NCBI RefSeq assembly: GCF_030450125.1
Contig: NZ_CP123923.1
Coordinates: forward strand, 5,828,001 to 5,892,000
Origin: Streptomyces sp. WP-1
GTDB taxonomy: Bacteria > Actinomycetota > Actinomycetes > Streptomycetales > Streptomycetaceae
DNA: 64,000 nt
Reading direction: 5' to 3'
Of the stretch, positions 1 to 64,000 are shown piece after piece. The notes below the pieces were generated by a model, which searched no databases, was not told the origin of the DNA, and worked only from the letters and a program-made list of their open reading frames with translations. Each line of letters begins with the position of its first letter. The first letter of the stretch is position 1. The translations under genes and the position numbers were made by a program.

Positions 1-411
1 AGCGCCCGTCTGGTGGAACTGATCCGCGACGCGCTGCCGCAGGCCGCCAAGCGCACCGGCGGCAACCCGGCCAAGCGCACCTTCCAGGCGCTGCGCATCG
101 AGGTCAACGGCGAACTGTCGGTCCTGGAGCGGGCGATCCCGGCCGCCGTGCGGGCCCTCGCCGTCGGCGGGCGGGTCGCCGTGCTGTCGTACCACTCGCT
201 GGAGGACCGGCTGGTCAAACAGGTGTTCGCGGCGGGTGCGGCGAACACCGCGCCGCCCGGACTGCCGGTGGTGCCCGAGCGCTACCAGCCGCGGCTCAAG
301 CTGCTCACCCGTGGTGCCGAACTTCCCACCGAGGAAGAGATCGCCGAGAACCGCCGGGCCGCCCCCGCCAGGCTGCGGGGTGCCGAGCGCATCAGGGAGG
401 ACGCCGAGTGA
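1..411 (+). CDS. rsmH: 16S rRNA (cytosine1402-N4)-methyltransferase RsmH, 3' part
   Basis: C-terminal 136 codons of RsmH (MraW), which N4-methylates C1402 of 16S rRNA using S-adenosylmethionine. The reading frame is open from the first base, so the start lies outside the window. Recognisable family pieces are the QALRIEVN segment and the [12 protein letters not shown] motif at about residues 63-74 of the visible part, followed by the Lys/Arg-rich tail. It ends 57 bp before ftsL, the position it normally holds at the head of the dcw cluster. High confidence from motif and synteny. Confidence 0.95.
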
Positions 412-468
412 GCCGGACGGGTGGGCTGGTCCCCGGGACCCCGGTCCCCGGAACCCACTGGGGGAGCG

Positions 469-1023
469 GTGCCTAGGAAACCCGAACTGAAGGGGCGGGC
501 CGCGCGGCTCGCCCGGCTCTTCCCGGCCGGCCGCGCCAAGGCCGCCCGCACCCCGTTCGTCCTCCTCGTCGTCCTGCTCCTCGGCGGCGGCCTCATCGGG
601 CTGCTGGTGCTGAACTCCGCTCTGAGCGAGGGTTCGTTCAAACTCGCCGATCTCCAGAAGCGGACCCAGAACCTCACCGACGAGGAACAGGCCCTCCAGC
701 GGGACATCGACACCTACTCGTCCCCCGACGCCCTGGAGCGCCGGGCCCACGAACTCGGCATGGTCCCCGGCGGCGACCCCGCCTTCCTCGACCCGAACGG
801 CACGGTCAAGGGCGTACCCGGCGCCGCCTCCCCCGAGGCGGCCGCATTCGAAGGCCCGCCCGCCCCCGAGTCCCTGGAGCTCACCCCGCCGCCCGGCCTC
901 CCGGCCGGCCCCGCCCCGGCGACCGGGGCGCGGAGCCCGGTACCCCCCGGCGGCGCCGCCCCCGCGGCCCCGGCCGCCGCCGGCACCCCCCAGTCCGCTC
1001 CCACCCCGACCCCCGGCAGGTGA
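469..1023 (+). CDS. ftsL: Cell division protein FtsL (septum-site bitopic protein)
   Basis: 184-aa protein with a basic cytoplasmic N-terminus, one hydrophobic membrane segment at about residues 30-52, then a predicted coiled-coil-like stretch (LADLQKRTQNLTDEEQALQRDI) and a Pro/Ala-rich disordered tail. This is the architecture of actinobacterial FtsL, which with DivIC recruits the FtsW-FtsI synthase to the septum. Sequence similarity in this family is low, so the call rests on topology and on position between rsmH and ftsI. GTG at 469 was chosen because GGGGAG lies just upstream; the upstream GTG at 421 would add 16 poorly coding residues. The stop overlaps the ftsI start. Confidence 0.85.
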   Translation: MPRKPELKGRAARLARLFPAGRAKAARTPFVLLVVLLLGGGLIGLLVLNSALSEGSFKLADLQKRTQNLTDEEQALQRDIDTYSSPDALERRAHELGMVPGGDPAFLDPNGTVKGVPGAASPEAAAFEGPPAPESLELTPPPGLPAGPAPATGARSPVPPGGAAPAAPAAAGTPQSAPTPTPGR

Positions 1024-2981
1024 CGGAAGTGTCCGACAGGGAACCCCCGCGCCGCCGCGTGCCCCGCCCCGCGAAGCCGTCCCGGCCACAGGGCGCCGCA
1101 CGCCGGCAGCCAGGGCCCGGCGCCCGCCCGGTACGGCGCCCGAGCGCGGGCCGGGTGCCCGCCCAGCGCCCGCTGCGGCTCGGCAGCCCCCGGCCCCGGC
1201 TGCGCCTGGTGGGCCTCGCCCTCGGCCTGGTGCTGGCCGTCTTCGTCGTACGACTGCTCCAGGTGCAGGCCGTGGAGGCCAGCGCGTACGCGGCGAAGGC
1301 CGAGGTCAACCGGTACGTCGTCCATACGCTGGCCGCCGAGCGCGGCGGCATCACCGACCGCGACGGCGTGGCCCTCGCCGTCAGCGAGGACGCCTACGAC
1401 ATCACGGCCGACCCGACGATGTTCAGCGCCAAGCAGCTGAAGATCGCCGACGGACCCGAGCGGGCCGCCGCCCTCCTCGCCCCGATCCTCGGCCAGGACC
1501 AGGCCGCCCTGGTGAAGAAGCTGCGGCCCGCCGACAAGAACTCCCGCTACGCGCGGCTCGCCACCCGGCAGACCCCCCAGGTCTGGAAGCAGATCAAGGA
1601 CCTGAAGTCCGCCCTCGCCCAGAAGGCCGGCGCCGCCAACGTCCTGGCCGGCGTCTTCGCCGACCCCAGTAGCCAGCGCGTGTACCCCAACGGCGACCTC
1701 GCCGCCTCGATACTCGGCTGGGTGAACGCCGACGGCAAGGGCGGCGGCGGCATCGAGCGGATGCTGGAGAAGCAGCTCGCCGGGAAGAACGGCAAGATCC
1801 GCTACGCCCAGTCCGGCGGCCGCGAGGTGCCCACCGTGGGCTCCGCCGAGACGCCCGCCGTGCCCGGCTCCGACGTCGAGCTGACCATCGACCGCGACAT
1901 CCAGTGGGCGGCCCAGAACGCCATCACCGAGCAGGTGAAGAAGTCCAAGGCCGACCGCGGCTACGTCGTCGTCCAGGACACCCGCACCGGCCAGATCCTC
2001 GCCATGGCCGACGCGCCCGGGTTCGACCCCAACGACCTCTCCAAGGCGGACCCGGACGCCCTCGGCAACGCGGCCGTCCAGGACGCCTACGAGCCCGGCT
2101 CCACCGCCAAGGTGATGTCCATGGCCGCCGTCCTCCAGGAGAACGCGGCGACCCCGCTCACCCATGTCGTCGTACCCAACCGGCTGCACCGCGGCGACCG
2201 GCTCTTCCAGGACGACGTCGACCACGCGACCTGGGACCTCACGCTCAACGGCGTGCTCGCCAAGTCCAGCAACATCGGCACCATCCTGGCCACCGGCCAG
2301 CTCGGCAAGACCCAGCCGCAGGCCAACCAGGTCCTCTACTCCTACCTGCGCAAGTTCGGCATCGGCAGCTACACCGGGCTGCACTTCCCGGGCGAGACCC
2401 CGGGCATCCTGGCGCCGCCGCAGAAGTGGTCCACCTCGCAGCAGTACACGATCCCTTTCGGCCAGGGCTTCTCCATCAACGCCCTCCAGGCCGCGTCCGT
2501 GTACTCGACCATCGCCAACGGCGGCGTCCGCGTCCAGCCGAGCCTGATCCGCGGCACCAAGGGACCCGACGGCCGGTTCACCCCCGCGGCCAAGCCCGAG
2601 GAGACCAGGGTCGTCAGCGCGAAGACCGCCAGGTCGGTCGCCGAGATGCTGGAGTCCGTGGTCGACGACGAACAGGGCACCGGCATCTCCGCGCGCATCC
2701 CCGGCTACAACGTCGCCGGCAAGACCGGCACCGCCAACCGAGTGGATCCGGCCACCGGCAGATACCGCGGCTACACCTCGTCCTTCGCCGGGTTCGCCCC
2801 CGCGGACAAGCCCCGCATCACGGTCTACTGCGCCATCCAGAACGCCACCTCCGGCGGCTACTTCGGCGGCCAGATCTGCGGGCCCATCTACAAGAAGGTC
2901 ATGGAGTTCGCCCTGAAGACCCTCCAGGTCCCGCCCACCGGCGCGCCGCCCGCGAACCTGCCGGTCGAATACAAGCCCTGA
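1020..2981 (+). CDS. ftsI: Peptidoglycan transpeptidase FtsI (PBP3, class B PBP)
   Basis: 653-aa septal D,D-transpeptidase that cross-links peptidoglycan outside the membrane. A disordered Arg/Pro-rich cytoplasmic tail (1-60) is followed by a single membrane anchor (about 61-80), the PBP dimerisation domain (about 95-300) and the transpeptidase domain. All three penicillin-binding motifs are present: STAK with nucleophile S361, SSN at 416-418 and KTG at 568-570. The GTG start at 1020 overlaps the ftsL stop by four bases (GTGA), which suggests translational coupling; a second in-frame GTG at 1029 is possible. In Streptomyces FtsI acts in sporulation septation rather than in hyphal growth. Confidence 0.97.
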   Translation: MTEVSDREPPRRRVPRPAKPSRPQGAARRQPGPGARPVRRPSAGRVPAQRPLRLGSPRPRLRLVGLALGLVLAVFVVRLLQVQAVEASAYAAKAEVNRYVVHTLAAERGGITDRDGVALAVSEDAYDITADPTMFSAKQLKIADGPERAAALLAPILGQDQAALVKKLRPADKNSRYARLATRQTPQVWKQIKDLKSALAQKAGAANVLAGVFADPSSQRVYPNGDLAASILGWVNADGKGGGGIERMLEKQLAGKNGKIRYAQSGGREVPTVGSAETPAVPGSDVELTIDRDIQWAAQNAITEQVKKSKADRGYVVVQDTRTGQILAMADAPGFDPNDLSKADPDALGNAAVQDAYEPGSTAKVMSMAAVLQENAATPLTHVVVPNRLHRGDRLFQDDVDHATWDLTLNGVLAKSSNIGTILATGQLGKTQPQANQVLYSYLRKFGIGSYTGLHFPGETPGILAPPQKWSTSQQYTIPFGQGFSINALQAASVYSTIANGGVRVQPSLIRGTKGPDGRFTPAAKPEETRVVSAKTARSVAEMLESVVDDEQGTGISARIPGYNVAGKTGTANRVDPATGRYRGYTSSFAGFAPADKPRITVYCAIQNATSGGYFGGQICGPIYKKVMEFALKTLQVPPTGAPPANLPVEYKP

Positions 2982-3009
2982 CCAGCACCGAAAGCACAGG
3001 ATCCAGCCA

Positions 3010-4665
3010 GTGACAACGATCACCCCAGGACCCGGGAACCACCGGCCCCCCGAGCCCTCGCTTCGCTCCGAGGCGGGTGCGCCCGGTACGCTCACCGCCG
3101 TGCCACACGCTGATCAGTCCCAAACCACCCAGAAGGGCGCTTCCGTGACATATCCGGGACCGCCGCGACCGGTCCACGTCTCCGCCACACCCCTCGCGGA
3201 GCTGGCCGATCAGCTGGGTGCCGCCGCCCCGGACGCCACCGCCGAGATCACCGGGATCACCCACGACTCGCGCGCCGTCCGCCCCGGCGACCTGTACGCC
3301 GCCCTCCCGGGCGCCCGCCTGCACGGCGCCGACTTCGTCACCCAGGCCGCCGGCCTCGGCGCGACCGCCGTGCTCACCGACCCGACCGGCGCCGAGCGCG
3401 CCGCCGCGACCGGACTGCCGGTCCTGGTGGTGCCCGACCCGCGGGCCGGGATGGGCGAACTGGCCGCCACCATCTACGGCCACCCCGGGCGCGACCTGCT
3501 CCAGATCGGCATCACCGGCACCTCCGGCAAGACCACCACGGCCTACCTGGTCGAGGGCGGCCTGCGGACCGTGAAGGCCACCGGCCTGATCGGCACCGTC
3601 GAGATGCGCATCGGCGACGAGCGCATCAAGTCCGAGCGCACCACCCCCGAAGCCACCGACCTCCAGGCCCTGTTCGCCGTCATGCGCGAACGCGGCACCG
3701 AGGCGGTCGCCATGGAGGTCTCCAGCCACGCCCTGGTCCTCGGCCGGGTCGACGGCTGCGTCTTCGACATCGCGGTCTTCACCAACCTCAGCCCGGAACA
3801 CATGGAGTTCCACTCCGGCATGGAGGACTACTTCCGGGCCAAGGCGCAGCTCTTCACGCCGGAACGCAGCAGGCTCGGCGTCGTCAACGTGGACGACGAG
3901 TACGGCCGCCGCCTCGCCGAGGAGGCCACCGTCCCCGTCGTCACCTTCTCCGCCGAGGGCCACCCCGACGCCGACTGGCGCGCCGAGCACGTCCAGGTCG
4001 GCCCGCTGGACTCGACGTTCACGGTCCTCGGCCCGAACGGCGAGCGGGTGCAGGCCAGGTCGCCGCTGGCCGGACCCTTCAACGTGGCGAACACCCTCGC
4101 CGCCGTCGTCGCCCTCGCCGCGGCCGGCCTCGACGCGCAGACCGCCGCCGACGGCATCGCCGCCGTCCCGGGCGTCCCCGGCCGCCTGGAGCGCGTCGAC
4201 GCCGGACAGCCCTACCTCGCGGTCGTGGACTACGCCCACAAGACCGACGCGGTCGAGTCGGTGCTCAAGGCGCTGCGCAAGGTCACCAAGGGCCGGCTGC
4301 ACATCGTCCTGGGCTGCGGCGGCGACCGCGACCAGACCAAGCGCGCCCCGATGGGCGCCGCCGCGGCCCGGCTCGCCGACACGGCCGTACTGACATCGGA
4401 CAACCCCCGCTCCGAGGACCCGCTCGCGATCCTCGCGACCATGCTCCAGGGCGCGGCCTCCGTGCCCGCGCACGAGCGCGGCGAGGTGCTGCTCTTCGAG
4501 GAGCGGGCCGCCGCCATCACCGCCGCCGTGGGCCGCGCCCAGGCCGGCGACACCGTGCTGGTCGCGGGCAAGGGCCACGAGCAGGGCCAGGACATCGCCG
4601 GTGTGGTCCGTCCCTTCGACGACCGCCAGGTGCTTCGCGAAGCTATCCAGAAGACCCAGGGATGA
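3010..4665 (+). CDS. murE: UDP-MurNAc-tripeptide synthetase MurE
   Basis: Cytoplasmic Mur ligase adding diaminopimelate to UDP-MurNAc-L-Ala-D-Glu. The ATP-binding loop GTSGKTTT starts at residue 170 with K174, and DNPR at 464-467 is the diaminopimelate-recognition motif; Streptomyces walls use the LL isomer. Two starts are credible. GTG 3010 (551 aa) has AGGA eight bases upstream. GTG 3145 (506 aa) has AGAAGGG upstream and gives the more usual family length. The intervening 45 residues are low-complexity and contain a small hairpin (3056-3073), so the shorter start may be the true one. It is followed by murF after 4 bp. Confidence 0.93.
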   Translation: MTTITPGPGNHRPPEPSLRSEAGAPGTLTAVPHADQSQTTQKGASVTYPGPPRPVHVSATPLAELADQLGAAAPDATAEITGITHDSRAVRPGDLYAALPGARLHGADFVTQAAGLGATAVLTDPTGAERAAATGLPVLVVPDPRAGMGELAATIYGHPGRDLLQIGITGTSGKTTTAYLVEGGLRTVKATGLIGTVEMRIGDERIKSERTTPEATDLQALFAVMRERGTEAVAMEVSSHALVLGRVDGCVFDIAVFTNLSPEHMEFHSGMEDYFRAKAQLFTPERSRLGVVNVDDEYGRRLAEEATVPVVTFSAEGHPDADWRAEHVQVGPLDSTFTVLGPNGERVQARSPLAGPFNVANTLAAVVALAAAGLDAQTAADGIAAVPGVPGRLERVDAGQPYLAVVDYAHKTDAVESVLKALRKVTKGRLHIVLGCGGDRDQTKRAPMGAAAARLADTAVLTSDNPRSEDPLAILATMLQGAASVPAHERGEVLLFEERAAAITAAVGRAQAGDTVLVAGKGHEQGQDIAGVVRPFDDRQVLREAIQKTQG

Positions 4666-4669
4666 ACTT

Positions 4670-6076
4670 GTGATCGCCCTCTCCCTCGCCGAGATCGCAG
4701 CTGTCGTCGGCGGGCAGACGCACGACATACCGGATCCGTCCGTGCAGGTCACCGGACCGGTCGTCCGGGACTCCCGGGAGGTGGTGCCCGGCAGCCTGTT
4801 CGCCGCGTTCGTCGGCGAGCGCGTGGACGGCCACGACTTCGCACCGCGGGTCGTCGAGGCGGGCGCGGTCGCCGTACTGGCGTCGCGCCCGGTCGGCGTG
4901 CCCGCGATCGTGGTCGAGGACGTCCAGAACGCCCTCGGTGCCCTCGCCCGGCACGTCGTCGCCCGGCTCGGCGCGACCCTCGTCGCCCTGACCGGCTCGG
5001 CGGGCAAGACCAGCACCAAGGACCTCATCGCCCAGGTGCTGAGCGGCAAGGCGCCGACGGTGTTCACGCCGGGCTCGTTCAACAACGAGATCGGGCTGCC
5101 GCTGACCGCCCTCACCGCGACCGAGGAAACCCGTTTCCTGGTCCTGGAGATGGGCGCCCGGGGCATCGGCCACATCCGCTACCTCACCGGCCTCACCCCG
5201 CCGCGGATCGGTGTCGTCCTCAACGTCGGGACCGCCCACATCGGCGAGTTCGGCGGCCGCGAGCAGATCGCCCAGGCCAAGGGCGAGATCATCGAGGGGC
5301 TGCCCGAGGACGGCGCGGCCGTGCTCAACGCCGACGACCCGCTGGTGCGCGCCATGGCACCGCGTACCAAGGCGAAGGTGGTCCTTTTCGGAGAGTCGGC
5401 CGAAGCGGACGTACGTGCCGAGAATGTACGACTCACGGACACCGGACAGCCCGCCTTCAGGCTTCACACACCCTCCGGTGCATCTGATGTGACCATGCGC
5501 CTGTACGGTGAGCATCACGTGTCGAACGCGCTCGCCGCGGCCGCCGTCGCCCATGAGCTGGGCATGTCCGCGGAAGAGATCGCCACCGCGCTCTCCGGGG
5601 CGGGCTCCCTCTCCCGCTGGCGCATGGAGGTCACCGAGCGCCCGGACGGCGTGACCATCGTCAACGACGCCTACAACGCCAACCCCGAGTCCATGCGGGC
5701 CGCCCTCCGGGCACTCGCGGCCATGGGCAAGGGACGGCGTACGTGGGCGGTGCTCGGCAAGATGGCCGAGCTGGGGGACGAGGAACTCGCCGAGCACGAC
5801 GCCGTCGGACGGCTCGCCGTCCGGCTCAACGTCAGCAAGCTCGTCGCCGTCGGGGGGATTGAGGCCTCCTGGCTGCAACTGGGCGCATATAACGAGGGTT
5901 CGTGGGGTGAGGAGTCGGTGCACGTGTCCGACGCACAGGCGGCGATCGACCTGTTGCGCAGCGAGTTGCGCCCGGGGGACGTCGTCCTCGTGAAGGCGTC
6001 CCGTTCGGTGGGGCTCGAAGGTGTCGCCGCGGCGCTGCTGGAGACCGGTGCCGAGGGTGAGGTTGCCGCCCGATGA
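4670..6076 (+). CDS. murF: UDP-MurNAc-tripeptide--D-Ala-D-Ala ligase MurF
   Basis: 468-aa ATP-dependent ligase adding D-alanyl-D-alanine to complete the cytoplasmic UDP-MurNAc-pentapeptide. It shows the three Mur ligase domains: an N-terminal substrate domain, the central ATPase with LTGSAGKTSTK (K113), and the C-terminal domain containing IVNDAYNANPESM. GTG 4670 was chosen because CAGGGATGA lies upstream and it follows the murE stop by 4 bp; a longer upstream frame would overlap murE coding. Its stop overlaps the mraY start (ATGA), consistent with one co-translated mur operon. Confidence 0.96.
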   Translation: MIALSLAEIAAVVGGQTHDIPDPSVQVTGPVVRDSREVVPGSLFAAFVGERVDGHDFAPRVVEAGAVAVLASRPVGVPAIVVEDVQNALGALARHVVARLGATLVALTGSAGKTSTKDLIAQVLSGKAPTVFTPGSFNNEIGLPLTALTATEETRFLVLEMGARGIGHIRYLTGLTPPRIGVVLNVGTAHIGEFGGREQIAQAKGEIIEGLPEDGAAVLNADDPLVRAMAPRTKAKVVLFGESAEADVRAENVRLTDTGQPAFRLHTPSGASDVTMRLYGEHHVSNALAAAAVAHELGMSAEEIATALSGAGSLSRWRMEVTERPDGVTIVNDAYNANPESMRAALRALAAMGKGRRTWAVLGKMAELGDEELAEHDAVGRLAVRLNVSKLVAVGGIEASWLQLGAYNEGSWGEESVHVSDAQAAIDLLRSELRPGDVVLVKASRSVGLEGVAAALLETGAEGEVAAR

Positions 6077-7146
6077 TGAACCAGATCCTGTTCTCGGGTG
6101 TCATTGGCCTCTTCCTCACCCTGGTCGGCACCCCGCTGCTGATCAAGCTGCTGGCCCGCAAGGGCTACGGCCAGTTCATCCGTGACGACGGCCCGCGCGA
6201 GCACCTCAGCAAGCGCGGTACGCCGACCATGGGTGGTATCGCCTTCATCTTCGCCACGGTCGCCGCGTACTTCCTGTCCAAGGTGATCACCGGCAAGCCG
6301 CCGACGTTCTCCGGTCTGCTGGTGCTCGGCCTGATGGTCGGCATGGGCCTGGTCGGCTTCCTGGACGACTACATCAAGATCGTCAAGCGGCGTTCGCTGG
6401 GTCTGCGCGCCAAGGCGAAGATGGCCGGCCAGCTGATCGTCGGCATCTCCTTCGCCGTCCTGGCGCTGATGTTCCCCGACGCCCGCGGCAACACCCCGGC
6501 CTCCACCAAGCTGTCGTTCATCACGGACTTCGGCTGGTCGATCGGCCCGGTGCTGTTCGTGATCTGGGCGCTGTTCATGATCCTCGCGATGTCGAACGGC
6601 GTGAACCTGACCGACGGTCTGGACGGCCTCGCCACCGGCGCCTCCGTCCTCGTCTTCGGCGCCTACACCTTCATCGGCGTCTGGCAGTACCAGGAGTCCT
6701 GCGCCAACGCGCAGACCCTGACCAACCCGGCCGCCTGCTACGAGGTGCGCGATCCGCTCGACCTCGCCGTGGTCGCCTCCGCGCTGATGGGCGCCTGCCT
6801 GGGCTTCCTGTGGTGGAACACGTCCCCGGCGAAGATCTTCATGGGCGACACCGGCTCGCTCGCCCTCGGCGGTGTCCTCACCGGCCTGGCCATCCTCTCC
6901 CGCACGGAGCTGCTGGTGGCCATCATGGGCGGCCTGTTCGTGCTCATCACCATGTCGGTCGTCATCCAGGTCGGCTCCTTCCGGCTCACCGGCAAGCGCG
7001 TCTTCCGGATGGCACCACTCCAGCACCACTTCGAACTCAAGGGCTGGTCCGAGGTCCTGGTCGTGGTCCGCTTCTGGATCATCCAAGGTATCTGTGTGAT
7101 CGTCGGACTGGGCCTCTTCTACGCGGGATGGGCAGCGGAAAAGTGA
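6073..7146 (+). CDS. mraY: Phospho-MurNAc-pentapeptide transferase MraY
   Basis: 357-aa polytopic membrane enzyme (about ten hydrophobic segments) that transfers phospho-MurNAc-pentapeptide to undecaprenyl phosphate, forming lipid I. Diagnostic family motifs are present: LDDYIKI early, GVNLTDGLDGL in the middle, MGDTGSLALGG, and HHFELKGW near the C-terminus. ATG 6073 overlaps the murF stop; a second ATG follows immediately at 6076, so the start is uncertain by one codon. The length matches the family. Confidence 0.97.
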   Translation: MMNQILFSGVIGLFLTLVGTPLLIKLLARKGYGQFIRDDGPREHLSKRGTPTMGGIAFIFATVAAYFLSKVITGKPPTFSGLLVLGLMVGMGLVGFLDDYIKIVKRRSLGLRAKAKMAGQLIVGISFAVLALMFPDARGNTPASTKLSFITDFGWSIGPVLFVIWALFMILAMSNGVNLTDGLDGLATGASVLVFGAYTFIGVWQYQESCANAQTLTNPAACYEVRDPLDLAVVASALMGACLGFLWWNTSPAKIFMGDTGSLALGGVLTGLAILSRTELLVAIMGGLFVLITMSVVIQVGSFRLTGKRVFRMAPLQHHFELKGWSEVLVVVRFWIIQGICVIVGLGLFYAGWAAEK

Positions 7147-8564
7147 CCACCGGCTCGGCGCCCTTCGACTTCCAGGGCAAGCACGTCACCGTCGCGGGAC
7201 TCGGCGTCTCCGGGATCCCGGCGGCCGAGGCGCTGCACGCGCGCGGCGCGATCGTCACCGTCGTCGACGACGGCGACGACGCCCGCGCCCGCGAGCAGGC
7301 CGAGGGCCTGCGGGCGCTCGGCATCACCGTGCGCCTGGGTGACGGCGCGACCCTCCCGGAGGGCACCGAGCTGATCGTCACCGCCCCCGGCTGGGCGCCC
7401 GGCAAGCCGCTCTTCCAGGCGGCCGGCCAGGCGGGCGTACCGGTCTGGGGCGACGTGGAGCTGGCCTGGCGGCTGCGGGGGCCCGACGCGGCCCCCTGGC
7501 TGGCCGTCACCGGCACCAACGGCAAGACCACCACCGTGCAGATGCTCGCCGCCATCCTGAAGGCGGCGGGCCTGCGCACGGCGGCCGTCGGCAACATCGG
7601 GGTCTCGCTGCTGGACGCCGTCCTCGGCGAGGAGACGTACGACGTCCTCGCCGTGGAGCTGTCCAGCTACCAGCTGCACTGGGCGCCCTCGCTGCGCGCC
7701 CACTCCGCCGCCGTCCTCAACCTCGCGCCCGACCACCTCGACTGGCACGGCTCCATGGCGGCGTACGCCGCCGACAAGGGCCGCGTCTACGAGGGCAACC
7801 AGGTCGCCTGCGTCTACAACGTGGTCGACAGGGCCACCGAGGACCTGGTGCGCGAGGCGGACGTCGAGGAGGGCTGCCGGGCCGTCGGGTTCACCCTCGG
7901 CACCCCCGGACCCTCCCAACTCGGCGTCGTGGACGGCATCCTGGTCGACCGCGCCTTCGTCGAGAACCGGCAGAAGAACGCGCAGGAACTGGCCGAGGTC
8001 TCCGACGTCCGGCCGCCCGCCCCGCACAACATCGCCAACGCCCTCGCGGCGGCGGCCCTCGCGCGCGCCTTCGGGGTGCCCGCCCAGGCCGTACGGGACG
8101 GACTGCGCGCCTTCCGGCCGGACGCCCACCGCATCGAGCACGTCGCCGACATCGACGGCGTCGCCTACGTGGACGACTCCAAGGCCACCAACACCCACGC
8201 CGCGCAGGCATCGTTGGCGGCGTACGAGTCGATCGTGTGGATCGCGGGCGGCCTCGCCAAGGGCGCGACCTTCGACGAACTGGTCGCCGCCTCGGCGAAG
8301 CACCTGCGCGCCGTCGTCCTGATCGGCGCCGACCGGGCCCTGATCCGCGAGGCCCTCGCGCGACACGCCCCGGAAGTACCCGTGGTCGACCTCGACCGGA
8401 CCGACACTGGGGCGATGCTCCAGGCGGTGACGGAGGCCAAGCGGCTCGCGGTCGCCGGCGACACGGTGCTCCTCGCGCCGGCCTGCGCCTCCATGGACAT
8501 GTTCACCAACTACAACCAGCGCGGTGACGCGTTCGCGACGGCGGTCGGCGAACTCCGCGCCTGA
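7143..8564 (+). CDS. murD: UDP-MurNAc-L-alanine--D-glutamate ligase MurD
   Basis: 473-aa Mur ligase adding D-glutamate to UDP-MurNAc-L-alanine in the cytoplasm. The N-terminal nucleotide-fold segment VTVAGLGVSG is followed by the ATP-binding loop VTGTNGKTTTV (K128), then APDHLDWHGS and the C-terminal VDDSKATNTHA motif. GTG 7143 overlaps the mraY stop by four bases in the pattern used throughout this operon; ATG 7128, five codons upstream, is in frame but lacks a ribosome-binding sequence. It is followed by ftsW after 68 bp. Confidence 0.95.
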   Translation: MTTGSAPFDFQGKHVTVAGLGVSGIPAAEALHARGAIVTVVDDGDDARAREQAEGLRALGITVRLGDGATLPEGTELIVTAPGWAPGKPLFQAAGQAGVPVWGDVELAWRLRGPDAAPWLAVTGTNGKTTTVQMLAAILKAAGLRTAAVGNIGVSLLDAVLGEETYDVLAVELSSYQLHWAPSLRAHSAAVLNLAPDHLDWHGSMAAYAADKGRVYEGNQVACVYNVVDRATEDLVREADVEEGCRAVGFTLGTPGPSQLGVVDGILVDRAFVENRQKNAQELAEVSDVRPPAPHNIANALAAAALARAFGVPAQAVRDGLRAFRPDAHRIEHVADIDGVAYVDDSKATNTHAAQASLAAYESIVWIAGGLAKGATFDELVAASAKHLRAVVLIGADRALIREALARHAPEVPVVDLDRTDTGAMLQAVTEAKRLAVAGDTVLLAPACASMDMFTNYNQRGDAFATAVGELRA

Positions 8565-8632
8565 CCCCGGCCGCCCGCCGGGCGGATCCTGGGAGGGACG
8601 CGTGGGGCGGCCGACGTCCAGTGGAGGCGCCG

Positions 8633-9994
8633 ATGCCCAGTAGCCGTACCGGAAAGCCCCCCGTGCAGCGGGCGTCCCGGCGTCCCGCCGTCCCCGGCGC
8701 CGCGCGCGAGAACCCCGTACGGCGGTTCGTCACGCGCGCCCGGCGGGCCTGGGACCGGCCGCTGACCGCCTATTACCTGATCGTCGGCGGCAGCATGCTG
8801 ATCACGGTGCTCGGCCTGGTGATGGTCTACTCGGCCTCCCAGGTCACCGCGCTCCAGATGTCGCTGCCGGGCTCGTACTTCTTCCGCAAGCAGTTGCTGG
8901 CCGCGGTGATCGGCGGTGTCCTGCTGTTCGCGGCCTCCCGGATGCCGGTGAAACTGCACCGGGCCCTGGCCTACCCGATCCTCGCCGGCGCCGTCTTCAT
9001 GATGGCCCTGGTGCAGGTCCCCGGGATAGGGATGTCGGTCAACGGCAACCAGAACTGGATCTCTCTCGGCGGCTCCTTCCAGATCCAGCCCAGCGAGTTC
9101 GGCAAGCTCGCCCTGGTGCTGTGGGGCGCCGACCTGATCGCCCGCAAACAGGAGCGGAAACTGCTGACCCAGTGGAAGCACATGCTGGTGCCGCTGGTGC
9201 CGGCCGCCTTCCTGCTGCTCGGACTGATCATGCTCGGCGGCGACATGGGAACCGCGATCATTCTCACAGCGATCCTGTTCGGGCTGCTGTGGCTCGCGGG
9301 CGCCCCGACCCGGCTGTTCGCGGGCGTGCTCTCGGTCGCGGTCGTGCTCGGGGTGATCCTGATCGAGACCAGCCCCAACCGGATGGCCCGCCTCGCCTGC
9401 ATCGGCGCCACCGAGCCCCGCGCCCAGGGCGCCGACTGCTGGCAGGCCGTGCACGGCATCTACGCGCTCGCCTCCGGCGGACTCTTCGGCTCCGGGCTCG
9501 GCGCGAGTGTGGAAAAATGGGGCCAACTGCCGGAAGCGCACACCGACTTCATCTTCGCCGTCACCGGTGAGGAACTGGGTCTGGCGGGCACACTGTCGGT
9601 GCTCGCCCTGTTCGCGGCTCTAGGCTATGCGGGTATCCGCGTGGCCGGACGCACGAAAGACCCCTTCGTGAGGTACGCCGCGGGAGGTGTGACCACCTGG
9701 ATCATCGCTCAGGCGGTGATCAACATCGGTGCGGTGCTCGGCCTGCTGCCGATCGCCGGTGTTCCGCTCCCGCTGTTCTCCTACGGGGGATCCGCCCTGC
9801 TGCCGACCATGTTCGCCATCGGGCTGCTGATCGCGTTCGCGCGCGACGACCCCGCTGCGCGGACGGCGCTTGCGCTGCGGCAACCTCGCTTTGGTAGAAA
9901 GCGGGCGGGAGGCTCCGGTGCGGTTCGGGGGTCTCGGAGATGGAACACGATGCGACGGCGTGCCTCGGCGGCGCGTTCGTCCGGAGAGCGGTGA
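8633..9994 (+). CDS. ftsW: Peptidoglycan glycosyltransferase FtsW (SEDS family)
   Basis: 453-aa SEDS-family polymerase of lipid II, partner of FtsI at the septum. After a basic, disordered N-terminus it contains about ten membrane segments. Family signatures include the HTDFIFAVTGEELG loop and the PLPLFSYGGSALL segment near the end; the last 50 residues are a basic cytoplasmic tail. ATG 8633 is preferred over GTG 8621 because GGAGG lies five bases upstream of the ATG. It sits six bases before murG. RodA is the alternative SEDS assignment, but the location inside the dcw cluster argues for FtsW. Confidence 0.94.
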   Translation: MPSSRTGKPPVQRASRRPAVPGAARENPVRRFVTRARRAWDRPLTAYYLIVGGSMLITVLGLVMVYSASQVTALQMSLPGSYFFRKQLLAAVIGGVLLFAASRMPVKLHRALAYPILAGAVFMMALVQVPGIGMSVNGNQNWISLGGSFQIQPSEFGKLALVLWGADLIARKQERKLLTQWKHMLVPLVPAAFLLLGLIMLGGDMGTAIILTAILFGLLWLAGAPTRLFAGVLSVAVVLGVILIETSPNRMARLACIGATEPRAQGADCWQAVHGIYALASGGLFGSGLGASVEKWGQLPEAHTDFIFAVTGEELGLAGTLSVLALFAALGYAGIRVAGRTKDPFVRYAAGGVTTWIIAQAVINIGAVLGLLPIAGVPLPLFSYGGSALLPTMFAIGLLIAFARDDPAARTALALRQPRFGRKRAGGSGAVRGSRRWNTMRRRASAARSSGER

Positions 9995-10000
9995 ATTTCG

Positions 10001-11089
10001 GTGCATGTCGTACTCGCCGGTGGAGGGACCGCCGGCCACATCGAGCCCGCGCTCGCCCTCGCGGACGCCCTGCGCAGGCAGGACCCGAGCGTGGGGATCA
10101 CGGCCCTGGGCACGGAACGCGGTCTGGAGACCCGGCTCGTCCCGGAGCGCGGCTACGAGCTGGCGCTGATCCCCGCGGTGCCGCTGCCGCGCAAGCCCAC
10201 CCCCGAGCTGATCACCGTCCCCGGGCGGCTGCGCGGCACCATCAAGGCCGCCGAGCAGATCCTCGAACGCACCAAGGCGGACGCCGTGGCCGGCTTCGGC
10301 GGCTATGTCGCGCTGCCCGCCTACCTCGCCGCCAAGCGGCTCGGCGTGCCCATCGTGATCCACGAGGCCAACGCCCGTCCGGGCCTGGCCAACAAGATCG
10401 GGTCCCGGTACGCGGCGCAGGTCGCCGTCTCCACGCCGGACAGCAAGCTGCGCGGCTCCCGCTACATCGGCATCCCGCTGCGCCGCTCCATCGCCACGCT
10501 GGACCGCGCGGCCGTGCGCCCCGAGGCCCGGCACCGCTTCGGCCTCGACCCCAACCTGCCCACGCTGCTGGTCTCCGGCGGCTCGCAGGGCGCGCGCCGG
10601 CTCAACGAGGTGGTCCAGCAGGTCGCCCCGTGGCTCCAGCAGGCCGGTATCCAGATCCTGCACGCGGTCGGCCCGAAGAACGAACTGCCGCAGGTACAGC
10701 AGATGCCGGGGATGCCCCCCTATATCCCGGTAAGTTACCTGGACCGGATGGACCTCGCGTACGCCGCGGCCGACATGATGCTCTGCCGCGCGGGCGCGAT
10801 GACCGTCGCCGAACTCTCCGCCGTCGGACTGCCGGCCGCCTACGTACCGCTGCCCATCGGCAACGGCGAACAGCGGCTGAACGCCCAGCCGGTGGTCAAG
10901 GCGGGCGGCGGACTCCTCGTGGACGACGCGGAACTGACGCCCGAGTGGGTGCAGCACAACGTGCTGCCCGTGCTCGCCGATCCGCACCGGCTCTACGAGA
11001 TGTCCCGCGCCGCGAGCGAGTTCGGCCGCCGGGACGCCGACGAGCTGCTCGTCGGCATGGTGTACGAGGCCATCGCCTCGCGCCGTTAG
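10001..11089 (+). CDS. murG: N-acetylglucosaminyl transferase MurG
   Basis: 362-aa peripheral membrane GT-B glycosyltransferase that adds GlcNAc from UDP-GlcNAc to lipid I, giving lipid II. The N-terminal glycine loop LAGGGTAGHIEPAL, the IHEANARPGLANK stretch, the second-domain SGGSQGARRLN and the donor-site CRAGAMTVAEL with GNGEQRLNAQP are all visible. GTG 10001 follows a GGAGAG box. Length and gene order (ftsW-murG-ftsQ) are canonical. Confidence 0.97.
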   Translation: MHVVLAGGGTAGHIEPALALADALRRQDPSVGITALGTERGLETRLVPERGYELALIPAVPLPRKPTPELITVPGRLRGTIKAAEQILERTKADAVAGFGGYVALPAYLAAKRLGVPIVIHEANARPGLANKIGSRYAAQVAVSTPDSKLRGSRYIGIPLRRSIATLDRAAVRPEARHRFGLDPNLPTLLVSGGSQGARRLNEVVQQVAPWLQQAGIQILHAVGPKNELPQVQQMPGMPPYIPVSYLDRMDLAYAAADMMLCRAGAMTVAELSAVGLPAAYVPLPIGNGEQRLNAQPVVKAGGGLLVDDAELTPEWVQHNVLPVLADPHRLYEMSRAASEFGRRDADELLVGMVYEAIASRR

Positions 11090-11115
11090 GACCGTATGAC
11101 GAAAGGGTAGTGAGG

Positions 11116-11910
11116 GTGGCCGGACCGACGACTCGTGAACGCGGGGAACGCCAGCAGGAGTCGTCCGGTCCGCCGCTCACTCGAAGGATAAGGCGACTAC
11201 GTCTTCGTACGATCGTCATCCTGGCGGTGGCCGTGGTGCTCGTAGCGGCCGGTGCCGTATGGGTGTTGTACGGCTCCTCGTGGCTGCGCGTCGAGCGGGT
11301 CCCGGTCTCCGGCACCCGGGTGCTGACGCCCGCCGAGGTGCGTGACGCCGCCGCCGTACCGGTGGGGGCGCCTTTGGTGTCGGTCGACACCGGAGCCATC
11401 GCGGCCCGAACCCGGCGCGAACTGCCGCGAATTGACACGGTCGAGGTGTCCCGCTCCTGGCCGCACGGCATCGAGCTGAAGGTGACCGAGCGAACCCCGG
11501 TCCTGCTGGTGCGAAAAGGAAAGAACTTCGTCGAAGTCGACCACAAGGGTGTCCGGTTCGCCACGGTCGCGCAGGCCCCCGAGGGCGCTCCGCTGCTGCG
11601 GATGTCCGTGTCCTCGTCGGGCTCGGCCGCCGCGAGCCTGCGGCGCTTCGGCACCGACCGGCTGGTGCGGGAGGCGGTCCTGGTCGCCGGCGAACTGCCG
11701 GGCCCCGTCAGGCGCCTCACCGGCACCGTCGACGTGCACTCCTACGACGACATCCGGCTGGAGTTGGCCGACGGCCGCACCGTCGCCTGGGGGAGCGCGG
11801 AGAACGGCCGCGCCAAGGCGCGGACCCTGACCGCACTCATGAAAGCAGCTTCCGGCGCACGCCACTTCGACGTCAGCGTCCCCACCGCCCCTGCGTCATC
11901 GGCGAGTTGA
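11116..11910 (+). CDS. ftsQ: Cell division protein FtsQ (POTRA domain)
   Basis: 264-aa bitopic divisome protein: a basic cytoplasmic tail, one membrane segment (TIVILAVAVVLVAAGAVWVL, about residues 33-52), an extracytoplasmic POTRA domain beginning LRVERVPVSGTRVLTPAEV, then the FtsQ beta domain. GTG 11116 is chosen because AAAGGG lies nine bases upstream; GTG 11110 is in frame but sits too close to that box. A long open frame continues upstream through murG, but it is a shadow of murG. It directly precedes the ftsZ leader. Confidence 0.9.
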   Translation: MAGPTTRERGERQQESSGPPLTRRIRRLRLRTIVILAVAVVLVAAGAVWVLYGSSWLRVERVPVSGTRVLTPAEVRDAAAVPVGAPLVSVDTGAIAARTRRELPRIDTVEVSRSWPHGIELKVTERTPVLLVRKGKNFVEVDHKGVRFATVAQAPEGAPLLRMSVSSSGSAAASLRRFGTDRLVREAVLVAGELPGPVRRLTGTVDVHSYDDIRLELADGRTVAWGSAENGRAKARTLTALMKAASGARHFDVSVPTAPASSAS

Positions 11911-12031
11911 CGCGCATCAGTGCAGGCCAGCACCCTGGTTGGGCACGGCTATGGCTGATCACATAGGGTGAAAAGAAAAACGGGAGGTTCGGCGTGTTCG
12001 TTGAACGGGCGCCACTTGTCGACTTAGTGTC

Positions 12032-12091
12032 CTGTTCAGAAGACTCCAGGGAACAGACACACTGGTAACCCTAAACTTCAGGCTTAGGGTT
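12032..12091 (+). promoter_or_regulatory. Inverted repeats in the ftsZ leader
   Basis: The 278-bp ftsQ-ftsZ gap is the largest in the dcw cluster and locally AT-richer. It holds a perfect 8-bp inverted repeat, AACCCTAA (12067-12074) and TTAGGGTT (12084-12091), with a 9-base gap. Just upstream is a 6-bp one, CTGTTC (12032-12037) with GAACAG (12051-12056). The ftsZ leader of Streptomyces coelicolor is known to carry several promoters, one of them sporulation-linked. That these repeats are operators or an RNA hairpin is my inference. A weak promoter-like pair (TTGGGC 11939, CATAGG 11962, 17-base spacer) lies upstream. Confidence 0.5.
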
Positions 12092-12188
12092 CGGGTCGGC
12101 GCTACGGACCGTCCCATTCGGCATCTGTCGTCACGGCGCGGGCAACCGCCCGCGGCGGCGACGTAATTCGAGGCGAGAGGCCTTCGAC

Positions 12189-13397
12189 GTGGCAGCACCG
12201 CAGAACTACCTCGCAGTCATCAAGGTCATCGGTGTCGGCGGCGGTGGTGTCAATGCCATCAACCGGATGATCGAGGTCGGTCTCAAGGGTGTCGAGTTCA
12301 TCGCCATCAACACCGACGCACAGGCGCTGTTGATGAGCGACGCCGACGTCAAGCTGGACGTCGGCCGGGAACTCACCCGCGGACTCGGCGCCGGCGCCAA
12401 CCCGGCCGTCGGCCGCAAGGCCGCCGAGGACCACCGCGAAGAGATCGAGGAGGTCCTCAAGGGGGCCGACATGGTCTTCGTGACCGCCGGTGAAGGCGGC
12501 GGCACCGGCACCGGCGGCGCGCCCGTCGTGGCCAACATTGCGCGCTCCCTGGGTGCCCTCACCATCGGCGTGGTCACGCGCCCGTTCACCTTCGAGGGAC
12601 GGCGCCGCGCGAACCAGGCCGAGGACGGCATCGCGGAACTGCGCGAAGAGGTCGACACCCTCATCGTCATCCCGAACGACCGGCTGCTGTCCATCTCGGA
12701 CCGCCAGGTCTCGGTCCTGGACGCCTTCAAGTCCGCGGACCAGGTCCTGCTCTCCGGTGTCCAGGGCATCACCGACCTCATCACCACCCCGGGCCTGATC
12801 AACCTGGACTTCGCCGACGTCAAGTCGGTCATGTCCGAGGCCGGTTCGGCCCTCATGGGCATCGGCTCGGCCCGCGGCGACGACCGCGCGGTGGCCGCGG
12901 CCGAGATGGCGATCTCCTCCCCGCTCCTGGAGGCGTCCATCGACGGCGCCCGGGGCGTGCTGCTCTCCATCTCCGGCGGCTCCGACCTCGGGCTCTTCGA
13001 GATCAACGAGGCGGCCCAGCTGGTCAGCGAGGCCGCCCACCCCGAGGCCAACATCATCTTCGGCGCGGTCATCGACGACGCCCTCGGCGACGAGGTCCGC
13101 GTCACCGTGATCGCGGCCGGCTTCGACGGCGGCCAGCCGCCGGCCCGCCGGGACAGCGCCCTGGGCTCGGCCTCCACCTCGGCCCCCGCCCGCCGCGAGG
13201 AGCCCGCGCCGGTACGGCAGTCCGAGAGCCGTCCGTCCTTCGGCTCGCTCGGCAGCGTGAAGCCGAAGGAGGAGCCGGAGCCGGCCCCCGAGCCGGTGGC
13301 CGACATCCCGGTCGCCCCGCCCCTCACCCCGGCGCCGCGCCCCGCCTACTCGGACAGCGCGGCCGAGGAACTGGACGTCCCGGACTTCCTGAAGTGA
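12189..13397 (+). CDS. ftsZ: Cell division GTPase FtsZ
   Basis: 402-aa tubulin-like GTPase forming the Z ring. The nucleotide-binding fold starts with [15 protein letters not shown], the tubulin signature GGGTGTG lies at residues 103-109, and the synergy-loop region FADVKSVM follows at about residue 210. Residues about 320-390 are a Pro/Ala/Ser-rich linker, and the conserved C-terminal peptide is LDVPDFL. The GTG start follows a purine-rich GGCGAGAGG. In streptomycetes ftsZ is dispensable for vegetative growth but required for sporulation septa. The stop overlaps the pgeF start. Confidence 0.98.
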
Positions 13398-14122
13398 TAG
13401 GACAGCGCGAGAGCGTGAGCGGCGCGCACTTCGCCTTCACCGACCGGTGGGGCGGGGTGAGCGCCGCTCCGTATGAGGAGCTGAACCTCGGCGGCGCGGT
13501 CGGCGACACGCCCGAGGCGGTGGCGGCCAACCGGAAGCTGGCCGCCACGTCGCTCGGCCTGGATCCCGCTCGCGTGGTGTGGATGAACCAGGTGCACGGT
13601 GCCGAGGTGGCCGTGGTGGACGAGCCCTGGGGCACCCGTCCGGTGCCGGAGGTCGACGCCCTCGTCACCGCCCGGCGCGGACTCGCCCTCGCCGTACTCA
13701 CCGCCGACTGCGTGCCGGTGCTGCTCGCCGACCCCGTCGCCGGGATCGCCGCCGCGGCCCACGCCGGCCGGCCCGGCATGGTCAAGGGGGTCGTCCCCGC
13801 CGCCGTACGGGCCATGGCCGAACTGGGCGCCGTGCCCGAGCGGATCGTCGCCCGCACCGGACCGGCCGTCTGCGGCCGGTGCTACGAGGTGCCGGAGACC
13901 ATGCGTGCCGAGGTGGCCGCGGTGGAGCCGACGGCGCACGCCGAAACCAGCTGGGGCACACCGGCGGTCGACGTGAGCGCCGGAGTGCACGCGCAGCTCG
14001 ACCGGCTCGGGGTGTGCGACCGGGCGCATTCGCCGGTGTGCACGCTGGAGTCGGGGGACCACTTCTCATACCGCCGCGACCGCACCACCGGTCGGCTCGC
14101 GGCCTATGTCTGGCTGGACTGA
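13394..14122 (+). CDS. pgeF: PgeF/YfiH family peptidoglycan editing factor
   Basis: 242-aa member of the YfiH/YlmD (DUF152, multicopper polyphenol oxidase-like) family. E. coli PgeF hydrolyses the wrong UDP-MurNAc-L-Ser by-product, which fits this dcw position. Visible landmarks are NQVHGAEV, the Cys in ADCVPVL, the His in [16 protein letters not shown] and the final [10 protein letters not shown]. The common HAGWRG motif reads HAGRPG here, while the Cys and His ligands are retained. GTG 13394 overlaps the ftsZ stop by four bases. Similar proteins have also been reported as laccases or purine nucleoside phosphorylases, so the substrate is not certain. Confidence 0.85.
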
Positions 14123-14128
14123 TGGGGA

Positions 14129-14848
14129 ATGACGGACCGTAAGACCGAACTCGCCGGGAATCTGGCGCATGTGGAGCAGCGCATCGCCCGCGCCTGCGCG
14201 GCCGCGGGCCGGCGGCGGGAGGAGGTGACCCTGATCGTGGTCACCAAGACCTACCCGGCGAGCGATGTGCGGTTCCTCTCGGAGCTCGGGGTGCGCCATG
14301 TCGCCGAGAACCGCGACCAGGACGCCGCGCCGAAGGCGGCGGCTTGTGCGGATCTGTCCCTGGAGTGGCACTTTGTCGGCCAGCTGCAGACCAACAAGGT
14401 GCGCTCCGTGGTCGGTTACGCCGATGTCGTGCAGTCGATCGACCGCGCACGGCTCGTCACCGCGCTGTCCAAGGAGGCGGCGCGCGCCGGGCGCGAGGTG
14501 GGGTGCCTGATCCAGGTCGCGCTCGACGCGGACGCGACCGGGCGGGGGGAGCGCGGGGGCGTCGCCCCGGACGGAATCGAAGAGTTGGCCGACCTCGTCG
14601 CCGGCTCGCCGGGACTGCGGCTCGACGGTCTGATGACCGTGGCTCCGCTCACCGGTGAGTACGCGGGACGCGAACAGGCGGCGTTCGAGCGCCTCATGGT
14701 TTTGTCGACCGACCTGCGCCGCGTCCATCCGGCTGCAACCATGGTGTCGGCAGGGATGAGTGCGGACCTGGAGCAGGCCGTGGCTGCCGGGGCGACACAT
14801 GTGCGCGTCGGCACTGCGGTACTCGGTGTCCGTCCCCGGCTCGGGTAA
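14129..14848 (+). CDS. YggS-family PLP homeostasis protein
   Basis: 239-aa alanine-racemase-fold protein (YggS/PLPBP/PROSC family) that binds pyridoxal phosphate and affects PLP and amino-acid homeostasis; no catalytic activity is established for the family. The PLP lysine is K40 in VVTKTYP, and later family segments are [17 protein letters not shown] and [11 protein letters not shown] with RVGTAVLG. One departure from many members is [13 protein letters not shown], where most have GENR(V/Y)QE. It lies 6 bp after pgeF and upstream of sepF, the standard actinobacterial order. Confidence 0.92.
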
Positions 14849-14975
14849 CGTCGCCAGGAAGTCGGACCACAGCAGAAAATATGGTCAGTGTTCGCGAAAC
14901 GGACACAACGACCGCGTGGATCGCGGGCACTTGGCAGTCGTCAGCCGATCCACCACAGAGCGGAGGACTCAGAGC

Positions 14976-15617
14976 ATGGCCGGCGCGATGCGCAAGATGG
15001 CGGTCTACCTCGGCCTCGTGGAGGACGATGGGTACGACGGCCGCGGATTCGACCCCGATGACGATTTCGAGCCCGAGTTGGACCCGGAGCCCGAGCGGGA
15101 CCACCGGCGGCACGAGCCGCTGCATCAACCGCATGAGGCACATCAGCCCCAAAGGGATGAATCGGTGCGAGTGGTGCAGCCTCCGGCGCCCCGTGAACCG
15201 GTGTCCAGGGCGGCTTCGCTACCCGCGGAATCCGGTCGCCCGGCGCGGATCGCGCCCGTGGCGTCCATCACACAAGAACGTCAGTCCCTGGAGAAGAACG
15301 CGCCGGTGATCATGCCCAAGGTCGTGTCGGAACGAGAGCCTTACCGGATCACCACATTGCACCCGCGGACCTACAACGAGGCCCGTACCATCGGGGAACA
15401 CTTCCGTGAGGGCACCCCGGTGATCATGAATCTGACTGAGATGGATGACACAGACGCCAAGCGACTTGTCGACTTTGCGGCCGGTTTGGTGTTTGGTCTT
15501 CACGGCAGTATCGAGCGGGTGACGCAGAAGGTGTTCCTGTTGTCTCCTGCTAACGTCGATGTCACGGCGGAGGACAAGGCCCGCATCGCAGAGGGCGGGT
15601 TCTTCAACCAGAGCTGA
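14976..15617 (+). CDS. sepF: Cell division protein SepF
   Basis: 213-aa FtsZ-associated membrane tether. The amphipathic N-terminal helix ([16 protein letters not shown]) matches the membrane-binding helix of SepF. An acidic and then His/Pro/Gln-rich linker occupies about 17-110, and the conserved SepF (YlmF) fold covers about 120-205, including [20 protein letters not shown] and [16 protein letters not shown]. The start at 14976 follows GGAGG at nine bases. The 127-bp gap upstream could carry its own promoter. It is part of the sepF-yggT-divIVA trio downstream of ftsZ. Confidence 0.94.
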
Positions 15618-15676
15618 GACGCAGACCGGACCGCAGTACGCAAGAGCTCGGAACAGGGGAGAGGGAAACGCAGGCC

Positions 15677-15967
15677 ATGGGCGTGTTCGCGCAGGTGATC
15701 TACATCGCGCTGATGGTGTTTCTCGTCGTGCTCATCTTCCGGCTGGTCATGGACTACGTCTTCCAGTTCGCCCGCTCATGGCAACCCGGCAAGGCGATGG
15801 TGGTCGTACTGGAGGCCACCTACACTGTCACCGATCCACCGCTGAAGCTTCTGCGGCGGTTCATTCCGCCGCTGCGTCTCGGGGGCGTGGCGCTCGACCT
15901 GTCCTTCTTCGTACTGATGATCATCGTCTACATTCTCATCGCCATCGTGCAGAACTTCGTGAGATGA
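15677..15967 (+). CDS. YggT-family integral membrane protein
   Basis: 96-aa protein with two strong hydrophobic segments (about residues 5-28 and 74-93) separated by a short loop containing the family pattern TVTDPPLKLLRRFIPP. YggT (DUF751) proteins sit next to sepF and divIVA across actinobacteria and firmicutes; their exact role is unproved, although an osmotic or division-related function has been suggested. ATG 15677 is preceded by a purine-rich GGGGAGAGGG run. High confidence in family, low in function. Confidence 0.93.
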   Translation: MGVFAQVIYIALMVFLVVLIFRLVMDYVFQFARSWQPGKAMVVVLEATYTVTDPPLKLLRRFIPPLRLGGVALDLSFFVLMIIVYILIAIVQNFVR

Positions 15968-16021
15968 GCGTGTGGACGACCCGGTCTTGCCGACTGCCGA
16001 TGACTACGTTGAGGTGAAGAG

Positions 16022-17236
16022 ATGCCGTTGACCCCCGAGGACGTGCGGAACAAGCAGTTCACGACCGTCCGCCTCCGAGAAGGCTATGACGAGGACGAGG
16101 TCGATGCCTTCCTCGATGAGGTCGAAGCCGAACTGACCCGTCTGCTCCGGGAGAACGAGGACCTGCGCGCGAAGCTGGCGGCCGCCACGCGGGCCGCGGC
16201 GCAGAACCAGCAGAACTCCCGGAAGCCTCCGGAGCAGGAACAGCAGCAGCAGGGCATGCGAGGACCCGGCTCTCCGGTACCCGCCGGCATATCGGGCCCG
16301 CCGCAGCAGCAGATGGGTGGCCCCATGGGTGGTCCGCCCCAGCTGCCGAGCGGTGCCCCGCAGCTGCCCGCCGGTCCCAGCGGGCAGGGTGGTCCTCAGG
16401 GTCCCGGCCCGATGGGCCAGGGTCCGATGGGACAGGGCCCGATGGGTCAGGGCTCCATGGGACAGGGGTCCATGGGTCAGGGCTCGATGGGGCAAGGCTC
16501 CATGGGACAGGGCTCCATGGGACAGGGCCCGATGGGTGGTCAGCCGCCCATGCAGCAGCAGATGGGTGGCCCCATGGGCGGTCCGATGGGTGGCCCGATG
16601 GGCGGTCCCATGGGCGGTCCCGGTCAGGGCCCCGGTGGCGACAGCGCCGCCCGTGTCCTCTCGCTGGCCCAGCAGACCGCCGACCAGGCGATCGCCGAGG
16701 CCCGCTCCGAGGCCAACAAGATCGTCGGCGAGGCCCGCAGCCGCGCCGAGGGTCTGGAGCGTGACGCCCGTGCCAAGGCCGACGCCCTGGAGCGGGACGC
16801 GCAGGAGAAGCACCGCGTCGCGATGGGCTCCCTGGAGTCCGCTCGCGCCACGCTGGAGCGCAAGGTCGAGGACCTGCGCGGCTTCGAACGCGAGTACCGC
16901 ACGCGCCTGAAGTCGTACCTGGAGTCGCAGCTGCGCCAGCTGGAGACCCAGGCCGACGACTCGCTGGCCCCGCCGCGTACCCCGGCCGCCGCGTCCCTGC
17001 CGCCGTCCCCGGCGCCCTCCATGGCTCCGGCCGGCGCGAGTGCCCCGTCCTACGGCGGCAACCAGGCGATGGGTGGTTCGCCCTCCCAGACGTCCGGTCC
17101 GTCCTACGGCGGTCAGCAGCAGATGACGCCCGCCATGACCCAGCCGATGGCTCCGGTCCGCCCGCAGGGCCCGTCCCCGATGGGTCAGGCTCCCTCGCCG
17201 ATGCGCGGCTTCCTGATCGACGAGGACGACAACTGA
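16022..17236 (+). CDS. divIVA: Polar growth scaffold DivIVA (Wag31)
   Basis: 404-aa coiled-coil scaffold that binds negatively curved membrane and directs tip growth and branching; it is essential in Streptomyces. The N-terminal membrane-binding domain ([32 protein letters not shown], here split for length) covers residues 1-40 and runs into a first coiled coil. Residues about 60-210 are a Pro/Gln/Gly/Met linker with perfect MGQG and MGGP repeats. A long Ala/Glu/Arg coiled coil spans about 215-310. The C-terminus is Pro/Ser/Gly-rich. The extended linker is typical of streptomycete DivIVA and absent from Bacillus. Confidence 0.96.
16409..16621 (+). repeat. Minisatellite inside divIVA (MGQG x8, MGGP x5)
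   Basis: Eight tandem 15-bp units (16409-16528) encode (P/S)MGQG, residues 130-169. After a short [11 protein letters not shown] bridge, five 12-bp units (16562-16621) encode MGGP, residues 181-200. Units are near identical at the DNA level, with synonymous cag/caa and ggc/ggt differences. Such an array can change copy number by slippage without breaking the frame, because both unit lengths are multiples of three. Confidence 0.9.
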
Positions 17237-17281
17237 GCGCCGGCAGCGGTGAGTAGTACGCCATAGGCGTCGGCAGCGCTG

Positions 17282-17319
17282 AGAACGCGGCCCCGGACTC
17301 CGGTCCGGGGCCGCGTTCT
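17282..17319 (+). terminator. Rho-independent terminator after divIVA
   Basis: Perfect 17-bp inverted repeat, arms 17282-17298 and 17303-17319, with a TCCG loop, followed directly by a T run. It ends the sepF-yggT-divIVA transcription unit. Confidence 0.9.
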
Positions 17320-17358
17320 TTTGTGCGCGGTGCCCTTTCAAGCGGGGTGTGTCGAAGC

Positions 17359-17383
17359 TTTCAGGGGCGCGGGGAACCGCGCA
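17359..17383. repeat. Dispersed Streptomyces intergenic repeat fragment
   Basis: Contains TTCAGGGGCGCGGGG followed by AACCGCGC, forming a GCGCGG-GGAA-CCGCGC hairpin. The same 15-mer occurs at 60330-60344 at the end of trpM. From memory this matches a short repeat found many times between genes in Streptomyces chromosomes; its function is unknown. Confidence 0.6.
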
Positions 17384-17411
17384 CGCCAAGCGTGCCAGGC
17401 CGCACCCATCA

Positions 17412-17450
17412 AGAAGGGCCCGCCCTCCGGACCGGAGGGCGGGCCCTTCT
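17412..17450 (-). terminator. Terminator after ileS (possibly bidirectional)
   Basis: Perfect 19-bp inverted repeat, arms 17412-17430 and 17432-17450, beginning AGAAGGGCCCGCC. It sits 18 bp beyond the ileS stop and faces divIVA, so it may stop transcription from both sides. Confidence 0.85.
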
Positions 17451-17467
17451 CAAGCGACCGCCGGCGC

Positions 17468-20400
17468 CTACGCCTTGCGCAGCCGGAACACCAGGCTCAG
17501 ACCCTCGTCGGCGAAGGCGTCCCCGTAGCTGTCGTCGGCCTCGCCCTGGGCGAAGTCCGTCGCCAGGACCTCGTCCGCGATCAGCTCGGTGTGCTCACCG
17601 AGGGCCGCGATCACCGCCGGGTCCGTGGACGTCCACCGCAGCGCGATCCGGTCCGCGACATCCAGGCCGCTGTTCTTGCGCGCCTCCTGGATGAGCCGGA
17701 TCGCGTCACGGGCGAGCCCCGCCCGGCGCAGCTCCTCCGTGATCTCCAGGTCCAGCGCCACCGTCGCACCGGAGTCGGACGCCACCGACCAGCCCTCGCG
17801 CGGCGTCTCGGTGATGATCACCTCGTCCGGCGCCAGTGTGATCGTCTCACCGTCGACCTCCACCGAGGCCGTGCCCTGCCGCAGCGCCAGCGACAGCGCG
17901 GCGGCGTCGGTGGCGGCGACGGCCTTGGCCACGTCCTGCACCCGCTTGCCGAACCGCTTGCCCAGCGCGCGGAAGTTGGCCTTGGCGGTGGTGTCCACCA
18001 GGGAGCCGCCGACCTCGGACAGGGACGCCAGCGAGGAGACGTTCAGCTCCTCCGTGATCTGCGCGTGCAGTTCGCGGTCCAGGGTCTCGAAACCGCTCGC
18101 CGCGATCAGCGCGCGGGACAGCGGCTGGCGCGTCTTGACGCCCGACTCGGCACGCGTGGCACGGCCCAGCTCCACGAGCCGGCGCACCAGCACCATCTGC
18201 TTCGACAGCTCCGGGTCGATCGAACCGAGGTCGGTCTCGGGCCAGGACGCCAGGTGCACCGACTCCGGGGCGCCCGGGGTGACCGGCGCGATCAGGTCCT
18301 GCCACACCCGCTCGGTGATGAACGGGGTGATCGGCGCCATCAGCCGGGTGACCGTCTCCAGCACCTCGTGCAGCGTGCGCAGCGCGGCCTTGTCGCCCTG
18401 CCAGAAGCGGCGGCGCGAACGGCGGACGTACCAGTTGGACAGGTCGTCGACGAACGCGGACAGCAGCTTGCCGGCGCGCTGGGTGTCGTATCCCTCCAGC
18501 GCCTGCGTCACCTGGTCGGTGAGCGCGTGCAGTTCGGACAGCAGCCAGCGGTCCAGCAGCGGGCGCTCGGCCGGGGCCGGGTCGGCCGCGCTCGGCGCCC
18601 AGTTCGACGTACGGGCGTACAGCGCCTGGAAGGCGACCGTGTTCCAGTACGTCAGCAGCGTCTTGCGGACGACCTCCTGGATGGTGCCGTGGCCCACCCG
18701 GCGCGCCGCCCATGGGGAACCGCCGGCCGCCATGAACCAGCGCACCGCGTCCGCGCCGTGCTGGTCCATCAGCGGGATCGGCTGAAGGATGTTGCCCAGG
18801 TGCTTGGACATCTTGCGGCCGTCCTCGGCGAGGATGTGGCCGAGGCAGACGACGTTCTCGTACGACGACTTGTCGAACACCAGGGTGCCGATGGCCATCA
18901 GCGTGTAGAACCAGCCGCGGGTCTGGTCGATGGCCTCGGAGATGAACTGGGCCGGGTAGCGGCTCTCGAACAGCTCCTTGTTCTTGTACGGGTAGCCCCA
19001 CTGCGCGAACGGCATCGAACCCGAGTCGTACCAGGCGTCGATGACCTCCGGCACGCGCGTGGCCGCCCTGCCGCAGCCCTCGTGCGGGCAGGCGAAGGTG
19101 AGCGCGTCGATGTACGGGCGGTGCGGGTCGAGCCCGGACTGGTCGGTGCCGGTCAGCTCGGACAGCTCCGCGCGGGAGCCGACGCAGGTGAGGTGGTCGT
19201 CCTCGCAGCGCCAGATCGGCAGCGGGGTGCCCCAGTAGCGGTTGCGGGACAGCGCCCAGTCGATGTTGTTGTTCAGCCAGTCGCCGAAGCGGCCGTGCTT
19301 GACCGTGTCCGGGAACCAGTTGGTCTTCTCGTTCTCCTGGATCAGACGGTCCTTGACGGCCGTCGTACGGATGTACCAGGAGGGCTGCGCGTAGTAGAGC
19401 AGCGCGGTGTGGCAGCGCCAGCAGTGCGGGTAGCTGTGCTCGTACGGCAGGTGCCGGAAGAGCAGGCCGCGCTGCTTGAGGTCCTCGGTGAGCTGTTCGT
19501 CGGCCTTCTTGAAGAAGACGCCGCCGACCAGCGGCACGTCCTCCTCGAAGGTGCCGTCGGGGCGCACCGGGTTGACGACGGGCAGGCCGTAGGAGCGGCA
19601 GACCTTGAGGTCGTCCTCACCGAAGGCGGGGGACTGGTGGACCAGACCCGTGCCGTCCTCGGTGGTCACGTAGTCGGCGTTCACCACGTAGTGGGCCGGC
19701 TCCGGGCTGTGCCCATCGGTTCCCTCGCTGACGCTCGGGAACTCGACCAGCTCGAAGGGGCGCTGGTAGGTCCAGCGCTCCATCTCGGCGCCGGTGAAGG
19801 TCTGCCCGGTGGGCTCCCAGCCCTCGCCGAGCGCCTTGGCGAGCAGCGGCTCGGCGACGACGACCTTCTCCTCGCCGTTCGTCGCGACGACGTAGGTGAC
19901 CTCCGGGTGGGCGGCGACCGCCGTGTTGGAGACCAGGGTCCAGGGGGTCGTCGTCCACACCAGCAGCGCGGCCTCGCCGGCCAGCGGGCCGGAGGTGAGC
20001 GGGAAGCGGACGTACACCGAGGGGTCGACGACCGTCTCGTAGCCCTGTGCCAGCTCGTGGTCGGACAGGCCGGTGCCGCAGCGGGGGCACCAGGGGGCGA
20101 CGCGGTGGTCCTGGACCAGCAGGCCCTTGCCGAAGATCTCCTTCAGCGACCACCAGACCGACTCCACGTACTCCGGGTCCATGGTCCGGTAGGCGTCGTC
20201 CAGGTCGACCCAGTAGCCCATCCGGGTCGTCAGCTCGGCGAAGGCGTCGGTGTGCCGGGTCACGGACTCGCGGCACTTGTCGTTGAACTCGGCGATGCCG
20301 TACGCCTCGATGTCCTGCTTGCCGGAGAAGCCCAGCTCCTTCTCCACGGCCAGCTCGACGGGCAGGCCGTGGCAGTCCCAGCCGGCCTTGCGGGCCACGT

Positions 20401-20644
20401 GGTAGCCGCGCATGGTGCGGAAGCGGGGGAAGACGTCCTTGAAGACGCGCGCCTCGATGTGGTGGGCGCCCGGCATGCCGTTGGCGGTGGGCGGACCTTC
20501 GTAGAACACCCATTCGGGGCGGCCCTCGGACTGCTCCAGGGTCTTGGCGAAGATCTTCTGCTCGCGCCAGAAGTCGAGCACGGCGTGCTCAAGCGCGGGC
20601 AGGTCGACCTGTGCGGGCACCTGGCGGTACGTCGGCGCTGTCAT
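17468..20644 (-). CDS. ileS: Isoleucyl-tRNA synthetase IleRS, GxHH signature variant
   Basis: 1058-aa class I synthetase charging tRNA-Ile, with a CP1 editing domain. Length and sequence style (for example TYRQVPAQVDLPALEHAVLDF) place it with the eukaryote-like IleRS type 2 rather than the E. coli type. The KMSKS loop is KMSKH at 611-615. The catalytic HxGH signature is replaced by G59-A60-H61-H62 (MPGAHH), a GxHH arrangement. ATG 20644 is chosen because GGAGG lies upstream inside the T-box sequestrator; the frame extends 31 codons further but that part is the riboswitch. An adjacent T-box couples expression to uncharged tRNA-Ile. Confidence 0.97.
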   Translation of the reverse strand: MTAPTYRQVPAQVDLPALEHAVLDFWREQKIFAKTLEQSEGRPEWVFYEGPPTANGMPGAHHIEARVFKDVFPRFRTMRGYHVARKAGWDCHGLPVELAVEKELGFSGKQDIEAYGIAEFNDKCRESVTRHTDAFAELTTRMGYWVDLDDAYRTMDPEYVESVWWSLKEIFGKGLLVQDHRVAPWCPRCGTGLSDHELAQGYETVVDPSVYVRFPLTSGPLAGEAALLVWTTTPWTLVSNTAVAAHPEVTYVVATNGEEKVVVAEPLLAKALGEGWEPTGQTFTGAEMERWTYQRPFELVEFPSVSEGTDGHSPEPAHYVVNADYVTTEDGTGLVHQSPAFGEDDLKVCRSYGLPVVNPVRPDGTFEEDVPLVGGVFFKKADEQLTEDLKQRGLLFRHLPYEHSYPHCWRCHTALLYYAQPSWYIRTTAVKDRLIQENEKTNWFPDTVKHGRFGDWLNNNIDWALSRNRYWGTPLPIWRCEDDHLTCVGSRAELSELTGTDQSGLDPHRPYIDALTFACPHEGCGRAATRVPEVIDAWYDSGSMPFAQWGYPYKNKELFESRYPAQFISEAIDQTRGWFYTLMAIGTLVFDKSSYENVVCLGHILAEDGRKMSKHLGNILQPIPLMDQHGADAVRWFMAAGGSPWAARRVGHGTIQEVVRKTLLTYWNTVAFQALYARTSNWAPSAADPAPAERPLLDRWLLSELHALTDQVTQALEGYDTQRAGKLLSAFVDDLSNWYVRRSRRRFWQGDKAALRTLHEVLETVTRLMAPITPFITERVWQDLIAPVTPGAPESVHLASWPETDLGSIDPELSKQMVLVRRLVELGRATRAESGVKTRQPLSRALIAASGFETLDRELHAQITEELNVSSLASLSEVGGSLVDTTAKANFRALGKRFGKRVQDVAKAVAATDAAALSLALRQGTASVEVDGETITLAPDEVIITETPREGWSVASDSGATVALDLEITEELRRAGLARDAIRLIQEARKNSGLDVADRIALRWTSTDPAVIAALGEHTELIADEVLATDFAQGEADDSYGDAFADEGLSLVFRLRKA

Positions 20645-20946
20645 CTGCGAGCATCCTCCAACGGACTTGCTGCCTTCCGTCGGAGGGACGAGAGCTTCGA
20701 TTCCTACGCCGTGTGCGGCGCGCTCCCGCGGTACCACCCTCCTTGGCCCGCCGCCGTGACTCCGTCGCCGGTGGGCCCCCTCATTGGGTTCGCGAAGCCG
20801 GTTCTACTGGCCTGGCCCTTACGGCTGCGGCTTTCTTCCGGCGGCTCCGGGGTGATCTTCACGTCGCGCTCGCCCCCGGGCTTCCACCGTCCCCGGGTCG
20901 CTCTGGGCTGCGTACGCCGCTACTCGTCCCCATCCATGCTGCTCGC
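20645..20946 (-). promoter_or_regulatory. T-box riboswitch (ileS leader), translational type
   Basis: On the minus strand the leader contains the exact T-box core AGGGTGGTACCGCG (20727-20740). Upstream, a Stem I-like region holds a candidate isoleucine specifier ATC at 20854-20856 within GTGAAGATCACC. Downstream, CCTCCGACGG (20677-20686) can pair with CCGTTGGAGG (20655-20664), the segment carrying the ileS Shine-Dalgarno, with one G-U pair. There is no T run after the hairpin. This is the layout of actinobacterial T-boxes that bind uncharged tRNA and release the ribosome-binding site rather than controlling termination. Confidence 0.92.
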
Positions 20947-20953
20947 TGCGCCC

Positions 20954-20959
20954 AGTGTA
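20954..20959 (-). promoter_or_regulatory. Candidate ileS -10 hexamer TACACT
   Basis: TACACT on the minus strand lies about eight bases before the predicted 5' end of the T-box leader. No convincing -35 is visible at 17-18 bases. Confidence 0.45.
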
Positions 20960-21236
20960 CGGCGCCGCGCGGACAGCGGCCGACCGCTTTTCGGGGCGGC
21001 GGCCGCCGGGGGCCCGGCGCGGGCGCCCGATGCCCCGAATGGCGAGGGTACGGGGGGTGATGCCCGGCGCGGCGGATTACCCGGCGGGGAGCTGGGCACA
21101 ACGGATGCAGGCCCGTCGCGCGGGGGGTGCGGCCGGGCGAACCGGGCGGTGTGCCCCGTTGCCGCGGGAGGCAAGTCGATTTATCGTCCCAGCACGATTC
21201 GCGAGCGAGATCACCCTATGTGAAGGGGCCGCGGCC

Positions 21237-22295
21237 ATGGTGGCGAGAGAGAGCGCGAAGAAGACCGTGGCCGGGAGGACGGACACCGAGGAATCCACTG
21301 ACCGGAAGGCCGCTGCCAGGAAGGCGGGGGCGCGGAAGGCGGTGGCCGAGGAGGGGGACGGGAAGGCGGTGGCCAGGAAGGCCGCCGCCGAGAAGGGAGC
21401 CACCGTGAAGCCGGTCCTGGAGCAGACGGGCGCGGCCGAGGAGGCCGCCGCCCACCCGGTGGCGAGGAAGACGGCCGCCAGGAAGACGCCGGAGAAGAAG
21501 GCGGCGGCCGAGAAGAGCGCGGTGGCCGAGAAGACGGCGGAGGCCGCGCATGGAACGGGCGCGGCTGAGAAGCCGGCGGGCGGGAGACCGGCGGCCAGGA
21601 AGGCGGCGAAGAAGGCGCCCGCCAGGAAGAGCGCGGCCAAGAAGACGGCGGCCGGGGGCGCGACGGCCGGCGACACGGCGGCCGGGGGCGCCGCCGAGGC
21701 CGGAACCACCGCCGGGAAGGCCGCGAGGACCACGGCCCGCACGGCGGAGCCGGACGCGAAGAGCACGGCCAAGAAGGCGGGTGCGGCGCGGGCCGCGAAG
21801 CAGACAGGAGCCACGAACGTGGTTGCGAAGAAGACCCCTGGCACGGCCACGGCGGACGACACCGCCGTTCCCAAGGCGCGCCTCGCCGCGGCGGACCCCG
21901 GCGAGCTGGCGGTGCGCCCCGGTGAGGACCCCTGGACCGGACAGGAGGTCACCGAGGCGCGTGCGGAGCTCCAGTCCGAGATGGAGCGGCTGCGCCGGGA
22001 GATCAGCTCCTCCGAGGAGTCCCTGGTCGGTCTGATGCGCGACTCCGGGGACGGCGCGGGCGACGACCAGGCCGACACCGGGACCAAGAACATCACCCGC
22101 GAGCACGAGCTGGCGCTGGCGGCCAACGCGCGCGAGATGCTCACCCAGACCGAACGGGCGCTCGAACGGCTGGACGCGGGCACCTACGGCCTGTGCGAGA
22201 ACTGCGGCAACCCCATCGGCAAGGCCCGGATGCAGGCCTTCCCGCGGGCCACCCTGTGCGTGGAGTGCAAGCAGAAGCAGGAACGCCGCTCCTGA
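21237..22295 (+). CDS. DksA/TraR-type zinc-finger protein with Lys/Ala-rich N-terminal extension
   Basis: 352-aa protein. Residues 1-215 are low-complexity Lys/Ala/Glu with recurring AARKA, EKKAA and AKKTA units resembling histone H1 tails. A conserved DksA-like part begins at about 230 ([26 protein letters not shown]) and ends with a C4 zinc finger: C320-x2-C323-x17-C341-x2-C344 in [11 protein letters not shown] and LCVECKQ. DksA-type proteins bind RNA polymerase in the secondary channel. The basic tail suggests added DNA or RNA binding (inference). ATG 21237 follows GAAGGGG at nine bases; a GTG codon follows it immediately. It is divergent from ileS. Confidence 0.88.
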
Positions 22296-22362
22296 GCGTG
22301 TGGGGCCGCCGGAGCGTGCCGTAGTCTCGTCCCGAGTCAGGTACCTAGGTCGAGGGACGCAC

Positions 22363-22944
22363 GTGGCAGAGGCGGAGCGCATCATCAATACGCCGGACAC
22401 CCCGGAGGACGGCGCACATCGGACCCCGGAGCACGCCCCGGAGCAGGAGCGGACCGGCCGCGGCCGCCGGATCGCCGTGCTGTTCGCCGTGGCCGCGTTC
22501 GCCTACGCGCTCGACCTGATCAGCAAGACGCTGGTGGTGGCCAAGCTGGAGGGCCACGCGCCGATCAAGCTCGTCGGGGACCTGCTGGAACTGAACGCCA
22601 TCCGCAACCCGGGCGCCGCCTTCGGTTTCGGCGCGGCCTTCACCGTGATCTTCACGGTGATCGCCGCCGCGGTGATCGTGGTGATCATGCGGCTGGCCCG
22701 CAAGCTCTACAGCTTCCCCTGGGCCATCGCGCTCGGCCTGCTGCTCGGCGGCGCGCTCGGCAACCTCACCGACCGGATCTTCCGCGCCCCCGGGGTGTTC
22801 GAGGGCCAGGTCGTGGACTTCATCGCGCCCAAGGGCTTCGCGATCTTCAACCTCGCCGACTCCGCGATCGTGTGCGGCGGCATCCTGATCGTGCTGCTGT
22901 CCTTCCGCGGCCTGGACCCGGACGGCACGGTCCACAAGGACTGA
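22363..22944 (+). CDS. lspA: Lipoprotein signal peptidase LspA
   Basis: 193-aa membrane aspartic protease that cleaves prolipoprotein signal peptides after lipidation. Four hydrophobic segments are visible. Conserved blocks are the NPGAAFGFG segment, GNLTDRIFR with one catalytic Asp, and FNLADSAI with the second. The N-terminal 40 residues are an acidic, disordered extension common in actinobacteria. GTG 22363 follows GAGGGA at about six bases. It works after Lgt, whose gene starts at the right edge of this window. Confidence 0.96.
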
Positions 22945-23017
22945 CGGCAGGGCCCCCGCGCACCGGGGCCGGGGCCGGTTTTCCACAGGCTCGGTCGGGG
23001 CCGCCGTGCCCGTCCGG

Positions 23018-23023
23018 CATACT
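23018..23023 (+). promoter_or_regulatory. Leaderless-type -10 box for rluD
   Basis: CATACT lies six bases before GTG 23030, and no Shine-Dalgarno is present. This spacing puts the transcript start on the start codon. Confidence 0.45.
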
Positions 23024-23029
23024 CGACGG

Positions 23030-23974
23030 GTGAGCACGATTCCCGAGATCCGTACCCTGCCCGTGCCCGACGGCCTGGAGGGCGAGCGCGTCGACGCCGC
23101 CATCTCCCGCATGTTCGGCTTCTCCCGCACGAAGGCGGCCGAGCTGGCCGCGTCCGGCAAGGTGCAGGTCGACGGCGAGGTCGTCGGCAAGTCCGAGCGG
23201 GTGCGCGGCGGCGCCTGGCTGGAGGTCGAGATGCCGCAGGCACCCGCGCCGGTGCAGGTGGTCGCCGAGCCCGTCGAGGGCATGGAGATCGTGCATGACG
23301 ACGATGACGTGGTCGTGATCGTCAAGCCGGTCGGCGTGGCCGCGCACCCCTCCCCGGGCTGGACCGGACCGACCGTCATCGGCGGTCTCGCCGCCGCCGG
23401 CTACCGGATCTCCACCTCCGGCGCCGCCGAGCGCCAGGGCATCGTGCACCGCCTGGACGTGGGCACCTCCGGCCTGATGGTGGTCGCCAAGTCGGAGTAC
23501 GCGTACACCTCGCTCAAGCGCCAGTTCAAGGAGCGCACGGTCGACAAGCGCTACCACACCCTGGTCCAGGGCCACCCGGACCCGACGAGCGGCACCATCG
23601 ACGCCCCGATCGGCCGCCACCCCCACCACGACTACAAGTGGGCGGTCACCGCCGACGGCAAGCCCTCGGTGACGCACTACGACCTCATCGAGGCCTTCCG
23701 CGCCGCCTCCCTGCTCGATGTGAAGCTGGAGACCGGCCGCACCCACCAGATCCGCGTCCACATGGCCGCCCACCGCCACCCGTGCGTCGGCGACCTCACC
23801 TACGGCGCCGACCCCACCCTCGCCAAGCGGCTGCGCATCACCCGCCAGTGGCTGCACGCCGTGCGCCTCGGCTTCGAACACCCGGGTGACGGCAGCTGGG
23901 TGGAGTTCTCCTCCGACTACCCCGAGGACCTCCAGCAGGCCCTGGACCTGGTCCGCGAGGAGACCTACGGATGA
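23030..23974 (+). CDS. rluD: 23S rRNA pseudouridine synthase, RluD type
   Basis: 314-aa RluA/RluD-family enzyme that isomerises uridines of 23S rRNA to pseudouridine. An N-terminal S4 RNA-binding domain ([25 protein letters not shown]) is followed by the catalytic domain with the [18 protein letters not shown] motif, whose Asp is the nucleophile, and later GRTHQIRVH. The lspA-rluD order is conserved in many bacteria. GTG 23030 is chosen because upstream codons have no homology-like content and the promoter box suggests a leaderless mRNA. RluA/RluC cannot be fully excluded from motifs alone. Confidence 0.92.
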
Positions 23975-24438
23975 CCGGGACCCCCACCGTCCGCGTCGCC
24001 GGAGACCCCGCCGACCTGGAGGCGTGCTTCGCGGTCCGCAAGGACGTCTTCGTCCGCGAGCAGGGCGTGGACGAGACCATCGAGTACGACGCGTACGACG
24101 CCGTCGCCGTGCATGTGCTCGCCCTGGGCGCGGACGGCACCCCGCTGGGCACCGGCCGGCTGCTGACCGGCGAGGCGGCCGTCGCCAAGACCGGCGCGGA
24201 CGCCTCCGTCGGTTCCCTCGGGCGGCTCGCGGTCTCCCGCGCGGCCCGCGGGCTCGGCATCGGCGCCGCCCTGGTGCGGGCCATCGAGGACGCGGCCCGC
24301 GCGCGCGGCCTGGCCGCGGTGGACCTGCACGCGCAGACCCAGGCGCTGGGCTTCTACGAGCGGCTCGGCTACGCGGCGTACGGACCAGAGTTCCTGGACG
24401 CCGACATACCCCACCGGGCGATGCGCCGCGCCCTGTGA
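23971..24438 (+). CDS. GNAT family N-acetyltransferase
   Basis: 155-aa acetyl-CoA-dependent acetyltransferase. The acetyl-CoA pyrophosphate loop is in [18 protein letters not shown] (about residues 86-103), and [19 protein letters not shown] is the C-terminal motif. The N-terminal [22 protein letters not shown] resembles the ElaA/YjcF subgroup. The substrate is unknown. ATG 23971 overlaps the rluD stop by four bases, so the two are co-translated. Confidence 0.88.
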
Positions 24439-24567
24439 CCACCGGCACTTGAGGCGGTGAACGGGGTACGGCGGTAGCCACCGTGGCGATGCCCTGAGAC
24501 AGCCGGTGGCCGGTCGGCATGGCAGGCTTGAACCCTCTCGTGCCATGACGACCCCGGAGTGCCGGCC

Positions 24568-26154
24568 TTGGATCAGTTGGCTCTGTTGTTCGCCCTGCTG
24601 CTCGGGGCCCTGGTGAGTGTCCCGGTGGGCGACCGCCTCGGGGTGCCGGCCCCGGTGCTGATGACCCTGTTCGGCGGGGTCCTCGCGGTGGCCGACTTCG
24701 TGCCCAACGTGAACATCCCGCCCGAGCTGATCCTGCCCGGCCTGCTGCCGCCCCTGCTGTACGCGGCCGTACGGCGCACCTCCTGGCGGCAGTTCACGAC
24801 CAACAAACGCCCGATCCTGACCCTGGCCGTCGCCCTGGTGTTCGTCACCACGGTGTGCGTCGCCTTCGTCGCCCACGCGATCGTGCCCGGCCTCTCGGTC
24901 GCCGCCGCCGTGGCGCTCGGCGCCCTGATCGCCCCGCCCGACCCGGTCGCCGCGACCAGCGTCGCCGGACAACTCGGGCTGCCGCGCCGCCTGGTGTCCA
25001 TCCTGGAGGGCGAGGGGCTGTTCAACGACGTCACGGCCATCGTGCTCTACCACGTGGCGATCGCCGCCGCCGTGAGCGGTCTGTTCTCGCCCTGGCGGGC
25101 CGGGCTCGCGCTGGTGCTGTCCGCCGTGGTCGCGGTGGCCGTGGGGCTGCTGCTCGGCTGGGGCGCGAACCGGGTGATGGACCTGCTCGGGGACCCGACG
25201 CTCCAGATCGGCCTGACCCTCCTGGTGCCGTACGCCTCCTACGTGCTCGCGGAGAAGCTCCAGGGCTCCGGCGTCCTCGCCGTGCTCACCACGGCCCTCT
25301 ACCTCTCCGAGTACGCCACCGGCGCCGACGACGTGATGACCCGGCTGGCCGGACACACCTTCTGGGACATCATCGACACCCTCGTCACGGGCGTCGCCTT
25401 CGGTCTGATCGGCCTGGAGCTGCACAACGCGATCCGCACGGCCAGCGGGCGGTGGGGCGAACTGCTCGGCTGGGCGGCCGCCGTCGCCGGTGTGGTGATC
25501 GTCGTACGACTGCTGTGGCTGCTCCCGGCCACCTGGCTGACGAAACGGCTGCACGCCCGGCGCGACGTGGAGGAGGAGATCCCGGCGAGCTGGCGGGAGA
25601 CGGTCGTGATGTGGTGGTCCGGGATGCGCGGGGTGGCCTCGGTCGCGCTGGCGCTGGCCATCCCGCTGGAGACCGACGCCGGAAAACCCTTCCCGGACCG
25701 GGACGAGATCGTCTTCATCGCCTTCGGGGTGATCGTGGCCACCCTGGTGATCCAGGGGCTGACCCTGCCGTGGCTGGTCAAACGGCTGCGGGTGCAGGCC
25801 GACGCCGAGCGGGAGAAGGAGTACGAGAAGGATCTCGCGGTGCGCGCGGCCAAGGCGGCCAAGCGTCGGCTCCGGGAGATCGAACAGGTGGAGGAACTCC
25901 CCGAGGAACTGTCCGAGCAGATGCTGCGGCAGGCCTTCGACATCGGCATCCGGATCAGCCCCGACATGGGCGAGGAGGAGCGCCGCGAGGCACAGCACCA
26001 GCGGGCCAAGCGGCTGAAGCGGATCCGCCGCATCCAGGGTGAGATGCTCAGCGCGGCCCGGCACGAGGTGCTCGCCGCGCGCAGCGAGCCGGGGATGGAC
26101 CCGGAGATCGTGGACCGCGTCCTGCGCCATCTCGATGTGCGCAGCCTGCGCTGA
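24568..26154 (+). CDS. Na+/H+ antiporter, NhaP/CPA1 type
   Basis: 528-aa cation/proton antiporter of the CPA1 superfamily. About 11-12 hydrophobic segments occupy residues 1-410, including the proton/sodium-site region GALIAPPDPVAATSV and the EGEGLFNDVTAIVLYH segment with the conserved acidic pair. The last 110 residues are a charged cytoplasmic helical tail. TTG 24568 is chosen because CGGAG lies eight bases upstream and the protein then starts MDQLALLF; GTG 24559, which overlaps that box, would add three residues. Role: sodium and pH homeostasis at the membrane. Confidence 0.88.
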   Translation: MDQLALLFALLLGALVSVPVGDRLGVPAPVLMTLFGGVLAVADFVPNVNIPPELILPGLLPPLLYAAVRRTSWRQFTTNKRPILTLAVALVFVTTVCVAFVAHAIVPGLSVAAAVALGALIAPPDPVAATSVAGQLGLPRRLVSILEGEGLFNDVTAIVLYHVAIAAAVSGLFSPWRAGLALVLSAVVAVAVGLLLGWGANRVMDLLGDPTLQIGLTLLVPYASYVLAEKLQGSGVLAVLTTALYLSEYATGADDVMTRLAGHTFWDIIDTLVTGVAFGLIGLELHNAIRTASGRWGELLGWAAAVAGVVIVVRLLWLLPATWLTKRLHARRDVEEEIPASWRETVVMWWSGMRGVASVALALAIPLETDAGKPFPDRDEIVFIAFGVIVATLVIQGLTLPWLVKRLRVQADAEREKEYEKDLAVRAAKAAKRRLREIEQVEELPEELSEQMLRQAFDIGIRISPDMGEEERREAQHQRAKRLKRIRRIQGEMLSAARHEVLAARSEPGMDPEIVDRVLRHLDVRSLR

Positions 26155-26201
26155 CGCCAGGAGCGCGCGGCCGGCCGCTCGGCTGGCTGTGTATATCCGG
26201 G

Positions 26202-26211
26202 CATACGTATG
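26202..26211. promoter_or_regulatory. Palindrome CATACGTATG upstream of SDR gene
   Basis: Perfect 10-bp palindrome in a short AT-rich patch, 58 bp before the SDR start. Operator function is inferred only from symmetry and placement. Confidence 0.35.
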
Positions 26212-26256
26212 TATGGGGTCTGTGGACAATCGCAAGCGCCGTCCGCCGGGTACTTC

Positions 26257-26262
26257 TACTCT
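26257..26262 (+). promoter_or_regulatory. Leaderless-type -10 box for SDR gene
   Basis: TACTCT lies six bases before ATG 26269, with no Shine-Dalgarno present. Confidence 0.45.
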
Positions 26263-26268
26263 CGGATC

Positions 26269-27009
26269 ATGACTCGCAACATCGTGATCAGCGGAGGCGG
26301 TACGGGCATCGGGCTGGCGACGGCACGCGCCTTCGCCGCGGACGGGGACCGGGTGCTGCTCCTCGGGCGGCGCGCGGAGGTGCTGGAGAAGGCCGGGGTG
26401 CCGGGGGCGCTCACCCACGCGGCCGACCTCTCCGAGCCCGCCGACGTGCGGGAGGTGGCCCGGCTGGTCGCCCGGGAGTTCGGCACCGTCGACGTGCTCG
26501 TGCACAGCGCCGGGGGCTCCGGCGGCCTGGAGCCACCGGCAGGCGGCGAGGACCCCCTCGACCGGGTGGCCCATGCCTGGACCGTCGCCTTCAGACTCAA
26601 CACCCTGACCGCGGTGCTGCTCACCGAGGCCCTCCAGGAGCGGCTCGCCGAGCCCGGCGGCCGGGTGCTCTTCCTCAGCTCCATCGCCGCCTACCGCGGC
26701 TCGGGCAGCGGCGCCTACGCGGCGTCCAAGGCCGGGCTGCACCCCTATGCCCACGATCTGGCCCGCCGCCTGGGCCACCGGGGCATCACGGTGAACGTGG
26801 TCGCGCCCGGTTACATCGAGGCCACCGACTTCTTCGGCGGCAGCATGTCCGAGGAGCGGCGCGGACAGCTCGTGGCCGAGACCTCCACCGGCCGGGCGGG
26901 CGAGCCGGGCGACGTGGCGTCCACCCTGCACTGGCTGGCCTCGCCCGCCGCCGGGCACATCACCTCACAGATCATCCAGGTCAACGGAGGCGCCGAACGC
27001 GGACACTGA
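26269..27009 (+). CDS. Short-chain dehydrogenase/reductase (SDR)
   Basis: 246-aa classical SDR oxidoreductase using NAD(P)(H). The cofactor loop is SGGGTGIGLA near the N-terminus, the active-site Ser lies in LFLSSIAAYRG, and the YAASKAG motif supplies Tyr and Lys. The C-terminal ITSQIIQVNGGAERGH is typical of FabG-like members. The substrate cannot be told from sequence. The start has no Shine-Dalgarno but a well-placed -10 box, suggesting a leaderless mRNA. The gene is convergent with mscS. Confidence 0.88.
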   Translation: MTRNIVISGGGTGIGLATARAFAADGDRVLLLGRRAEVLEKAGVPGALTHAADLSEPADVREVARLVAREFGTVDVLVHSAGGSGGLEPPAGGEDPLDRVAHAWTVAFRLNTLTAVLLTEALQERLAEPGGRVLFLSSIAAYRGSGSGAYAASKAGLHPYAHDLARRLGHRGITVNVVAPGYIEATDFFGGSMSEERRGQLVAETSTGRAGEPGDVASTLHWLASPAAGHITSQIIQVNGGAERGH

Positions 27010-27072
27010 GCCGGACCGGCCCGCCCGCCGGACCGGCCCGCTCGCCCGCCGGACCGGCCCCGCCCCGCTCAG
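27006..27072. repeat. Short repeats between convergent SDR and mscS genes
   Basis: Three near-identical copies of GCCGGACCGGCCCGC start at 27010, 27027 and 27048, flanked by CTGAGC (27006-27011) and its reverse complement GCTCAG (27067-27072). The flanking pair includes both stop codons. It could act as a bidirectional terminator, although there is no T run. Confidence 0.5.
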
Positions 27073-28175
27073 CTCCGTCCGGTGCGCGGGAACTCGTACG
27101 CCTTGCGCAGCGAGTGCCGGTCCGGGGAGGGGACCCGGTAGGGCGGCAGCACCGCGTCCGAGGTGTTGACCCGGGGCAGCGCGTAGGGATGCTCGGCGGA
27201 CAGCCAGGTGATCATCTGCTCGCGGACCGCGACCCGCACCGTCCATATGTCGTCGGCGTCCTTCGCGGTCACCAGCGCGCGCACCTCCATGGTGTTGGCG
27301 GTGGAGTCGGTGACCACCAGATTGGAGGCGCGGCCGTCCCAGGCCGGGCACTGGCGCAGGATGTCGCGCAGCTTCTCGCGCATCGCCTCCAGGGGCGCGC
27401 TGTGGTCGAGCTGCCAGAACACGATCCCGGTCATCTGCGGGGTGCCCCGCGACCAGTTCTCGAACGGCTTGGAGGTGAAGTACGACACCGGCATGGTGAT
27501 CCGGCGCTCGTCCCAGGTCCGTACCGTCAGAAAGGTCAGGGTGATCTCCTCGACCGTGCCCCACTCGCCGTCCACGACCACGGTGTCGCCGATGCGGACC
27601 ATGTCGCCGAAGGCGATCTGGAGCCCGGCGAACAGGTTCGACAGCGTGGACTGCGCGGCGACACCGGCCACGATGCCGAGCACACCGGCCGAGGCCAGCA
27701 GGGAGGCGCCCGCGGCGCGCATCGCCGGGAAGGTCAGCAGCATCGAGGCCACCGCGACCACGCCGATGATCGCCGCGACCACGCGCATGATCAGCGTGAC
27801 CTGGGTGCGCACCCGCCGTACCCGCGCCGCGTCGTGGTGGGCGCGCGCGTAGCGGCTGTACGTGGTCTCGACCACGGCGCTCGCGATCCGGATCGCCAGC
27901 CAGGCCGCGGCCCCGATCAGCACCAGGGTCAGGGTCCGGCCGACCCCGACCCGGTGCTCCTCCAGCAGCTCCGCCTGGTCGTAGGAGCCTCTGAGCAGGG
28001 CGGCGCACAGGACCAGCTGGTACGGGACGCGGGCCCGCCGCAGCCGGTCCCACAGGGGGGTCTCGGGGTGGCGTTCGTCCGCCTTGCGCAGCAGTACGTC
28101 GGTGGCCCAGCCGATGAGGACGGTCAGGAACACGGACGCGCCGACCACGATCACAGGGCGCAGTACGGTCTCCAT
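27069..28175 (-). CDS. MscS-family mechanosensitive channel
   Basis: 368-aa membrane protein. Four hydrophobic segments occupy about residues 8-185. The MscS signature region follows: LASAGVLGIVAGVAAQSTLSN (pore helix) and FGDMVRIGDTVVVDGEWGTVEEI (beta domain). Small-conductance channels of this family open under membrane tension to release solutes on osmotic downshock. The ATG has no usable Shine-Dalgarno (AAGG is one base away), but TACGTT lies seven bases upstream, so a leaderless mRNA is likely. It is divergent from the dienelactone hydrolase gene. Confidence 0.9.
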   Translation of the reverse strand: METVLRPVIVVGASVFLTVLIGWATDVLLRKADERHPETPLWDRLRRARVPYQLVLCAALLRGSYDQAELLEEHRVGVGRTLTLVLIGAAAWLAIRIASAVVETTYSRYARAHHDAARVRRVRTQVTLIMRVVAAIIGVVAVASMLLTFPAMRAAGASLLASAGVLGIVAGVAAQSTLSNLFAGLQIAFGDMVRIGDTVVVDGEWGTVEEITLTFLTVRTWDERRITMPVSYFTSKPFENWSRGTPQMTGIVFWQLDHSAPLEAMREKLRDILRQCPAWDGRASNLVVTDSTANTMEVRALVTAKDADDIWTVRVAVREQMITWLSAEHPYALPRVNTSDAVLPPYRVPSPDRHSLRKAYEFPRTGRS

Positions 28176-28182
28176 GCCTTCG

Positions 28183-28188
28183 AACGTA
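28183..28188 (-). promoter_or_regulatory. Leaderless-type -10 box for mscS gene
   Basis: TACGTT on the minus strand lies seven bases before the mscS ATG (28175). Confidence 0.45.
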
Positions 28189-28261
28189 ACCGCCCACGGC
28201 GATCGTGAACGTGTGACTCGTCACGCCCCGGGCCCGAACCGGCCCTGGCCCCCGTGGCTGG

Positions 28262-28267
28262 CACCAT
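28262..28267 (+). promoter_or_regulatory. Leaderless-type -10 box for hydrolase gene
   Basis: CACCAT lies six bases before ATG 28274, with no Shine-Dalgarno present. Confidence 0.4.
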
Positions 28268-28273
28268 GGGCCC

Positions 28274-28864
28274 ATGAACATCATGCTCTTTCACTCGACC
28301 TACGGGCTCAGGCCCGCGGTGCGCGATGCCGCCGACCGGTTGCGCGCGGCCGGCCACGAGGTGTGGACGCCGGACCTCTTCGAGGGGCGGACGTTCGACA
28401 CCGTCGAGGAGGGCATGGAGTTCAGCGACGGCATCGGCAAGGACGAGCTGCTGAAGCGGGCCGTGCTGGCGGCGGCGCCGTACTCGGAGCGTGGACTGGT
28501 CTACGCCGGGTTCTCGCTCGGCGCCTCCGTGGCGCAGACCCTCGCCCTCGGCGACGACAAGGCGCGCGGACTGCTGCTTCTGCACGGCACCTCGGACATC
28601 GCGCCGAACGCGTCCGTGGACGAGCTGCCGGTGCAGCTGCACGTGGCCGAGCCGGACCCGTTCGAGACGGACGACTGGCTCAGCGCCTGGTACCTCCAGA
28701 TGGGCCGGGCGGGCGCCGACGTGGAGGTCTACCGGTACGCCGGGGCCGGGCACCTGTACACCGACCCCGGCCTGCCGGACCACGACGCGGAGGCCGCCGA
28801 GGCGACCTGGCGCGTGGCGCTCGGTTTCCTCGACGGCCTCCAGACCCCTCAGACCGGGTCGTAG
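28274..28864 (+). CDS. Dienelactone hydrolase family protein
   Basis: 196-aa alpha/beta hydrolase. The nucleophile elbow is GFSLGAS with S81, where classical dienelactone hydrolases have Cys. An Asp ([11 protein letters not shown]) and a His (GAGHLYTD) complete a plausible triad. The substrate is unknown; the family also includes esterases. ATG 28274 fits a leaderless promoter. The last 16 bp overlap the convergent phoD gene, so the 3' ends are antisense to each other. Confidence 0.85.
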
Positions 28865-30519
28865 GTGCGCTCGATCTTCTGCGTGCCGGTGCGGGTGCGG
28901 TACGAGCGCTCCCACGTGGCGGTGGCGTTCCGGTCGGTGCGGTCCGAGAGGACGTAGTAGTCCATCTGGGCGCGGTCGGCGGTGATGTCGAGCACACCGA
29001 AGCCGTGCCGGTCGGTGTCCACCCAGTGGACGTGCCGGTTGGCGGCCTCGATGAGCGGCGCGGCGACCGCGGAGACCACGCCCTCGGGGACCTTGACGAT
29101 GTCGTCGAGGTTGTCGGAGGTCATCGAGGTGATGACGAACTCGGTGGCGGCCGACTCCGACAGCGGATAGGTGCCCGCGTCCACCGGCACGTCGTTGGCC
29201 CAGGACATGTGGATGTCGCCGGTCAGGAAGACGGTGTTGCCGATGTTGTTCGACGTCAGGTGGTCGAGGAGCTCCCGGCGGTCGTGGGTGTAGCCGTCCC
29301 ACTGGTCGGTGTTGACGCCTATGCCGCCCTGCGGCAGGTCGAGCAGCTGGGCGAGCGGCTTGAGCAGGTCGGCGGTGAGGGAGCCGATGACGAACGGCGC
29401 GATCATCACCGAGTTGCCGACCAGGCGCCACTTGGTGTCGGACGCCTTCAGGCCCGCCTTCAGCCAGTCGAGCTGGGCCCGGCCGGTGATGGTGCGGCTC
29501 GCGTCGTCCACCGCGCCGCTGGTGCCGGACACCTGCTGGGAGCGGAAGGAGCGCAGGTCCAGCAGGGACAGGTCGGCGAGCTTGCCGAAGCGCAGCCGCC
29601 GGTAGGTGGTGCCCTCGATGGCCGGGCGCACCGGCATCCACTCGAAGTAGGCCTGCTTGGCGGCGGCCTTGCGGGCGGTCCAGGTGCCCTCGGCGCCCTC
29701 GGTGTGGTTGACCGCGCCGCCCGACCACGCGTTGTCGGCGAACTCGTGGTCGTCCCAGATCGCGATGACCGGCGCCTTCAGGTGCAGGGCCTGGAGGTCG
29801 GCGTCGGTCTTGTACTTGCCGTGCCGGACGCGGTAGTCGGCGAGCGTGATGATCTCGTTGGCGGGGGCGTGCTGCCGGATCACCTTGCCGCGGGCCGCGT
29901 ACTCGCCGGACTTGTACTCGTAGATGTAGTCGCCGAGGTGCAGCCAGGCGTCGAGGTCGCTGCGCGCCGCGAGATGGCGGTACGAGGAGAAGTAGCCGGC
30001 CTCCCAGTTGGCGCAGGTGACCACGCCGAAGCGGAGCCCGGAGACGTCCGCGGTGGCGGCCGGGGCGGTGCGGGTGCGCGCGACGGGCGAGTCGGCGCCG
30101 CCGGAGGAGAAGCGGAACCAGTAGTCCGTGGCCGGCTGGAGGCCGCGGATGTCGGCCTTCACCGTGTGGTCCGAGGCGGCCGTCGCGGTGGTGGAGCCCT
30201 TGCTGACGACCTGGGTGAGCGCCTTGTCGGTGGCGACGACCCAGCTCACCACGGTGTCCGGGCCGACACCGGAGCCGGGGGTGGCGTCCGGGGTCGGGGT
30301 GACACGGGTCCACAGCAGGATGCCGTCGGGCAGCGGATCACCGGAGGCCACCCCGTGCAGGAAGGCGGGGGCCTGAGCGGAGGCGCGGGCCGGAAGGGCG
30401 GCGGCGAGCGGCCCGGCCAGCACAGCGGTCGCCGCCGCGGCCTTGACGACCGTACGGCGGCGAGGAGAAAGCGAGTTGAGGCCCTGGGAGGCCGGAAGTG
30501 ATCTGTTTCGACTGGTCAC
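28849..30519 (-). CDS. phoD: Tat-exported alkaline phosphatase PhoD
   Basis: 556-aa secreted phosphodiesterase/phosphatase that releases phosphate from organic esters and teichoic acids. A twin-arginine signal peptide (RRR at 20-22, then [19 protein letters not shown], with ARASA at 44-48 as the likely cleavage site) precedes a PhoD N-terminal domain and the metallophosphatase core: [29 protein letters not shown] and [11 protein letters not shown]. These ligands bind Fe/Ca in the family. GTG 30519 lacks a Shine-Dalgarno. In position it corresponds to the S. coelicolor phoD of the PhoP regulon, but I do not see a clear PHO box here. Confidence 0.93.
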
Positions 30520-30521
30520 GG

Positions 30522-30541
30522 CCGATCAGGTTACCGATCAG
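30522..30541. promoter_or_regulatory. Direct repeats and -10 box at the phoD start
   Basis: CCGATCAG occurs at 30522-30529 and 30534-30541, 12 bp apart. Partly between them lies a minus-strand -10-like TAACCT (30528-30533), eight bases before GTG 30519. A regulator bound here would block the promoter (inference). The repeat does not resemble the GTTCACC PHO-box unit. Confidence 0.4.
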
Positions 30542-30549
30542 TAGAACGA

Positions 30550-30584
30550 AAGAGCGGGCGAACAGGGAATGTTCGCCCGCTCTT
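30550..30584 (-). terminator. Terminator after the DsbA-like gene
   Basis: Perfect 14-bp inverted repeat, arms 30550-30563 and 30571-30584, with a 7-base loop and a short T-rich tract on the minus-strand 3' side. It separates the DsbA-like gene from phoD. Confidence 0.85.
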
Positions 30585-30662
30585 CACTCGGCCTTCGGTT
30601 TCCGAAAAGCCGTCACCCTGGGGCTCGTCACCCCTGAGGGTTCGTCACCCTTGCGGGGCCCG

Positions 30663-31472
30663 TCAGCCCTTGACGGCGGCGTCGATGACCTTGTTGAACT
30701 CGTCCACCGACGTGATCATGTTGCCGCCGTTGAGCTGCTTGCCGTCCATGACGAAGGCCGGGGTGCCCGTCACGCCGTCCTTGTTGTCGTCGAACTGCTT
30801 CGACATGTTCACCGCCCAGGCGTCGTAGGTGCCCTTCTTGACGGCGTTCTGGAAGGTGGCGTTGCCCTTCAGCGCCGGAACGGTGTCGGCGATCTTGATG
30901 AGGTAGCTGTCGTCCTTGAACTTGTCGTCGTTCTCGTCCGGGTGCCACTTCGTGGAGTACAGCGCGGACTTGTAGTCCAGGAACGCCTGGGGGCTGACGT
31001 TCAGCGCGGCGCCGAGCGCGCTCAGCGCGTTCTTGGAGCCCACACCGTTGTCGTGCGCGTCCAGGAACGTGGCGCCGACGTACTGGTACTTGAACTTGCC
31101 GTCGTCGATGTCCTTGTGCAGCGTCGGGCCGACCGTCTGCTCGAACTGGGCGCACACCGGGCAGCGCGGGTCCTCGTACATCTTGAGGGTCTTCTTGGCG
31201 CCGGCCTTGCCGATGACGACCGTGGTGCCCTTGGCGCCCTCGGTGTGGGCCGGGGCGACGACCTTCGCGTCCTTCAGCCCCTCCCAGTAGCTGGGCTTGT
31301 TGGCCTGGACGACGGCGTAGCCGATGCCGCCCGCGGCGGCCAGGACGACCACGATGCCGCCGGCCACGAACGCCTGGCGCCTGGCCTTGTCGCGCTTGGC
31401 CTGGCGCTCGCGCTCCACGCGCAGCCGCTCCCGGGCCGCGTTCTTCGACGCCTGGCTGTTCCGCTTGCTCAT
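30663..31472 (-). CDS. Membrane-anchored DsbA-like thioredoxin-fold protein
   Basis: 269-aa protein with a highly basic cytoplasmic N-terminus, one membrane anchor (about residues 34-57) and an extracytoplasmic thioredoxin-like (DsbA/DSBA-4) domain. The active site is CPVC, C104 and C107, in YEDPRCPVCAQFE; later GTPAFVMDG supplies the cis-Pro loop. It probably makes or isomerises disulfides in exported proteins. ATG 31472 has GGGAGAA upstream, while the frame extends much further as a shadow. A paralogue with the same plan lies at 62714-63490. Confidence 0.9.
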   Translation of the reverse strand: MSKRNSQASKNAARERLRVERERQAKRDKARRQAFVAGGIVVVLAAAGGIGYAVVQANKPSYWEGLKDAKVVAPAHTEGAKGTTVVIGKAGAKKTLKMYEDPRCPVCAQFEQTVGPTLHKDIDDGKFKYQYVGATFLDAHDNGVGSKNALSALGAALNVSPQAFLDYKSALYSTKWHPDENDDKFKDDSYLIKIADTVPALKGNATFQNAVKKGTYDAWAVNMSKQFDDNKDGVTGTPAFVMDGKQLNGGNMITSVDEFNKVIDAAVKG

Positions 31473-31540
31473 CTGGGTGTTCTCCCTGGGGGTCGCGCAG
31501 CTGTCGTGCGCGGGATACGGGTGGGGTGGCTCGGAGCCGC

Positions 31541-32245
31541 TCACCAAGCGGTGAGCGGGGCGGAGCACGGCGGTCCACGCCGTCCCAGGGAGTGGGCGAG
31601 CAGCCGGTCGCGGGCGGCGGCCCGGCGCCGGACCGGGCGGGGCGGGCGCCCCTCCGGCAGGAGTCGTACGACGACCGCGGCCACCGCGAGGAGCAGCGGC
31701 CGGAAGGAGGCGGCGGCCACCGCGCGCAGCAGCTGCACCAGGGCCCGCTCGCCCCGGCGCAGCCAGGCGGCGGCCAGCAGGCTCACGCCGATGTGCGCGG
31801 CGAGCAGCAGCCAGGCGGTGGCCGGGGTGGCGTCGGCCAGCACCCCGGCGGCCTGGCCCCGGCCCACCTGGGCCAGCGGGGTGCCCACCGCGCCGCCGTG
31901 GCACAGCAGGTCGAGGCCGAAGGCGTGCAGGGGGCCGGCGACCGGGCCGCCCGCCCGGCCGTAACAGGTCTGCTGGCCGGTGGTGAACACCGTGTCCGCG
32001 GCCAGTTCCAGCGGGACCAGCAGGGCCGCGATCCGGCCGAAGCCGCGCTCGCGGCCCGCCAGCGCGTACGCGCCGGTGAAGACGCCGGCGGCGACCGCGG
32101 CCACGGTCGCGGCCGGCAGCGGGGTCCGGGACAGCAGCACGTGCGACGCGGTGCCGAGGGTCACGACGAAGGCCGTGAACAGCACCGCGCGAACGGCTCT
32201 GAGGTAGGTCCCGGATATGTCCATAGCGAGAGGAGAGTCTGTCAC
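31541..32245 (-). CDS. Integral membrane protein of unknown function
   Basis: 234-aa protein with about five hydrophobic segments and a basic C-terminus. I do not recognise a domain. Two cysteines lie in the extramembrane stretches TGQQTCYGRAGG and LDLLCHGGAVG. It precedes the DsbA-like gene by about 70 bp on the same strand, so it may be co-transcribed with it. GTG 32245 fits a leaderless start (TTACTC six bases upstream); ATG 32224 is an alternative but has only pyrimidines in front. A redox role suggested by the neighbour and the cysteines is speculation. Confidence 0.6.
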   Translation of the reverse strand: MTDSPLAMDISGTYLRAVRAVLFTAFVVTLGTASHVLLSRTPLPAATVAAVAAGVFTGAYALAGRERGFGRIAALLVPLELAADTVFTTGQQTCYGRAGGPVAGPLHAFGLDLLCHGGAVGTPLAQVGRGQAAGVLADATPATAWLLLAAHIGVSLLAAAWLRRGERALVQLLRAVAAASFRPLLLAVAAVVVRLLPEGRPPRPVRRRAAARDRLLAHSLGRRGPPCSAPLTAW

Positions 32246-32251
32246 GAACCG

Positions 32252-32257
32252 GAGTAA
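32252..32257 (-). promoter_or_regulatory. Leaderless-type -10 box for membrane protein gene
   Basis: TTACTC on the minus strand lies six bases before GTG 32245. Confidence 0.35.
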
Positions 32258-32311
32258 GGGACCCCTAAAGGGGGCCTGTGAGTACGCGCACGCCATCGCC
32301 CCGGCGGGCGC

Positions 32312-33637
32312 CTACAGCCCCGGGATCCGGCCGTTGCGGAACAGCTCCACGAAGATGTGGTGGTCCGCGCGGGCCCGAGCGCCGTAGGTGTGCGCGAAGT
32401 CCACCAGCAGGGGCGCGAAGCCCTCCTCGCGGGCCGCGATCGCCGCGTCGATGGCCCGCTCGGTGGAGAAGGGCACCAGGGACTCGCCGGAGGTGTCGTC
32501 CGCCGCCGCGTGCATGGTCGCCGTGGCCCGGCCCAGGTCGGCCACGACCAGCGCGATCTCCTCCGGGTCGTCGAGGTCGCTCCAGTCCAGGTCGACCGCG
32601 TACGGCGAGACCTCGGCGACCAGCTGGCCCGCGCCGTCCAGCTCGGTCCAGCCCAGCCACGGGTCGGCGTGCGCCTGCAGGGCGCGCTGGGAGATCACCG
32701 TGCGGTGTCCCTCGTGCTGGAAGTACCCGGCGATGGCCGGGTCGGTGATGTGCCGGGAGACGGCCGGGGTCTGCGCCTGCTTGATGTAGATCACCACATC
32801 GTTCTCCAGGGCGTCGCTGTGGCCCTCCAGGAGGATGTTGTACGACGGCAGCCCGGCCGAGCCGATGCCGACGCCCCGGCGGCCCACGACGTCCTTGACC
32901 CGGTAGGAGTCCGGGCGGGCCAGGGAGGAGTCCGGCAGCGTCTCCAGATAGCCGTCGAAGGCCGCGAGGATCTTGTAGCGGTCGGCCGCGTCCAGCTCCA
33001 CGGTGCCGGGACCCGATGCGAACCGGCGTTCGAAGTCACGGATCTCGGTCATCGAGTCCAGCAGCTCGAACCGGGTGAGCGAGCGGGCCGCCCGCAGTGC
33101 GCCGAGCAGCGGGCCCTCGGCGGTGTCCAGGGTGAACGGCGGCACCTCGTCGCTCTTGGCGCCGGTGGCCAGGGCGTGGATCCGCTCCCGGTACGCGTCC
33201 GCGTAGACCGTCACCAGCTCGGTGATCTGCTCGTCGCTCAGCGCCTTGGCGTACCCGAGGAGCGCGATGGAGGCCGCGAAGCGCTTCAGGTCCCAGGTGA
33301 AGGGGCCGACGTACGCCTCGTCGAAGTCGTTGACGTTGAACACCAGGCGGCCGTACGAGTCCATGTACGTGCCGAAGTTCTCCGCGTGCAGGTCGCCGTG
33401 GATCCACACCCGCGAGGTGCGGTCGTCCAGGTAGGGGCCGCCCCGGCGCTCGGCGTCGATGTCGTGGTAGAAGAGGCACGCCGTGCCCCGGTAGAAGGCG
33501 AAGGCCGAGGCCGCCATCTTCCGGAACTTCACCCGGAACGCGGCCGGGTCGGCGGCCAGGAGCCTGCCGAAGGCGGTGTCGAACACGGCGAGGATCTCCT
33601 CGCCGCGCTGCTCGTCGCTGAGCTGGGGGACCGACAT
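32312..33637 (-). CDS. DUF2252 family protein (kinase-like fold)
   Basis: 441-aa DUF2252 protein. The motif VWIHGDLHAENFGTY (about residues 75-90) followed by FNVNDFDEAYVGPFTWDLKRF resembles the catalytic and metal-binding loops of aminoglycoside phosphotransferase-type kinases. No substrate has been established for this family, so phosphotransfer is an inference from fold similarity. ATG 33637 follows a strong AGGAGG nine bases upstream. It is divergent from dnaE; the 223-bp gap has a GTGCGTC direct repeat at 33665 and 33675 and no clear promoter. Confidence 0.85.
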   Translation of the reverse strand: MSVPQLSDEQRGEEILAVFDTAFGRLLAADPAAFRVKFRKMAASAFAFYRGTACLFYHDIDAERRGGPYLDDRTSRVWIHGDLHAENFGTYMDSYGRLVFNVNDFDEAYVGPFTWDLKRFAASIALLGYAKALSDEQITELVTVYADAYRERIHALATGAKSDEVPPFTLDTAEGPLLGALRAARSLTRFELLDSMTEIRDFERRFASGPGTVELDAADRYKILAAFDGYLETLPDSSLARPDSYRVKDVVGRRGVGIGSAGLPSYNILLEGHSDALENDVVIYIKQAQTPAVSRHITDPAIAGYFQHEGHRTVISQRALQAHADPWLGWTELDGAGQLVAEVSPYAVDLDWSDLDDPEEIALVVADLGRATATMHAAADDTSGESLVPFSTERAIDAAIAAREEGFAPLLVDFAHTYGARARADHHIFVELFRNGRIPGL

Positions 33638-33860
33638 CGCGGGATGCCTCCTGGTGCGGGAGTGGTGCGTCACTGTGCGTCCATGGATACGACAGCGCTT
33701 TCGCCGTCTCCAACGGGCGACGCCGTGCAGGAGTGCCCGGTTCCCGCCCGACCGTACGCGGGGACCGATCCCGGCTGTCAGTGCCAGGGCATAGGATTCG
33801 ACGCTGTCCCCGGAGTGTCCGCCCGCCCGTCGCCTGACGTTCTTTGTTGGAGGCCGAACC

Positions 33861-36800
33861 GTGTCAAAGCCGCCGTTCACGCACCTGCACGTCCACACCC
33901 AGTACTCGCTGCTGGACGGTGCCGCGCGGCTGAAGGACATGTTCAATGCCTGCAATGAAATGGGCATGACGCACATCGCCATGTCCGACCACGGCAACCT
34001 CCACGGGGCGTACGACTTCTTCCACACCGCCCAGAAGTCCGGGGTCACCCCGATCATCGGGATCGAGGCCTACGTCGCCCCCGAGTCCCGGCGCAACAAG
34101 CGCAAGATCCAGTGGGGCCAGCCGCACCAGAAGCGCGACGACGTCTCCGGTTCCGGTGGCTACACCCACAAGACGATGTGGGCGGTGAACCGGACCGGTC
34201 TGCACAACCTCTTCCGGCTGTCCTCCGACGCGTACGCCGAGGGCTGGCTGCAGAAGTGGCCCCGGATGGACAAGGAGACCATCTCCCAGTGGTCCGAGGG
34301 CATCGTCGCCTCCACCGGCTGCCCCTCCGGCGAGCTCCAGACCCGGCTGCGCCTCGGCCAGTTCGACGAGGCCCTCAAGGCCGCCGGCGAGTACCAGGAC
34401 ATCTTCGGCAAGGACAAGTACTTCCTGGAGCTGATGGACCACGGCATCGACATCGAGCACCGGGTCCGTGACGGCCTCCTGGAGATCGGCAAGAAGCTCG
34501 GCATCCCCCCGCTGGTCACCAACGACTCGCACTACACGTACGCCCATGAGGCGACCGCCCATGACGCGCTGCTGTGCATCCAGACCGGCAAGAACCTCTC
34601 CGACCCGGACCGCTTCAAGTTCGACGGCACCGGCTACTACCTGAAGTCCACGGACGAGATGTACGCCATCGACTCCTCGGACGCCTGGCAGGAGGGCTGC
34701 GCCAACACGCTCCTGGTGGCCGAGATGGTCGACACCACCGGCATGTTCGAGAAGCGCGACCTGATGCCGAAGTTCGACATCCCCGAGGGCTACACCGAGG
34801 TCACCTGGTTCAAGGAGGAGGTCCGCCGGGGCATGGAGCGCCGCTTCCCCGGCGGCATCCCCGAGGACCGCCAGAAGCAGGCCGACTACGAGATGGACGT
34901 CATCATCTCGATGGGCTTCCCCGGCTACTTCCTCGTGGTCGCCGACTTCATCATGTGGGCCAAGAACAACGGCATCGCGGTCGGCCCCGGCCGAGGCTCC
35001 GCGGCCGGTTCGATCGTCGCCTACGCCATGGGCATCACCGACCTCGACCCGATCCCGCACGGCCTGATCTTCGAGCGGTTCCTCAACCCCGAGCGCATCT
35101 CGATGCCCGATGTCGACATCGACTTCGACGAGCGCCGGCGCGTCGAGGTGATCCGGTACGTGACGGAGAAGTACGGCGCCGACAAGGTCGCCATGATCGG
35201 CACCTACGGCACCATCAAGGCCAAGAACGCGATCAAGGACTCGGCGCGCGTGCTGGGCTACCCGTACGCGATGGGCGACCGCATCACCAAGGCCATGCCC
35301 GCCGACGTCCTCGGCAAGGGCATCCCGCTGTCCGGCATCACCGACCCGCAGCACCCCCGCTACTCGGAGGCGGGCGAGGTCCGGGGGATGTACGAGAACG
35401 AACCGGATGTGAAGAAGGTCATCGACACCGCGCGCGGCGTGGAGGGCCTGGTCCGGCAGATGGGTGTGCACGCGGCCGGCGTGATCATGTCCAGCGAGAC
35501 CATCACCGACCACGTCCCGGTCTGGGTGCGGCACACCGACGGCGTGACCATCACACAGTGGGACTACCCGAGCTGCGAGTCGCTCGGCCTGCTGAAGATG
35601 GACTTCCTGGGCCTGCGCAACCTCACGATCATGGACGACGCGGTCAAGATGGTGAAGGCCAACAAGGGCCTCGACATCGACCTGCTGTCCCTGCCGCTGG
35701 ACGACCCCAAGACCTTCGAACTGCTCCAGCGCGGCGACACCCTCGGCGTCTTCCAGTTCGACGGCGGCCCCATGCGCTCGCTGCTGCGCCTGATGAAGCC
35801 CGACAACTTCGAAGACATCTCCGCCGTGTCGGCCCTGTACCGGCCGGGCCCGATGGGCATGAACTCCCACACGAACTACGCCCTGCGCAAGAACGGGCAG
35901 CAGGAGATCACGCCGATCCACCCGGAGCTGGAGGAGCCGCTCAAGGAGGTCCTGGACGTCACCTACGGCCTGATCGTCTACCAGGAGCAGGTGCAGAAGG
36001 CCGCGCAGATCATCGCCGGTTACTCGCTCGGCGAGGCCGACATCCTGCGCCGTGTGATGGGCAAGAAGAAGCCCGAGGAACTGGCGAAGAACTTCACCAT
36101 CTTCCAGGGCGGCGCCCGCAAGAACGGCTACAGCGACGAGGCCATCCAGGCGCTGTGGGACGTGCTGGTCCCCTTCGCCGGCTACGCGTTCAACAAGGCG
36201 CACTCGGCCGCGTACGGCCTGGTGTCGTACTGGACCGCCTACCTCAAGGCCAACCACCCCGCCGAGTACATGGCCGGTCTGCTGACCTCCGTCAAGGACG
36301 ACAAGGACAAGTCGGCGGTCTACCTCAACGAGTGCCGCCGCATGGGCATCCGGGTGCTCCCGCCGAACGTCAACGAGTCGGAGTCCAACTTCGCCGCCCA
36401 GGGCGACGACGTGATCCTCTTCGGCCTCTCCGCGGTGCGCAACGTCGGCACCAACGTGGTCGAGTCGATCATCAAGTGCCGCAAGGCCAAGGGGAAGTAC
36501 GCCTCCTTCCCCGACTACCTCGACAAGGTCGAGGCGGTCGTCTGCAACAAGCGCACCACCGAGTCGCTGATCAAGGCCGGCGCGTTCGACACCATGGGGC
36601 ACACCCGCAAGGGCCTCACCGCGCAGTACGAGCCGATGATCGACAACGTGGTCGCGGTCAAGCGCAAGGAGGCCGAGGGCCAGTTCGACCTCTTCGGCGG
36701 CATGGGCGACGACAGCGCGGACGAGCCCGGCTTCGGTCTCGACGTGCAGTTCACCGAGGACGAGTGGGACAAGACCTATCTGCTCGCCCAGGAGCGGGAG

Positions 36801-37400
36801 ATGCTCGGTCTGTACGTCTCCGACCACCCGCTGTTCGGCCTCGAACACGTGCTGTCCGACAAGGCCGACGCGGGCATCTCCCAGCTCACCGGCGGCGAGC
36901 ACGCGGACGGCGCGGTGGTCACCATCGGCGGCATCATCTCGGGCCTCCAGCGCAAGATGACCAAGCAGGGCAACGCCTGGGCGATCGCCACCGTCGAGGA
37001 CCTCGCGGGCTCCATCGAGTGCATGTTCTTCCCGGCCACCTACCAGCTGGTGTCGACCCAACTGGTCGAGGACGCCGTGGTGTTCGTCAAGGGCCGCCTC
37101 GACAAGCGCGAGGACGTGCCCCGGCTGGTCGCCATGGAACTGATGGTCCCGGACCTGTCCAACGCGGGCGCCAACGCGCCGGTGGTCCTCACCATCCCGG
37201 CGACCCGGGTCACCCCGCCCATGGTCAGCCGCCTCGGCGAGATCCTCAGCCACCACAAGGGCGACAGCGAGGTGCGGATCAAGCTCCAGGGGCCGCGCAA
37301 GACCACGGTGCTGCGCCTGGACCGGCACCGGGTCAAGCCCGACCCGGCGCTCTTCGGCGACCTGAAGGTGCTGCTCGGTCCGTCCTGCCTCGCGGGCTGA
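33861..37400 (+). CDS. dnaE: DNA polymerase III alpha subunit DnaE
   Basis: 1179-aa replicative polymerase (DnaE1 type by length and order). The N-terminal PHP domain starts FTHLHVHTQYSLLDGAARL. The polymerase active site is PDVDIDFDERR with catalytic D417 and D419, the palm contains VGPGRGSAAGS, and a helix-hairpin-helix and OB-fold domain follow near residues 870-1100 (VVTIGGIISGLQRKMTKQGN). GTG 33861 follows TTGGAGG at a good distance. PHP metal ligands appear intact (HxH at the start), so intrinsic proofreading is possible, as in other actinobacterial DnaE1. Confidence 0.98.
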   Translation: MSKPPFTHLHVHTQYSLLDGAARLKDMFNACNEMGMTHIAMSDHGNLHGAYDFFHTAQKSGVTPIIGIEAYVAPESRRNKRKIQWGQPHQKRDDVSGSGGYTHKTMWAVNRTGLHNLFRLSSDAYAEGWLQKWPRMDKETISQWSEGIVASTGCPSGELQTRLRLGQFDEALKAAGEYQDIFGKDKYFLELMDHGIDIEHRVRDGLLEIGKKLGIPPLVTNDSHYTYAHEATAHDALLCIQTGKNLSDPDRFKFDGTGYYLKSTDEMYAIDSSDAWQEGCANTLLVAEMVDTTGMFEKRDLMPKFDIPEGYTEVTWFKEEVRRGMERRFPGGIPEDRQKQADYEMDVIISMGFPGYFLVVADFIMWAKNNGIAVGPGRGSAAGSIVAYAMGITDLDPIPHGLIFERFLNPERISMPDVDIDFDERRRVEVIRYVTEKYGADKVAMIGTYGTIKAKNAIKDSARVLGYPYAMGDRITKAMPADVLGKGIPLSGITDPQHPRYSEAGEVRGMYENEPDVKKVIDTARGVEGLVRQMGVHAAGVIMSSETITDHVPVWVRHTDGVTITQWDYPSCESLGLLKMDFLGLRNLTIMDDAVKMVKANKGLDIDLLSLPLDDPKTFELLQRGDTLGVFQFDGGPMRSLLRLMKPDNFEDISAVSALYRPGPMGMNSHTNYALRKNGQQEITPIHPELEEPLKEVLDVTYGLIVYQEQVQKAAQIIAGYSLGEADILRRVMGKKKPEELAKNFTIFQGGARKNGYSDEAIQALWDVLVPFAGYAFNKAHSAAYGLVSYWTAYLKANHPAEYMAGLLTSVKDDKDKSAVYLNECRRMGIRVLPPNVNESESNFAAQGDDVILFGLSAVRNVGTNVVESIIKCRKAKGKYASFPDYLDKVEAVVCNKRTTESLIKAGAFDTMGHTRKGLTAQYEPMIDNVVAVKRKEAEGQFDLFGGMGDDSADEPGFGLDVQFTEDEWDKTYLLAQEREMLGLYVSDHPLFGLEHVLSDKADAGISQLTGGEHADGAVVTIGGIISGLQRKMTKQGNAWAIATVEDLAGSIECMFFPATYQLVSTQLVEDAVVFVKGRLDKREDVPRLVAMELMVPDLSNAGANAPVVLTIPATRVTPPMVSRLGEILSHHKGDSEVRIKLQGPRKTTVLRLDRHRVKPDPALFGDLKVLLGPSCLAG

Positions 37401-37428
37401 GCGGGCCGAGCCGGCTCCCGGCAGCGCG

Positions 37429-37461
37429 AGAGGGGCGCACCCGTCATGGGTGCGCCCCTCT
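37429..37461 (+). terminator. Terminator after dnaE
   Basis: Perfect 14-bp inverted repeat, arms 37429-37442 and 37448-37461, with a GTCAT loop, then TTTCTT. It stops dnaE transcription before the convergent small gene. Confidence 0.92.
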
Positions 37462-37490
37462 TTTCTTACGCAACAGGCGTCGATCGCCCA

Positions 37491-37673
37491 TTAGTTGTGG
37501 CCGAAGCTCTTCTGCTTCTTGCCACGCCCGGTATCACCGGAACTGCCCTGGATGTGTGTCACCGGAGACTCATGGGCCTCCGTGGTGTGCTGCGCCTGCT
37601 CGTGAGCCTGACCGGCGTGCTGCGCGGCGCGGTTCTGCGAGCCACCCTGCTTACGGTTCTTGTTCTTGGCCAT
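37491..37673 (-). CDS. Small hydrophilic conserved protein
   Basis: 60-aa Lys/Gln/His-rich protein beginning MAKNKNRKQGGSQNRAAQHA and ending KKQKSFGHN. It has no membrane segment and no cysteine, and looks intrinsically disordered. The strong AGGAGG upstream of the ATG and amino-acid composition unlike a random GC-rich frame support it as real; proteins of this style are common in Streptomyces. No function is known to me. It is convergent with dnaE and divergent from the NYN gene. Confidence 0.8.
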   Translation of the reverse strand: MAKNKNRKQGGSQNRAAQHAGQAHEQAQHTTEAHESPVTHIQGSSGDTGRGKKQKSFGHN

Positions 37674-37757
37674 GGTGATCTGCCTCCTGCGGGGGATCTA
37701 GGGGCCAGGGCCGGATTCAGATTCACATACGCTGACATCAATCGCATGTCGGACAAT

Positions 37758-37776
37758 TACCCTGTGTGACAGGGTA
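37758..37776. promoter_or_regulatory. 19-bp palindromic operator candidate
   Basis: TACCCTGTGTGACAGGGTA: perfect 8-bp arms around GTG. It lies in the 225-bp divergent gap, 85 bp from the small gene and 122 bp from the NYN gene, in a locally AT-rich patch. The size and symmetry suit a dimeric repressor. Confidence 0.55.
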
Positions 37777-37898
37777 GGTTGGCGAGTAACAGCCGCAAAC
37801 GCCACGCCGAAGATCGAGTTCGGGCCGTTAACCCCCGCGCGGTCGGGCAGACTCGAAGGAAGTCCGAAGCAAAACCTCCCGGGAAGAGGGTGAGTCGC

Positions 37899-39119
37899 GT
37901 GGACCGCTGCATCGTCCTGGTGGACGCCGGGTATCTGTTGGGCGCGGCCGCCAGCCTCCTCGCGGGCGAGCCCTCGCGGTCCCGGATCACCGTCGACCAC
38001 ACCGCACTGATCCAGGCCCTGCGCGACCGCGCCGAGTCCGACACCGAGCGGCCCCTGCTGCGCATCTACTGGTTCGACGGCGCCCCCGACCGGGTTCCCC
38101 AGCCCGAGCACCGCCGGCTGCGCGTGATGCCCCGGGTCACCGTCCGCCTCGGCGCCCTCACCCGCAGCGACGGACGCTGGGCGCAGAAGGGCGTGGACGC
38201 CGCCATGCACGCCGAGCTGACCGAGCTGGCCCGTAACCGCGCCTGCTCCGACGTCGTCCTCGTCACCGGCGACGGCGATCTGCTGCCGGGCATGATGGCG
38301 GCCAAGGAGCACGGCGTGGCCGTACACCTGTGGGCCGTCCAGGCCGCCGACGGGGACTACAACCAGTCCGAGGACCTGGTCGCCGAGGCCGACGAGCGGC
38401 GCGTGCTGGACCGGGCCTGGATCACCCAGGCCGTCCGCGTCAAGGAGCTGACCGGGGTGTGCGCTCCGCCGCCGGTGCCCCGCCCCGAGATCGCCGCGAT
38501 CCTCTCCGCCCCGCTGCCCGAGTCCGCGCTCTCCGCGGCCACCGAGCGCGCCGCCGAGCAGGAGCCGCACCCGCCGTCCGGCGCCACCGGGAACGGCAGC
38601 CAGGAGCGGGTGCCCGCGCCCAAGGGCGTCCCCACCCCCAAGGACCTCGCCGCGCTGCGCGCCCCCGGCACCGTCCAGCCCGCCCCGCAGCCCACCACCG
38701 CGACCCTGCGCTGGTCCTCCGACAAGGGCTGGGTGGACCGGCCCGGCGCGGTGGCCGAACCCGCCGAGGCCGCCGCCATGCCGACCCTCGCCCAGCTCAC
38801 CACGGCCGAGCAGCGCTGGGCGGACCGCGAGGAGGACATCACCACCGTCGGCGGCGATCCGTACGAGGTGGGGCAGGTCTTCGCCCGCCGCTGGATGTCC
38901 CGGCTCGGTGACCAGAGCCATCTCCAGCGGCTCTCCCAGATGTACCCGCGCATCCCGCACCGCATCGACGGGGAGCTGCTGCGCTACGCCGCGCGCTTCG
39001 GGCTGCTCGCGCACAAGGACGACCAGATCGACGAGCACGACCGCTACGCCATCCGGGCTGGCTTCTGGCGGGAGTTCGACATCCCGGCCGCCGCGGAGCA
39101 CGCGAGCGCGGGGGAGTGA
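37899..39119 (+). CDS. NYN-domain (PIN-like) RNase family protein
   Basis: 406-aa protein. An N-terminal NYN/DUF88 domain covers about 1-160 with acidic metal-binding positions in LVDAGYLLG, KGVDAAMHAEL and VVLVTGDGDLLPGMM, the layout of PIN-like ribonucleases. A Pro/Ala-rich linker follows (about 190-300), then a conserved C-terminal helical domain (IPHRIDGELLRYAARFG and following). RNase activity is inferred from the fold; the target RNA is unknown. GTG 37899 is chosen because GAAGAGG lies nine bases upstream; GTG 37890 is too close to that box. Confidence 0.82.
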   Translation: MDRCIVLVDAGYLLGAAASLLAGEPSRSRITVDHTALIQALRDRAESDTERPLLRIYWFDGAPDRVPQPEHRRLRVMPRVTVRLGALTRSDGRWAQKGVDAAMHAELTELARNRACSDVVLVTGDGDLLPGMMAAKEHGVAVHLWAVQAADGDYNQSEDLVAEADERRVLDRAWITQAVRVKELTGVCAPPPVPRPEIAAILSAPLPESALSAATERAAEQEPHPPSGATGNGSQERVPAPKGVPTPKDLAALRAPGTVQPAPQPTTATLRWSSDKGWVDRPGAVAEPAEAAAMPTLAQLTTAEQRWADREEDITTVGGDPYEVGQVFARRWMSRLGDQSHLQRLSQMYPRIPHRIDGELLRYAARFGLLAHKDDQIDEHDRYAIRAGFWREFDIPAAAEHASAGE

Positions 39120-39468
39120 GACGGCGGGCGCGGGAGCACGACGCGGAGACGGAACCGGGCGCCGGGCCGGGACGAGGACGGGGCAGGGAGCGGGGGAGGA
39201 CGGGCCGGTGCGCGACGGGGCATGAGCCGGCCGGTACGAGTGGGGGCCGGGGAGCCCTGATGAGGCTGGTCGGAGGCCCGGTGCGAGGCCGGTGCGGATC
39301 GGGGCGTCCGTCGGAGACCGTACGGGGGTGGGACCGGGGCCGCACGGGGCCGGGATCCGGTGCGAGGCCGGGGCAGGGGCGGAGCGAGGCCGGAGGAGCC
39401 CTCCGGCCGGTGCCGTTCGGGCGGCCCCAAGGGCGGGTAAAGGTCCGGACCCCGTACCCTCTTCCCTT
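39120..39468. other. 349-bp gene-free, G-rich spacer
   Basis: No convincing gene. The + strand is strikingly rich in G over C with many GGGG and CCGGGG runs, mainly from 39120 to 39400, and frames through it give low-complexity Arg/Gly/Pro translations. Only the last 30 bases look functional (promoter for the ABC gene). G-quadruplex formation on the + strand is possible. Confidence 0.5.
39455..39460 (+). promoter_or_regulatory. Leaderless-type -10 box for ABC ATPase gene
   Basis: TACCCT lies eight bases before GTG 39469, in a pyrimidine-rich stretch with no Shine-Dalgarno. Confidence 0.45.
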
Positions 39469-40482
39469 GTGAGTACGCGCGTGGGGCAGGCACTTCGGCA
39501 GGACGAGGTCGTCCGCGTACGCGGGCTCGCCAAGACCTATCCGGCCGTCAAGAGCCGCCGCGGCGCACCCGGCACCCCCGAGGTGCGGGCCACCGACGCC
39601 CTGGAGCTGACGGTACGGCGCGGGGAGATCTTCGGGCTGCTCGGCCCCAACGGCGCCGGCAAGTCCACCCTCGTACGACAGCTCACCGGGCTGCTGCGCC
39701 CCGACCGGGGCAGCGTCGAGATCCTCGGCCACGACATCGTGCGCCACCCGGAGCGGGCCGCCCGCCTCCTCGCCTACCTCGGCCAGGAGTCCACCGCCCT
39801 GGACGAGCTGACCGTCTCCCTCGCCGCCGAGACCACCGGACGCCTGCGCGGCCTGGACGTGACACGGGCGCGGGCCGAGCGGGACGCCGTACTGGAGGAG
39901 CTGGGGCTCACCCCGATCGCCGGGCGGCCGCTGAAGAAGCTGTCCGGCGGGCAGCGCCGGCTCGCCACCTTCGCCGCCGTCCTCGTCGGCGAGCGTCCGC
40001 TGCTGGTCCTGGACGAGCCGACCACCGGCATGGACCCGGTGGCCCGGCGGGCGGTCTGGTCGGCCGTGGACCGGCGGCGCGCCGAGTACGGCACCACCGT
40101 CCTCCTCGTCACCCACAACGTCATCGAGGCCGAGACCGTCCTCGACCGGGTCGCCGTGCTCGACCGGGGCCGGGTCATCGCCTGCGACACCCCCACCGGG
40201 CTGAAGGAACGCGTCGCGGGCGAGGTCCGGGTGGAACTGGTGTGGCGGGAACGGGCGCCGCTGGACGTGCCCGAGGTCGCCGTGCTGCGCGAACGCGCCG
40301 TGGAGACCGGCCGGCGCTGGACGCTGCGGCTCGCGCCCGAGGAGGCCCGCGCCGCCGTCGCCACCGTGACCGGCGGCGCCGCCTTCGCCGCCCTGGACGA
40401 CTTCACCCTGGCCACGCCCAGCCTGGAGGACGTCTATCTGGCCCTCGGCGGGGCCGCCCGGCAGGGGCTGGTGAAGGCATGA
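39469..40482 (+). CDS. ABC transporter ATP-binding protein
   Basis: 337-aa ATPase of the multidrug/ABC-2 exporter (DrrA-like) group. Walker A GPNGAGKST is at 59-67, the Q-loop in YLGQES, the signature LSGGQRR, and Walker B LLVLDEPTTGMDP. A C-terminal regulatory-type extension (about 250-337) matches DrrA-like exporters. It is followed after 79 bp by its likely permease. The longer open frame upstream is the G-rich spacer, not coding. Substrate unknown. Confidence 0.92.
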   Translation: MSTRVGQALRQDEVVRVRGLAKTYPAVKSRRGAPGTPEVRATDALELTVRRGEIFGLLGPNGAGKSTLVRQLTGLLRPDRGSVEILGHDIVRHPERAARLLAYLGQESTALDELTVSLAAETTGRLRGLDVTRARAERDAVLEELGLTPIAGRPLKKLSGGQRRLATFAAVLVGERPLLVLDEPTTGMDPVARRAVWSAVDRRRAEYGTTVLLVTHNVIEAETVLDRVAVLDRGRVIACDTPTGLKERVAGEVRVELVWRERAPLDVPEVAVLRERAVETGRRWTLRLAPEEARAAVATVTGGAAFAALDDFTLATPSLEDVYLALGGAARQGLVKA

Positions 40483-40561
40483 CGGCCGGTGACGGCATGA
40501 GCACACGGGCCGTACGCGGCAAGGCCGGTACGACTGCCGTAGGGAAGAGGAGCAGCTCGTC

Positions 40562-41383
40562 GTGAGTGTCGTACCCGCGCAGGTTCTGCCGGACACCGCC
40601 CGCGTCCTGCCGGAGGCGGAGCCGGTCGCGGCCGAACTCGCCCCCGCGGCGCGGCTGTGGCCGTCGCTGGTGGCCGTGTACCGGGCGCAGCTGTCCCGGG
40701 CCCGGGTGGCGCGGATCCCGCTGCTGTTCGTGGCGACCTTCCAGTCCATCGGCATCACCGTGATGATGCGCGGTGTCGTCGACAACGGCTTCGAGGCGCG
40801 GTCCGTGGTGGCCGGTTCCTCCGTGCTCGTCGTCGCGTTCGTCGCGCTCAATCTGCTCGCCCAGTACTTCGGGCAGCTGCGGGCCGGCGGCGGGCTCGAC
40901 CACTACGCCACGCTGCCGGTGCCGCCCGCCGCGGTGGTGCTGGGCACGGCGGCCGCGTACGCCTCCTTCACGCTGCCCGGGACGCTGGTGACCGCCGCCT
41001 TCGGCTGTGTGCTGTTCGGGCTGCCGCTGGCCAATCTGTGGGTGCTGCTGGCCGTCGTACCGCTCGCCGGGGCCGCGCTGTCCGGGCTCGGCGCGGCGCT
41101 CGGCCTGCTCGCGCCCCGCCCCGAGCTGGCCACGCTGCTCGGACAGCTGGGCATGTCGGCGGCGCTGCTGCTCGGCGTGCTGCCGCCCGACCGGATGCCG
41201 CAGCTCGTCCGGCTGGCGCGGGACCTGCTGCCCTCCACGTACGGCGTGGAGGCGTACGCCCGCACCTTCGGCGCGCACCCGGACTGGGCCGTGGTCCTCG
41301 CTGACCTGGGGGTGTGCGCGGGGGTCGGGGTGATCTCGCTGGCCGTGGCCGCGTGGGCGTACCGCAGGGCCGCCGTCCGGTGA
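40562..41383 (+). CDS. ABC-2 type transporter permease
   Basis: 273-aa membrane protein with about six hydrophobic segments starting near residue 50 (PLLFVATFQSIGITVMM), typical of ABC-2 exporter permeases. The LPSTYGVEAYARTF segment before the last membrane helices is a usual feature of this family. GAGGAG lies upstream of GTG 40562. It pairs with the preceding ATPase; the cargo could be a lipid, drug or peptide. Confidence 0.88.
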   Translation: MSVVPAQVLPDTARVLPEAEPVAAELAPAARLWPSLVAVYRAQLSRARVARIPLLFVATFQSIGITVMMRGVVDNGFEARSVVAGSSVLVVAFVALNLLAQYFGQLRAGGGLDHYATLPVPPAAVVLGTAAAYASFTLPGTLVTAAFGCVLFGLPLANLWVLLAVVPLAGAALSGLGAALGLLAPRPELATLLGQLGMSAALLLGVLPPDRMPQLVRLARDLLPSTYGVEAYARTFGAHPDWAVVLADLGVCAGVGVISLAVAAWAYRRAAVR

Positions 41384-41405
41384 CGCGGCGCACAGGCCGA
41401 CCTGG

Positions 41406-41411
41406 CACGAT
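41406..41411 (+). promoter_or_regulatory. Leaderless-type -10 box for DUF2567 gene
   Basis: CACGAT lies six bases before GTG 41418. Confidence 0.35.
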
Positions 41412-41417
41412 GGCAGG

Positions 41418-42074
41418 GTGACCGCACCGCTGAACCCGCCCCCGCCCCCGCACGACCACTCCGCGCACCAGGTCCGGCAGGCGCCGCCCGCCGGGGCGCC
41501 GGCGGCGGGCGCCTACCAAGAGGACGGCCCCGGGATGAAGACCGAAGCGCGCGAGGCCGCCGTGATCACCGTGCTGGTGGCGGTCTGCGGGGCGCTCCTC
41601 GGGCTGCTGTGGTGGCGGCTGGCGCCCCATGTGCCGCTGGTCGGCGACCAGTCGGGCAACAGCTGGGTGGTCTACCTCAAGGACACCGAGGGGGAGCAGG
41701 CGGTCGGCGTGGACGGCACGTTCACCCTGCTGGCGCTCGCGTTCGGCGCGGTGAGCGGGCTCGCGGCGTTCCTGTGGCGCAGGCGGGGCGGCGTACCGCT
41801 GGTCGTGGGCCTCGCGCTCGGCGCACTGCTCGGCTCCCTGCTGGCCTGGCGGCTCGGTGTGTGGCTCGGCCCCACGTCCGACGTCATCGCCCATGCCCGC
41901 GCGGTCGGCAAGGGGGTCACCTTCCCGGCCCCGCTGCGCCTGGGCGCCAAGGCCGCGCTGCTGTCCTGGCCGTTCGCCGCGGTGCTGGTCCATCTCGGCC
42001 TGACCGCGCTGTTCGGCCCCCGCGACCCCGAGCCCCAGCACCCGGACGAGGTGCCGCTCACCCCCGCCCAGTAG
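41418..42074 (+). CDS. Membrane protein, probably DUF2567 family
   Basis: 218-aa protein with a proline-rich cytoplasmic N-terminus (about 1-45) and four hydrophobic segments (about 50-70, 97-112, 120-140 and 178-197). The layout and segments such as WWRLAPHVPLVGD resemble the actinobacterial DUF2567 membrane proteins; that family name is from memory of the pattern and should be verified. No function is known. It ends in an acidic tail and is convergent with ybaK across a repeat-rich spacer. Confidence 0.75.
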   Translation: MTAPLNPPPPPHDHSAHQVRQAPPAGAPAAGAYQEDGPGMKTEAREAAVITVLVAVCGALLGLLWWRLAPHVPLVGDQSGNSWVVYLKDTEGEQAVGVDGTFTLLALAFGAVSGLAAFLWRRRGGVPLVVGLALGALLGSLLAWRLGVWLGPTSDVIAHARAVGKGVTFPAPLRLGAKAALLSWPFAAVLVHLGLTALFGPRDPEPQHPDEVPLTPAQ

Positions 42075-42142
42075 GCACGCGCACCCCCTCCGTCCAGCAG
42101 GCACGCGGACCGGGGCCCCTCGGCCCCGCCCGACAGGTACGC

Positions 42143-42246
42143 GGCCCCCGCTGCCTCAGCCCAGCCCACTGGTGACCCGGGCCCGCTGCCTCAGCCCGCC
42201 CGACGGGAACTCGGCCCCGCTCCCTCAACCCCGCCCGATGGGCGCC
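42143..42246. repeat. Degenerate ~35-bp tandem repeat at the ybaK 3' end
   Basis: Three decayed copies of a unit like CGGCCCCGCTGCCTCAGCCC start at about 42143, 42178 and 42212. The last overlaps the final seven codons of ybaK. Shorter related pieces (AGGCACGCG at 42072 and 42100) lie further left. Confidence 0.6.
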
Positions 42247-42728
42247 GACACCGCGCCCGTCAGCTCCGCCAGGTCGCCCGGCGCCAGCTCCACCTCCAGG
42301 CCCCGCCGCCCCGCCGAGACGCAGATCGTGGCGTGGCCGAGGGCCGAGTCGTCCAGGACGGTGGGGAGCCGCTTGCGCTGGCCGAGCGGGGAGATCCCGC
42401 CGCGGACGTAGCCGGTGGTGCGCTCGGCCAGGGCCGGGTCGGCCATGGCGGCGCGCTTGCCGCCCACCGCCGCGGCCAGGGCCTTCAGATCGAGGGTGCC
42501 CGCGACCGGGACGACGCCGACGACGAGACTGCCGTCCACGTCGGCCACCAGGGTCTTGAAGACGCGCTCGGGGGAGACGCCCATCGCCTGGGCCGCCTCC
42601 TCGCCGTAGGAGGGGTGGGAGGGGTCGTGCTCGTAGGCGTGGACCGTGAACTCCACGCCCGCCGCGCTCAGCGCGACCGTCGCCGGGGTGCCCCCGGACT
42701 GCTGCTGTTTCTTCGGCTTCTTCGCCAT
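42225..42728 (-). CDS. ybaK: Cys-tRNA(Pro)/Cys-tRNA(Cys) deacylase YbaK
   Basis: 167-aa free-standing editing-domain protein that hydrolyses misacylated Cys-tRNA-Pro. A basic N-terminus is followed by the YbaK fold with FKTLVADVDGSLVVGVVPVAGTLDLKALA, the KRAAMADPALAERTTGYVRGGISPLG core (key Lys and GxxSP loop) and TICVSAGRRGLEVELAP. ATG 42728 lies 12 bp after the LON gene stop, so it is probably translated from the same mRNA. The last codons fall in a degenerate repeat. Confidence 0.93.
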   Translation of the reverse strand: MAKKPKKQQQSGGTPATVALSAAGVEFTVHAYEHDPSHPSYGEEAAQAMGVSPERVFKTLVADVDGSLVVGVVPVAGTLDLKALAAAVGGKRAAMADPALAERTTGYVRGGISPLGQRKRLPTVLDDSALGHATICVSAGRRGLEVELAPGDLAELTGAVSAPIGRG

Positions 42729-42740
42729 GAGGGTGTGGAC

Positions 42741-43481
42741 TCAGTTCAGACTGGTCGGCGTCCGCGTCAGCTCGAACGCGGGCAGCGACGGCAGGTTACG
42801 GATGATGGCGGTCTCGCCGCGCAGCAGCTTCAGCTCGTCCCGCAGCCGGGACGCGGTGTCCGGCGCCTGGAGCAGCCGCTGCTTGGTCGGCGTGTCGTGC
42901 ACCATCGCGGCCGCCACCAGGTACGACACCACGCTCGGGTCGTCCGGCAGCTCCGCGCTCGTGGCGAGCGACCGCTCCCGCGCCCCGGCCAGCCGCTTCT
43001 GGTACTGCCTGAAGGCCCGCAGCACGCCCTCCGCGAGCGCCCCCGCCTCGTCGCCGGGCTCCTCCGCCAGCTCCTCCAGCTCGGCCGTCAGATAGGGCCC
43101 GGAGGCGTCCACGGACAGCAGCCGCACCCGGGTGGTACCGGTCGCGAGCACCTCGAAGGTGCCGCCGGTGCGCTCCCGGATGGTCGCCGCGTCCGCGACA
43201 CAGCCCAGCTGGTGGAAGGACTTGAGCGGATCCGGGCCGAAGCCCGCGGCCGGGCCCCGCTCGGGTTCCGCGGTGGGGTCGGGCATGCCGGGGGCGCTGG
43301 GCGCCACCTCGTGCCCGTCGCGGATGGCCACGACGGCGAACCGCCGCGGCTCCTCCTCGGGGGTCTTCAGCAGCTCGCGCATCATGGCGCGATACCGCTC
43401 CTCGAAGACGTTCAGCGGCAGCACGAGTCCCGGGAAGAGGACCGTGTTCAGCGGGAAGAGCGGCAGACGGACGGTGGTCAC
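42741..43481 (-). CDS. LON peptidase substrate-binding domain protein
   Basis: 246-aa protein consisting of the Lon N-terminal (LAN/DUF) domain alone, without ATPase or protease parts. It begins VRLPLFPLNTVLFPGLVLPLNVFEERY, the typical opening, and includes CVADAATIRERTGGTFEVLATGTTRVRLL. The C-terminal helical part resembles the helical bundle of Lon. Stand-alone versions are widespread and their role is unproved. GTG 43481 has no Shine-Dalgarno; TAGGCT eight bases upstream suggests a leaderless mRNA. Confidence 0.9.
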   Translation of the reverse strand: MTTVRLPLFPLNTVLFPGLVLPLNVFEERYRAMMRELLKTPEEEPRRFAVVAIRDGHEVAPSAPGMPDPTAEPERGPAAGFGPDPLKSFHQLGCVADAATIRERTGGTFEVLATGTTRVRLLSVDASGPYLTAELEELAEEPGDEAGALAEGVLRAFRQYQKRLAGARERSLATSAELPDDPSVVSYLVAAAMVHDTPTKQRLLQAPDTASRLRDELKLLRGETAIIRNLPSLPAFELTRTPTSLN

Positions 43482-43489
43482 GGCGCCCC

Positions 43490-43495
43490 AGCCTA
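43490..43495 (-). promoter_or_regulatory. Leaderless-type -10 box for LON-domain gene
   Basis: TAGGCT on the minus strand lies eight bases before GTG 43481, overlapping the end of the upstream gene. Confidence 0.45.
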
Positions 43496-44566
43496 ATGGT
43501 CGGCGGGACGCGCGTGACCGCGGTGCCCGGGCAGAAGGTCCTCCGGCACCGGCAGCAGCCCCGCCGGAACGGGTGCTCCGCCCCCCGACAGCAGGTGCTC
43601 GCGCAGCCGCAGGAAGTGGCCGAGCGGGTCGTCCGAGAACCGGTCCCAGGGGCAGGAGGTCACATAGGGGCCGATCAGATGCACCAGGGCGCGGGCGTCC
43701 TCGGGGCGGTCCAGGCGCAGCAGCACGTACAGCAGCTTGTTGCGCACCCCGGCGGACCAGGGGTCGGCCGGAGCGAACCGCGCCGACAGGGCTATCGCGC
43801 GGTCGGCCGCCGAGTCCAGCCGCTGCCGGGGCACCCCGGGCCCGCCGCCCTCGGTCAGATAGCCGTACGCGGCCCACGCGGGCAGCACCTGCACCAGCGA
43901 GTCCGCCGGCGCGTCCTGCGCGGCCAGCTCGGCGAAGTCGAAGCACGCGCGGTGCGCGGCGCTCGGCACGTGCGGGGTGTCCCCGAAGCGGACGCAGCAG
44001 AACGCGCCCAGATAGCGCAGGGCGGCCACATGGCAGCCGTAGTGGTGCGGGGCGCGGCGCAGCGCCGCCTCCCACAGCTCCTCGAAGTAGCGGTGCCCGG
44101 CCCGCGAGCCACGCGCGTGGTCCAGCGCGATCCGCCAGGGCACCGGGTCCCGGACGTCGGCCCGCGCGGCGGCCGTGATCAGCGGGCTGACCTCGCGCAG
44201 CAGCTCGGCGCGGGCGGGTGAGGACCACACCCGGTCCACCGCCAGCTGGGCCGCGACCAGCAGGGCGCCGGGGTCGTCCGGCTCGGCCGCCCGCCAGTCC
44301 TCGAACCACTCGGAGCGCAGCCGGGCGAACGCGGCCAGCCGCCGGGCGTACCGGTCGTGGCTCTCCCACTCGGCCGCGGCCCGGGTGCCCGTGAGCAGCT
44401 CGGCCGCCGCCCGGTACTCGCCGCGTCCGGCGGCGACCAGCGCGGGCGAGAGCCGGTCGTCGGGCGCGTCGAGCACGGCCTCGTCCCCGGAGGCGATCCC
44501 TCCGGCCGGGCGCGCGGAACGTCGGGACATCCAGGAGCGGCGGATGAACGAAGGCAGCGGAACCAT
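43493..44566 (-). CDS. Hypothetical protein, helical repeat type
   Basis: 357-aa soluble protein that I cannot assign to a named family. It is Ala/Leu/Arg-rich with repeated helix pairs (for example PALVAAGRGEYRAAAELL and VPWRIALDHARGSRAGHRYFEELWEAALRRAP), suggestive of a TPR-like array. Three Cys are present around residues 215-240. Start choice is uncertain: ATG 44566 gives MVPLPSFIRRSWMSRR; ATG 44578 is four codons upstream, and neither has a Shine-Dalgarno. It lies 11 bp ahead of the LON gene, so it probably heads that operon. Confidence 0.7.
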   Translation of the reverse strand: MVPLPSFIRRSWMSRRSARPAGGIASGDEAVLDAPDDRLSPALVAAGRGEYRAAAELLTGTRAAAEWESHDRYARRLAAFARLRSEWFEDWRAAEPDDPGALLVAAQLAVDRVWSSPARAELLREVSPLITAAARADVRDPVPWRIALDHARGSRAGHRYFEELWEAALRRAPHHYGCHVAALRYLGAFCCVRFGDTPHVPSAAHRACFDFAELAAQDAPADSLVQVLPAWAAYGYLTEGGGPGVPRQRLDSAADRAIALSARFAPADPWSAGVRNKLLYVLLRLDRPEDARALVHLIGPYVTSCPWDRFSDDPLGHFLRLREHLLSGGGAPVPAGLLPVPEDLLPGHRGHARPADH

Positions 44567-44824
44567 GGTGCGGACCATTGAAAGTCCGCAGGTCGGGGCT
44601 GCGCCAGAGGCTTGGGGGAAGTCGTGGAAGGTTGTACGGCCAAGGGTCAAGGACCGGCAAAGGGCGAGTGTTCGGCTTTTGTACGACGGGGTGCGTCAAG
44701 GGCGGTCTTTACACACATGACCGCACATGCCCGCACAAGCACGCGCCCGCACCCCGCACGCGCTTCGCATCCCGCACGCGCCCGCATCCCGCCCGCACGC
44801 GCCGCCGCACGGCGTGTCCGCACA

Positions 44825-46402
44825 TCAGCTGCGCCGCAGCAGCCGGGTCGCGCCCGCCGCCACCGTCGTCGCCAGGATCCAGCCCAGCATGATCATCGCG
44901 GCGGCCAGCCACTGCCAGGGGCCGCGCAGCTGCCACTCGCTGACCTGCCCGAGATCGATCACCGGCAGCAGCAGGTCCAGGGTGTACAGGGCCGGGCTCC
45001 AGTAGGGGTGCTCGTCGTGGTTCGTCGGGGGGTGCGCGGCATGCGAGAAGGCGAGGGTGCCGGCCGCCCAGAGCACCGCCATCCACACCGCGGCGCGGCC
45101 GGGCCGGTAGCCGTACGCGACCGTCAGGTCCTGGACGTAGCCCCACAGCTTGCCCGCCAGCGGCAGCGTCTCCCGGCGCCTGCGCTGCTTGGCGAGCAGC
45201 ACCTCCCGGGCGTCCTCGTCCTCCCCGGCCTCCCGCAGCACCGAGGCCAGGCGCTCGTACGGCTCCGGGGCGTACTCGGCGGTGGCGGCGGCGATCCAGT
45301 CCAGGCGCCGGGTCAGCGGGAACGGGCCCTGGGGCACCAGGTTCTCGTAGGCGAAGCCGCCCATGTGCAGCCGCCCGGCGCCCGGCCAGGCGCCCGCGCG
45401 GTCCACCAGGTTCATGATCTGCGCCCCCGACAGCACCACCTTGCCCCGCCCCGGGCCGTCCCCGAGGAAACGCAGCTCGGGCGCGTGCACCCGGCGCAGC
45501 GACAGCTCCTGGTCGTCGGTGAGGGTGAACCGGGCCCGCTCCAGGTCCACCGCGTCCCCGAACCGCCCGTCGTCCAGCCGCAGCCCGCCCTGGCACTCGA
45601 ACCGCTGGATCCGCGTCCCGCGCGCCGGTGTGGTCCCGCTGAGCAGCGGGTTCCCCACCCCGGCCGGGGTCAGGTACAGAGTGCGCTCCACGCTGAGCTG
45701 GGGCGCGTTCAGGGCCAGCCGGGAGTACGGGTTGGACAGGCGCGCGCCGCGCAGGCTCAGCGAGACCCCGATCTGGGCGCCGCGCAGCCGCAGCTCGCCG
45801 TGCGACTCCAGCAGCTCCGCCTGGAGGTCCTGGCCCACATTGAGGCCGTCCGCGGAGATCGAGCGCCCGCTGCGGTCCCGGTACACGATCGCCTGGTTGA
45901 TCAGGAGATCGGTGCCGATGCGCGCGTCGGTCAGCCGGACCCCGTTCTGGAAGCGGCAGCGCGGCAGATGCAGATCGCCCTCGGTGTGCAGCCGGGCCGC
46001 CTCCAGGCGCGGCACCGAGCAGTTCACCAGGCGCAGTGTGCTGAACCGCGCCTCCGGCACCAGCACCTGCGTGTCGAAGCGGCAGTCGCGCAGCTCGACG
46101 TACGGCCGCACGGTCCCGCCCGCCAGATCCAGGGTGCCCGTGACCCGCACCCCGGCCAGCTTGAGCGCGGACACCCGCCCGGCGAGCGCGGGCGGTCCGT
46201 CCAGCAGCAGCCAGGCGATGATGCGCGCCCGCACGGACCGCTCGGGCCCCCAGGGGTGGCCGCCGTGCGGATCGTCCACGACGGAGTCGCCGCTGCTCAG
46301 GTCGTACACACTGCCGTTGCGGAAGGCCTGCCACATGCCCGCCTCGGCCGCGGTCAGGTCGTCCGGCAGGTCCCCGGCGGCGAAGCCGGTCCCCTCGGTC
46401 AC
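44825..46402 (-). CDS. Membrane protein with beta-helix-like repeats, C-terminal membrane segments
   Basis: 525-aa protein. Residues about 75-370 are dense in short repeats of the kind A/L-D/N-L-x-x seen in pentapeptide or bactofilin-like right-handed beta-helices (for example LRLRGAQIGVSLSLRGARLS). A basic helical stretch follows, then two clear membrane segments (about 430-450 and 495-517) separated by YWSPALYTLDLLLPVIDLGQ, which resembles a re-entrant pore loop. In databases relatives are often labelled membrane-associated oxidoreductase, but I see no cofactor motif. GTG 46402 has AGAAGGAA upstream. It is divergent from hisD. Confidence 0.72.
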   Translation of the reverse strand: MTEGTGFAAGDLPDDLTAAEAGMWQAFRNGSVYDLSSGDSVVDDPHGGHPWGPERSVRARIIAWLLLDGPPALAGRVSALKLAGVRVTGTLDLAGGTVRPYVELRDCRFDTQVLVPEARFSTLRLVNCSVPRLEAARLHTEGDLHLPRCRFQNGVRLTDARIGTDLLINQAIVYRDRSGRSISADGLNVGQDLQAELLESHGELRLRGAQIGVSLSLRGARLSNPYSRLALNAPQLSVERTLYLTPAGVGNPLLSGTTPARGTRIQRFECQGGLRLDDGRFGDAVDLERARFTLTDDQELSLRRVHAPELRFLGDGPGRGKVVLSGAQIMNLVDRAGAWPGAGRLHMGGFAYENLVPQGPFPLTRRLDWIAAATAEYAPEPYERLASVLREAGEDEDAREVLLAKQRRRRETLPLAGKLWGYVQDLTVAYGYRPGRAAVWMAVLWAAGTLAFSHAAHPPTNHDEHPYWSPALYTLDLLLPVIDLGQVSEWQLRGPWQWLAAAMIMLGWILATTVAAGATRLLRRS

Positions 46403-46515
46403 CGCTGTTCCTTCTTTCTCCGCTGTTCGGGTGTTTCGTCCTGCCGTTGATGCCCGCTGAGTGACGCCTGGAACACCCGGGGTGAAGGGGATCTTCCGAG
46501 TTTTGGCCAGCGTCT

Positions 46516-46556
46516 GTACCACGCATTGGTCCACGGCCTGTATCAGCCATTGATAC
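46516..46556. promoter_or_regulatory. Tandem palindromic operators upstream of hisD
   Basis: Two 17-bp sites of the same form: GTACCA-CGCAT-TGGTCC (46516-46532, one mismatch) and GTATCA-GCCAT-TGATAC (46540-46556, perfect). Their centres are 24 bp apart. They lie 42-82 bp before the hisD start in the 195-bp divergent gap shared with the beta-helix protein gene. Paired sites of this geometry suit cooperative binding of a dimeric regulator. The regulator is unknown. Confidence 0.7.
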
Positions 46557-46597
46557 GTGCGGACGACTACGGACGGCGGTCTGAGAGAATTGGAACC

Positions 46598-47923
46598 GTG
46601 ATTTCCCGAATCGATCTGCGCGGCGACGCCCTCCCCGACGGGCCCGCCCTGCGTGACCTGCTGCCCCGAGCCGACTTCGACGTTCAGGCCGCCCTGGAGA
46701 AGGTGCGTCCGATCTGCGAGGACGTGCATCATCGTGGCGACGCGGCGCTGATCGACTTCGCGGAGAAGTTCGACGGAGTACGGCTGGAATCCGTCCGTGT
46801 CCCGGCCCAGGCGCTCGCCGACGCGCTGGCCGGCCTCGACGCGGACGTGCGCGCCGCCCTGGAGGAGTCCATCCGGCGCGCCCGCCTCGTGCACCGCGCG
46901 CAGCGCCGCACCGCCCACACCACCCAGGTGGTCCCCGGCGGCGCGGTGACCGAGAAATGGGTTCCGGTCGAGCGCGTCGGGCTGTACGCGCCGGGCGGCC
47001 GCTCGGTCTACCCCTCCTCCGTGATCATGAACGCGGTCCCGGCCCAGGAGGCGGGCGTCGCGTCCATCGCGCTCGCCTCCCCGCCGCAGGCCGAGTTCGA
47101 CGGACTCCCGCACCCGACGATCCTGGCCGCCTGCGCGCTGCTCGGCGTGGACGAGGTGTACGCGGCCGGCGGCGCCACCGCCGTCGCGATGTTCGCCCAC
47201 GGCACCGAGTCCTGCCCGCCCGCCAACATGGTCACCGGCCCCGGCAACATCTGGGTGGCCGCCGCCAAGCGCTACTTCACCGGCCGCATCGGCATCGACA
47301 CCGAGGCCGGACCCACCGAGATCGCGGTCCTCGCCGACGACACCGCCGACCCGGCGCACGTGGCCGCCGACCTGATCAGCCAGGCCGAGCACGACCCGCT
47401 CGCGGCCGCCGTCCTCGTCACCGACTCCCCGGACCTCGCGGACGCGGTGGAGAAGGAGCTGGAGCCGCAGGTCGCGGCGACCAAGCACGTCGAGGACCGG
47501 ATCCGCCCGGCCCTCGCGGGCAGGCAGTCCGCGATCGTCCTGGTGGACGGCGTCGAGGAGGGCCTGAAGGTGGTCGACGCGTACGGCGCCGAGCACCTGG
47601 AGATCCAGACCGCCGACGCCGCCGCCGTGGCCGACCGGGTGCGCAACGCGGGCGCGATCTTCATCGGCCCCTGGGCCCCCGTCTCGCTCGGCGACTACGC
47701 GGCCGGATCCAACCACGTCCTGCCCACCGGCGGCTGCGCCTGCCACTCCTCGGGCCTGTCCGTGCAGTCCTTCCTGCGCGGCATCCACGTCGTCGACTAC
47801 ACGAGGGACGCGCTGGCCGAGGTCGCGCACCATGTGGTGACGCTGGCGGAGGCGGAGGACCTGCCGGCGCACGGCGCGGCGGTCAAGGCGAGGTTCGGGT
47901 GGAAGGTACCGGAGACCAAGTGA
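46598..47923 (+). CDS. hisD: Histidinol dehydrogenase HisD
   Basis: 441-aa zinc enzyme that oxidises L-histidinol to L-histidine in two NAD-dependent steps, the last of the pathway. Conserved pieces: [22 protein letters not shown], the [13 protein letters not shown] region, [33 protein letters not shown] with zinc/catalytic residues, and [11 protein letters not shown] 46598 follows TTGGA; the upstream frame includes the operator sites and is not coding. First gene of the his operon; its stop overlaps the hisC start. Confidence 0.97.
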
Positions 47924-49032
47924 GCGACGTGAGGATCGACGACCTCCCCATCCGGGACGAGCTGCGCGGCAAGTCCCCCTACGGCGCGCCCCAGTTGGAC
48001 GTCCCCGTCCGGCTGAACACCAACGAGAACCCGTACCCGCTGCCCGAGCCGCTGGTCGAGCGGATCGCGGAGCGGGTCCGGGAAGCCGCCCGCGACCTGA
48101 ACCGCTATCCCGACCGGGACGCGGTCCGGCTGCGCACCGAGCTGGCCAAGTACCTGAGCGACACCGGCGGGTTCCCGCTCGCCCTGGAGAACGTCTGGGC
48201 GGCCAACGGCTCCAACGAGGTCATCCAGCAGCTGCTCCAGACCTTCGGCGGGCCCGGCCGCAGCGCGATCGGCTTCGAGCCGTCGTACTCGATGCACGCG
48301 CTCATCGCCCGCGGCACCGGCACCGGCTGGATCCCCGGTCCGCGCGACGAGGACTTCACGATCGACCCGGCCGCCGCCGAGCGCGCCATCGCCGAGCACA
48401 AGCCGGACGTGGTCTTCCTCACCACCCCCAACAACCCCACGGGCAACGCGATCCCGCCCGAGACGGTCCGCGCGCTGTACGACGCGGCGCAGGCGGCCAG
48501 GCCGTCGATGGTGGTCGTGGACGAGGCGTACGTCGAGTTCAGCCACGGCGACTCGCTGCTGCCGCTGCTCGAAGGCCGCCCGCACCTGGTGATCTCGCGC
48601 ACCATGTCCAAGGCGTTCGGCGCGGCGGGCCTGCGCCTCGGCTACCTCGCGGCCGACCCGGCCGTGGTGGACGCCGTGCAGCTGGTCCGGCTGCCGTACC
48701 ACCTGTCGGCGATCACCCAGGCGACCGCGCTGGCCGCCCTGGAGTACACCGACACCCTGCTCGGCTATGTCGAGCAGCTGAAGTCCGAGCGGGACCGGCT
48801 GGTCGCCGAGCTGCGCGCGATCGGCTACGACGTCGTCGGGTCGGACGCCAACTTCGTGCAGTTCGGCCGGTTCGCCGACGCCCACGCGGTCTGGCGAAAG
48901 ATCCTCGACCGGGGCGTCCTGGTCCGGGACAACGGCGTACCGGGATGGCTGCGGGTCTCGGCCGGCACCCCCGCGGAGAACGACGCGTTCCTCGACGCCG
49001 TACGTGAAGTCAAGAAGGAGCTTGAGGCATGA
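47920..49032 (+). CDS. hisC: Histidinol-phosphate aminotransferase HisC
   Basis: 370-aa fold type I PLP enzyme converting imidazole acetol phosphate to histidinol phosphate with glutamate. [15 protein letters not shown] opens the fold, [12 protein letters not shown] and VVDEAYVEF are the substrate/PLP regions, and K231 in [16 protein letters not shown] is the Schiff-base lysine. GTG 47920 overlaps the hisD stop by four bases; its own stop overlaps hisB in the same way. Confidence 0.97.
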
Positions 49033-49622
49033 GCCGCGCAGGGCGCGTCGAGCGCACCACCAAGGAGACCTCGGTCCTGGTCGAGATAGACCTCGACGGC
49101 ACCGGGCGGACCGACATCGCCACCGGCGTCGGCTTCTACGACCACATGCTCGACCAGCTCGGCCGGCACGGACTGTTCGACCTGACCGTGAAGACCGACG
49201 GCGATCTGCACATCGACTCCCACCACACCATCGAGGACACCGCCCTCGCGCTCGGCGCCGCCTTCAAGCAGGCGCTCGGCGACAAGGTGGGCATCTACCG
49301 CTTCGGCAACTGCACGGTCCCGCTGGACGAGTCCCTCGCCCAGGTCACCGTCGACCTGTCCGGCCGCCCCTACCTCGTGCACACCGAGCCCGAGCGCATG
49401 GCGCCGATGATCGGCGAGTACGACACCACGATGACCCGGCACATCCTGGAGTCCTTCGTGGCCCAGGCGCAGATCGCGCTGCACGTTCACGTACCGTACG
49501 GACGCAACGCCCACCACATCGTGGAGTGCCAGTTCAAGGCGCTCGCCCGGGCGCTGCGTTACGCCTCCGAGCGCGACCCGCGCGCGGCCGGCATCCTCCC
49601 GTCGACGAAGGGCGCGCTGTAA
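49029..49622 (+). CDS. hisB: Imidazoleglycerol-phosphate dehydratase HisB
   Basis: 197-aa monofunctional dehydratase forming imidazole acetol phosphate. Two copies of the metal-binding pattern are visible: [14 protein letters not shown] and [21 protein letters not shown]. The length is that of the stand-alone dehydratase, without the phosphatase domain found in E. coli HisB, so histidinol-phosphate phosphatase must be encoded elsewhere. It is coupled to hisC by ATGA and followed 3 bp later by a 54-aa membrane protein. Confidence 0.97.
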
Positions 49623-49625
49623 CCC

Positions 49626-49790
49626 ATGACCGGTCTGTCGACCATCCTGATCGTCGTCGGCCTCTTCCTGGTCGGCGGCATCATCTCCTTCGTCAAGCAG
49701 AAGATGCCCACGAGCCTGATCGTGCTGCTCTCCATCGCGGCCGGGATGTGCCTGGTCGCCGGCGTCATGCGGCTGGGGGTGTGGAGTTGA
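49626..49790 (+). CDS. Small membrane protein within the his operon
   Basis: 54-aa protein starting [18 protein letters not shown], with two hydrophobic segments (about residues 4-19 and 29-47) linked by the basic [12 protein letters not shown] 49626 is 3 bp after hisB and its end overlaps the hisH start region, so it belongs to the same mRNA. Strict packing between two his genes and clean two-helix topology support a real gene; I recall similar short ORFs at this place in other streptomycetes. Function unknown. Confidence 0.75.
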
Positions 49791-50431
49791 GCGCTGCCGC
49801 CAAGAAGGTCGTCGTCTTCGACTACGGCTTCGGCAACGTCCGCTCGGCCGAACGCGCCCTGGCGCGGGTCGGCGCCGACGTGGAGATCACCCGCGACTAC
49901 GACGCGGCGATGAACGCCGACGGCCTGCTGGTCCCGGGCGTCGGCGCCTTCGCCGCCTGCATGCGGGGCCTGCTCGACGCGCGCGGCGACTGGGTCATCG
50001 ACCGCCGGCTGTCCGGCGGCCGCCCGGTGATGGGCATCTGCGTCGGCATGCAGATCCTCTTCTCGCGCGGCATCGAGCACGGCGTCCAGGCCGAGGGCCT
50101 GGAGGAGTGGCCCGGTACCGTCGGCCCCCTGGAGGCCGATGTCGTGCCCCACATGGGCTGGAACACCGTGGACGCGCCCGCCGACTCCGAGCTGTTCGCC
50201 GGCCTGGACGCCGGCGCCCGCTTCTACTTCGTGCACTCCTACGCCGTCCACGACTGGACGCAGGAGACCCACAACCCGCTGATCGCCGCGCCCAAGGTCA
50301 CCTGGGCCACGCACGGCAAGCCCTTCGTCGCGGCGGTGGAGAACGGCGCCCTGTGGGCCACCCAGTTCCACCCCGAGAAGTCCGGCGACGCCGGCGCCCA
50401 GCTCCTCACCAACTGGATCGGAACCCTGTAG
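49781..50431 (+). CDS. hisH: Imidazole glycerol phosphate synthase glutaminase subunit HisH
   Basis: 216-aa class I glutamine amidotransferase that supplies ammonia to HisF. The nucleophile is C87 in [11 protein letters not shown], and the His-Glu pair lies in [13 protein letters not shown]. The start is uncertain: GTG 49781 is listed; TTG 49787 (two codons later) has the better distance, seven bases, from the GGGGG run at 49775-49779. It overlaps the small membrane protein gene by ten bases and is followed by priA. Confidence 0.95.
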
Positions 50432-50434
50432 ACC

Positions 50435-51160
50435 ATGGCCAAGCTCGAACTCCTCCCCGCCGTCGACGTCCGCGACGGCCAGGCCGTACGCCTCGTCCAC
50501 GGCGAGTCCGGGACCGAGACCTCCTACGGCTCCCCGCTGGAGGCCGCGCTCGCGTGGCAGCGGTCCGGCGCCGAGTGGCTGCACCTGGTCGACCTGGACG
50601 CGGCCTTCGGCACCGGTGACAACCGGGCGCTGATCGCCGAGGTCGCGAGGGCCATGGACATCAAGGTGGAGCTGTCCGGCGGCATCCGCGACGACGACAC
50701 CCTCGCCGCCGCCCTCGCCACCGGCTGCACCCGCGTCAATCTCGGCACCGCCGCCCTGGAGACCCCCGAGTGGGTCGCCAAGGTGATCGCCGAGCACGGC
50801 GACAAGATCGCGGTCGGCCTGGACGTGCGCGGCACCACCCTGCGCGGCCGTGGCTGGACCCGTGACGGCGGCGACCTGTACGAGACGCTGGACCGCCTCA
50901 ACAAGGAGGGCTGCGCGCGCTACGTCGTCACCGACATCGCCAAGGACGGCACCCTCCAGGGCCCCAACCTGGAGCTGCTGCGCACCGTGTGCGCGGCCAC
51001 CGACCGGCCGGTCGTGGCGTCCGGCGGCGTGTCGTCCCTGGCCGACCTGCGCGCCATCGCCGAACTGGTGCCTCTCGGTGTCGAGGGCTCCATCGTCGGG
51101 AAGGCCCTGTACGCGAAGGCGTTCACCCTGGAAGAGGCCTTGGAGGCTGTGGCGTCATGA
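50435..51160 (+). CDS. priA: Bifunctional phosphoribosyl isomerase PriA (HisA/TrpF)
   Basis: 241-aa TIM-barrel isomerase. In actinobacteria PriA isomerises both ProFAR (histidine step, HisA) and phosphoribosyl anthranilate (tryptophan step, TrpF). Catalytic D11 ([10 protein letters not shown]) and D130 ([10 protein letters not shown]) are at the canonical positions, and GGIRDDDTL and [11 protein letters not shown] are phosphate-binding loops. Dual function is inferred from taxon and from the lack of trpF in the nearby trp cluster. The stop overlaps the ridA start (ATGA). Confidence 0.94.
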
Positions 51161-51552
51161 CATCGGAAGCCGTACGGCGGGTGCAGAGCGGAAGTTCCTG
51201 GGAGGCGAGTTTCGGTTTTGCGCGCGCCGTCGCGGCGGGCGACCGGGTGTCGGTGGGCGGCACCACGTCCTTCAAGGGCACGGTCCTGTACGGCGAGGGT
51301 GATCCGTACGAGCAGACCCGGGTCGCCTTCGGCAACGCCCTGGAGGCGCTGAAGGAGTTCGGGCTCGGCGTCGAGTCCGTGATCCGCACCCGTATGTACC
51401 TGAACCATGTGCGCGACGTCGACGAGGTGGGGCGGGCCCACAAGGACCTGTTCGACTCCGTGCGCCCCGCCTCGACCCTGCTGGTGGTCGAGGGCTTCGT
51501 GGACCCGCGCATCCTGGTCGAAGTAGAGCTTGAAGCATTCAGAGGAGCCTGA
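51157..51552 (+). CDS. RidA/YjgF-family protein
   Basis: 131-aa RidA-type protein. These trimers hydrolyse reactive enamine/imine intermediates released by PLP enzymes. Family features are the hydrophobic [17 protein letters not shown], the [18 protein letters not shown] segment with the conserved Arg, and the C-terminal [14 protein letters not shown] 51157 overlaps the priA stop by four bases, placing it firmly inside the his operon. RidA subfamilies differ in activity, and this one is closer to the Rid group lacking a proven substrate. Confidence 0.88.
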
Positions 51553-51558
51553 GCGGTC

Positions 51559-52314
51559 ATGACCCTGGCGGTCCGAGTCATCCCCTGCCTGGACGTGGAC
51601 AACGGCCGGGTCGTCAAGGGTGTCAACTTCCAGAACCTGCGCGACGCGGGCGACCCCGTCGAGATGGCCAAGGTGTACGACGCCGAGGGCGCCGACGAGC
51701 TGACGTTCCTGGACATCACCGCGTCCTCGGGCGACCGGGAGACGACGTACGACGTGGTGCGCCGCACCGCCGAGCAGGTGTTCATCCCGCTCACCGTCGG
51801 CGGCGGCGTCCGCACCGCCGAGGACGTGGACAAGCTGCTGCGGGCCGGCGCCGACAAGGTCGGCGTGAACACCGCGGCGATCGCCCGGCCCGAGCTGATC
51901 CGGGAGATCGCCGAGCGCTTCGGGCGCCAGGTGCTGGTCCTGTCGGTGGACGCCCGGCGCACCGGGTCCGGGTCCTTCGAGGTGACCACGCACGGCGGCC
52001 GCCGGGGCACCGGCATCGACGCCGTCGAGTGGGCGCACCGGGCCGCCGAGCTGGGCGCGGGCGAGATCCTGCTGAACTCGATGGACGCCGACGGCACCAA
52101 GGACGGCTACGACCTGGAGATGATCGCGGCCGTCCGGGAGCACGTCTCGGTGCCGGTGATCGCCTCCGGCGGCGCGGGCACGCTGGCCCACTTCCCGCCG
52201 GCCGTCACCGCCGGCGCGGACGCGGTCCTCGCGGCCTCCGTCTTCCACTTCGGCGACCTGCGGATCGGCGAGGTCAAGGAGACCCTGCGGGAGGCCGGAC
52301 ACCCCGTCCGCTGA
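51559..52314 (+). CDS. hisF: Imidazole glycerol phosphate synthase cyclase subunit HisF
   Basis: 251-aa TIM-barrel cyclase that joins ammonia from HisH with PRFAR to give imidazole glycerol phosphate and AICAR. The opening [20 protein letters not shown] carries the catalytic Asp (D12), and [25 protein letters not shown] and [13 protein letters not shown] are the phosphate and substrate loops. The second catalytic Asp is in VLSVDARR. It is the last gene of the his operon before a terminator. Confidence 0.97.
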
Positions 52315-52327
52315 CGCGCGCGTCCCC

Positions 52328-52359
52328 AAGGCCCCGGTGGCTTGAGCCGCCGGGGCCTT
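52328..52359 (+). terminator. Terminator after hisF
   Basis: AAGGCCCCGG (52328-52337) pairs with CCGGGGCCTT (52350-52359); inner GGTGGC and GCCGCC extend the stem with one G-U pair around a TTGA loop. No long T run. Confidence 0.75.
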
Positions 52360-52384
52360 CGTGCGGCCCGATACACAAGAGAAA

Positions 52385-52427
52385 TTGCGCAAAAATTATT
52401 GCGCAAGATTTCTTTCGCATCTAGGGT
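52385..52427 (+). promoter_or_regulatory. ArsR-type operator pair on a leaderless promoter
   Basis: Two copies of the self-palindromic TTGCGCAA (52385-52392 and 52399-52406), 14 bp apart, sit in an AT-rich patch. The second contains TTGCGC, a -35 separated by exactly 17 bases from TAGGGT (52422-52427), and the next gene starts seven bases later. Autorepression by the ArsR protein binding over the -35 is the likely logic (inference). Confidence 0.7.
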
Positions 52428-52434
52428 CGTGGAC

Positions 52435-53049
52435 ATGGCAGAGAAGGACGTCGCGGGCATGGCAGATCAGGAAGAAGACCGCCGGATCCAGGACATGGGC
52501 ACGCTCAAGGCGCTCGCCCACCCCCTGCGGATGCGGCTGTACCGGGCCCTGACCCTCGCCGGGACCGCGACCGCCTCCCAGCTCGCCGACCAGGTCGGCG
52601 AGGCGGTCTCGCTGGCCAGCTACCACCTGCGCAAACTCGCCGAGCACGGGCTGATCGAGGAGGCCGGGCCGGGGCGCGGGGACGGGCGGGAGCGCTGGTG
52701 GCGGCCGGCCTCCGAGGGGGTGCGGATCCGCGACGAGGACTTCCGCGACGCCCCCGAGGAGATCGCCGCGCACACCGCCGCCAGCCGGCTCTTCTTCGCC
52801 CAGCGGTCCGACATGTACCTGCGCTTCCTGGACGAGCGCCCGCACTGGGGCGAGCAGTGGGCACCCGGCGCGGTCTCCTCCGAGTCCGTACTGCGGCTCA
52901 CACCGGCCGAACTCGCCGAGCTGAGCCGGGAGATGCTCGCCCTCGTGCGGCGGTACGACGAGCGCGGCCGGGCGGCGGAGGCGACGGGTGAGGACGAGGG
53001 CCGCGAGAACGTCGCGGTGCACACCTACGCGTTCCCCTTCCGTGCCTGA
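52435..53049 (+). CDS. ArsR-family winged-helix transcriptional regulator
   Basis: 204-aa regulator. The wHTH (about residues 20-90) contains LKALAHPLRMRLYRALTL, then SQLADQVGEAVSLASYHLRKLAEHGLIEEA as the recognition helices. The C-terminal 100 residues are a longer acidic helical domain, as in DUF5937/HTH_20-type members rather than metal sensors; no CxC metal site is seen. ATG 52435 is set by the leaderless promoter; ATG 52459 is an alternative with AAGGA upstream. It precedes an MFS exporter it probably controls. Confidence 0.9.
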   Translation: MAEKDVAGMADQEEDRRIQDMGTLKALAHPLRMRLYRALTLAGTATASQLADQVGEAVSLASYHLRKLAEHGLIEEAGPGRGDGRERWWRPASEGVRIRDEDFRDAPEEIAAHTAASRLFFAQRSDMYLRFLDERPHWGEQWAPGAVSSESVLRLTPAELAELSREMLALVRRYDERGRAAEATGEDEGRENVAVHTYAFPFRA

Positions 53050-53101
53050 GCCCCGCCGACGCCTCCCCGCCCCTGCGCCCCGGCCCCCCAAGGAGCCCGC
53101 C

Positions 53102-54340
53102 TTGACCTCGACCCTCGTCACCCCGGCCGCCGTACAGGCCCACCGGGACCCCAATGTGCGGCGCTGGCTGTCCGCCTACACGTGCTCCATGCTCGGCGAC
53201 AGCGTGTACTACCTGGCGCTGTCCTGGGCGGCCGTACAGGCCGGGACCGCCGCACAGGCGGGCCTGGTGATGTCGGCGAGCGCGCTGCCCCGGGCCGTGC
53301 TGATGCTCGGCGGGGGAGTGATCGCCGACCGGTTCGGGCCCCGGCGGGTCGTCATCGGCAGCGACGCCCTGCGCTGCGCCGCCGTCCTTACGGTGGCCGC
53401 CCTGCTGTACCTCACCAGCCCCGGACTGTGGCCGCTCGCCCTGCTCGCACTGGTCTTCGGCACCGTGGACGCCGTGTTCGTGCCCGCCGTCGGCGCCCTG
53501 CCCGCCCGGGTCACCGGCAAGGACCAGCTGGCCCGCGTCCAGGGCATGCGCGGCCTGGCCATCCGCTTCGCGAGCGTCGTCGGCGCCCCGCTCGGCGGCC
53601 TCGGCGTGGCCGTCGGCGGCGCCAGTGCGGCCTTCGCCCTCGCCGGACTGCTGATCGCCGTGTCCGTGCCGCTGCTGCTCTCGGTACGCATACGGGAGCT
53701 GCCCGGCGACCGGGCGGACGGCCCCCGCGCCACCGCACGGGCCGACCTCGCGGCCGGGCTGCGCCACATCCGCGGCCACCGTGTCCTCGCCCCGCTGATG
53801 CTCACCATCGCCCTCGGCGACCTGGGCTTCGTCGGCCCGCTCAACGTCGGTCTGACCTTGCTCGCGGACCACCGCGGCTGGGGCGCCTCCGGGATGGGCT
53901 GGGTGCTCGCCGGGTTCGGCGTGGGGGCCGGCGCCGCCTCGCTGCTGCTCACCCTCCGGGGCCGGCTGCCGCGCGCCGGACTGCTCGCCGGCGTCACCAT
54001 CGTCGTCGGCTCCCTGGCCATCGGCGCCCTCGCCTACGCGCCCGGCCTCTGGGCGGCCGTCGGCACCGCCCTGCTCGTCGGTCTGCTGACCGGGCTCAGC
54101 GGCGCGATGTGCGGCGCCCTGCTCCAGACCCAGTCCGACCCCGCCTGCCTCGGCCGGGTCACCGCCGTCTCCAGCCTGATCAGCCTCGGCTTCACCCCGC
54201 TGAGCATGCCCCTCGCCGCCGCCGCGATCGGTGCCTGGGGGCTCGGCCCGGTCTACCTGGTCAGTGCCTCCGTGTGCGCCCTCGGCGGGGTCGTCGCCCT
54301 CGTCGTACCGGCCCTGCGCCGCGCCGAACTGCCCGCCTGA
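53102..54340 (+). CDS. MFS transporter
   Basis: 412-aa major facilitator with about 12 hydrophobic segments. The MFS signature between helices 2 and 3 is GGGVIADRFGPRRVVIGSD. TTG 53102 is chosen because AAGGAG lies seven bases upstream; the first membrane helix then follows a short cytoplasmic start (TPAAVQAHRDPNVRRWL). Drug or metabolite efflux is the likely role. The gene lies 52 bp after the ArsR gene on the same strand, a common regulator-exporter pairing. Confidence 0.9.
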   Translation: MTSTLVTPAAVQAHRDPNVRRWLSAYTCSMLGDSVYYLALSWAAVQAGTAAQAGLVMSASALPRAVLMLGGGVIADRFGPRRVVIGSDALRCAAVLTVAALLYLTSPGLWPLALLALVFGTVDAVFVPAVGALPARVTGKDQLARVQGMRGLAIRFASVVGAPLGGLGVAVGGASAAFALAGLLIAVSVPLLLSVRIRELPGDRADGPRATARADLAAGLRHIRGHRVLAPLMLTIALGDLGFVGPLNVGLTLLADHRGWGASGMGWVLAGFGVGAGAASLLLTLRGRLPRAGLLAGVTIVVGSLAIGALAYAPGLWAAVGTALLVGLLTGLSGAMCGALLQTQSDPACLGRVTAVSSLISLGFTPLSMPLAAAAIGAWGLGPVYLVSASVCALGGVVALVVPALRRAELPA

Positions 54341-54358
54341 GGCTCATGCCCCCGGCGT

Positions 54359-54757
54359 TCATCCCTTCGGCTGAACCAGCTGCACCAGGTTGCCGCACGT
54401 GTCGTCGAAGACCGCCGCCAGCACCGGCCCCTGCTCCCGCGGACCGTGGGGGAAGCGGACACCCAGGCCGCGCAGGCGCCGGTGCTCGGCGGCTAGGTCG
54501 TCCACCGAGAAGACGATGCAGGGGATGCCCGCCTCGTACAGCGCGCGGCGGTAGGACTCCGCGATGGGGCCCTCGCCGGGTTCCAGCAGGAGCTGGAGGT
54601 CAGGCTGGGCGCCCCCGGGCGCGCCGACGGTGACGAAGAGGACGCCGTCCCCGAGATCCATGCGGGTGCGCGTCTCGAAGCCGAGGACCTCCGTGTAGAA
54701 GGCGTGCGCCCGCACCACGTCGTCCACGTACACCCCGGTCATCGCGACCTTGATCAC
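54359..54757 (-). CDS. VOC (glyoxalase/bleomycin resistance) superfamily protein
   Basis: 132-aa protein of two beta-alpha-beta-beta-beta units. Landmarks: [24 protein letters not shown] at the start and [14 protein letters not shown] at the end, with acidic metal-ligand positions. Family roles include dioxygenases, isomerases and antibiotic-binding proteins; the substrate is not predictable here. GTG 54757 has GGGAGG eight bases upstream. It is convergent with the MFS gene and 16 bp after the next gene on its strand. Confidence 0.88.
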
Positions 54758-54773
54758 GGGCGGGCCTCCCCGG

Positions 54774-55409
54774 TCAGAAGCCCAGCTGCTTGGAGGAGTG
54801 CAGCCTGTCGATCGCGTCCGCCTCGCCCTCCAGCTCCACCCGCGCCGCCCGGTCCCGGCCGAACGCGAACAGCAGCAGCTCGGACGGCTCCCCGGTCGCC
54901 GTGACCACCGGTGCGCCCTTGTGCGCCACCACGGTCTGCCCGTCGGGCCGGCGCAGCACCAGACCCGTCGGCACCCCGCGCCCCAGCAGCCGCGCCGTAC
55001 GCTCCAGGCGCGACCACAGCGCGTCCTGGAACACCGGGTCCAGCTCCCGCGCGCTCCAGTCCCGCTGCGCCCGGCGCACGTCCTCGGTGTGCACGTAGAA
55101 CTCCACCGTGTTCGCGGCCTCGTCCACCTGCTTGACCTGGAACGGCGAGAACCGCGGCGGACCCGTGCGGATCAGCTGGATCAGCTCCTCGTACGGCTTC
55201 GCGGTGTACTCCGCCATCACCTTCTCCAGGCGTGGGGCGAGCCGCTTGATCAGCGCGCCCCCGGCCGCGTCCGGGCGGCGCTCGCGCACGATCACATGCG
55301 CGGCCAGATCCCGGGTCCGCCAGCCCTCGCACAGAGTCGGCGCGTCCGGGCCCACGGTTTCCAAGAGATCGGCGAACAGGAGCCGTTCACGCTTGGCGAA
55401 GGTCGACAT
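54774..55409 (-). CDS. TIGR03085 family metal-binding protein (DinB-like)
   Basis: 211-aa actinobacterial protein of the TIGR03085 group, related to the mycothiol-dependent maleylpyruvate isomerase / DinB_2 four-helix bundles. Visible features are [23 protein letters not shown] with a His in the metal-site position, and [17 protein letters not shown] with further His/Glu ligands. Function unproved; mycothiol-dependent chemistry is a guess from fold. ATG 55409 fits a leaderless mRNA (TAGGCT six bases upstream). Confidence 0.85.
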
Positions 55410-55415
55410 GGGGTC

Positions 55416-55421
55416 AGCCTA
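55416..55421 (-). promoter_or_regulatory. Leaderless-type -10 box for TIGR03085 gene
   Basis: TAGGCT on the minus strand lies six bases before ATG 55409. The hexamer is the same as that before trpM and the LON gene. Confidence 0.5.
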
Positions 55422-55478
55422 CGGCCAGCCACCGGTCCGCGCAGTGGACACCCGCCCGATGTTGTCAGTGGCGCGCGG

Positions 55479-55484
55479 CACAAT
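55479..55484 (+). promoter_or_regulatory. Leaderless-type -10 box for hisI
   Basis: CACAAT lies seven bases before ATG 55492, with no Shine-Dalgarno. An upstream TTGTCA (55462) is too close to be its -35. Confidence 0.4.
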
Positions 55485-55491
55485 GGCACCC

Positions 55492-55890
55492 ATGACCAGT
55501 ACGCCCGGCACCCCCCGGCCCAGCAGCCTCGATCCGGAGATCGCCGCCCGGCTCAAGCGCAGCGCCGACGGCCTCCTGCCCGCCATCGCCCAGCAGCACG
55601 ACACCGGAGAGGTGCTCATGCTCGGCTGGATGGACGACGAGGCGCTGCACCGGACCCTGACCACCGGCCGCTGCACCTACTGGTCGCGCAGCCGCCAGGA
55701 GTACTGGGTCAAGGGCGACACCTCCGGGCACGTCCAGTGGGTGAAGTCGGTCGCGCTGGACTGCGACGCCGACACCGTGCTGGTCCAGGTCGACCAGGAG
55801 GGCGCCGCCTGCCACACCGGCGCGCGCACCTGCTTCGACGAGGACGTGCTGCTCAAGGACGCCGGCCTCCCGTCCGGCGCGGACCAGTGA
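55492..55890 (+). CDS. hisI: Phosphoribosyl-AMP cyclohydrolase HisI
   Basis: 132-aa zinc enzyme opening the adenine ring of PR-AMP, third step of histidine synthesis. Features are [36 protein letters not shown] and the metal site in [22 protein letters not shown] with CHTGARTCF. It is monofunctional, without a HisE part. It is split from the main his operon by four unrelated genes and is followed by trpE, with the stop 11 bp before the trpE ATG. Confidence 0.96.
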
Positions 55891-55901
55891 GGCCCGCCGC
55901 C

Positions 55902-57395
55902 ATGGACCTGGAGACCTTCCGCAAGCTCGCCGCCGACCGGCGTGTCATCCCGGTCACCCGCAAGCTGCTCGCCGACGGCGACACCCCGGTGGCCCTCTAC
56001 CGCAAGCTGGCCGGGGAACGCCCGGGCACCTTCCTGCTGGAGTCCGCGGAGAACGGCCGCTCCTGGTCGCGCTACTCCTTCGTGGGCGTGCGCAGCTCCG
56101 CCACCCTCACCGCCCGTGACGGCGCGGCCCACTGGCTCGGCACCCCGCCGGCCGGCGTCCCCGTCGACGGCGACCCCCTCAAGGCCCTGCGCGCCACCCT
56201 CCAGGCCCTGCACACCCCGCACACCGAGGGTCTGCCCCCCTTCACCGGCGGCATGGTCGGCTACCTCGGCTACGACATCGTGCGCCGCCTGGAGAAGATC
56301 GGCCCCGGCGAGCGCGACGACCTGAAGCTGCCCGAGCTGACCATGCTCCTGACCAGCGACCTCGCCGTCATGGACCACTGGGAGGGCTCGGTCCTGCTGA
56401 TCGCCAACGCGATCAACCACAACGACCTGGACACCGGCGTGGACGAGGCGTACCACGACGCGGTGGCCCGCCTCGACGCCATGGAGGCCGACCTCACCCG
56501 CGCCGTGGCCCAGCCCCCGGCCGTGCTGCCGCCCTCCGAACTGCCCGAGTACACCGCGCTGTGGGGCGGCCCCGACTTCCGGCGTGCCGTGGAGGACGTC
56601 AAGGAGCGCATCCGCGCGGGCGAGGCCTTCCAGGTCGTCCCCTCCCAGCGCTTCGAGACGCCGTGCACGGCCAGCGCCCTGGACGTCTACCGGGTGCTGC
56701 GGGCCACCAACCCCTCGCCGTACATGTACCTGTTCCGGTTCCCCCACGAGGACGGCGGCGCGTTCGACGTCGTCGGCTCGTCCCCCGAGGCCCTGGTCAA
56801 GGTCGAGGACGGGCGGGCCATGGTGCACCCCATCGCCGGCACCCGGCACCGCGGCGCCACCCCGCGGGAGGACCAGGCACTCGCCGAGGAACTGCTCGCC
56901 GACCCCAAGGAGCGCGCCGAGCACCTCATGCTGGTCGACCTCGGGCGCAACGACCTCGGACGGGTCTGCGAGCCCGGCTCCGTCGAGGTCGTCGACTTCA
57001 TGTCCGTCGAGCGCTACTCGCACGTGATGCACATCGTCTCCACCGTCACCGGACGGGTCGCCGGCGGCCGCACCGCCTTCGACGTGCTCACCGCCTGCTT
57101 CCCGGCCGGCACCCTCTCCGGCGCCCCCAAGCCCCGGGCGATGCAGATCATCGACGAACTCGAACCCTCCCGGCGCGGTCTGTACGGCGGCTGCGTCGGC
57201 TACCTCGACTTCGCGGGCGACTCCGACACCGCGATCGCCATCCGTACCGCCCTGCTGCGCGACGGCACGGCGTATGTGCAGGCCGGGGCGGGCATCGTCG
57301 CCGACTCCGACCCGGTCGCCGAGGACCAGGAGTGCCGCAACAAGGCCGCGGCGGTGCTGCGCGCGGTGCACACGGCCAACCGGCTCGGCGCATAG
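55902..57395 (+). CDS. trpE: Anthranilate synthase component I TrpE
   Basis: 497-aa chorismate-using enzyme that forms anthranilate with ammonia from a TrpG glutaminase. Feedback-site segment [16 protein letters not shown] (the LLES motif for tryptophan binding) is near the N-terminus; the catalytic half carries [45 protein letters not shown] and [22 protein letters not shown] 55902 has TGAGG nine bases upstream; GTG 55887, which overlaps the hisI stop, is possible. No trpG lies beside it. Confidence 0.96.
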
Positions 57396-57409
57396 GGCGC
57401 GTCTCACGG

Positions 57410-57437
57410 AACCCCGGGTGACGGTTCGCCCGGGGTT
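57410..57437 (+). terminator. Terminator after trpE
   Basis: AACCCCGGGTG (57410-57420) pairs with CGCCCGGGGTT (57427-57437), with one T-G pair and loop ACGGTT. The stem lies just ahead of the next promoter. Confidence 0.75.
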
Positions 57438-57442
57438 CAGGC

Positions 57443-57448
57443 GATAGT
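57443..57448 (+). promoter_or_regulatory. Leaderless-type -10 box for TIGR02234 gene
   Basis: GATAGT lies seven bases before GTG 57456; TGACGG at 57419 is a possible -35 with an 18-base spacer. Confidence 0.5.
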
Positions 57449-57455
57449 GGAGTAC

Positions 57456-58085
57456 GTGACTGCCGTTCCTCACCCCCGATCCGAAGCCGCCGCGCCCGCC
57501 CGGTCCGGCCGCCGCAGCCTCGCCGTGGCCCTCCTGTCCGGCGCGCTCGGCGCGGCCGTGGCGCTGCTCGCCAGCCGGCAGCGCTGGGCGGAGGGCACCG
57601 CGTCGGTGGCCGGCGGCGCGTTCCCGCTCACCGCGAAGGGCAGCGATGTCACGGGCGTGCCCGCGGCCCTCGCCATAGTGGGTCTCGCCGCGCTCGTCGC
57701 CGTCTTCGCCGTCCGCCGGGCCGGCCGCTTCCTCGTCGCCGGGCTGCTCGCGCTGTCCGGCGCGGGCATCGTCGCCGCCGCCCTGGTCTCCGCCACCGAC
57801 AACAGCGCGCTGGACGAGAAGGCCGCCCAGGCCAGCGGCGACACCACCGCCACGGTCGCGGCGCTGAGCCACACCGGCTGGCCGTACGTGGCGGCCGTCG
57901 GCGGACTGCTGATCCTGCTCGCGGGTCTGCTCGCGCTGCGCTTCGGCAGCGGCTGGCCCGCCATGTCCGGGCGCTACGAGCGCGGCACCGACCGCCCCCG
58001 CAAGGCGGCCAGGCCGGTCGATCCGGAGCGGCCCGAGGAGATCTGGAAGGCCCTGGACCGGGGCGAGGACCCCACCGGCGCCTGA
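57456..58085 (+). CDS. Trp-region conserved membrane protein (TIGR02234 family)
   Basis: 209-aa membrane protein with four hydrophobic segments (about 20-37, 65-82, 90-110 and 145-165) and a charged C-terminus ending DPERPEEIWKALDRGEDPTGA. Members of TIGR02234 are found next to trp genes throughout actinobacteria, and their role is unknown. The opening ALLSGALGAAVALLASRQRWAE and KGSDVTGVPAALAIVGLAAL match my memory of the family. GTG 57456 is chosen from the leaderless promoter; GTG 57447 is three codons earlier. Confidence 0.85.
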   Translation: MTAVPHPRSEAAAPARSGRRSLAVALLSGALGAAVALLASRQRWAEGTASVAGGAFPLTAKGSDVTGVPAALAIVGLAALVAVFAVRRAGRFLVAGLLALSGAGIVAAALVSATDNSALDEKAAQASGDTTATVAALSHTGWPYVAAVGGLLILLAGLLALRFGSGWPAMSGRYERGTDRPRKAARPVDPERPEEIWKALDRGEDPTGA

Positions 58086-58201
58086 CCCCGCGCGGATGTG
58101 GCGAACCAGACGCCACCCCCGCGTCCGGCGCGTGTGCGCGTACGGGACAATGGACGGCGAGCGTCCGGCTCGGACAGTGACGGGCGGGCTCGGAGCCGTA
58201 C

Positions 58202-58232
58202 GACACGTACGTCGCTCTTCTGGGACACGTAC
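58202..58232. promoter_or_regulatory. GACACGTAC direct repeat before HGxxPAAW gene
   Basis: GACACGTAC occurs at 58202-58210 and 58224-58232, exactly 22 bp apart (about two helical turns), ending 21 bp before the ATG. The spacing suits a regulator bound to one face of the helix (inference). Confidence 0.45.
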
Positions 58233-58253
58233 ACAGCAACGAGGAGCACAGAC

Positions 58254-58514
58254 ATGGCGGGCAGCAGCCACGGCCACGGTCACACCCCGGCCGCCTGGAC
58301 CGGCGTCATCATTTCCTTCGTCGGCTTCCTGGTCGCCGGCGCCTTCATGGTGATGGCCGACCCCATCGGCTTCTGGGTCGGCATGGCCCTCATCATCGGC
58401 GGCGCGATCGTCGGCGGCATCATGAAGGCCATGGGCCTCGGCGACAGCCAGAAGCCCCTCGCGATGGTCGGCGCCCCCATCGCCGCGCGCGAGCCCGTCG
58501 CGGTGGAGAGCTGA
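58254..58514 (+). CDS. HGxxPAAW family small membrane protein
   Basis: 86-aa protein with the motif HGHTPAAW near the N-terminus that names the family, followed by two hydrophobic segments (about 16-37 and 42-60). HGxxPAAW proteins are small actinobacterial membrane proteins often beside trp genes; function unknown. ATG 58254 follows GAGGAG; the upstream in-frame sequence (back to 58098) is promoter DNA. It probably has its own promoter after the GACACGTAC repeats. Confidence 0.88.
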   Translation: MAGSSHGHGHTPAAWTGVIISFVGFLVAGAFMVMADPIGFWVGMALIIGGAIVGGIMKAMGLGDSQKPLAMVGAPIAAREPVAVES

Positions 58515-58541
58515 GCGGCCGAGCACGGCACCTCTTCGTGG

Positions 58542-58580
58542 AGGGCGGCCCGGGTGTCCCTGACGGACCCGGGCCGCCCT
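58542..58580 (+). terminator. Terminator after HGxxPAAW gene
   Basis: AGGGCGGCCCGGGT (58542-58555) pairs perfectly with ACCCGGGCCGCCCT (58567-58580). Confidence 0.75.
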
Positions 58581-58639
58581 TCCGCGTCCGCCGGGGCCCC
58601 GCCGCGACCGCACCCCGCGCGCACGGCCGCCGCGTCGGC

Positions 58640-58645
58640 GAGAAT
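58640..58645 (+). promoter_or_regulatory. Leaderless-type -10 box for DUF2752 gene
   Basis: GAGAAT lies seven bases before GTG 58653. An in-frame ATG (58644) overlaps the box. Confidence 0.4.
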
Positions 58646-58652
58646 GCCTGAC

Positions 58653-59189
58653 GTGACCGCCGCCGACCGACCGGCCCCGCCCGCCGCGTCCTTCCCCGCC
58701 ACCCGCACCGGCCTCGGGCCGCCCGCCCCGGTGCCGTTCTCGTCGCCGGACGCCCGCCCCTGGTCCGCACCCCCTGCCGCCGCTCCGCCGGCCCCCCGGT
58801 GGCGGCGTCTCGCCACCCCCGCCGGTGCGCTCTCGGCCGTCGCCGGTGCCTTCGCCTATGTCGGGACCGTCGACCCGAACCACCCCGGCCACTACCCGGT
58901 CTGCCCCCTCTACCGGTTCACCGGCCTGTACTGCCCCGGCTGCGGCGGGCTGCGCAGCGCGCACGCGTTCGTGCACGGCGACCTGACGGCGGCGCTGCAC
59001 GACAACGCGCCCGCCGTGGCCGGCTACTTCCTCTTCGCGGCGCTGTGGGCGGTCTGGGTCGTACGGGCGTGGCGCGGCCGTCCCGCACGGCTCGCGCCGG
59101 GCAACGCCCAGATGTGGGCCATCGGCGCGCTGCTGCTGGTGTTCACCGTGGTCCGCAATCTGCCGTCCGGCGCCTGGCTGCACCCCTGA
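58653..59189 (+). CDS. DUF2752 domain membrane protein
   Basis: 178-aa protein. A Pro/Ala-rich N-terminus (about 1-50) precedes a hydrophobic segment, then the DUF2752 hallmark CPLYRFTGLYCPGCGGLRSAHAFVHGD with its CPGCG motif, then two more hydrophobic segments. The Cys-rich loop may bind metal or form a disulfide (inference). Function unknown. It lies 144 bp before trpC, the third small membrane protein in a row between trpE and trpC. Confidence 0.88.
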   Translation: MTAADRPAPPAASFPATRTGLGPPAPVPFSSPDARPWSAPPAAAPPAPRWRRLATPAGALSAVAGAFAYVGTVDPNHPGHYPVCPLYRFTGLYCPGCGGLRSAHAFVHGDLTAALHDNAPAVAGYFLFAALWAVWVVRAWRGRPARLAPGNAQMWAIGALLLVFTVVRNLPSGAWLHP

Positions 59190-59288
59190 CCAGCGGCGTC
59201 GACGTCCAAGGAGTGAAACCGGCGTCCACCGGATGCGAGGCCGGGGCCCCGCTCCGGATACCATCGAGTGACCAAGGGTTTTCACAAC

Positions 59289-59306
59289 CTGAAGGAACTG
59301 AAGGAA
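59289..59306 (+). repeat. CTGAAGGAA tandem duplication in the trpC leader
   Basis: Two adjacent copies of CTGAAGGAA (59289-59297, 59298-59306) lie 28 bp before the trpC start and upstream of the real ribosome-binding sequence AAAGGGGG. Each contains an AAGGA core. No Trp-rich leader peptide is seen. Confidence 0.5.
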
Positions 59307-59333
59307 CCAACCGTCTGAAAGGGGGCCGCTCGC

Positions 59334-60143
59334 GTGAGTGTGCTCGACGAGATCATCGACGGAGTCCGTGCCGACCTCGCGGAGCGGCAGGCACGCGTCA
59401 GCCTCGACGAGCTCAAGGAGCGCGCGGCCAAAGCACCCGCCGCCAAGGACGGGGTGGCCGCGCTCAAGGGCGACGGCGTCAAGGTGATCTGCGAGGTCAA
59501 GCGCTCCAGCCCCTCCAAGGGCGCGCTGGCCGCGATCGCCGACCCGGCGGGCCTTGCCGCCGACTACGAGGCGGGCGGCGCGGCCGTCATCTCCGTCCTC
59601 ACCGAACAGCGCCGCTTCGGCGGTTCCCTCGCCGACCTGGAGGCCGTCCGCGCCCGCGTGGACATCCCGGTGCTGCGCAAGGACTTCATCGTCACCTCGT
59701 ACCAGCTGTGGGAGGCCCGCGCGTACGGCGCCGACCTCGTCCTGCTGATCGTGGCCGCCCTGGAGCAGCCCGCCCTGGAGTCCCTGATCGAGCGCGCCGT
59801 CTCCATCGGCCTCACCCCGCTGGTCGAGGTGCACGACGAGGACGAGGTCGAGCGCGCCGTGGCCGCGGGGGCCCGGATCATCGGTGTCAACGCGCGCGAC
59901 CTCAAGACCCTGGAGGTGGACCGCGGCACCTTCGAGCGGGTCGCCCCGGAGGTGCCCGAGGGCATCGTCAAGGTCGCCGAGTCCGGCGTGCGCGGCCCGC
60001 ACGACCTGATCGCCTACGCCAACGCCGGCGCCGACGCCGTCCTGGTGGGCGAGTCCCTGGTCACCGGCCGCGACCCGAGGACCGCCGTCTCCGACATGGT
60101 CGCCGCCGGCGAGCACCCCGCGCTGCGGCACGGCCGCGACTGA
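59334..60143 (+). CDS. trpC: Indole-3-glycerol phosphate synthase TrpC
   Basis: 269-aa TIM-barrel enzyme that cyclises CdRP to indole-3-glycerol phosphate. Signature segments are [57 protein letters not shown] and [12 protein letters not shown]. It is monofunctional, with no TrpF domain, consistent with PriA supplying that step. GTG 59334 follows AAAGGGGG. First gene of the trpC-trpM-trpB-trpA group. Confidence 0.97.
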
Positions 60144-60151
60144 GCTCCCGC

Positions 60152-60157
60152 TAGGCT
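60152..60157 (+). promoter_or_regulatory. Leaderless-type -10 box for trpM
   Basis: TAGGCT lies seven bases before ATG 60165. This suggests trpM can be transcribed separately from trpC; no clear -35 is visible. Confidence 0.45.
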
Positions 60158-60164
60158 GACCCCG

Positions 60165-60389
60165 ATGACTGCGACCATGACGACCGCGGACCGCTACGCG
60201 CGCCTCGCCCGCGGCTGCCGCCCCCGCGGCTGCCGCGCACCCGCGCGCCGCGTCCACGGCCGCCGGGTCCGCTACGTCATCGGCGACGAACCGGGGCAGG
60301 TCAACGGCATGCGATGGCACCGGCCGACCTTCAGGGGCGCGGGGCAGAGTCGAATGCGGCTCCGTCGCGTGAGCGCGACGAGTCACTGA
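60165..60389 (+). CDS. trpM: Tryptophan biosynthesis modulator TrpM (TrpX)
   Basis: 74-aa basic protein in the place of the small gene of the S. coelicolor trpCXBA operon, later called trpM and reported to modulate tryptophan synthesis and differentiation. Core residues 10-55 (RYARLARGCRPRGCRAPARR and VIGDEPGQVNGMRW) look conserved in style; from F56 onward the codons lie inside a dispersed intergenic repeat. The identification is by position, size and composition. ATG 60165 fits a leaderless start; ATG 60177 is an alternative. Confidence 0.75.
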   Translation: MTATMTTADRYARLARGCRPRGCRAPARRVHGRRVRYVIGDEPGQVNGMRWHRPTFRGAGQSRMRLRRVSATSH

Positions 60390-60400
60390 CGGCCCGCAGT
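60330..60400. repeat. Dispersed Streptomyces repeat overlapping the trpM 3' end
   Basis: TTCAGGGGCGCGGGG (60330-60344) matches 17360-17374 exactly, and continues with GCGGCTCCGTCGCGTG and a GTCGCG-TGAG-CGCGAC hairpin (60364-60379). From memory this is a longer variant of the same Streptomyces intergenic repeat. It encodes the last 19 residues of TrpM. Confidence 0.6.
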
Positions 60401-60466
60401 CGACAGACGACCTCCCGCCCCACGGCGAACAGTGTCTTTTCACCGCACTCACCGTGAGGTTTCCGC

Positions 60467-61746
<1,280 letters not shown>

Positions 61747-61750
<4 letters not shown>

Positions 61751-62565
61751 GCGGCAACATCGAGCTGTTGACGGACACCCTCGCCGCCGCGAAGGCCGAG
61801 GGCCGGGCCGCGCTCATCGCCTACCTCCCGGCCGGGTTCCCGACCGTGGACGGCGGCATCGAGGCGATCAAGAGCGTGTTCGACGGCGGCGCCGACGTGG
61901 TCGAGGTGGGCCTGCCGCACAGCGACCCGGTCCTGGACGGCCCGGTCATCCAGACCGCCGACGACATCGCCCTGCGCGGCGGCGTCAAGATCGCGGACGT
62001 GATGCGCACGGTGCGGGAGGCCCACGCGGCCACCGGCAAGCCCGTGCTCGTGATGACGTACTGGAACCCCATCGACCGCTACGGCGTCGAGCGGTTCACC
62101 GCCGAGCTGGCTGAGGCGGGCGGCGCGGGCTGCATCCTGCCCGACCTGCCGGTGCAGGAGTCCGCGCTGTGGCGGGAGCACGCCGACAAGCACGGCCTCG
62201 CCACCGTCTTCGTGGTGGCGCCGAGCAGCAAGGACGCGCGGCTCGCCGAGATCACCTCGGTGGGCAGCGGCTTCGTCTACGCCGCCTCGCTCATGGGCGT
62301 CACCGGCACCCGTGAGTCCGTCGGCGCGCAGGCCCAGGACCTGGTGCAGCGCACCCGGGTCACCCGCGCCGAGCTGCCCGTCTGCGTCGGCCTCGGCGTC
62401 TCCAACGCGGTCCAGGCGGCCGAGGTCGCCACCTTCGCCGACGGTGTGATCGTCGGCTCGGCCTTCGTCAAGCGGATGCTGGACGCCCCGGACCACGCGT
62501 CCGGCCTGGCGGCGGTGCGCGAGCTGGCCGGTGACCTGGCGAAGGGCGTGCGCGGCCAGGCGTGA
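61747..62565 (+). CDS. trpA: Tryptophan synthase alpha subunit TrpA
   Basis: 272-aa TIM barrel cleaving indole-3-glycerol phosphate to indole, which is channelled to TrpB. Catalytic E53 ([11 protein letters not shown]) and D64 (VLDGP) are in place, and [15 protein letters not shown] and [12 protein letters not shown] are the phosphate-loop regions. GTG 61747 overlaps the trpB stop by four bases, ensuring coupled translation of the two subunits. Last trp gene of the cluster. Confidence 0.97.
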
Positions 62566-62672
62566 CCCGGGGATCGTCGCGGGGTGACCGGCGCGTGCCG
62601 TCGCGGGGCGGTCGGCGCCTGCCGGTCGTCATGTATCGGGCATTCCGGTCACTCGAACGGGTGGACCTCGGG

Positions 62673-62699
62673 CCGGGGAGGCGCGCTGCGCCTCCCCGG
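62673..62699 (+). terminator. Terminator after trpA
   Basis: Perfect 12-bp inverted repeat CCGGGGAGGCGC (62673-62684) and GCGCCTCCCCGG (62688-62699) with loop GCT, followed by TTCGTTCT. It lies only 14 bp before the DsbA-like gene start. Confidence 0.82.
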
Positions 62700-62713
62700 T
62701 TCGTTCTGGGGGT

Positions 62714-63490
62714 GTGAGCGAGAAGAACCGTGACGGAAAGCGGACCGCCCGCCAGCGGCTGGCGGTCGAGCGCGAGAAGCAGAAGTCCGCGGAGAAGCGG
62801 CGCCGGTCGCTGATCGTGGGGGGCGGCGTCGTCTGCATCCTGGCCCTCGCGGCGGTGATCGGCGTGATCGCCGCGAACGCGGGCAAGAACAAGGCGAGCG
62901 GCGACGCGGGCCCGGTCGTGGCGCCCTCCGGCGCGCAGGGCAAGGACAGTCTCGCGATCCCGGTCGGCAAGGACGGCGCGAAGTCGACGCTCACCGTCTG
63001 GGAGGACTTCCGCTGCCCCGCCTGCCAGGCCTTCGAGGCGGCGTACCGGCCCACCCTCCATGAGCTGGTCGACGCGGGCAAGCTGCGCGTCGAGTACCAC
63101 CTGGTCCGGCTGATCGACGGCAATCTCGGCGGCACCGGCTCGCTGCGCGCGGCCAACGCGGCGGCATGCGCCCAGGACGCCGGGAAGTTCCGCGACTACC
63201 ACGACACGCTGTACTCGAACCAGCCCAAGGAGACCGACGACGCCTTCGCGAGCAACGCCAAGCTGATCACGCTGGCGGGCAAGGTCGGCGGCCTGGACTC
63301 ACCGGCGTTCCGGAAGTGTGTGGACGCGGGGACGCACGACAGCTGGGTGAACCGCTCGCAGAAGGCGTTCCAGGGCGGCGGCTTCACCGGCACGCCCACG
63401 GTGCTGCTCGGCGGCAAGAACATCTACCAGGACCAGTCGATGTCCCCGGCCAAGCTGAAGCAGATGGTGGAGTCGGCGGACCAGGGCTAG
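62714..63490 (+). CDS. Membrane-anchored DsbA-like thioredoxin-fold protein (paralogue)
   Basis: 258-aa protein with the same plan as the gene at 30663-31472: a basic N-terminus (VSEKNRDGKRTARQRLAVER), a membrane segment (about 32-54) and an extracytoplasmic thioredoxin fold with CPAC (C101, C104) in WEDFRCPACQAFE, and FTGTPTVLLGG with the cis-Pro. A disulfide exchange role outside the membrane is likely. The GTG at 62714 has only a GGGGG run directly ahead. It lies downstream of a terminator, so probably not in the trp mRNA. Confidence 0.88.
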   Translation: MSEKNRDGKRTARQRLAVEREKQKSAEKRRRSLIVGGGVVCILALAAVIGVIAANAGKNKASGDAGPVVAPSGAQGKDSLAIPVGKDGAKSTLTVWEDFRCPACQAFEAAYRPTLHELVDAGKLRVEYHLVRLIDGNLGGTGSLRAANAAACAQDAGKFRDYHDTLYSNQPKETDDAFASNAKLITLAGKVGGLDSPAFRKCVDAGTHDSWVNRSQKAFQGGGFTGTPTVLLGGKNIYQDQSMSPAKLKQMVESADQG

Positions 63491-63586
63491 CGGGCCCGGG
63501 GTGAGCGCATCCCATGTCCCTGTTATGGACCCGTAGCCAGGCGGCTTGGTGTCGCCGGGGCCCGGCACGGTAGCGTCGGACTTGCC

Positions 63587-64000
63587 ATGGAACTTGCCTA
63601 CATTCCCAGTCCGTCCCGCGGGGTGCTGTACCTCGGCCCCATTCCGCTGCGCGGCTACGCCTTCTGCATCATCATCGGCGTCTTCATCGCCGTCTGGCTC
63701 GGCAACCGGCGCTGGGTCGCCCGTGGCGGGCAGTCCGGCACGGTCGCCGACATCGCGGTGTGGGCCGTGCCGTTCGGCCTGGTCGGCGGCCGGCTCTACC
63801 ACGTGATCACGGACTACGAGCTGTACTTCAGCCCCGGCCGTGACTGGGTGGACGCCTTCAAGGTGTGGCAGGGCGGTCTGGGCATCTGGGGCGCGATCGC
63901 GCTCGGCGCGCTGGGCGCGTGGATCGGGGCGCGGCGCCGGGGCATCCCGATGCCCGCGTACGCCGACGCGGTGGCGCCCGGCATCGCCCTCGCGCAGGCC
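63587..64000 (+). CDS. lgt: Prolipoprotein diacylglyceryl transferase Lgt, 5' part
   Basis: First 138 codons of Lgt, the membrane enzyme that transfers diacylglycerol from phosphatidylglycerol to prolipoprotein cysteines; the gene runs off the right edge. Seen are IPLRGYAFCIIIGVFIAVWLGNRRW, the VPFGLVGGRLYHVITDYE segment with its catalytic-region Arg, and WQGGLGIWGAI. Three hydrophobic segments are visible. ATG 63587 lacks a Shine-Dalgarno; TAGCGT at 63571 may be its -10. trpA followed by lgt is a common actinobacterial order. Confidence 0.95.
   Translation, partial: MELAYIPSPSRGVLYLGPIPLRGYAFCIIIGVFIAVWLGNRRWVARGGQSGTVADIAVWAVPFGLVGGRLYHVITDYELYFSPGRDWVDAFKVWQGGLGIWGAIALGALGAWIGARRRGIPMPAYADAVAPGIALAQA

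Follow-up and report, generated by a model that had tools for sequence, protein, structure and literature searches.

A rearranged class I signature, GAHH, in the type-2 isoleucyl-tRNA synthetase of Streptomyces sp. WP-1

The ileS gene of Streptomyces sp. WP-1, contained in the 64,000-nucleotide stretch of DNA that we analysed (the window), is almost certainly the single housekeeping type-2 IleRS (isoleucyl-tRNA synthetase) of this Streptomyces, with the HIGH signature of class I synthetases stably rearranged to GAHH and with expression probably under translational T-box control. The motif and its register, the type of enzyme, its single copy, its conservation and the placing of the swap in one tree group were all observed directly, as described below.

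RESULTS

The class I signature of ileS

The first-pass annotation of this DNA had read the residues PGAHH at positions 58–62 of IleRS, and direct reading of the codons from the ATG at 20644 gave the same result, bases 20473–20459 of the minus strand being CCG GGC GCC CAC CAC. The span then given to the motif, 20456..20473, covers the PGAHH codons (20459–20473) but also takes in the next codon, for Ile. The start codon is preceded by GGAGG, and the mechanical ORF of ileS begins at GTG 20737, within the leader.

17471..20644, minus strand: ileS, type-2 isoleucyl-tRNA synthetase of 1058 amino acids, start ATG at 20644, identified from TIGR00392, Pfam and PDB relatives
20459..20470, minus strand: swapped class I signature G-A-H-H, residues 59–62, from direct reading and alignment

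The register was checked by HMMER alignment with solved type-2 IleRS structures, in which GAHH is matched to HVGH in 1ILE and 8c8v and to GVHH (within PGVHH) in 8c8w. A pattern scan across the whole ileS protein found G.HH once and H.GH nowhere, so that there is no genuine HxGH elsewhere in the protein. Among the 120 homologues listed (of 7999 scored; 86–94% identity), 119 carry GAHH and one GTHH, indicating that the motif is neither chance nor a sequencing slip. These data confirm that the swapped signature GAHH is genuine in the window ileS.

Beside ileS, the ORF at 16022–17236 (plus strand) contains a repeated Gly-Pro/Ser-Met-Gly-Gln stretch and is, from a reading of its translation, one which we take to be DivIVA-like. 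The ORF at 20955–22295 (plus strand) has a long Lys/Ala-rich N-terminal part and, again by its translation, an end that is presumably a DksA/TraR-like zinc finger.

Enzyme type and copy number

The NCBIfam model TIGR00392 (ileS) matched the protein at 899.1 bits (cut-off 621.4), and Pfam returned PF00133, PF08264, a partial PF09334 and a C-terminal PF19302, with no zinc-finger family among the Pfam matches. Against PDB chains the enzyme scored 880–898 bits with 1ILE and 8c8u–8c9d (Thermus thermophilus IleRS 1ILE, 898; 8c8v, 883; 8c8w, 893), compared with 340–349 bits for the type-1 chains 8c9f, 1ffy and 8c9e. We take 8c8u–8c9d to be Priestia megaterium IleRS2, and 8c8w its GVHH mutant, from the chain letters and from PMC10485003. 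The window ileS reads GPPTANG, with Thr before ANG and not the type-1 Tyr; type-1 IleRS has Tyr at this place and type-2 Thr or Phe (PMC4861432).

The type-2 assignment implied by the annotation is borne out by the PDB scores, by PF19302 without a C-terminal zinc finger, by this Thr and by the tree described below. At the HIGH position the enzyme has Gly first and His third and fourth, as do the G/AxHH type-2 enzymes; X, given for these as Ile/Val/Leu/Met/Tyr in a figure legend of PMC10485003, is Ala in the window enzyme, a mismatch that is a detail of the published residue list and not of the mechanism. Membership of the plasmid MupA and MupB families was rejected at 760.2 and 751.1 bits against a curated cut-off of 1900: these proteins are IleRSs related to the window enzyme over most of its length, but it falls far under their cut-off and so is no member.

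A search of the genome (7,618,767 bases, one contig) for a second ileS returned a single match over the family cut-off, the window locus itself; the other nine matches, at 175 bits or less, were taken for related synthetases. As the sole ileS over the cut-off, standing behind a T-box-like leader, the gene encodes the housekeeping enzyme, as had been supposed.

The leader of ileS

A T-box had also been proposed for this gene, and three elements upstream of it bear on that claim.

20844..20939, minus strand: T-box Stem I with GAAGAUCACC, a candidate AUC Ile specifier picked by eye (RF00230, 42.4 bits, E 6.5e-08)
20684..20785, minus strand: T-box antisequestor region with AGGGUGGUACCGCG (RF00230, 17.2 bits, E 0.21)
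20655..20686, minus strand: hairpin of CCUCCGACGGA and UCCGUUGGAGG that would cover the Shine–Dalgarno sequence, from the fold of 20636–20700

Stem I and then the T-box word stand in order before ileS, in two RF00230 matches that both lie under the gathering score of 93; the leader thus falls short of family membership at that threshold, and an Rfam search of the whole window at the gathering score gave no T-box match. The fold of 20636–20700 (−25.7 kcal/mol, z −2.31, with 3 of 200 shuffles as low) pairs CCUCCGACGGA over UCCGUUGGAGG, the Shine–Dalgarno sequence, and translational T-boxes of ileS, published for several Actinobacteria (Seliverstov 2005, PMC1262725), likewise combine T-box elements with a Shine–Dalgarno hairpin. 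The proposed T-box is borne out by the order of its elements but not by its Rfam scores, and the hairpin is a candidate sequestor. ileS is probably under translational T-box control, in which uncharged tRNA-Ile would free the Shine–Dalgarno sequence; counting against this part of our explanation are the sub-gathering scores and the folds of Stem I (z 0.49) and of the T-box word region (z −0.96), neither of which is better than its shuffles.

The word GGTGGYACCRCG is also found upstream of many other ileS genes. Within 600 bases upstream of the motif, the T-box word was present in 75/112 GxHH, 24/28 HxGH and 1/10 HxGT rows (150 rows, 12 of them with too little upstream sequence), and its presence across both GxHH and HxGH rows indicates that the leader does not go with the swap.

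Census and tree of the swap

In a sample of the class, 112 of 118 genomes gave an ileS match, at 113 places, 111 of the 112 having a single match and G338 (7% contamination) two. The motif could be read at 109 places (108 genomes), the census leaving out three of the 113 that had no N-terminus (G306, G297 and G375) and G364; it was GxHH at 88 and HYGH at 21. X in the 88 GxHH motifs was Thr in 53, Ala in 18, Val in 16 and Ile in one; row L072, for example, reads GAHH and row L134 GTHH. The G364 gene is cut within the motif, reads IGH and looks type-1. For the phylum, the reading of 45 genomes out of 287 with a match, a set of first-listed rows that leans to high scores, gave 28 GxHH (five from the window's genus; L021, read by eye, is GVHH), one HYGH and 16 type-1 enzymes, a further five loci being repeats of genomes already sampled. 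Some phylum genomes (e.g. G004, G034, G039 and G162) have a pair of ileS matches at E <= 1e-80, which may be split genes or second copies.

A FastTree tree of 150 rows was built with the motif masked (rooted at its midpoint for display; a number of long branches and unusual compositions were flagged). All 112 GxHH rows, 89 from the class and 23 from outside it, lie on one side of a branch with support of 99; the HYGH type-2 enzymes neighbour this group and the type-1 enzymes stand apart. The lone HYGH ileS from outside the class (L058, from G057) is on a long branch. In the rows sampled, the swap is the usual state of the window's lineage and not an exception, which the annotation did not know. 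The ileS of G381 (L100) reads GTHH, while the family's remaining six sampled genomes (L159–L164), two of them of its genus, read HYGH; its grouping with other families (support 90) suggests that replacement of one type-2 ileS gene by another is likely in this genome.

The second signature, KMSKH

18800..18814, minus strand: second class I signature KMSKH, residues 611–615, from direct reading, the coordinates being derived from the residue number

Where the window enzyme has KMSKH, most of the IleRSs examined from outside its group have KMSKS. KMSKH is present in all 120 listed homologues (of 7999 scored). Among the class GxHH rows, 88 can be read at this site: in 87 the signature ends in His (78 by script and nine by eye) and in the remaining one in Asn; row L167 is cut off and falls outside this count. 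The nine rows read by eye have Arg for the first Lys, giving RMSKH. Outside the class, the 23 rows with GxHH have Ser as the fifth letter in 21 (L021 by eye), Arg in one and His in one (L027), and among rows without GxHH His occurs in 0/38, with Ser in 22/22 HYGH and 16/16 type-1 enzymes. Counting readable rows, the fifth letter changes four times on the tree. KMSKH was not found in the main text of PMC10485003 or PMC4861432, and the literature search otherwise returned papers that were unrelated by title; the legends of both papers mention an alignment of the KMSKS region, so their authors may have seen it.

Only tentatively, and with more doubt than conviction, do we suggest that both class I signatures have changed, KMSKS becoming KMSKH on the GxHH background with the two co-adapted. 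In the rows compared, the His of KMSKH goes solely with GxHH, in the class group and in the separate row L027, which would speak for co-adaptation, and in type-2 enzyme structures the two signature motifs have moved towards each other (PMC10485003). Against it, two origins of KMSKH are few, and the Ser kept in 21/23 GxHH rows outside the class indicates that the pairing is not required. If the suggestion is true, the actinomycete enzyme would have an ATP site rebuilt in two parts, not by one swap.

Type-1 enzymes

The swap was absent from the type-1 rows (0/215; 16 + 119 + 80, rows that may overlap), and a scan of genome contigs from 84,980 species, each represented by one genome, gave no match to the type-1 context with [GA]xHH after it; on these two results a type-1 IleRS with the swap was rejected, in agreement with PMC10485003. 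As a control, the context half was present in 71/80 type-1 loci, a biased figure, since short peptide patterns had served to find the loci and one of them, F[IV]LHDGPP, overlaps the context.

Type-1 enzymes frequently read HxGT, with Thr for the fourth His, in 10/16, 60/119 and 29/80 rows (the last 26 by script and three by eye), and such rows occur in at least eight named phyla. They are L013, L016, L018, L022, L023, L029, L031, L034, L035 and L055, with others from the surveys P0121–P0240 (P0148 begins after the motif) and L168–L247; as the 119- and 80-row samples were found by an HxGT query or an HxGT-rich alignment, these shares cannot be taken as frequencies. A tree of 212 rows, which does not include L228, L240 and L246 (HxGT by eye), requires 22 changes of the HxGT label, of which well-supported branches force at least 16. 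A literature search found no paper on the HIGT, HXGT, HMGT or HLGT forms of IleRS. Some other class I synthetases normally have Thr or Asn at the fourth place, and HxGT may therefore be neutral.

DISCUSSION

The annotation had linked GxHH in type-2 IleRS to extreme mupirocin resistance, and this link is in print (PMC10485003 and PMC4861432). In Brkic et al. 2023 (PMC10485003), 86 type-2 enzymes have the G/AxHH swap and 77 have HXGH, and Streptomyces griseus IleRS2 is stated to bear the non-canonical motif; the S. griseus enzyme has a mupirocin Ki of 10 mM and supports growth of E. coli at 100 μM mupirocin (Cvetesic et al. 2016, PMC4861432). Motif exchange in both directions shifted the Ki 175- to 823-fold (calculated from Table 1 of PMC10485003), and the swap introduced into canonical enzymes made kcat and KM up to 10-fold worse (PMC10485003). 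By its published description S. griseus IleRS2 is like the window enzyme in genus, type-2 class and non-canonical motif, although it comes, as far as is known, from a different species or strain. Deinococcus radiodurans IleRS2 (ALHH; Ki 6.6 mM, PMC10485003) likewise has His third and fourth, but its first motif residue is Ala and not Gly. The best PDB relatives, the P. megaterium and T. thermophilus IleRS2 enzymes (Ki 1.08 and 0.20 μM respectively, PMC10485003), are type-2 as well and, unlike the window enzyme with its GAHH and KMSKH, have a canonical HVGH and a KMSKSKGN loop.

With the S. griseus motif and Ki already published, the finding is known for the genus Streptomyces, and the GxHH swap of the window enzyme is already known, explained in print and usual for its lineage. 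By analogy with these published relatives, the window enzyme would be active, with a mupirocin Ki in the millimolar range; the Ala at X, outside the published list, and KMSKH, a further departure from the engineered enzymes, count against this explanation.

Could the motif have been misread, or could the gene be an accessory copy that serves resistance alone, its site degenerate, with housekeeping left to a canonical IleRS? GxHH does lack the first His, mutation of which costs other class I enzymes approximately 1000-fold in rate (PMC10485003). However, the S. griseus enzyme is active in print (PMC4861432), all 120 listed homologues (of 7999 scored) have GxHH, and single matches are the rule in class genomes with a match (111/112). 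That just one locus of this genome passes the ileS cut-off already refutes an accessory copy, which we rejected on that result, unless the assembly is without a replicon, and we regard this explanation as highly improbable. A different alternative touches the origin only, namely that the swap is an ancient, alternative way for type-2 IleRS to arrange its catalytic site, with mupirocin resistance a by-product and not the selected cause. The GxHH rows from inside and outside the class form one group, which makes the swap deep-rooted and stable in the phylum, and within the class it sits in the genome's only ileS. Yet depth does not reveal what first selected the swap, the tree is rooted at its midpoint for display, and some genomes of the phylum sample, GxHH ones included, show two ileS matches; moreover, Brkic et al. 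infer that the motif was acquired at least twice and prefer an explanation by antibiotic pressure (PMC10485003). We consider such an origin plausible, while leaning against it.

The analysis confirms that most sampled species of the class have, as their housekeeping state, a surprising rearrangement of a catalytic motif that is otherwise near-universal, as already published; intrinsic mupirocin resistance would therefore be expected in them. Two small additions that can be tested are the KMSKH loop and the HxGT form that recurs among type-1 enzymes.
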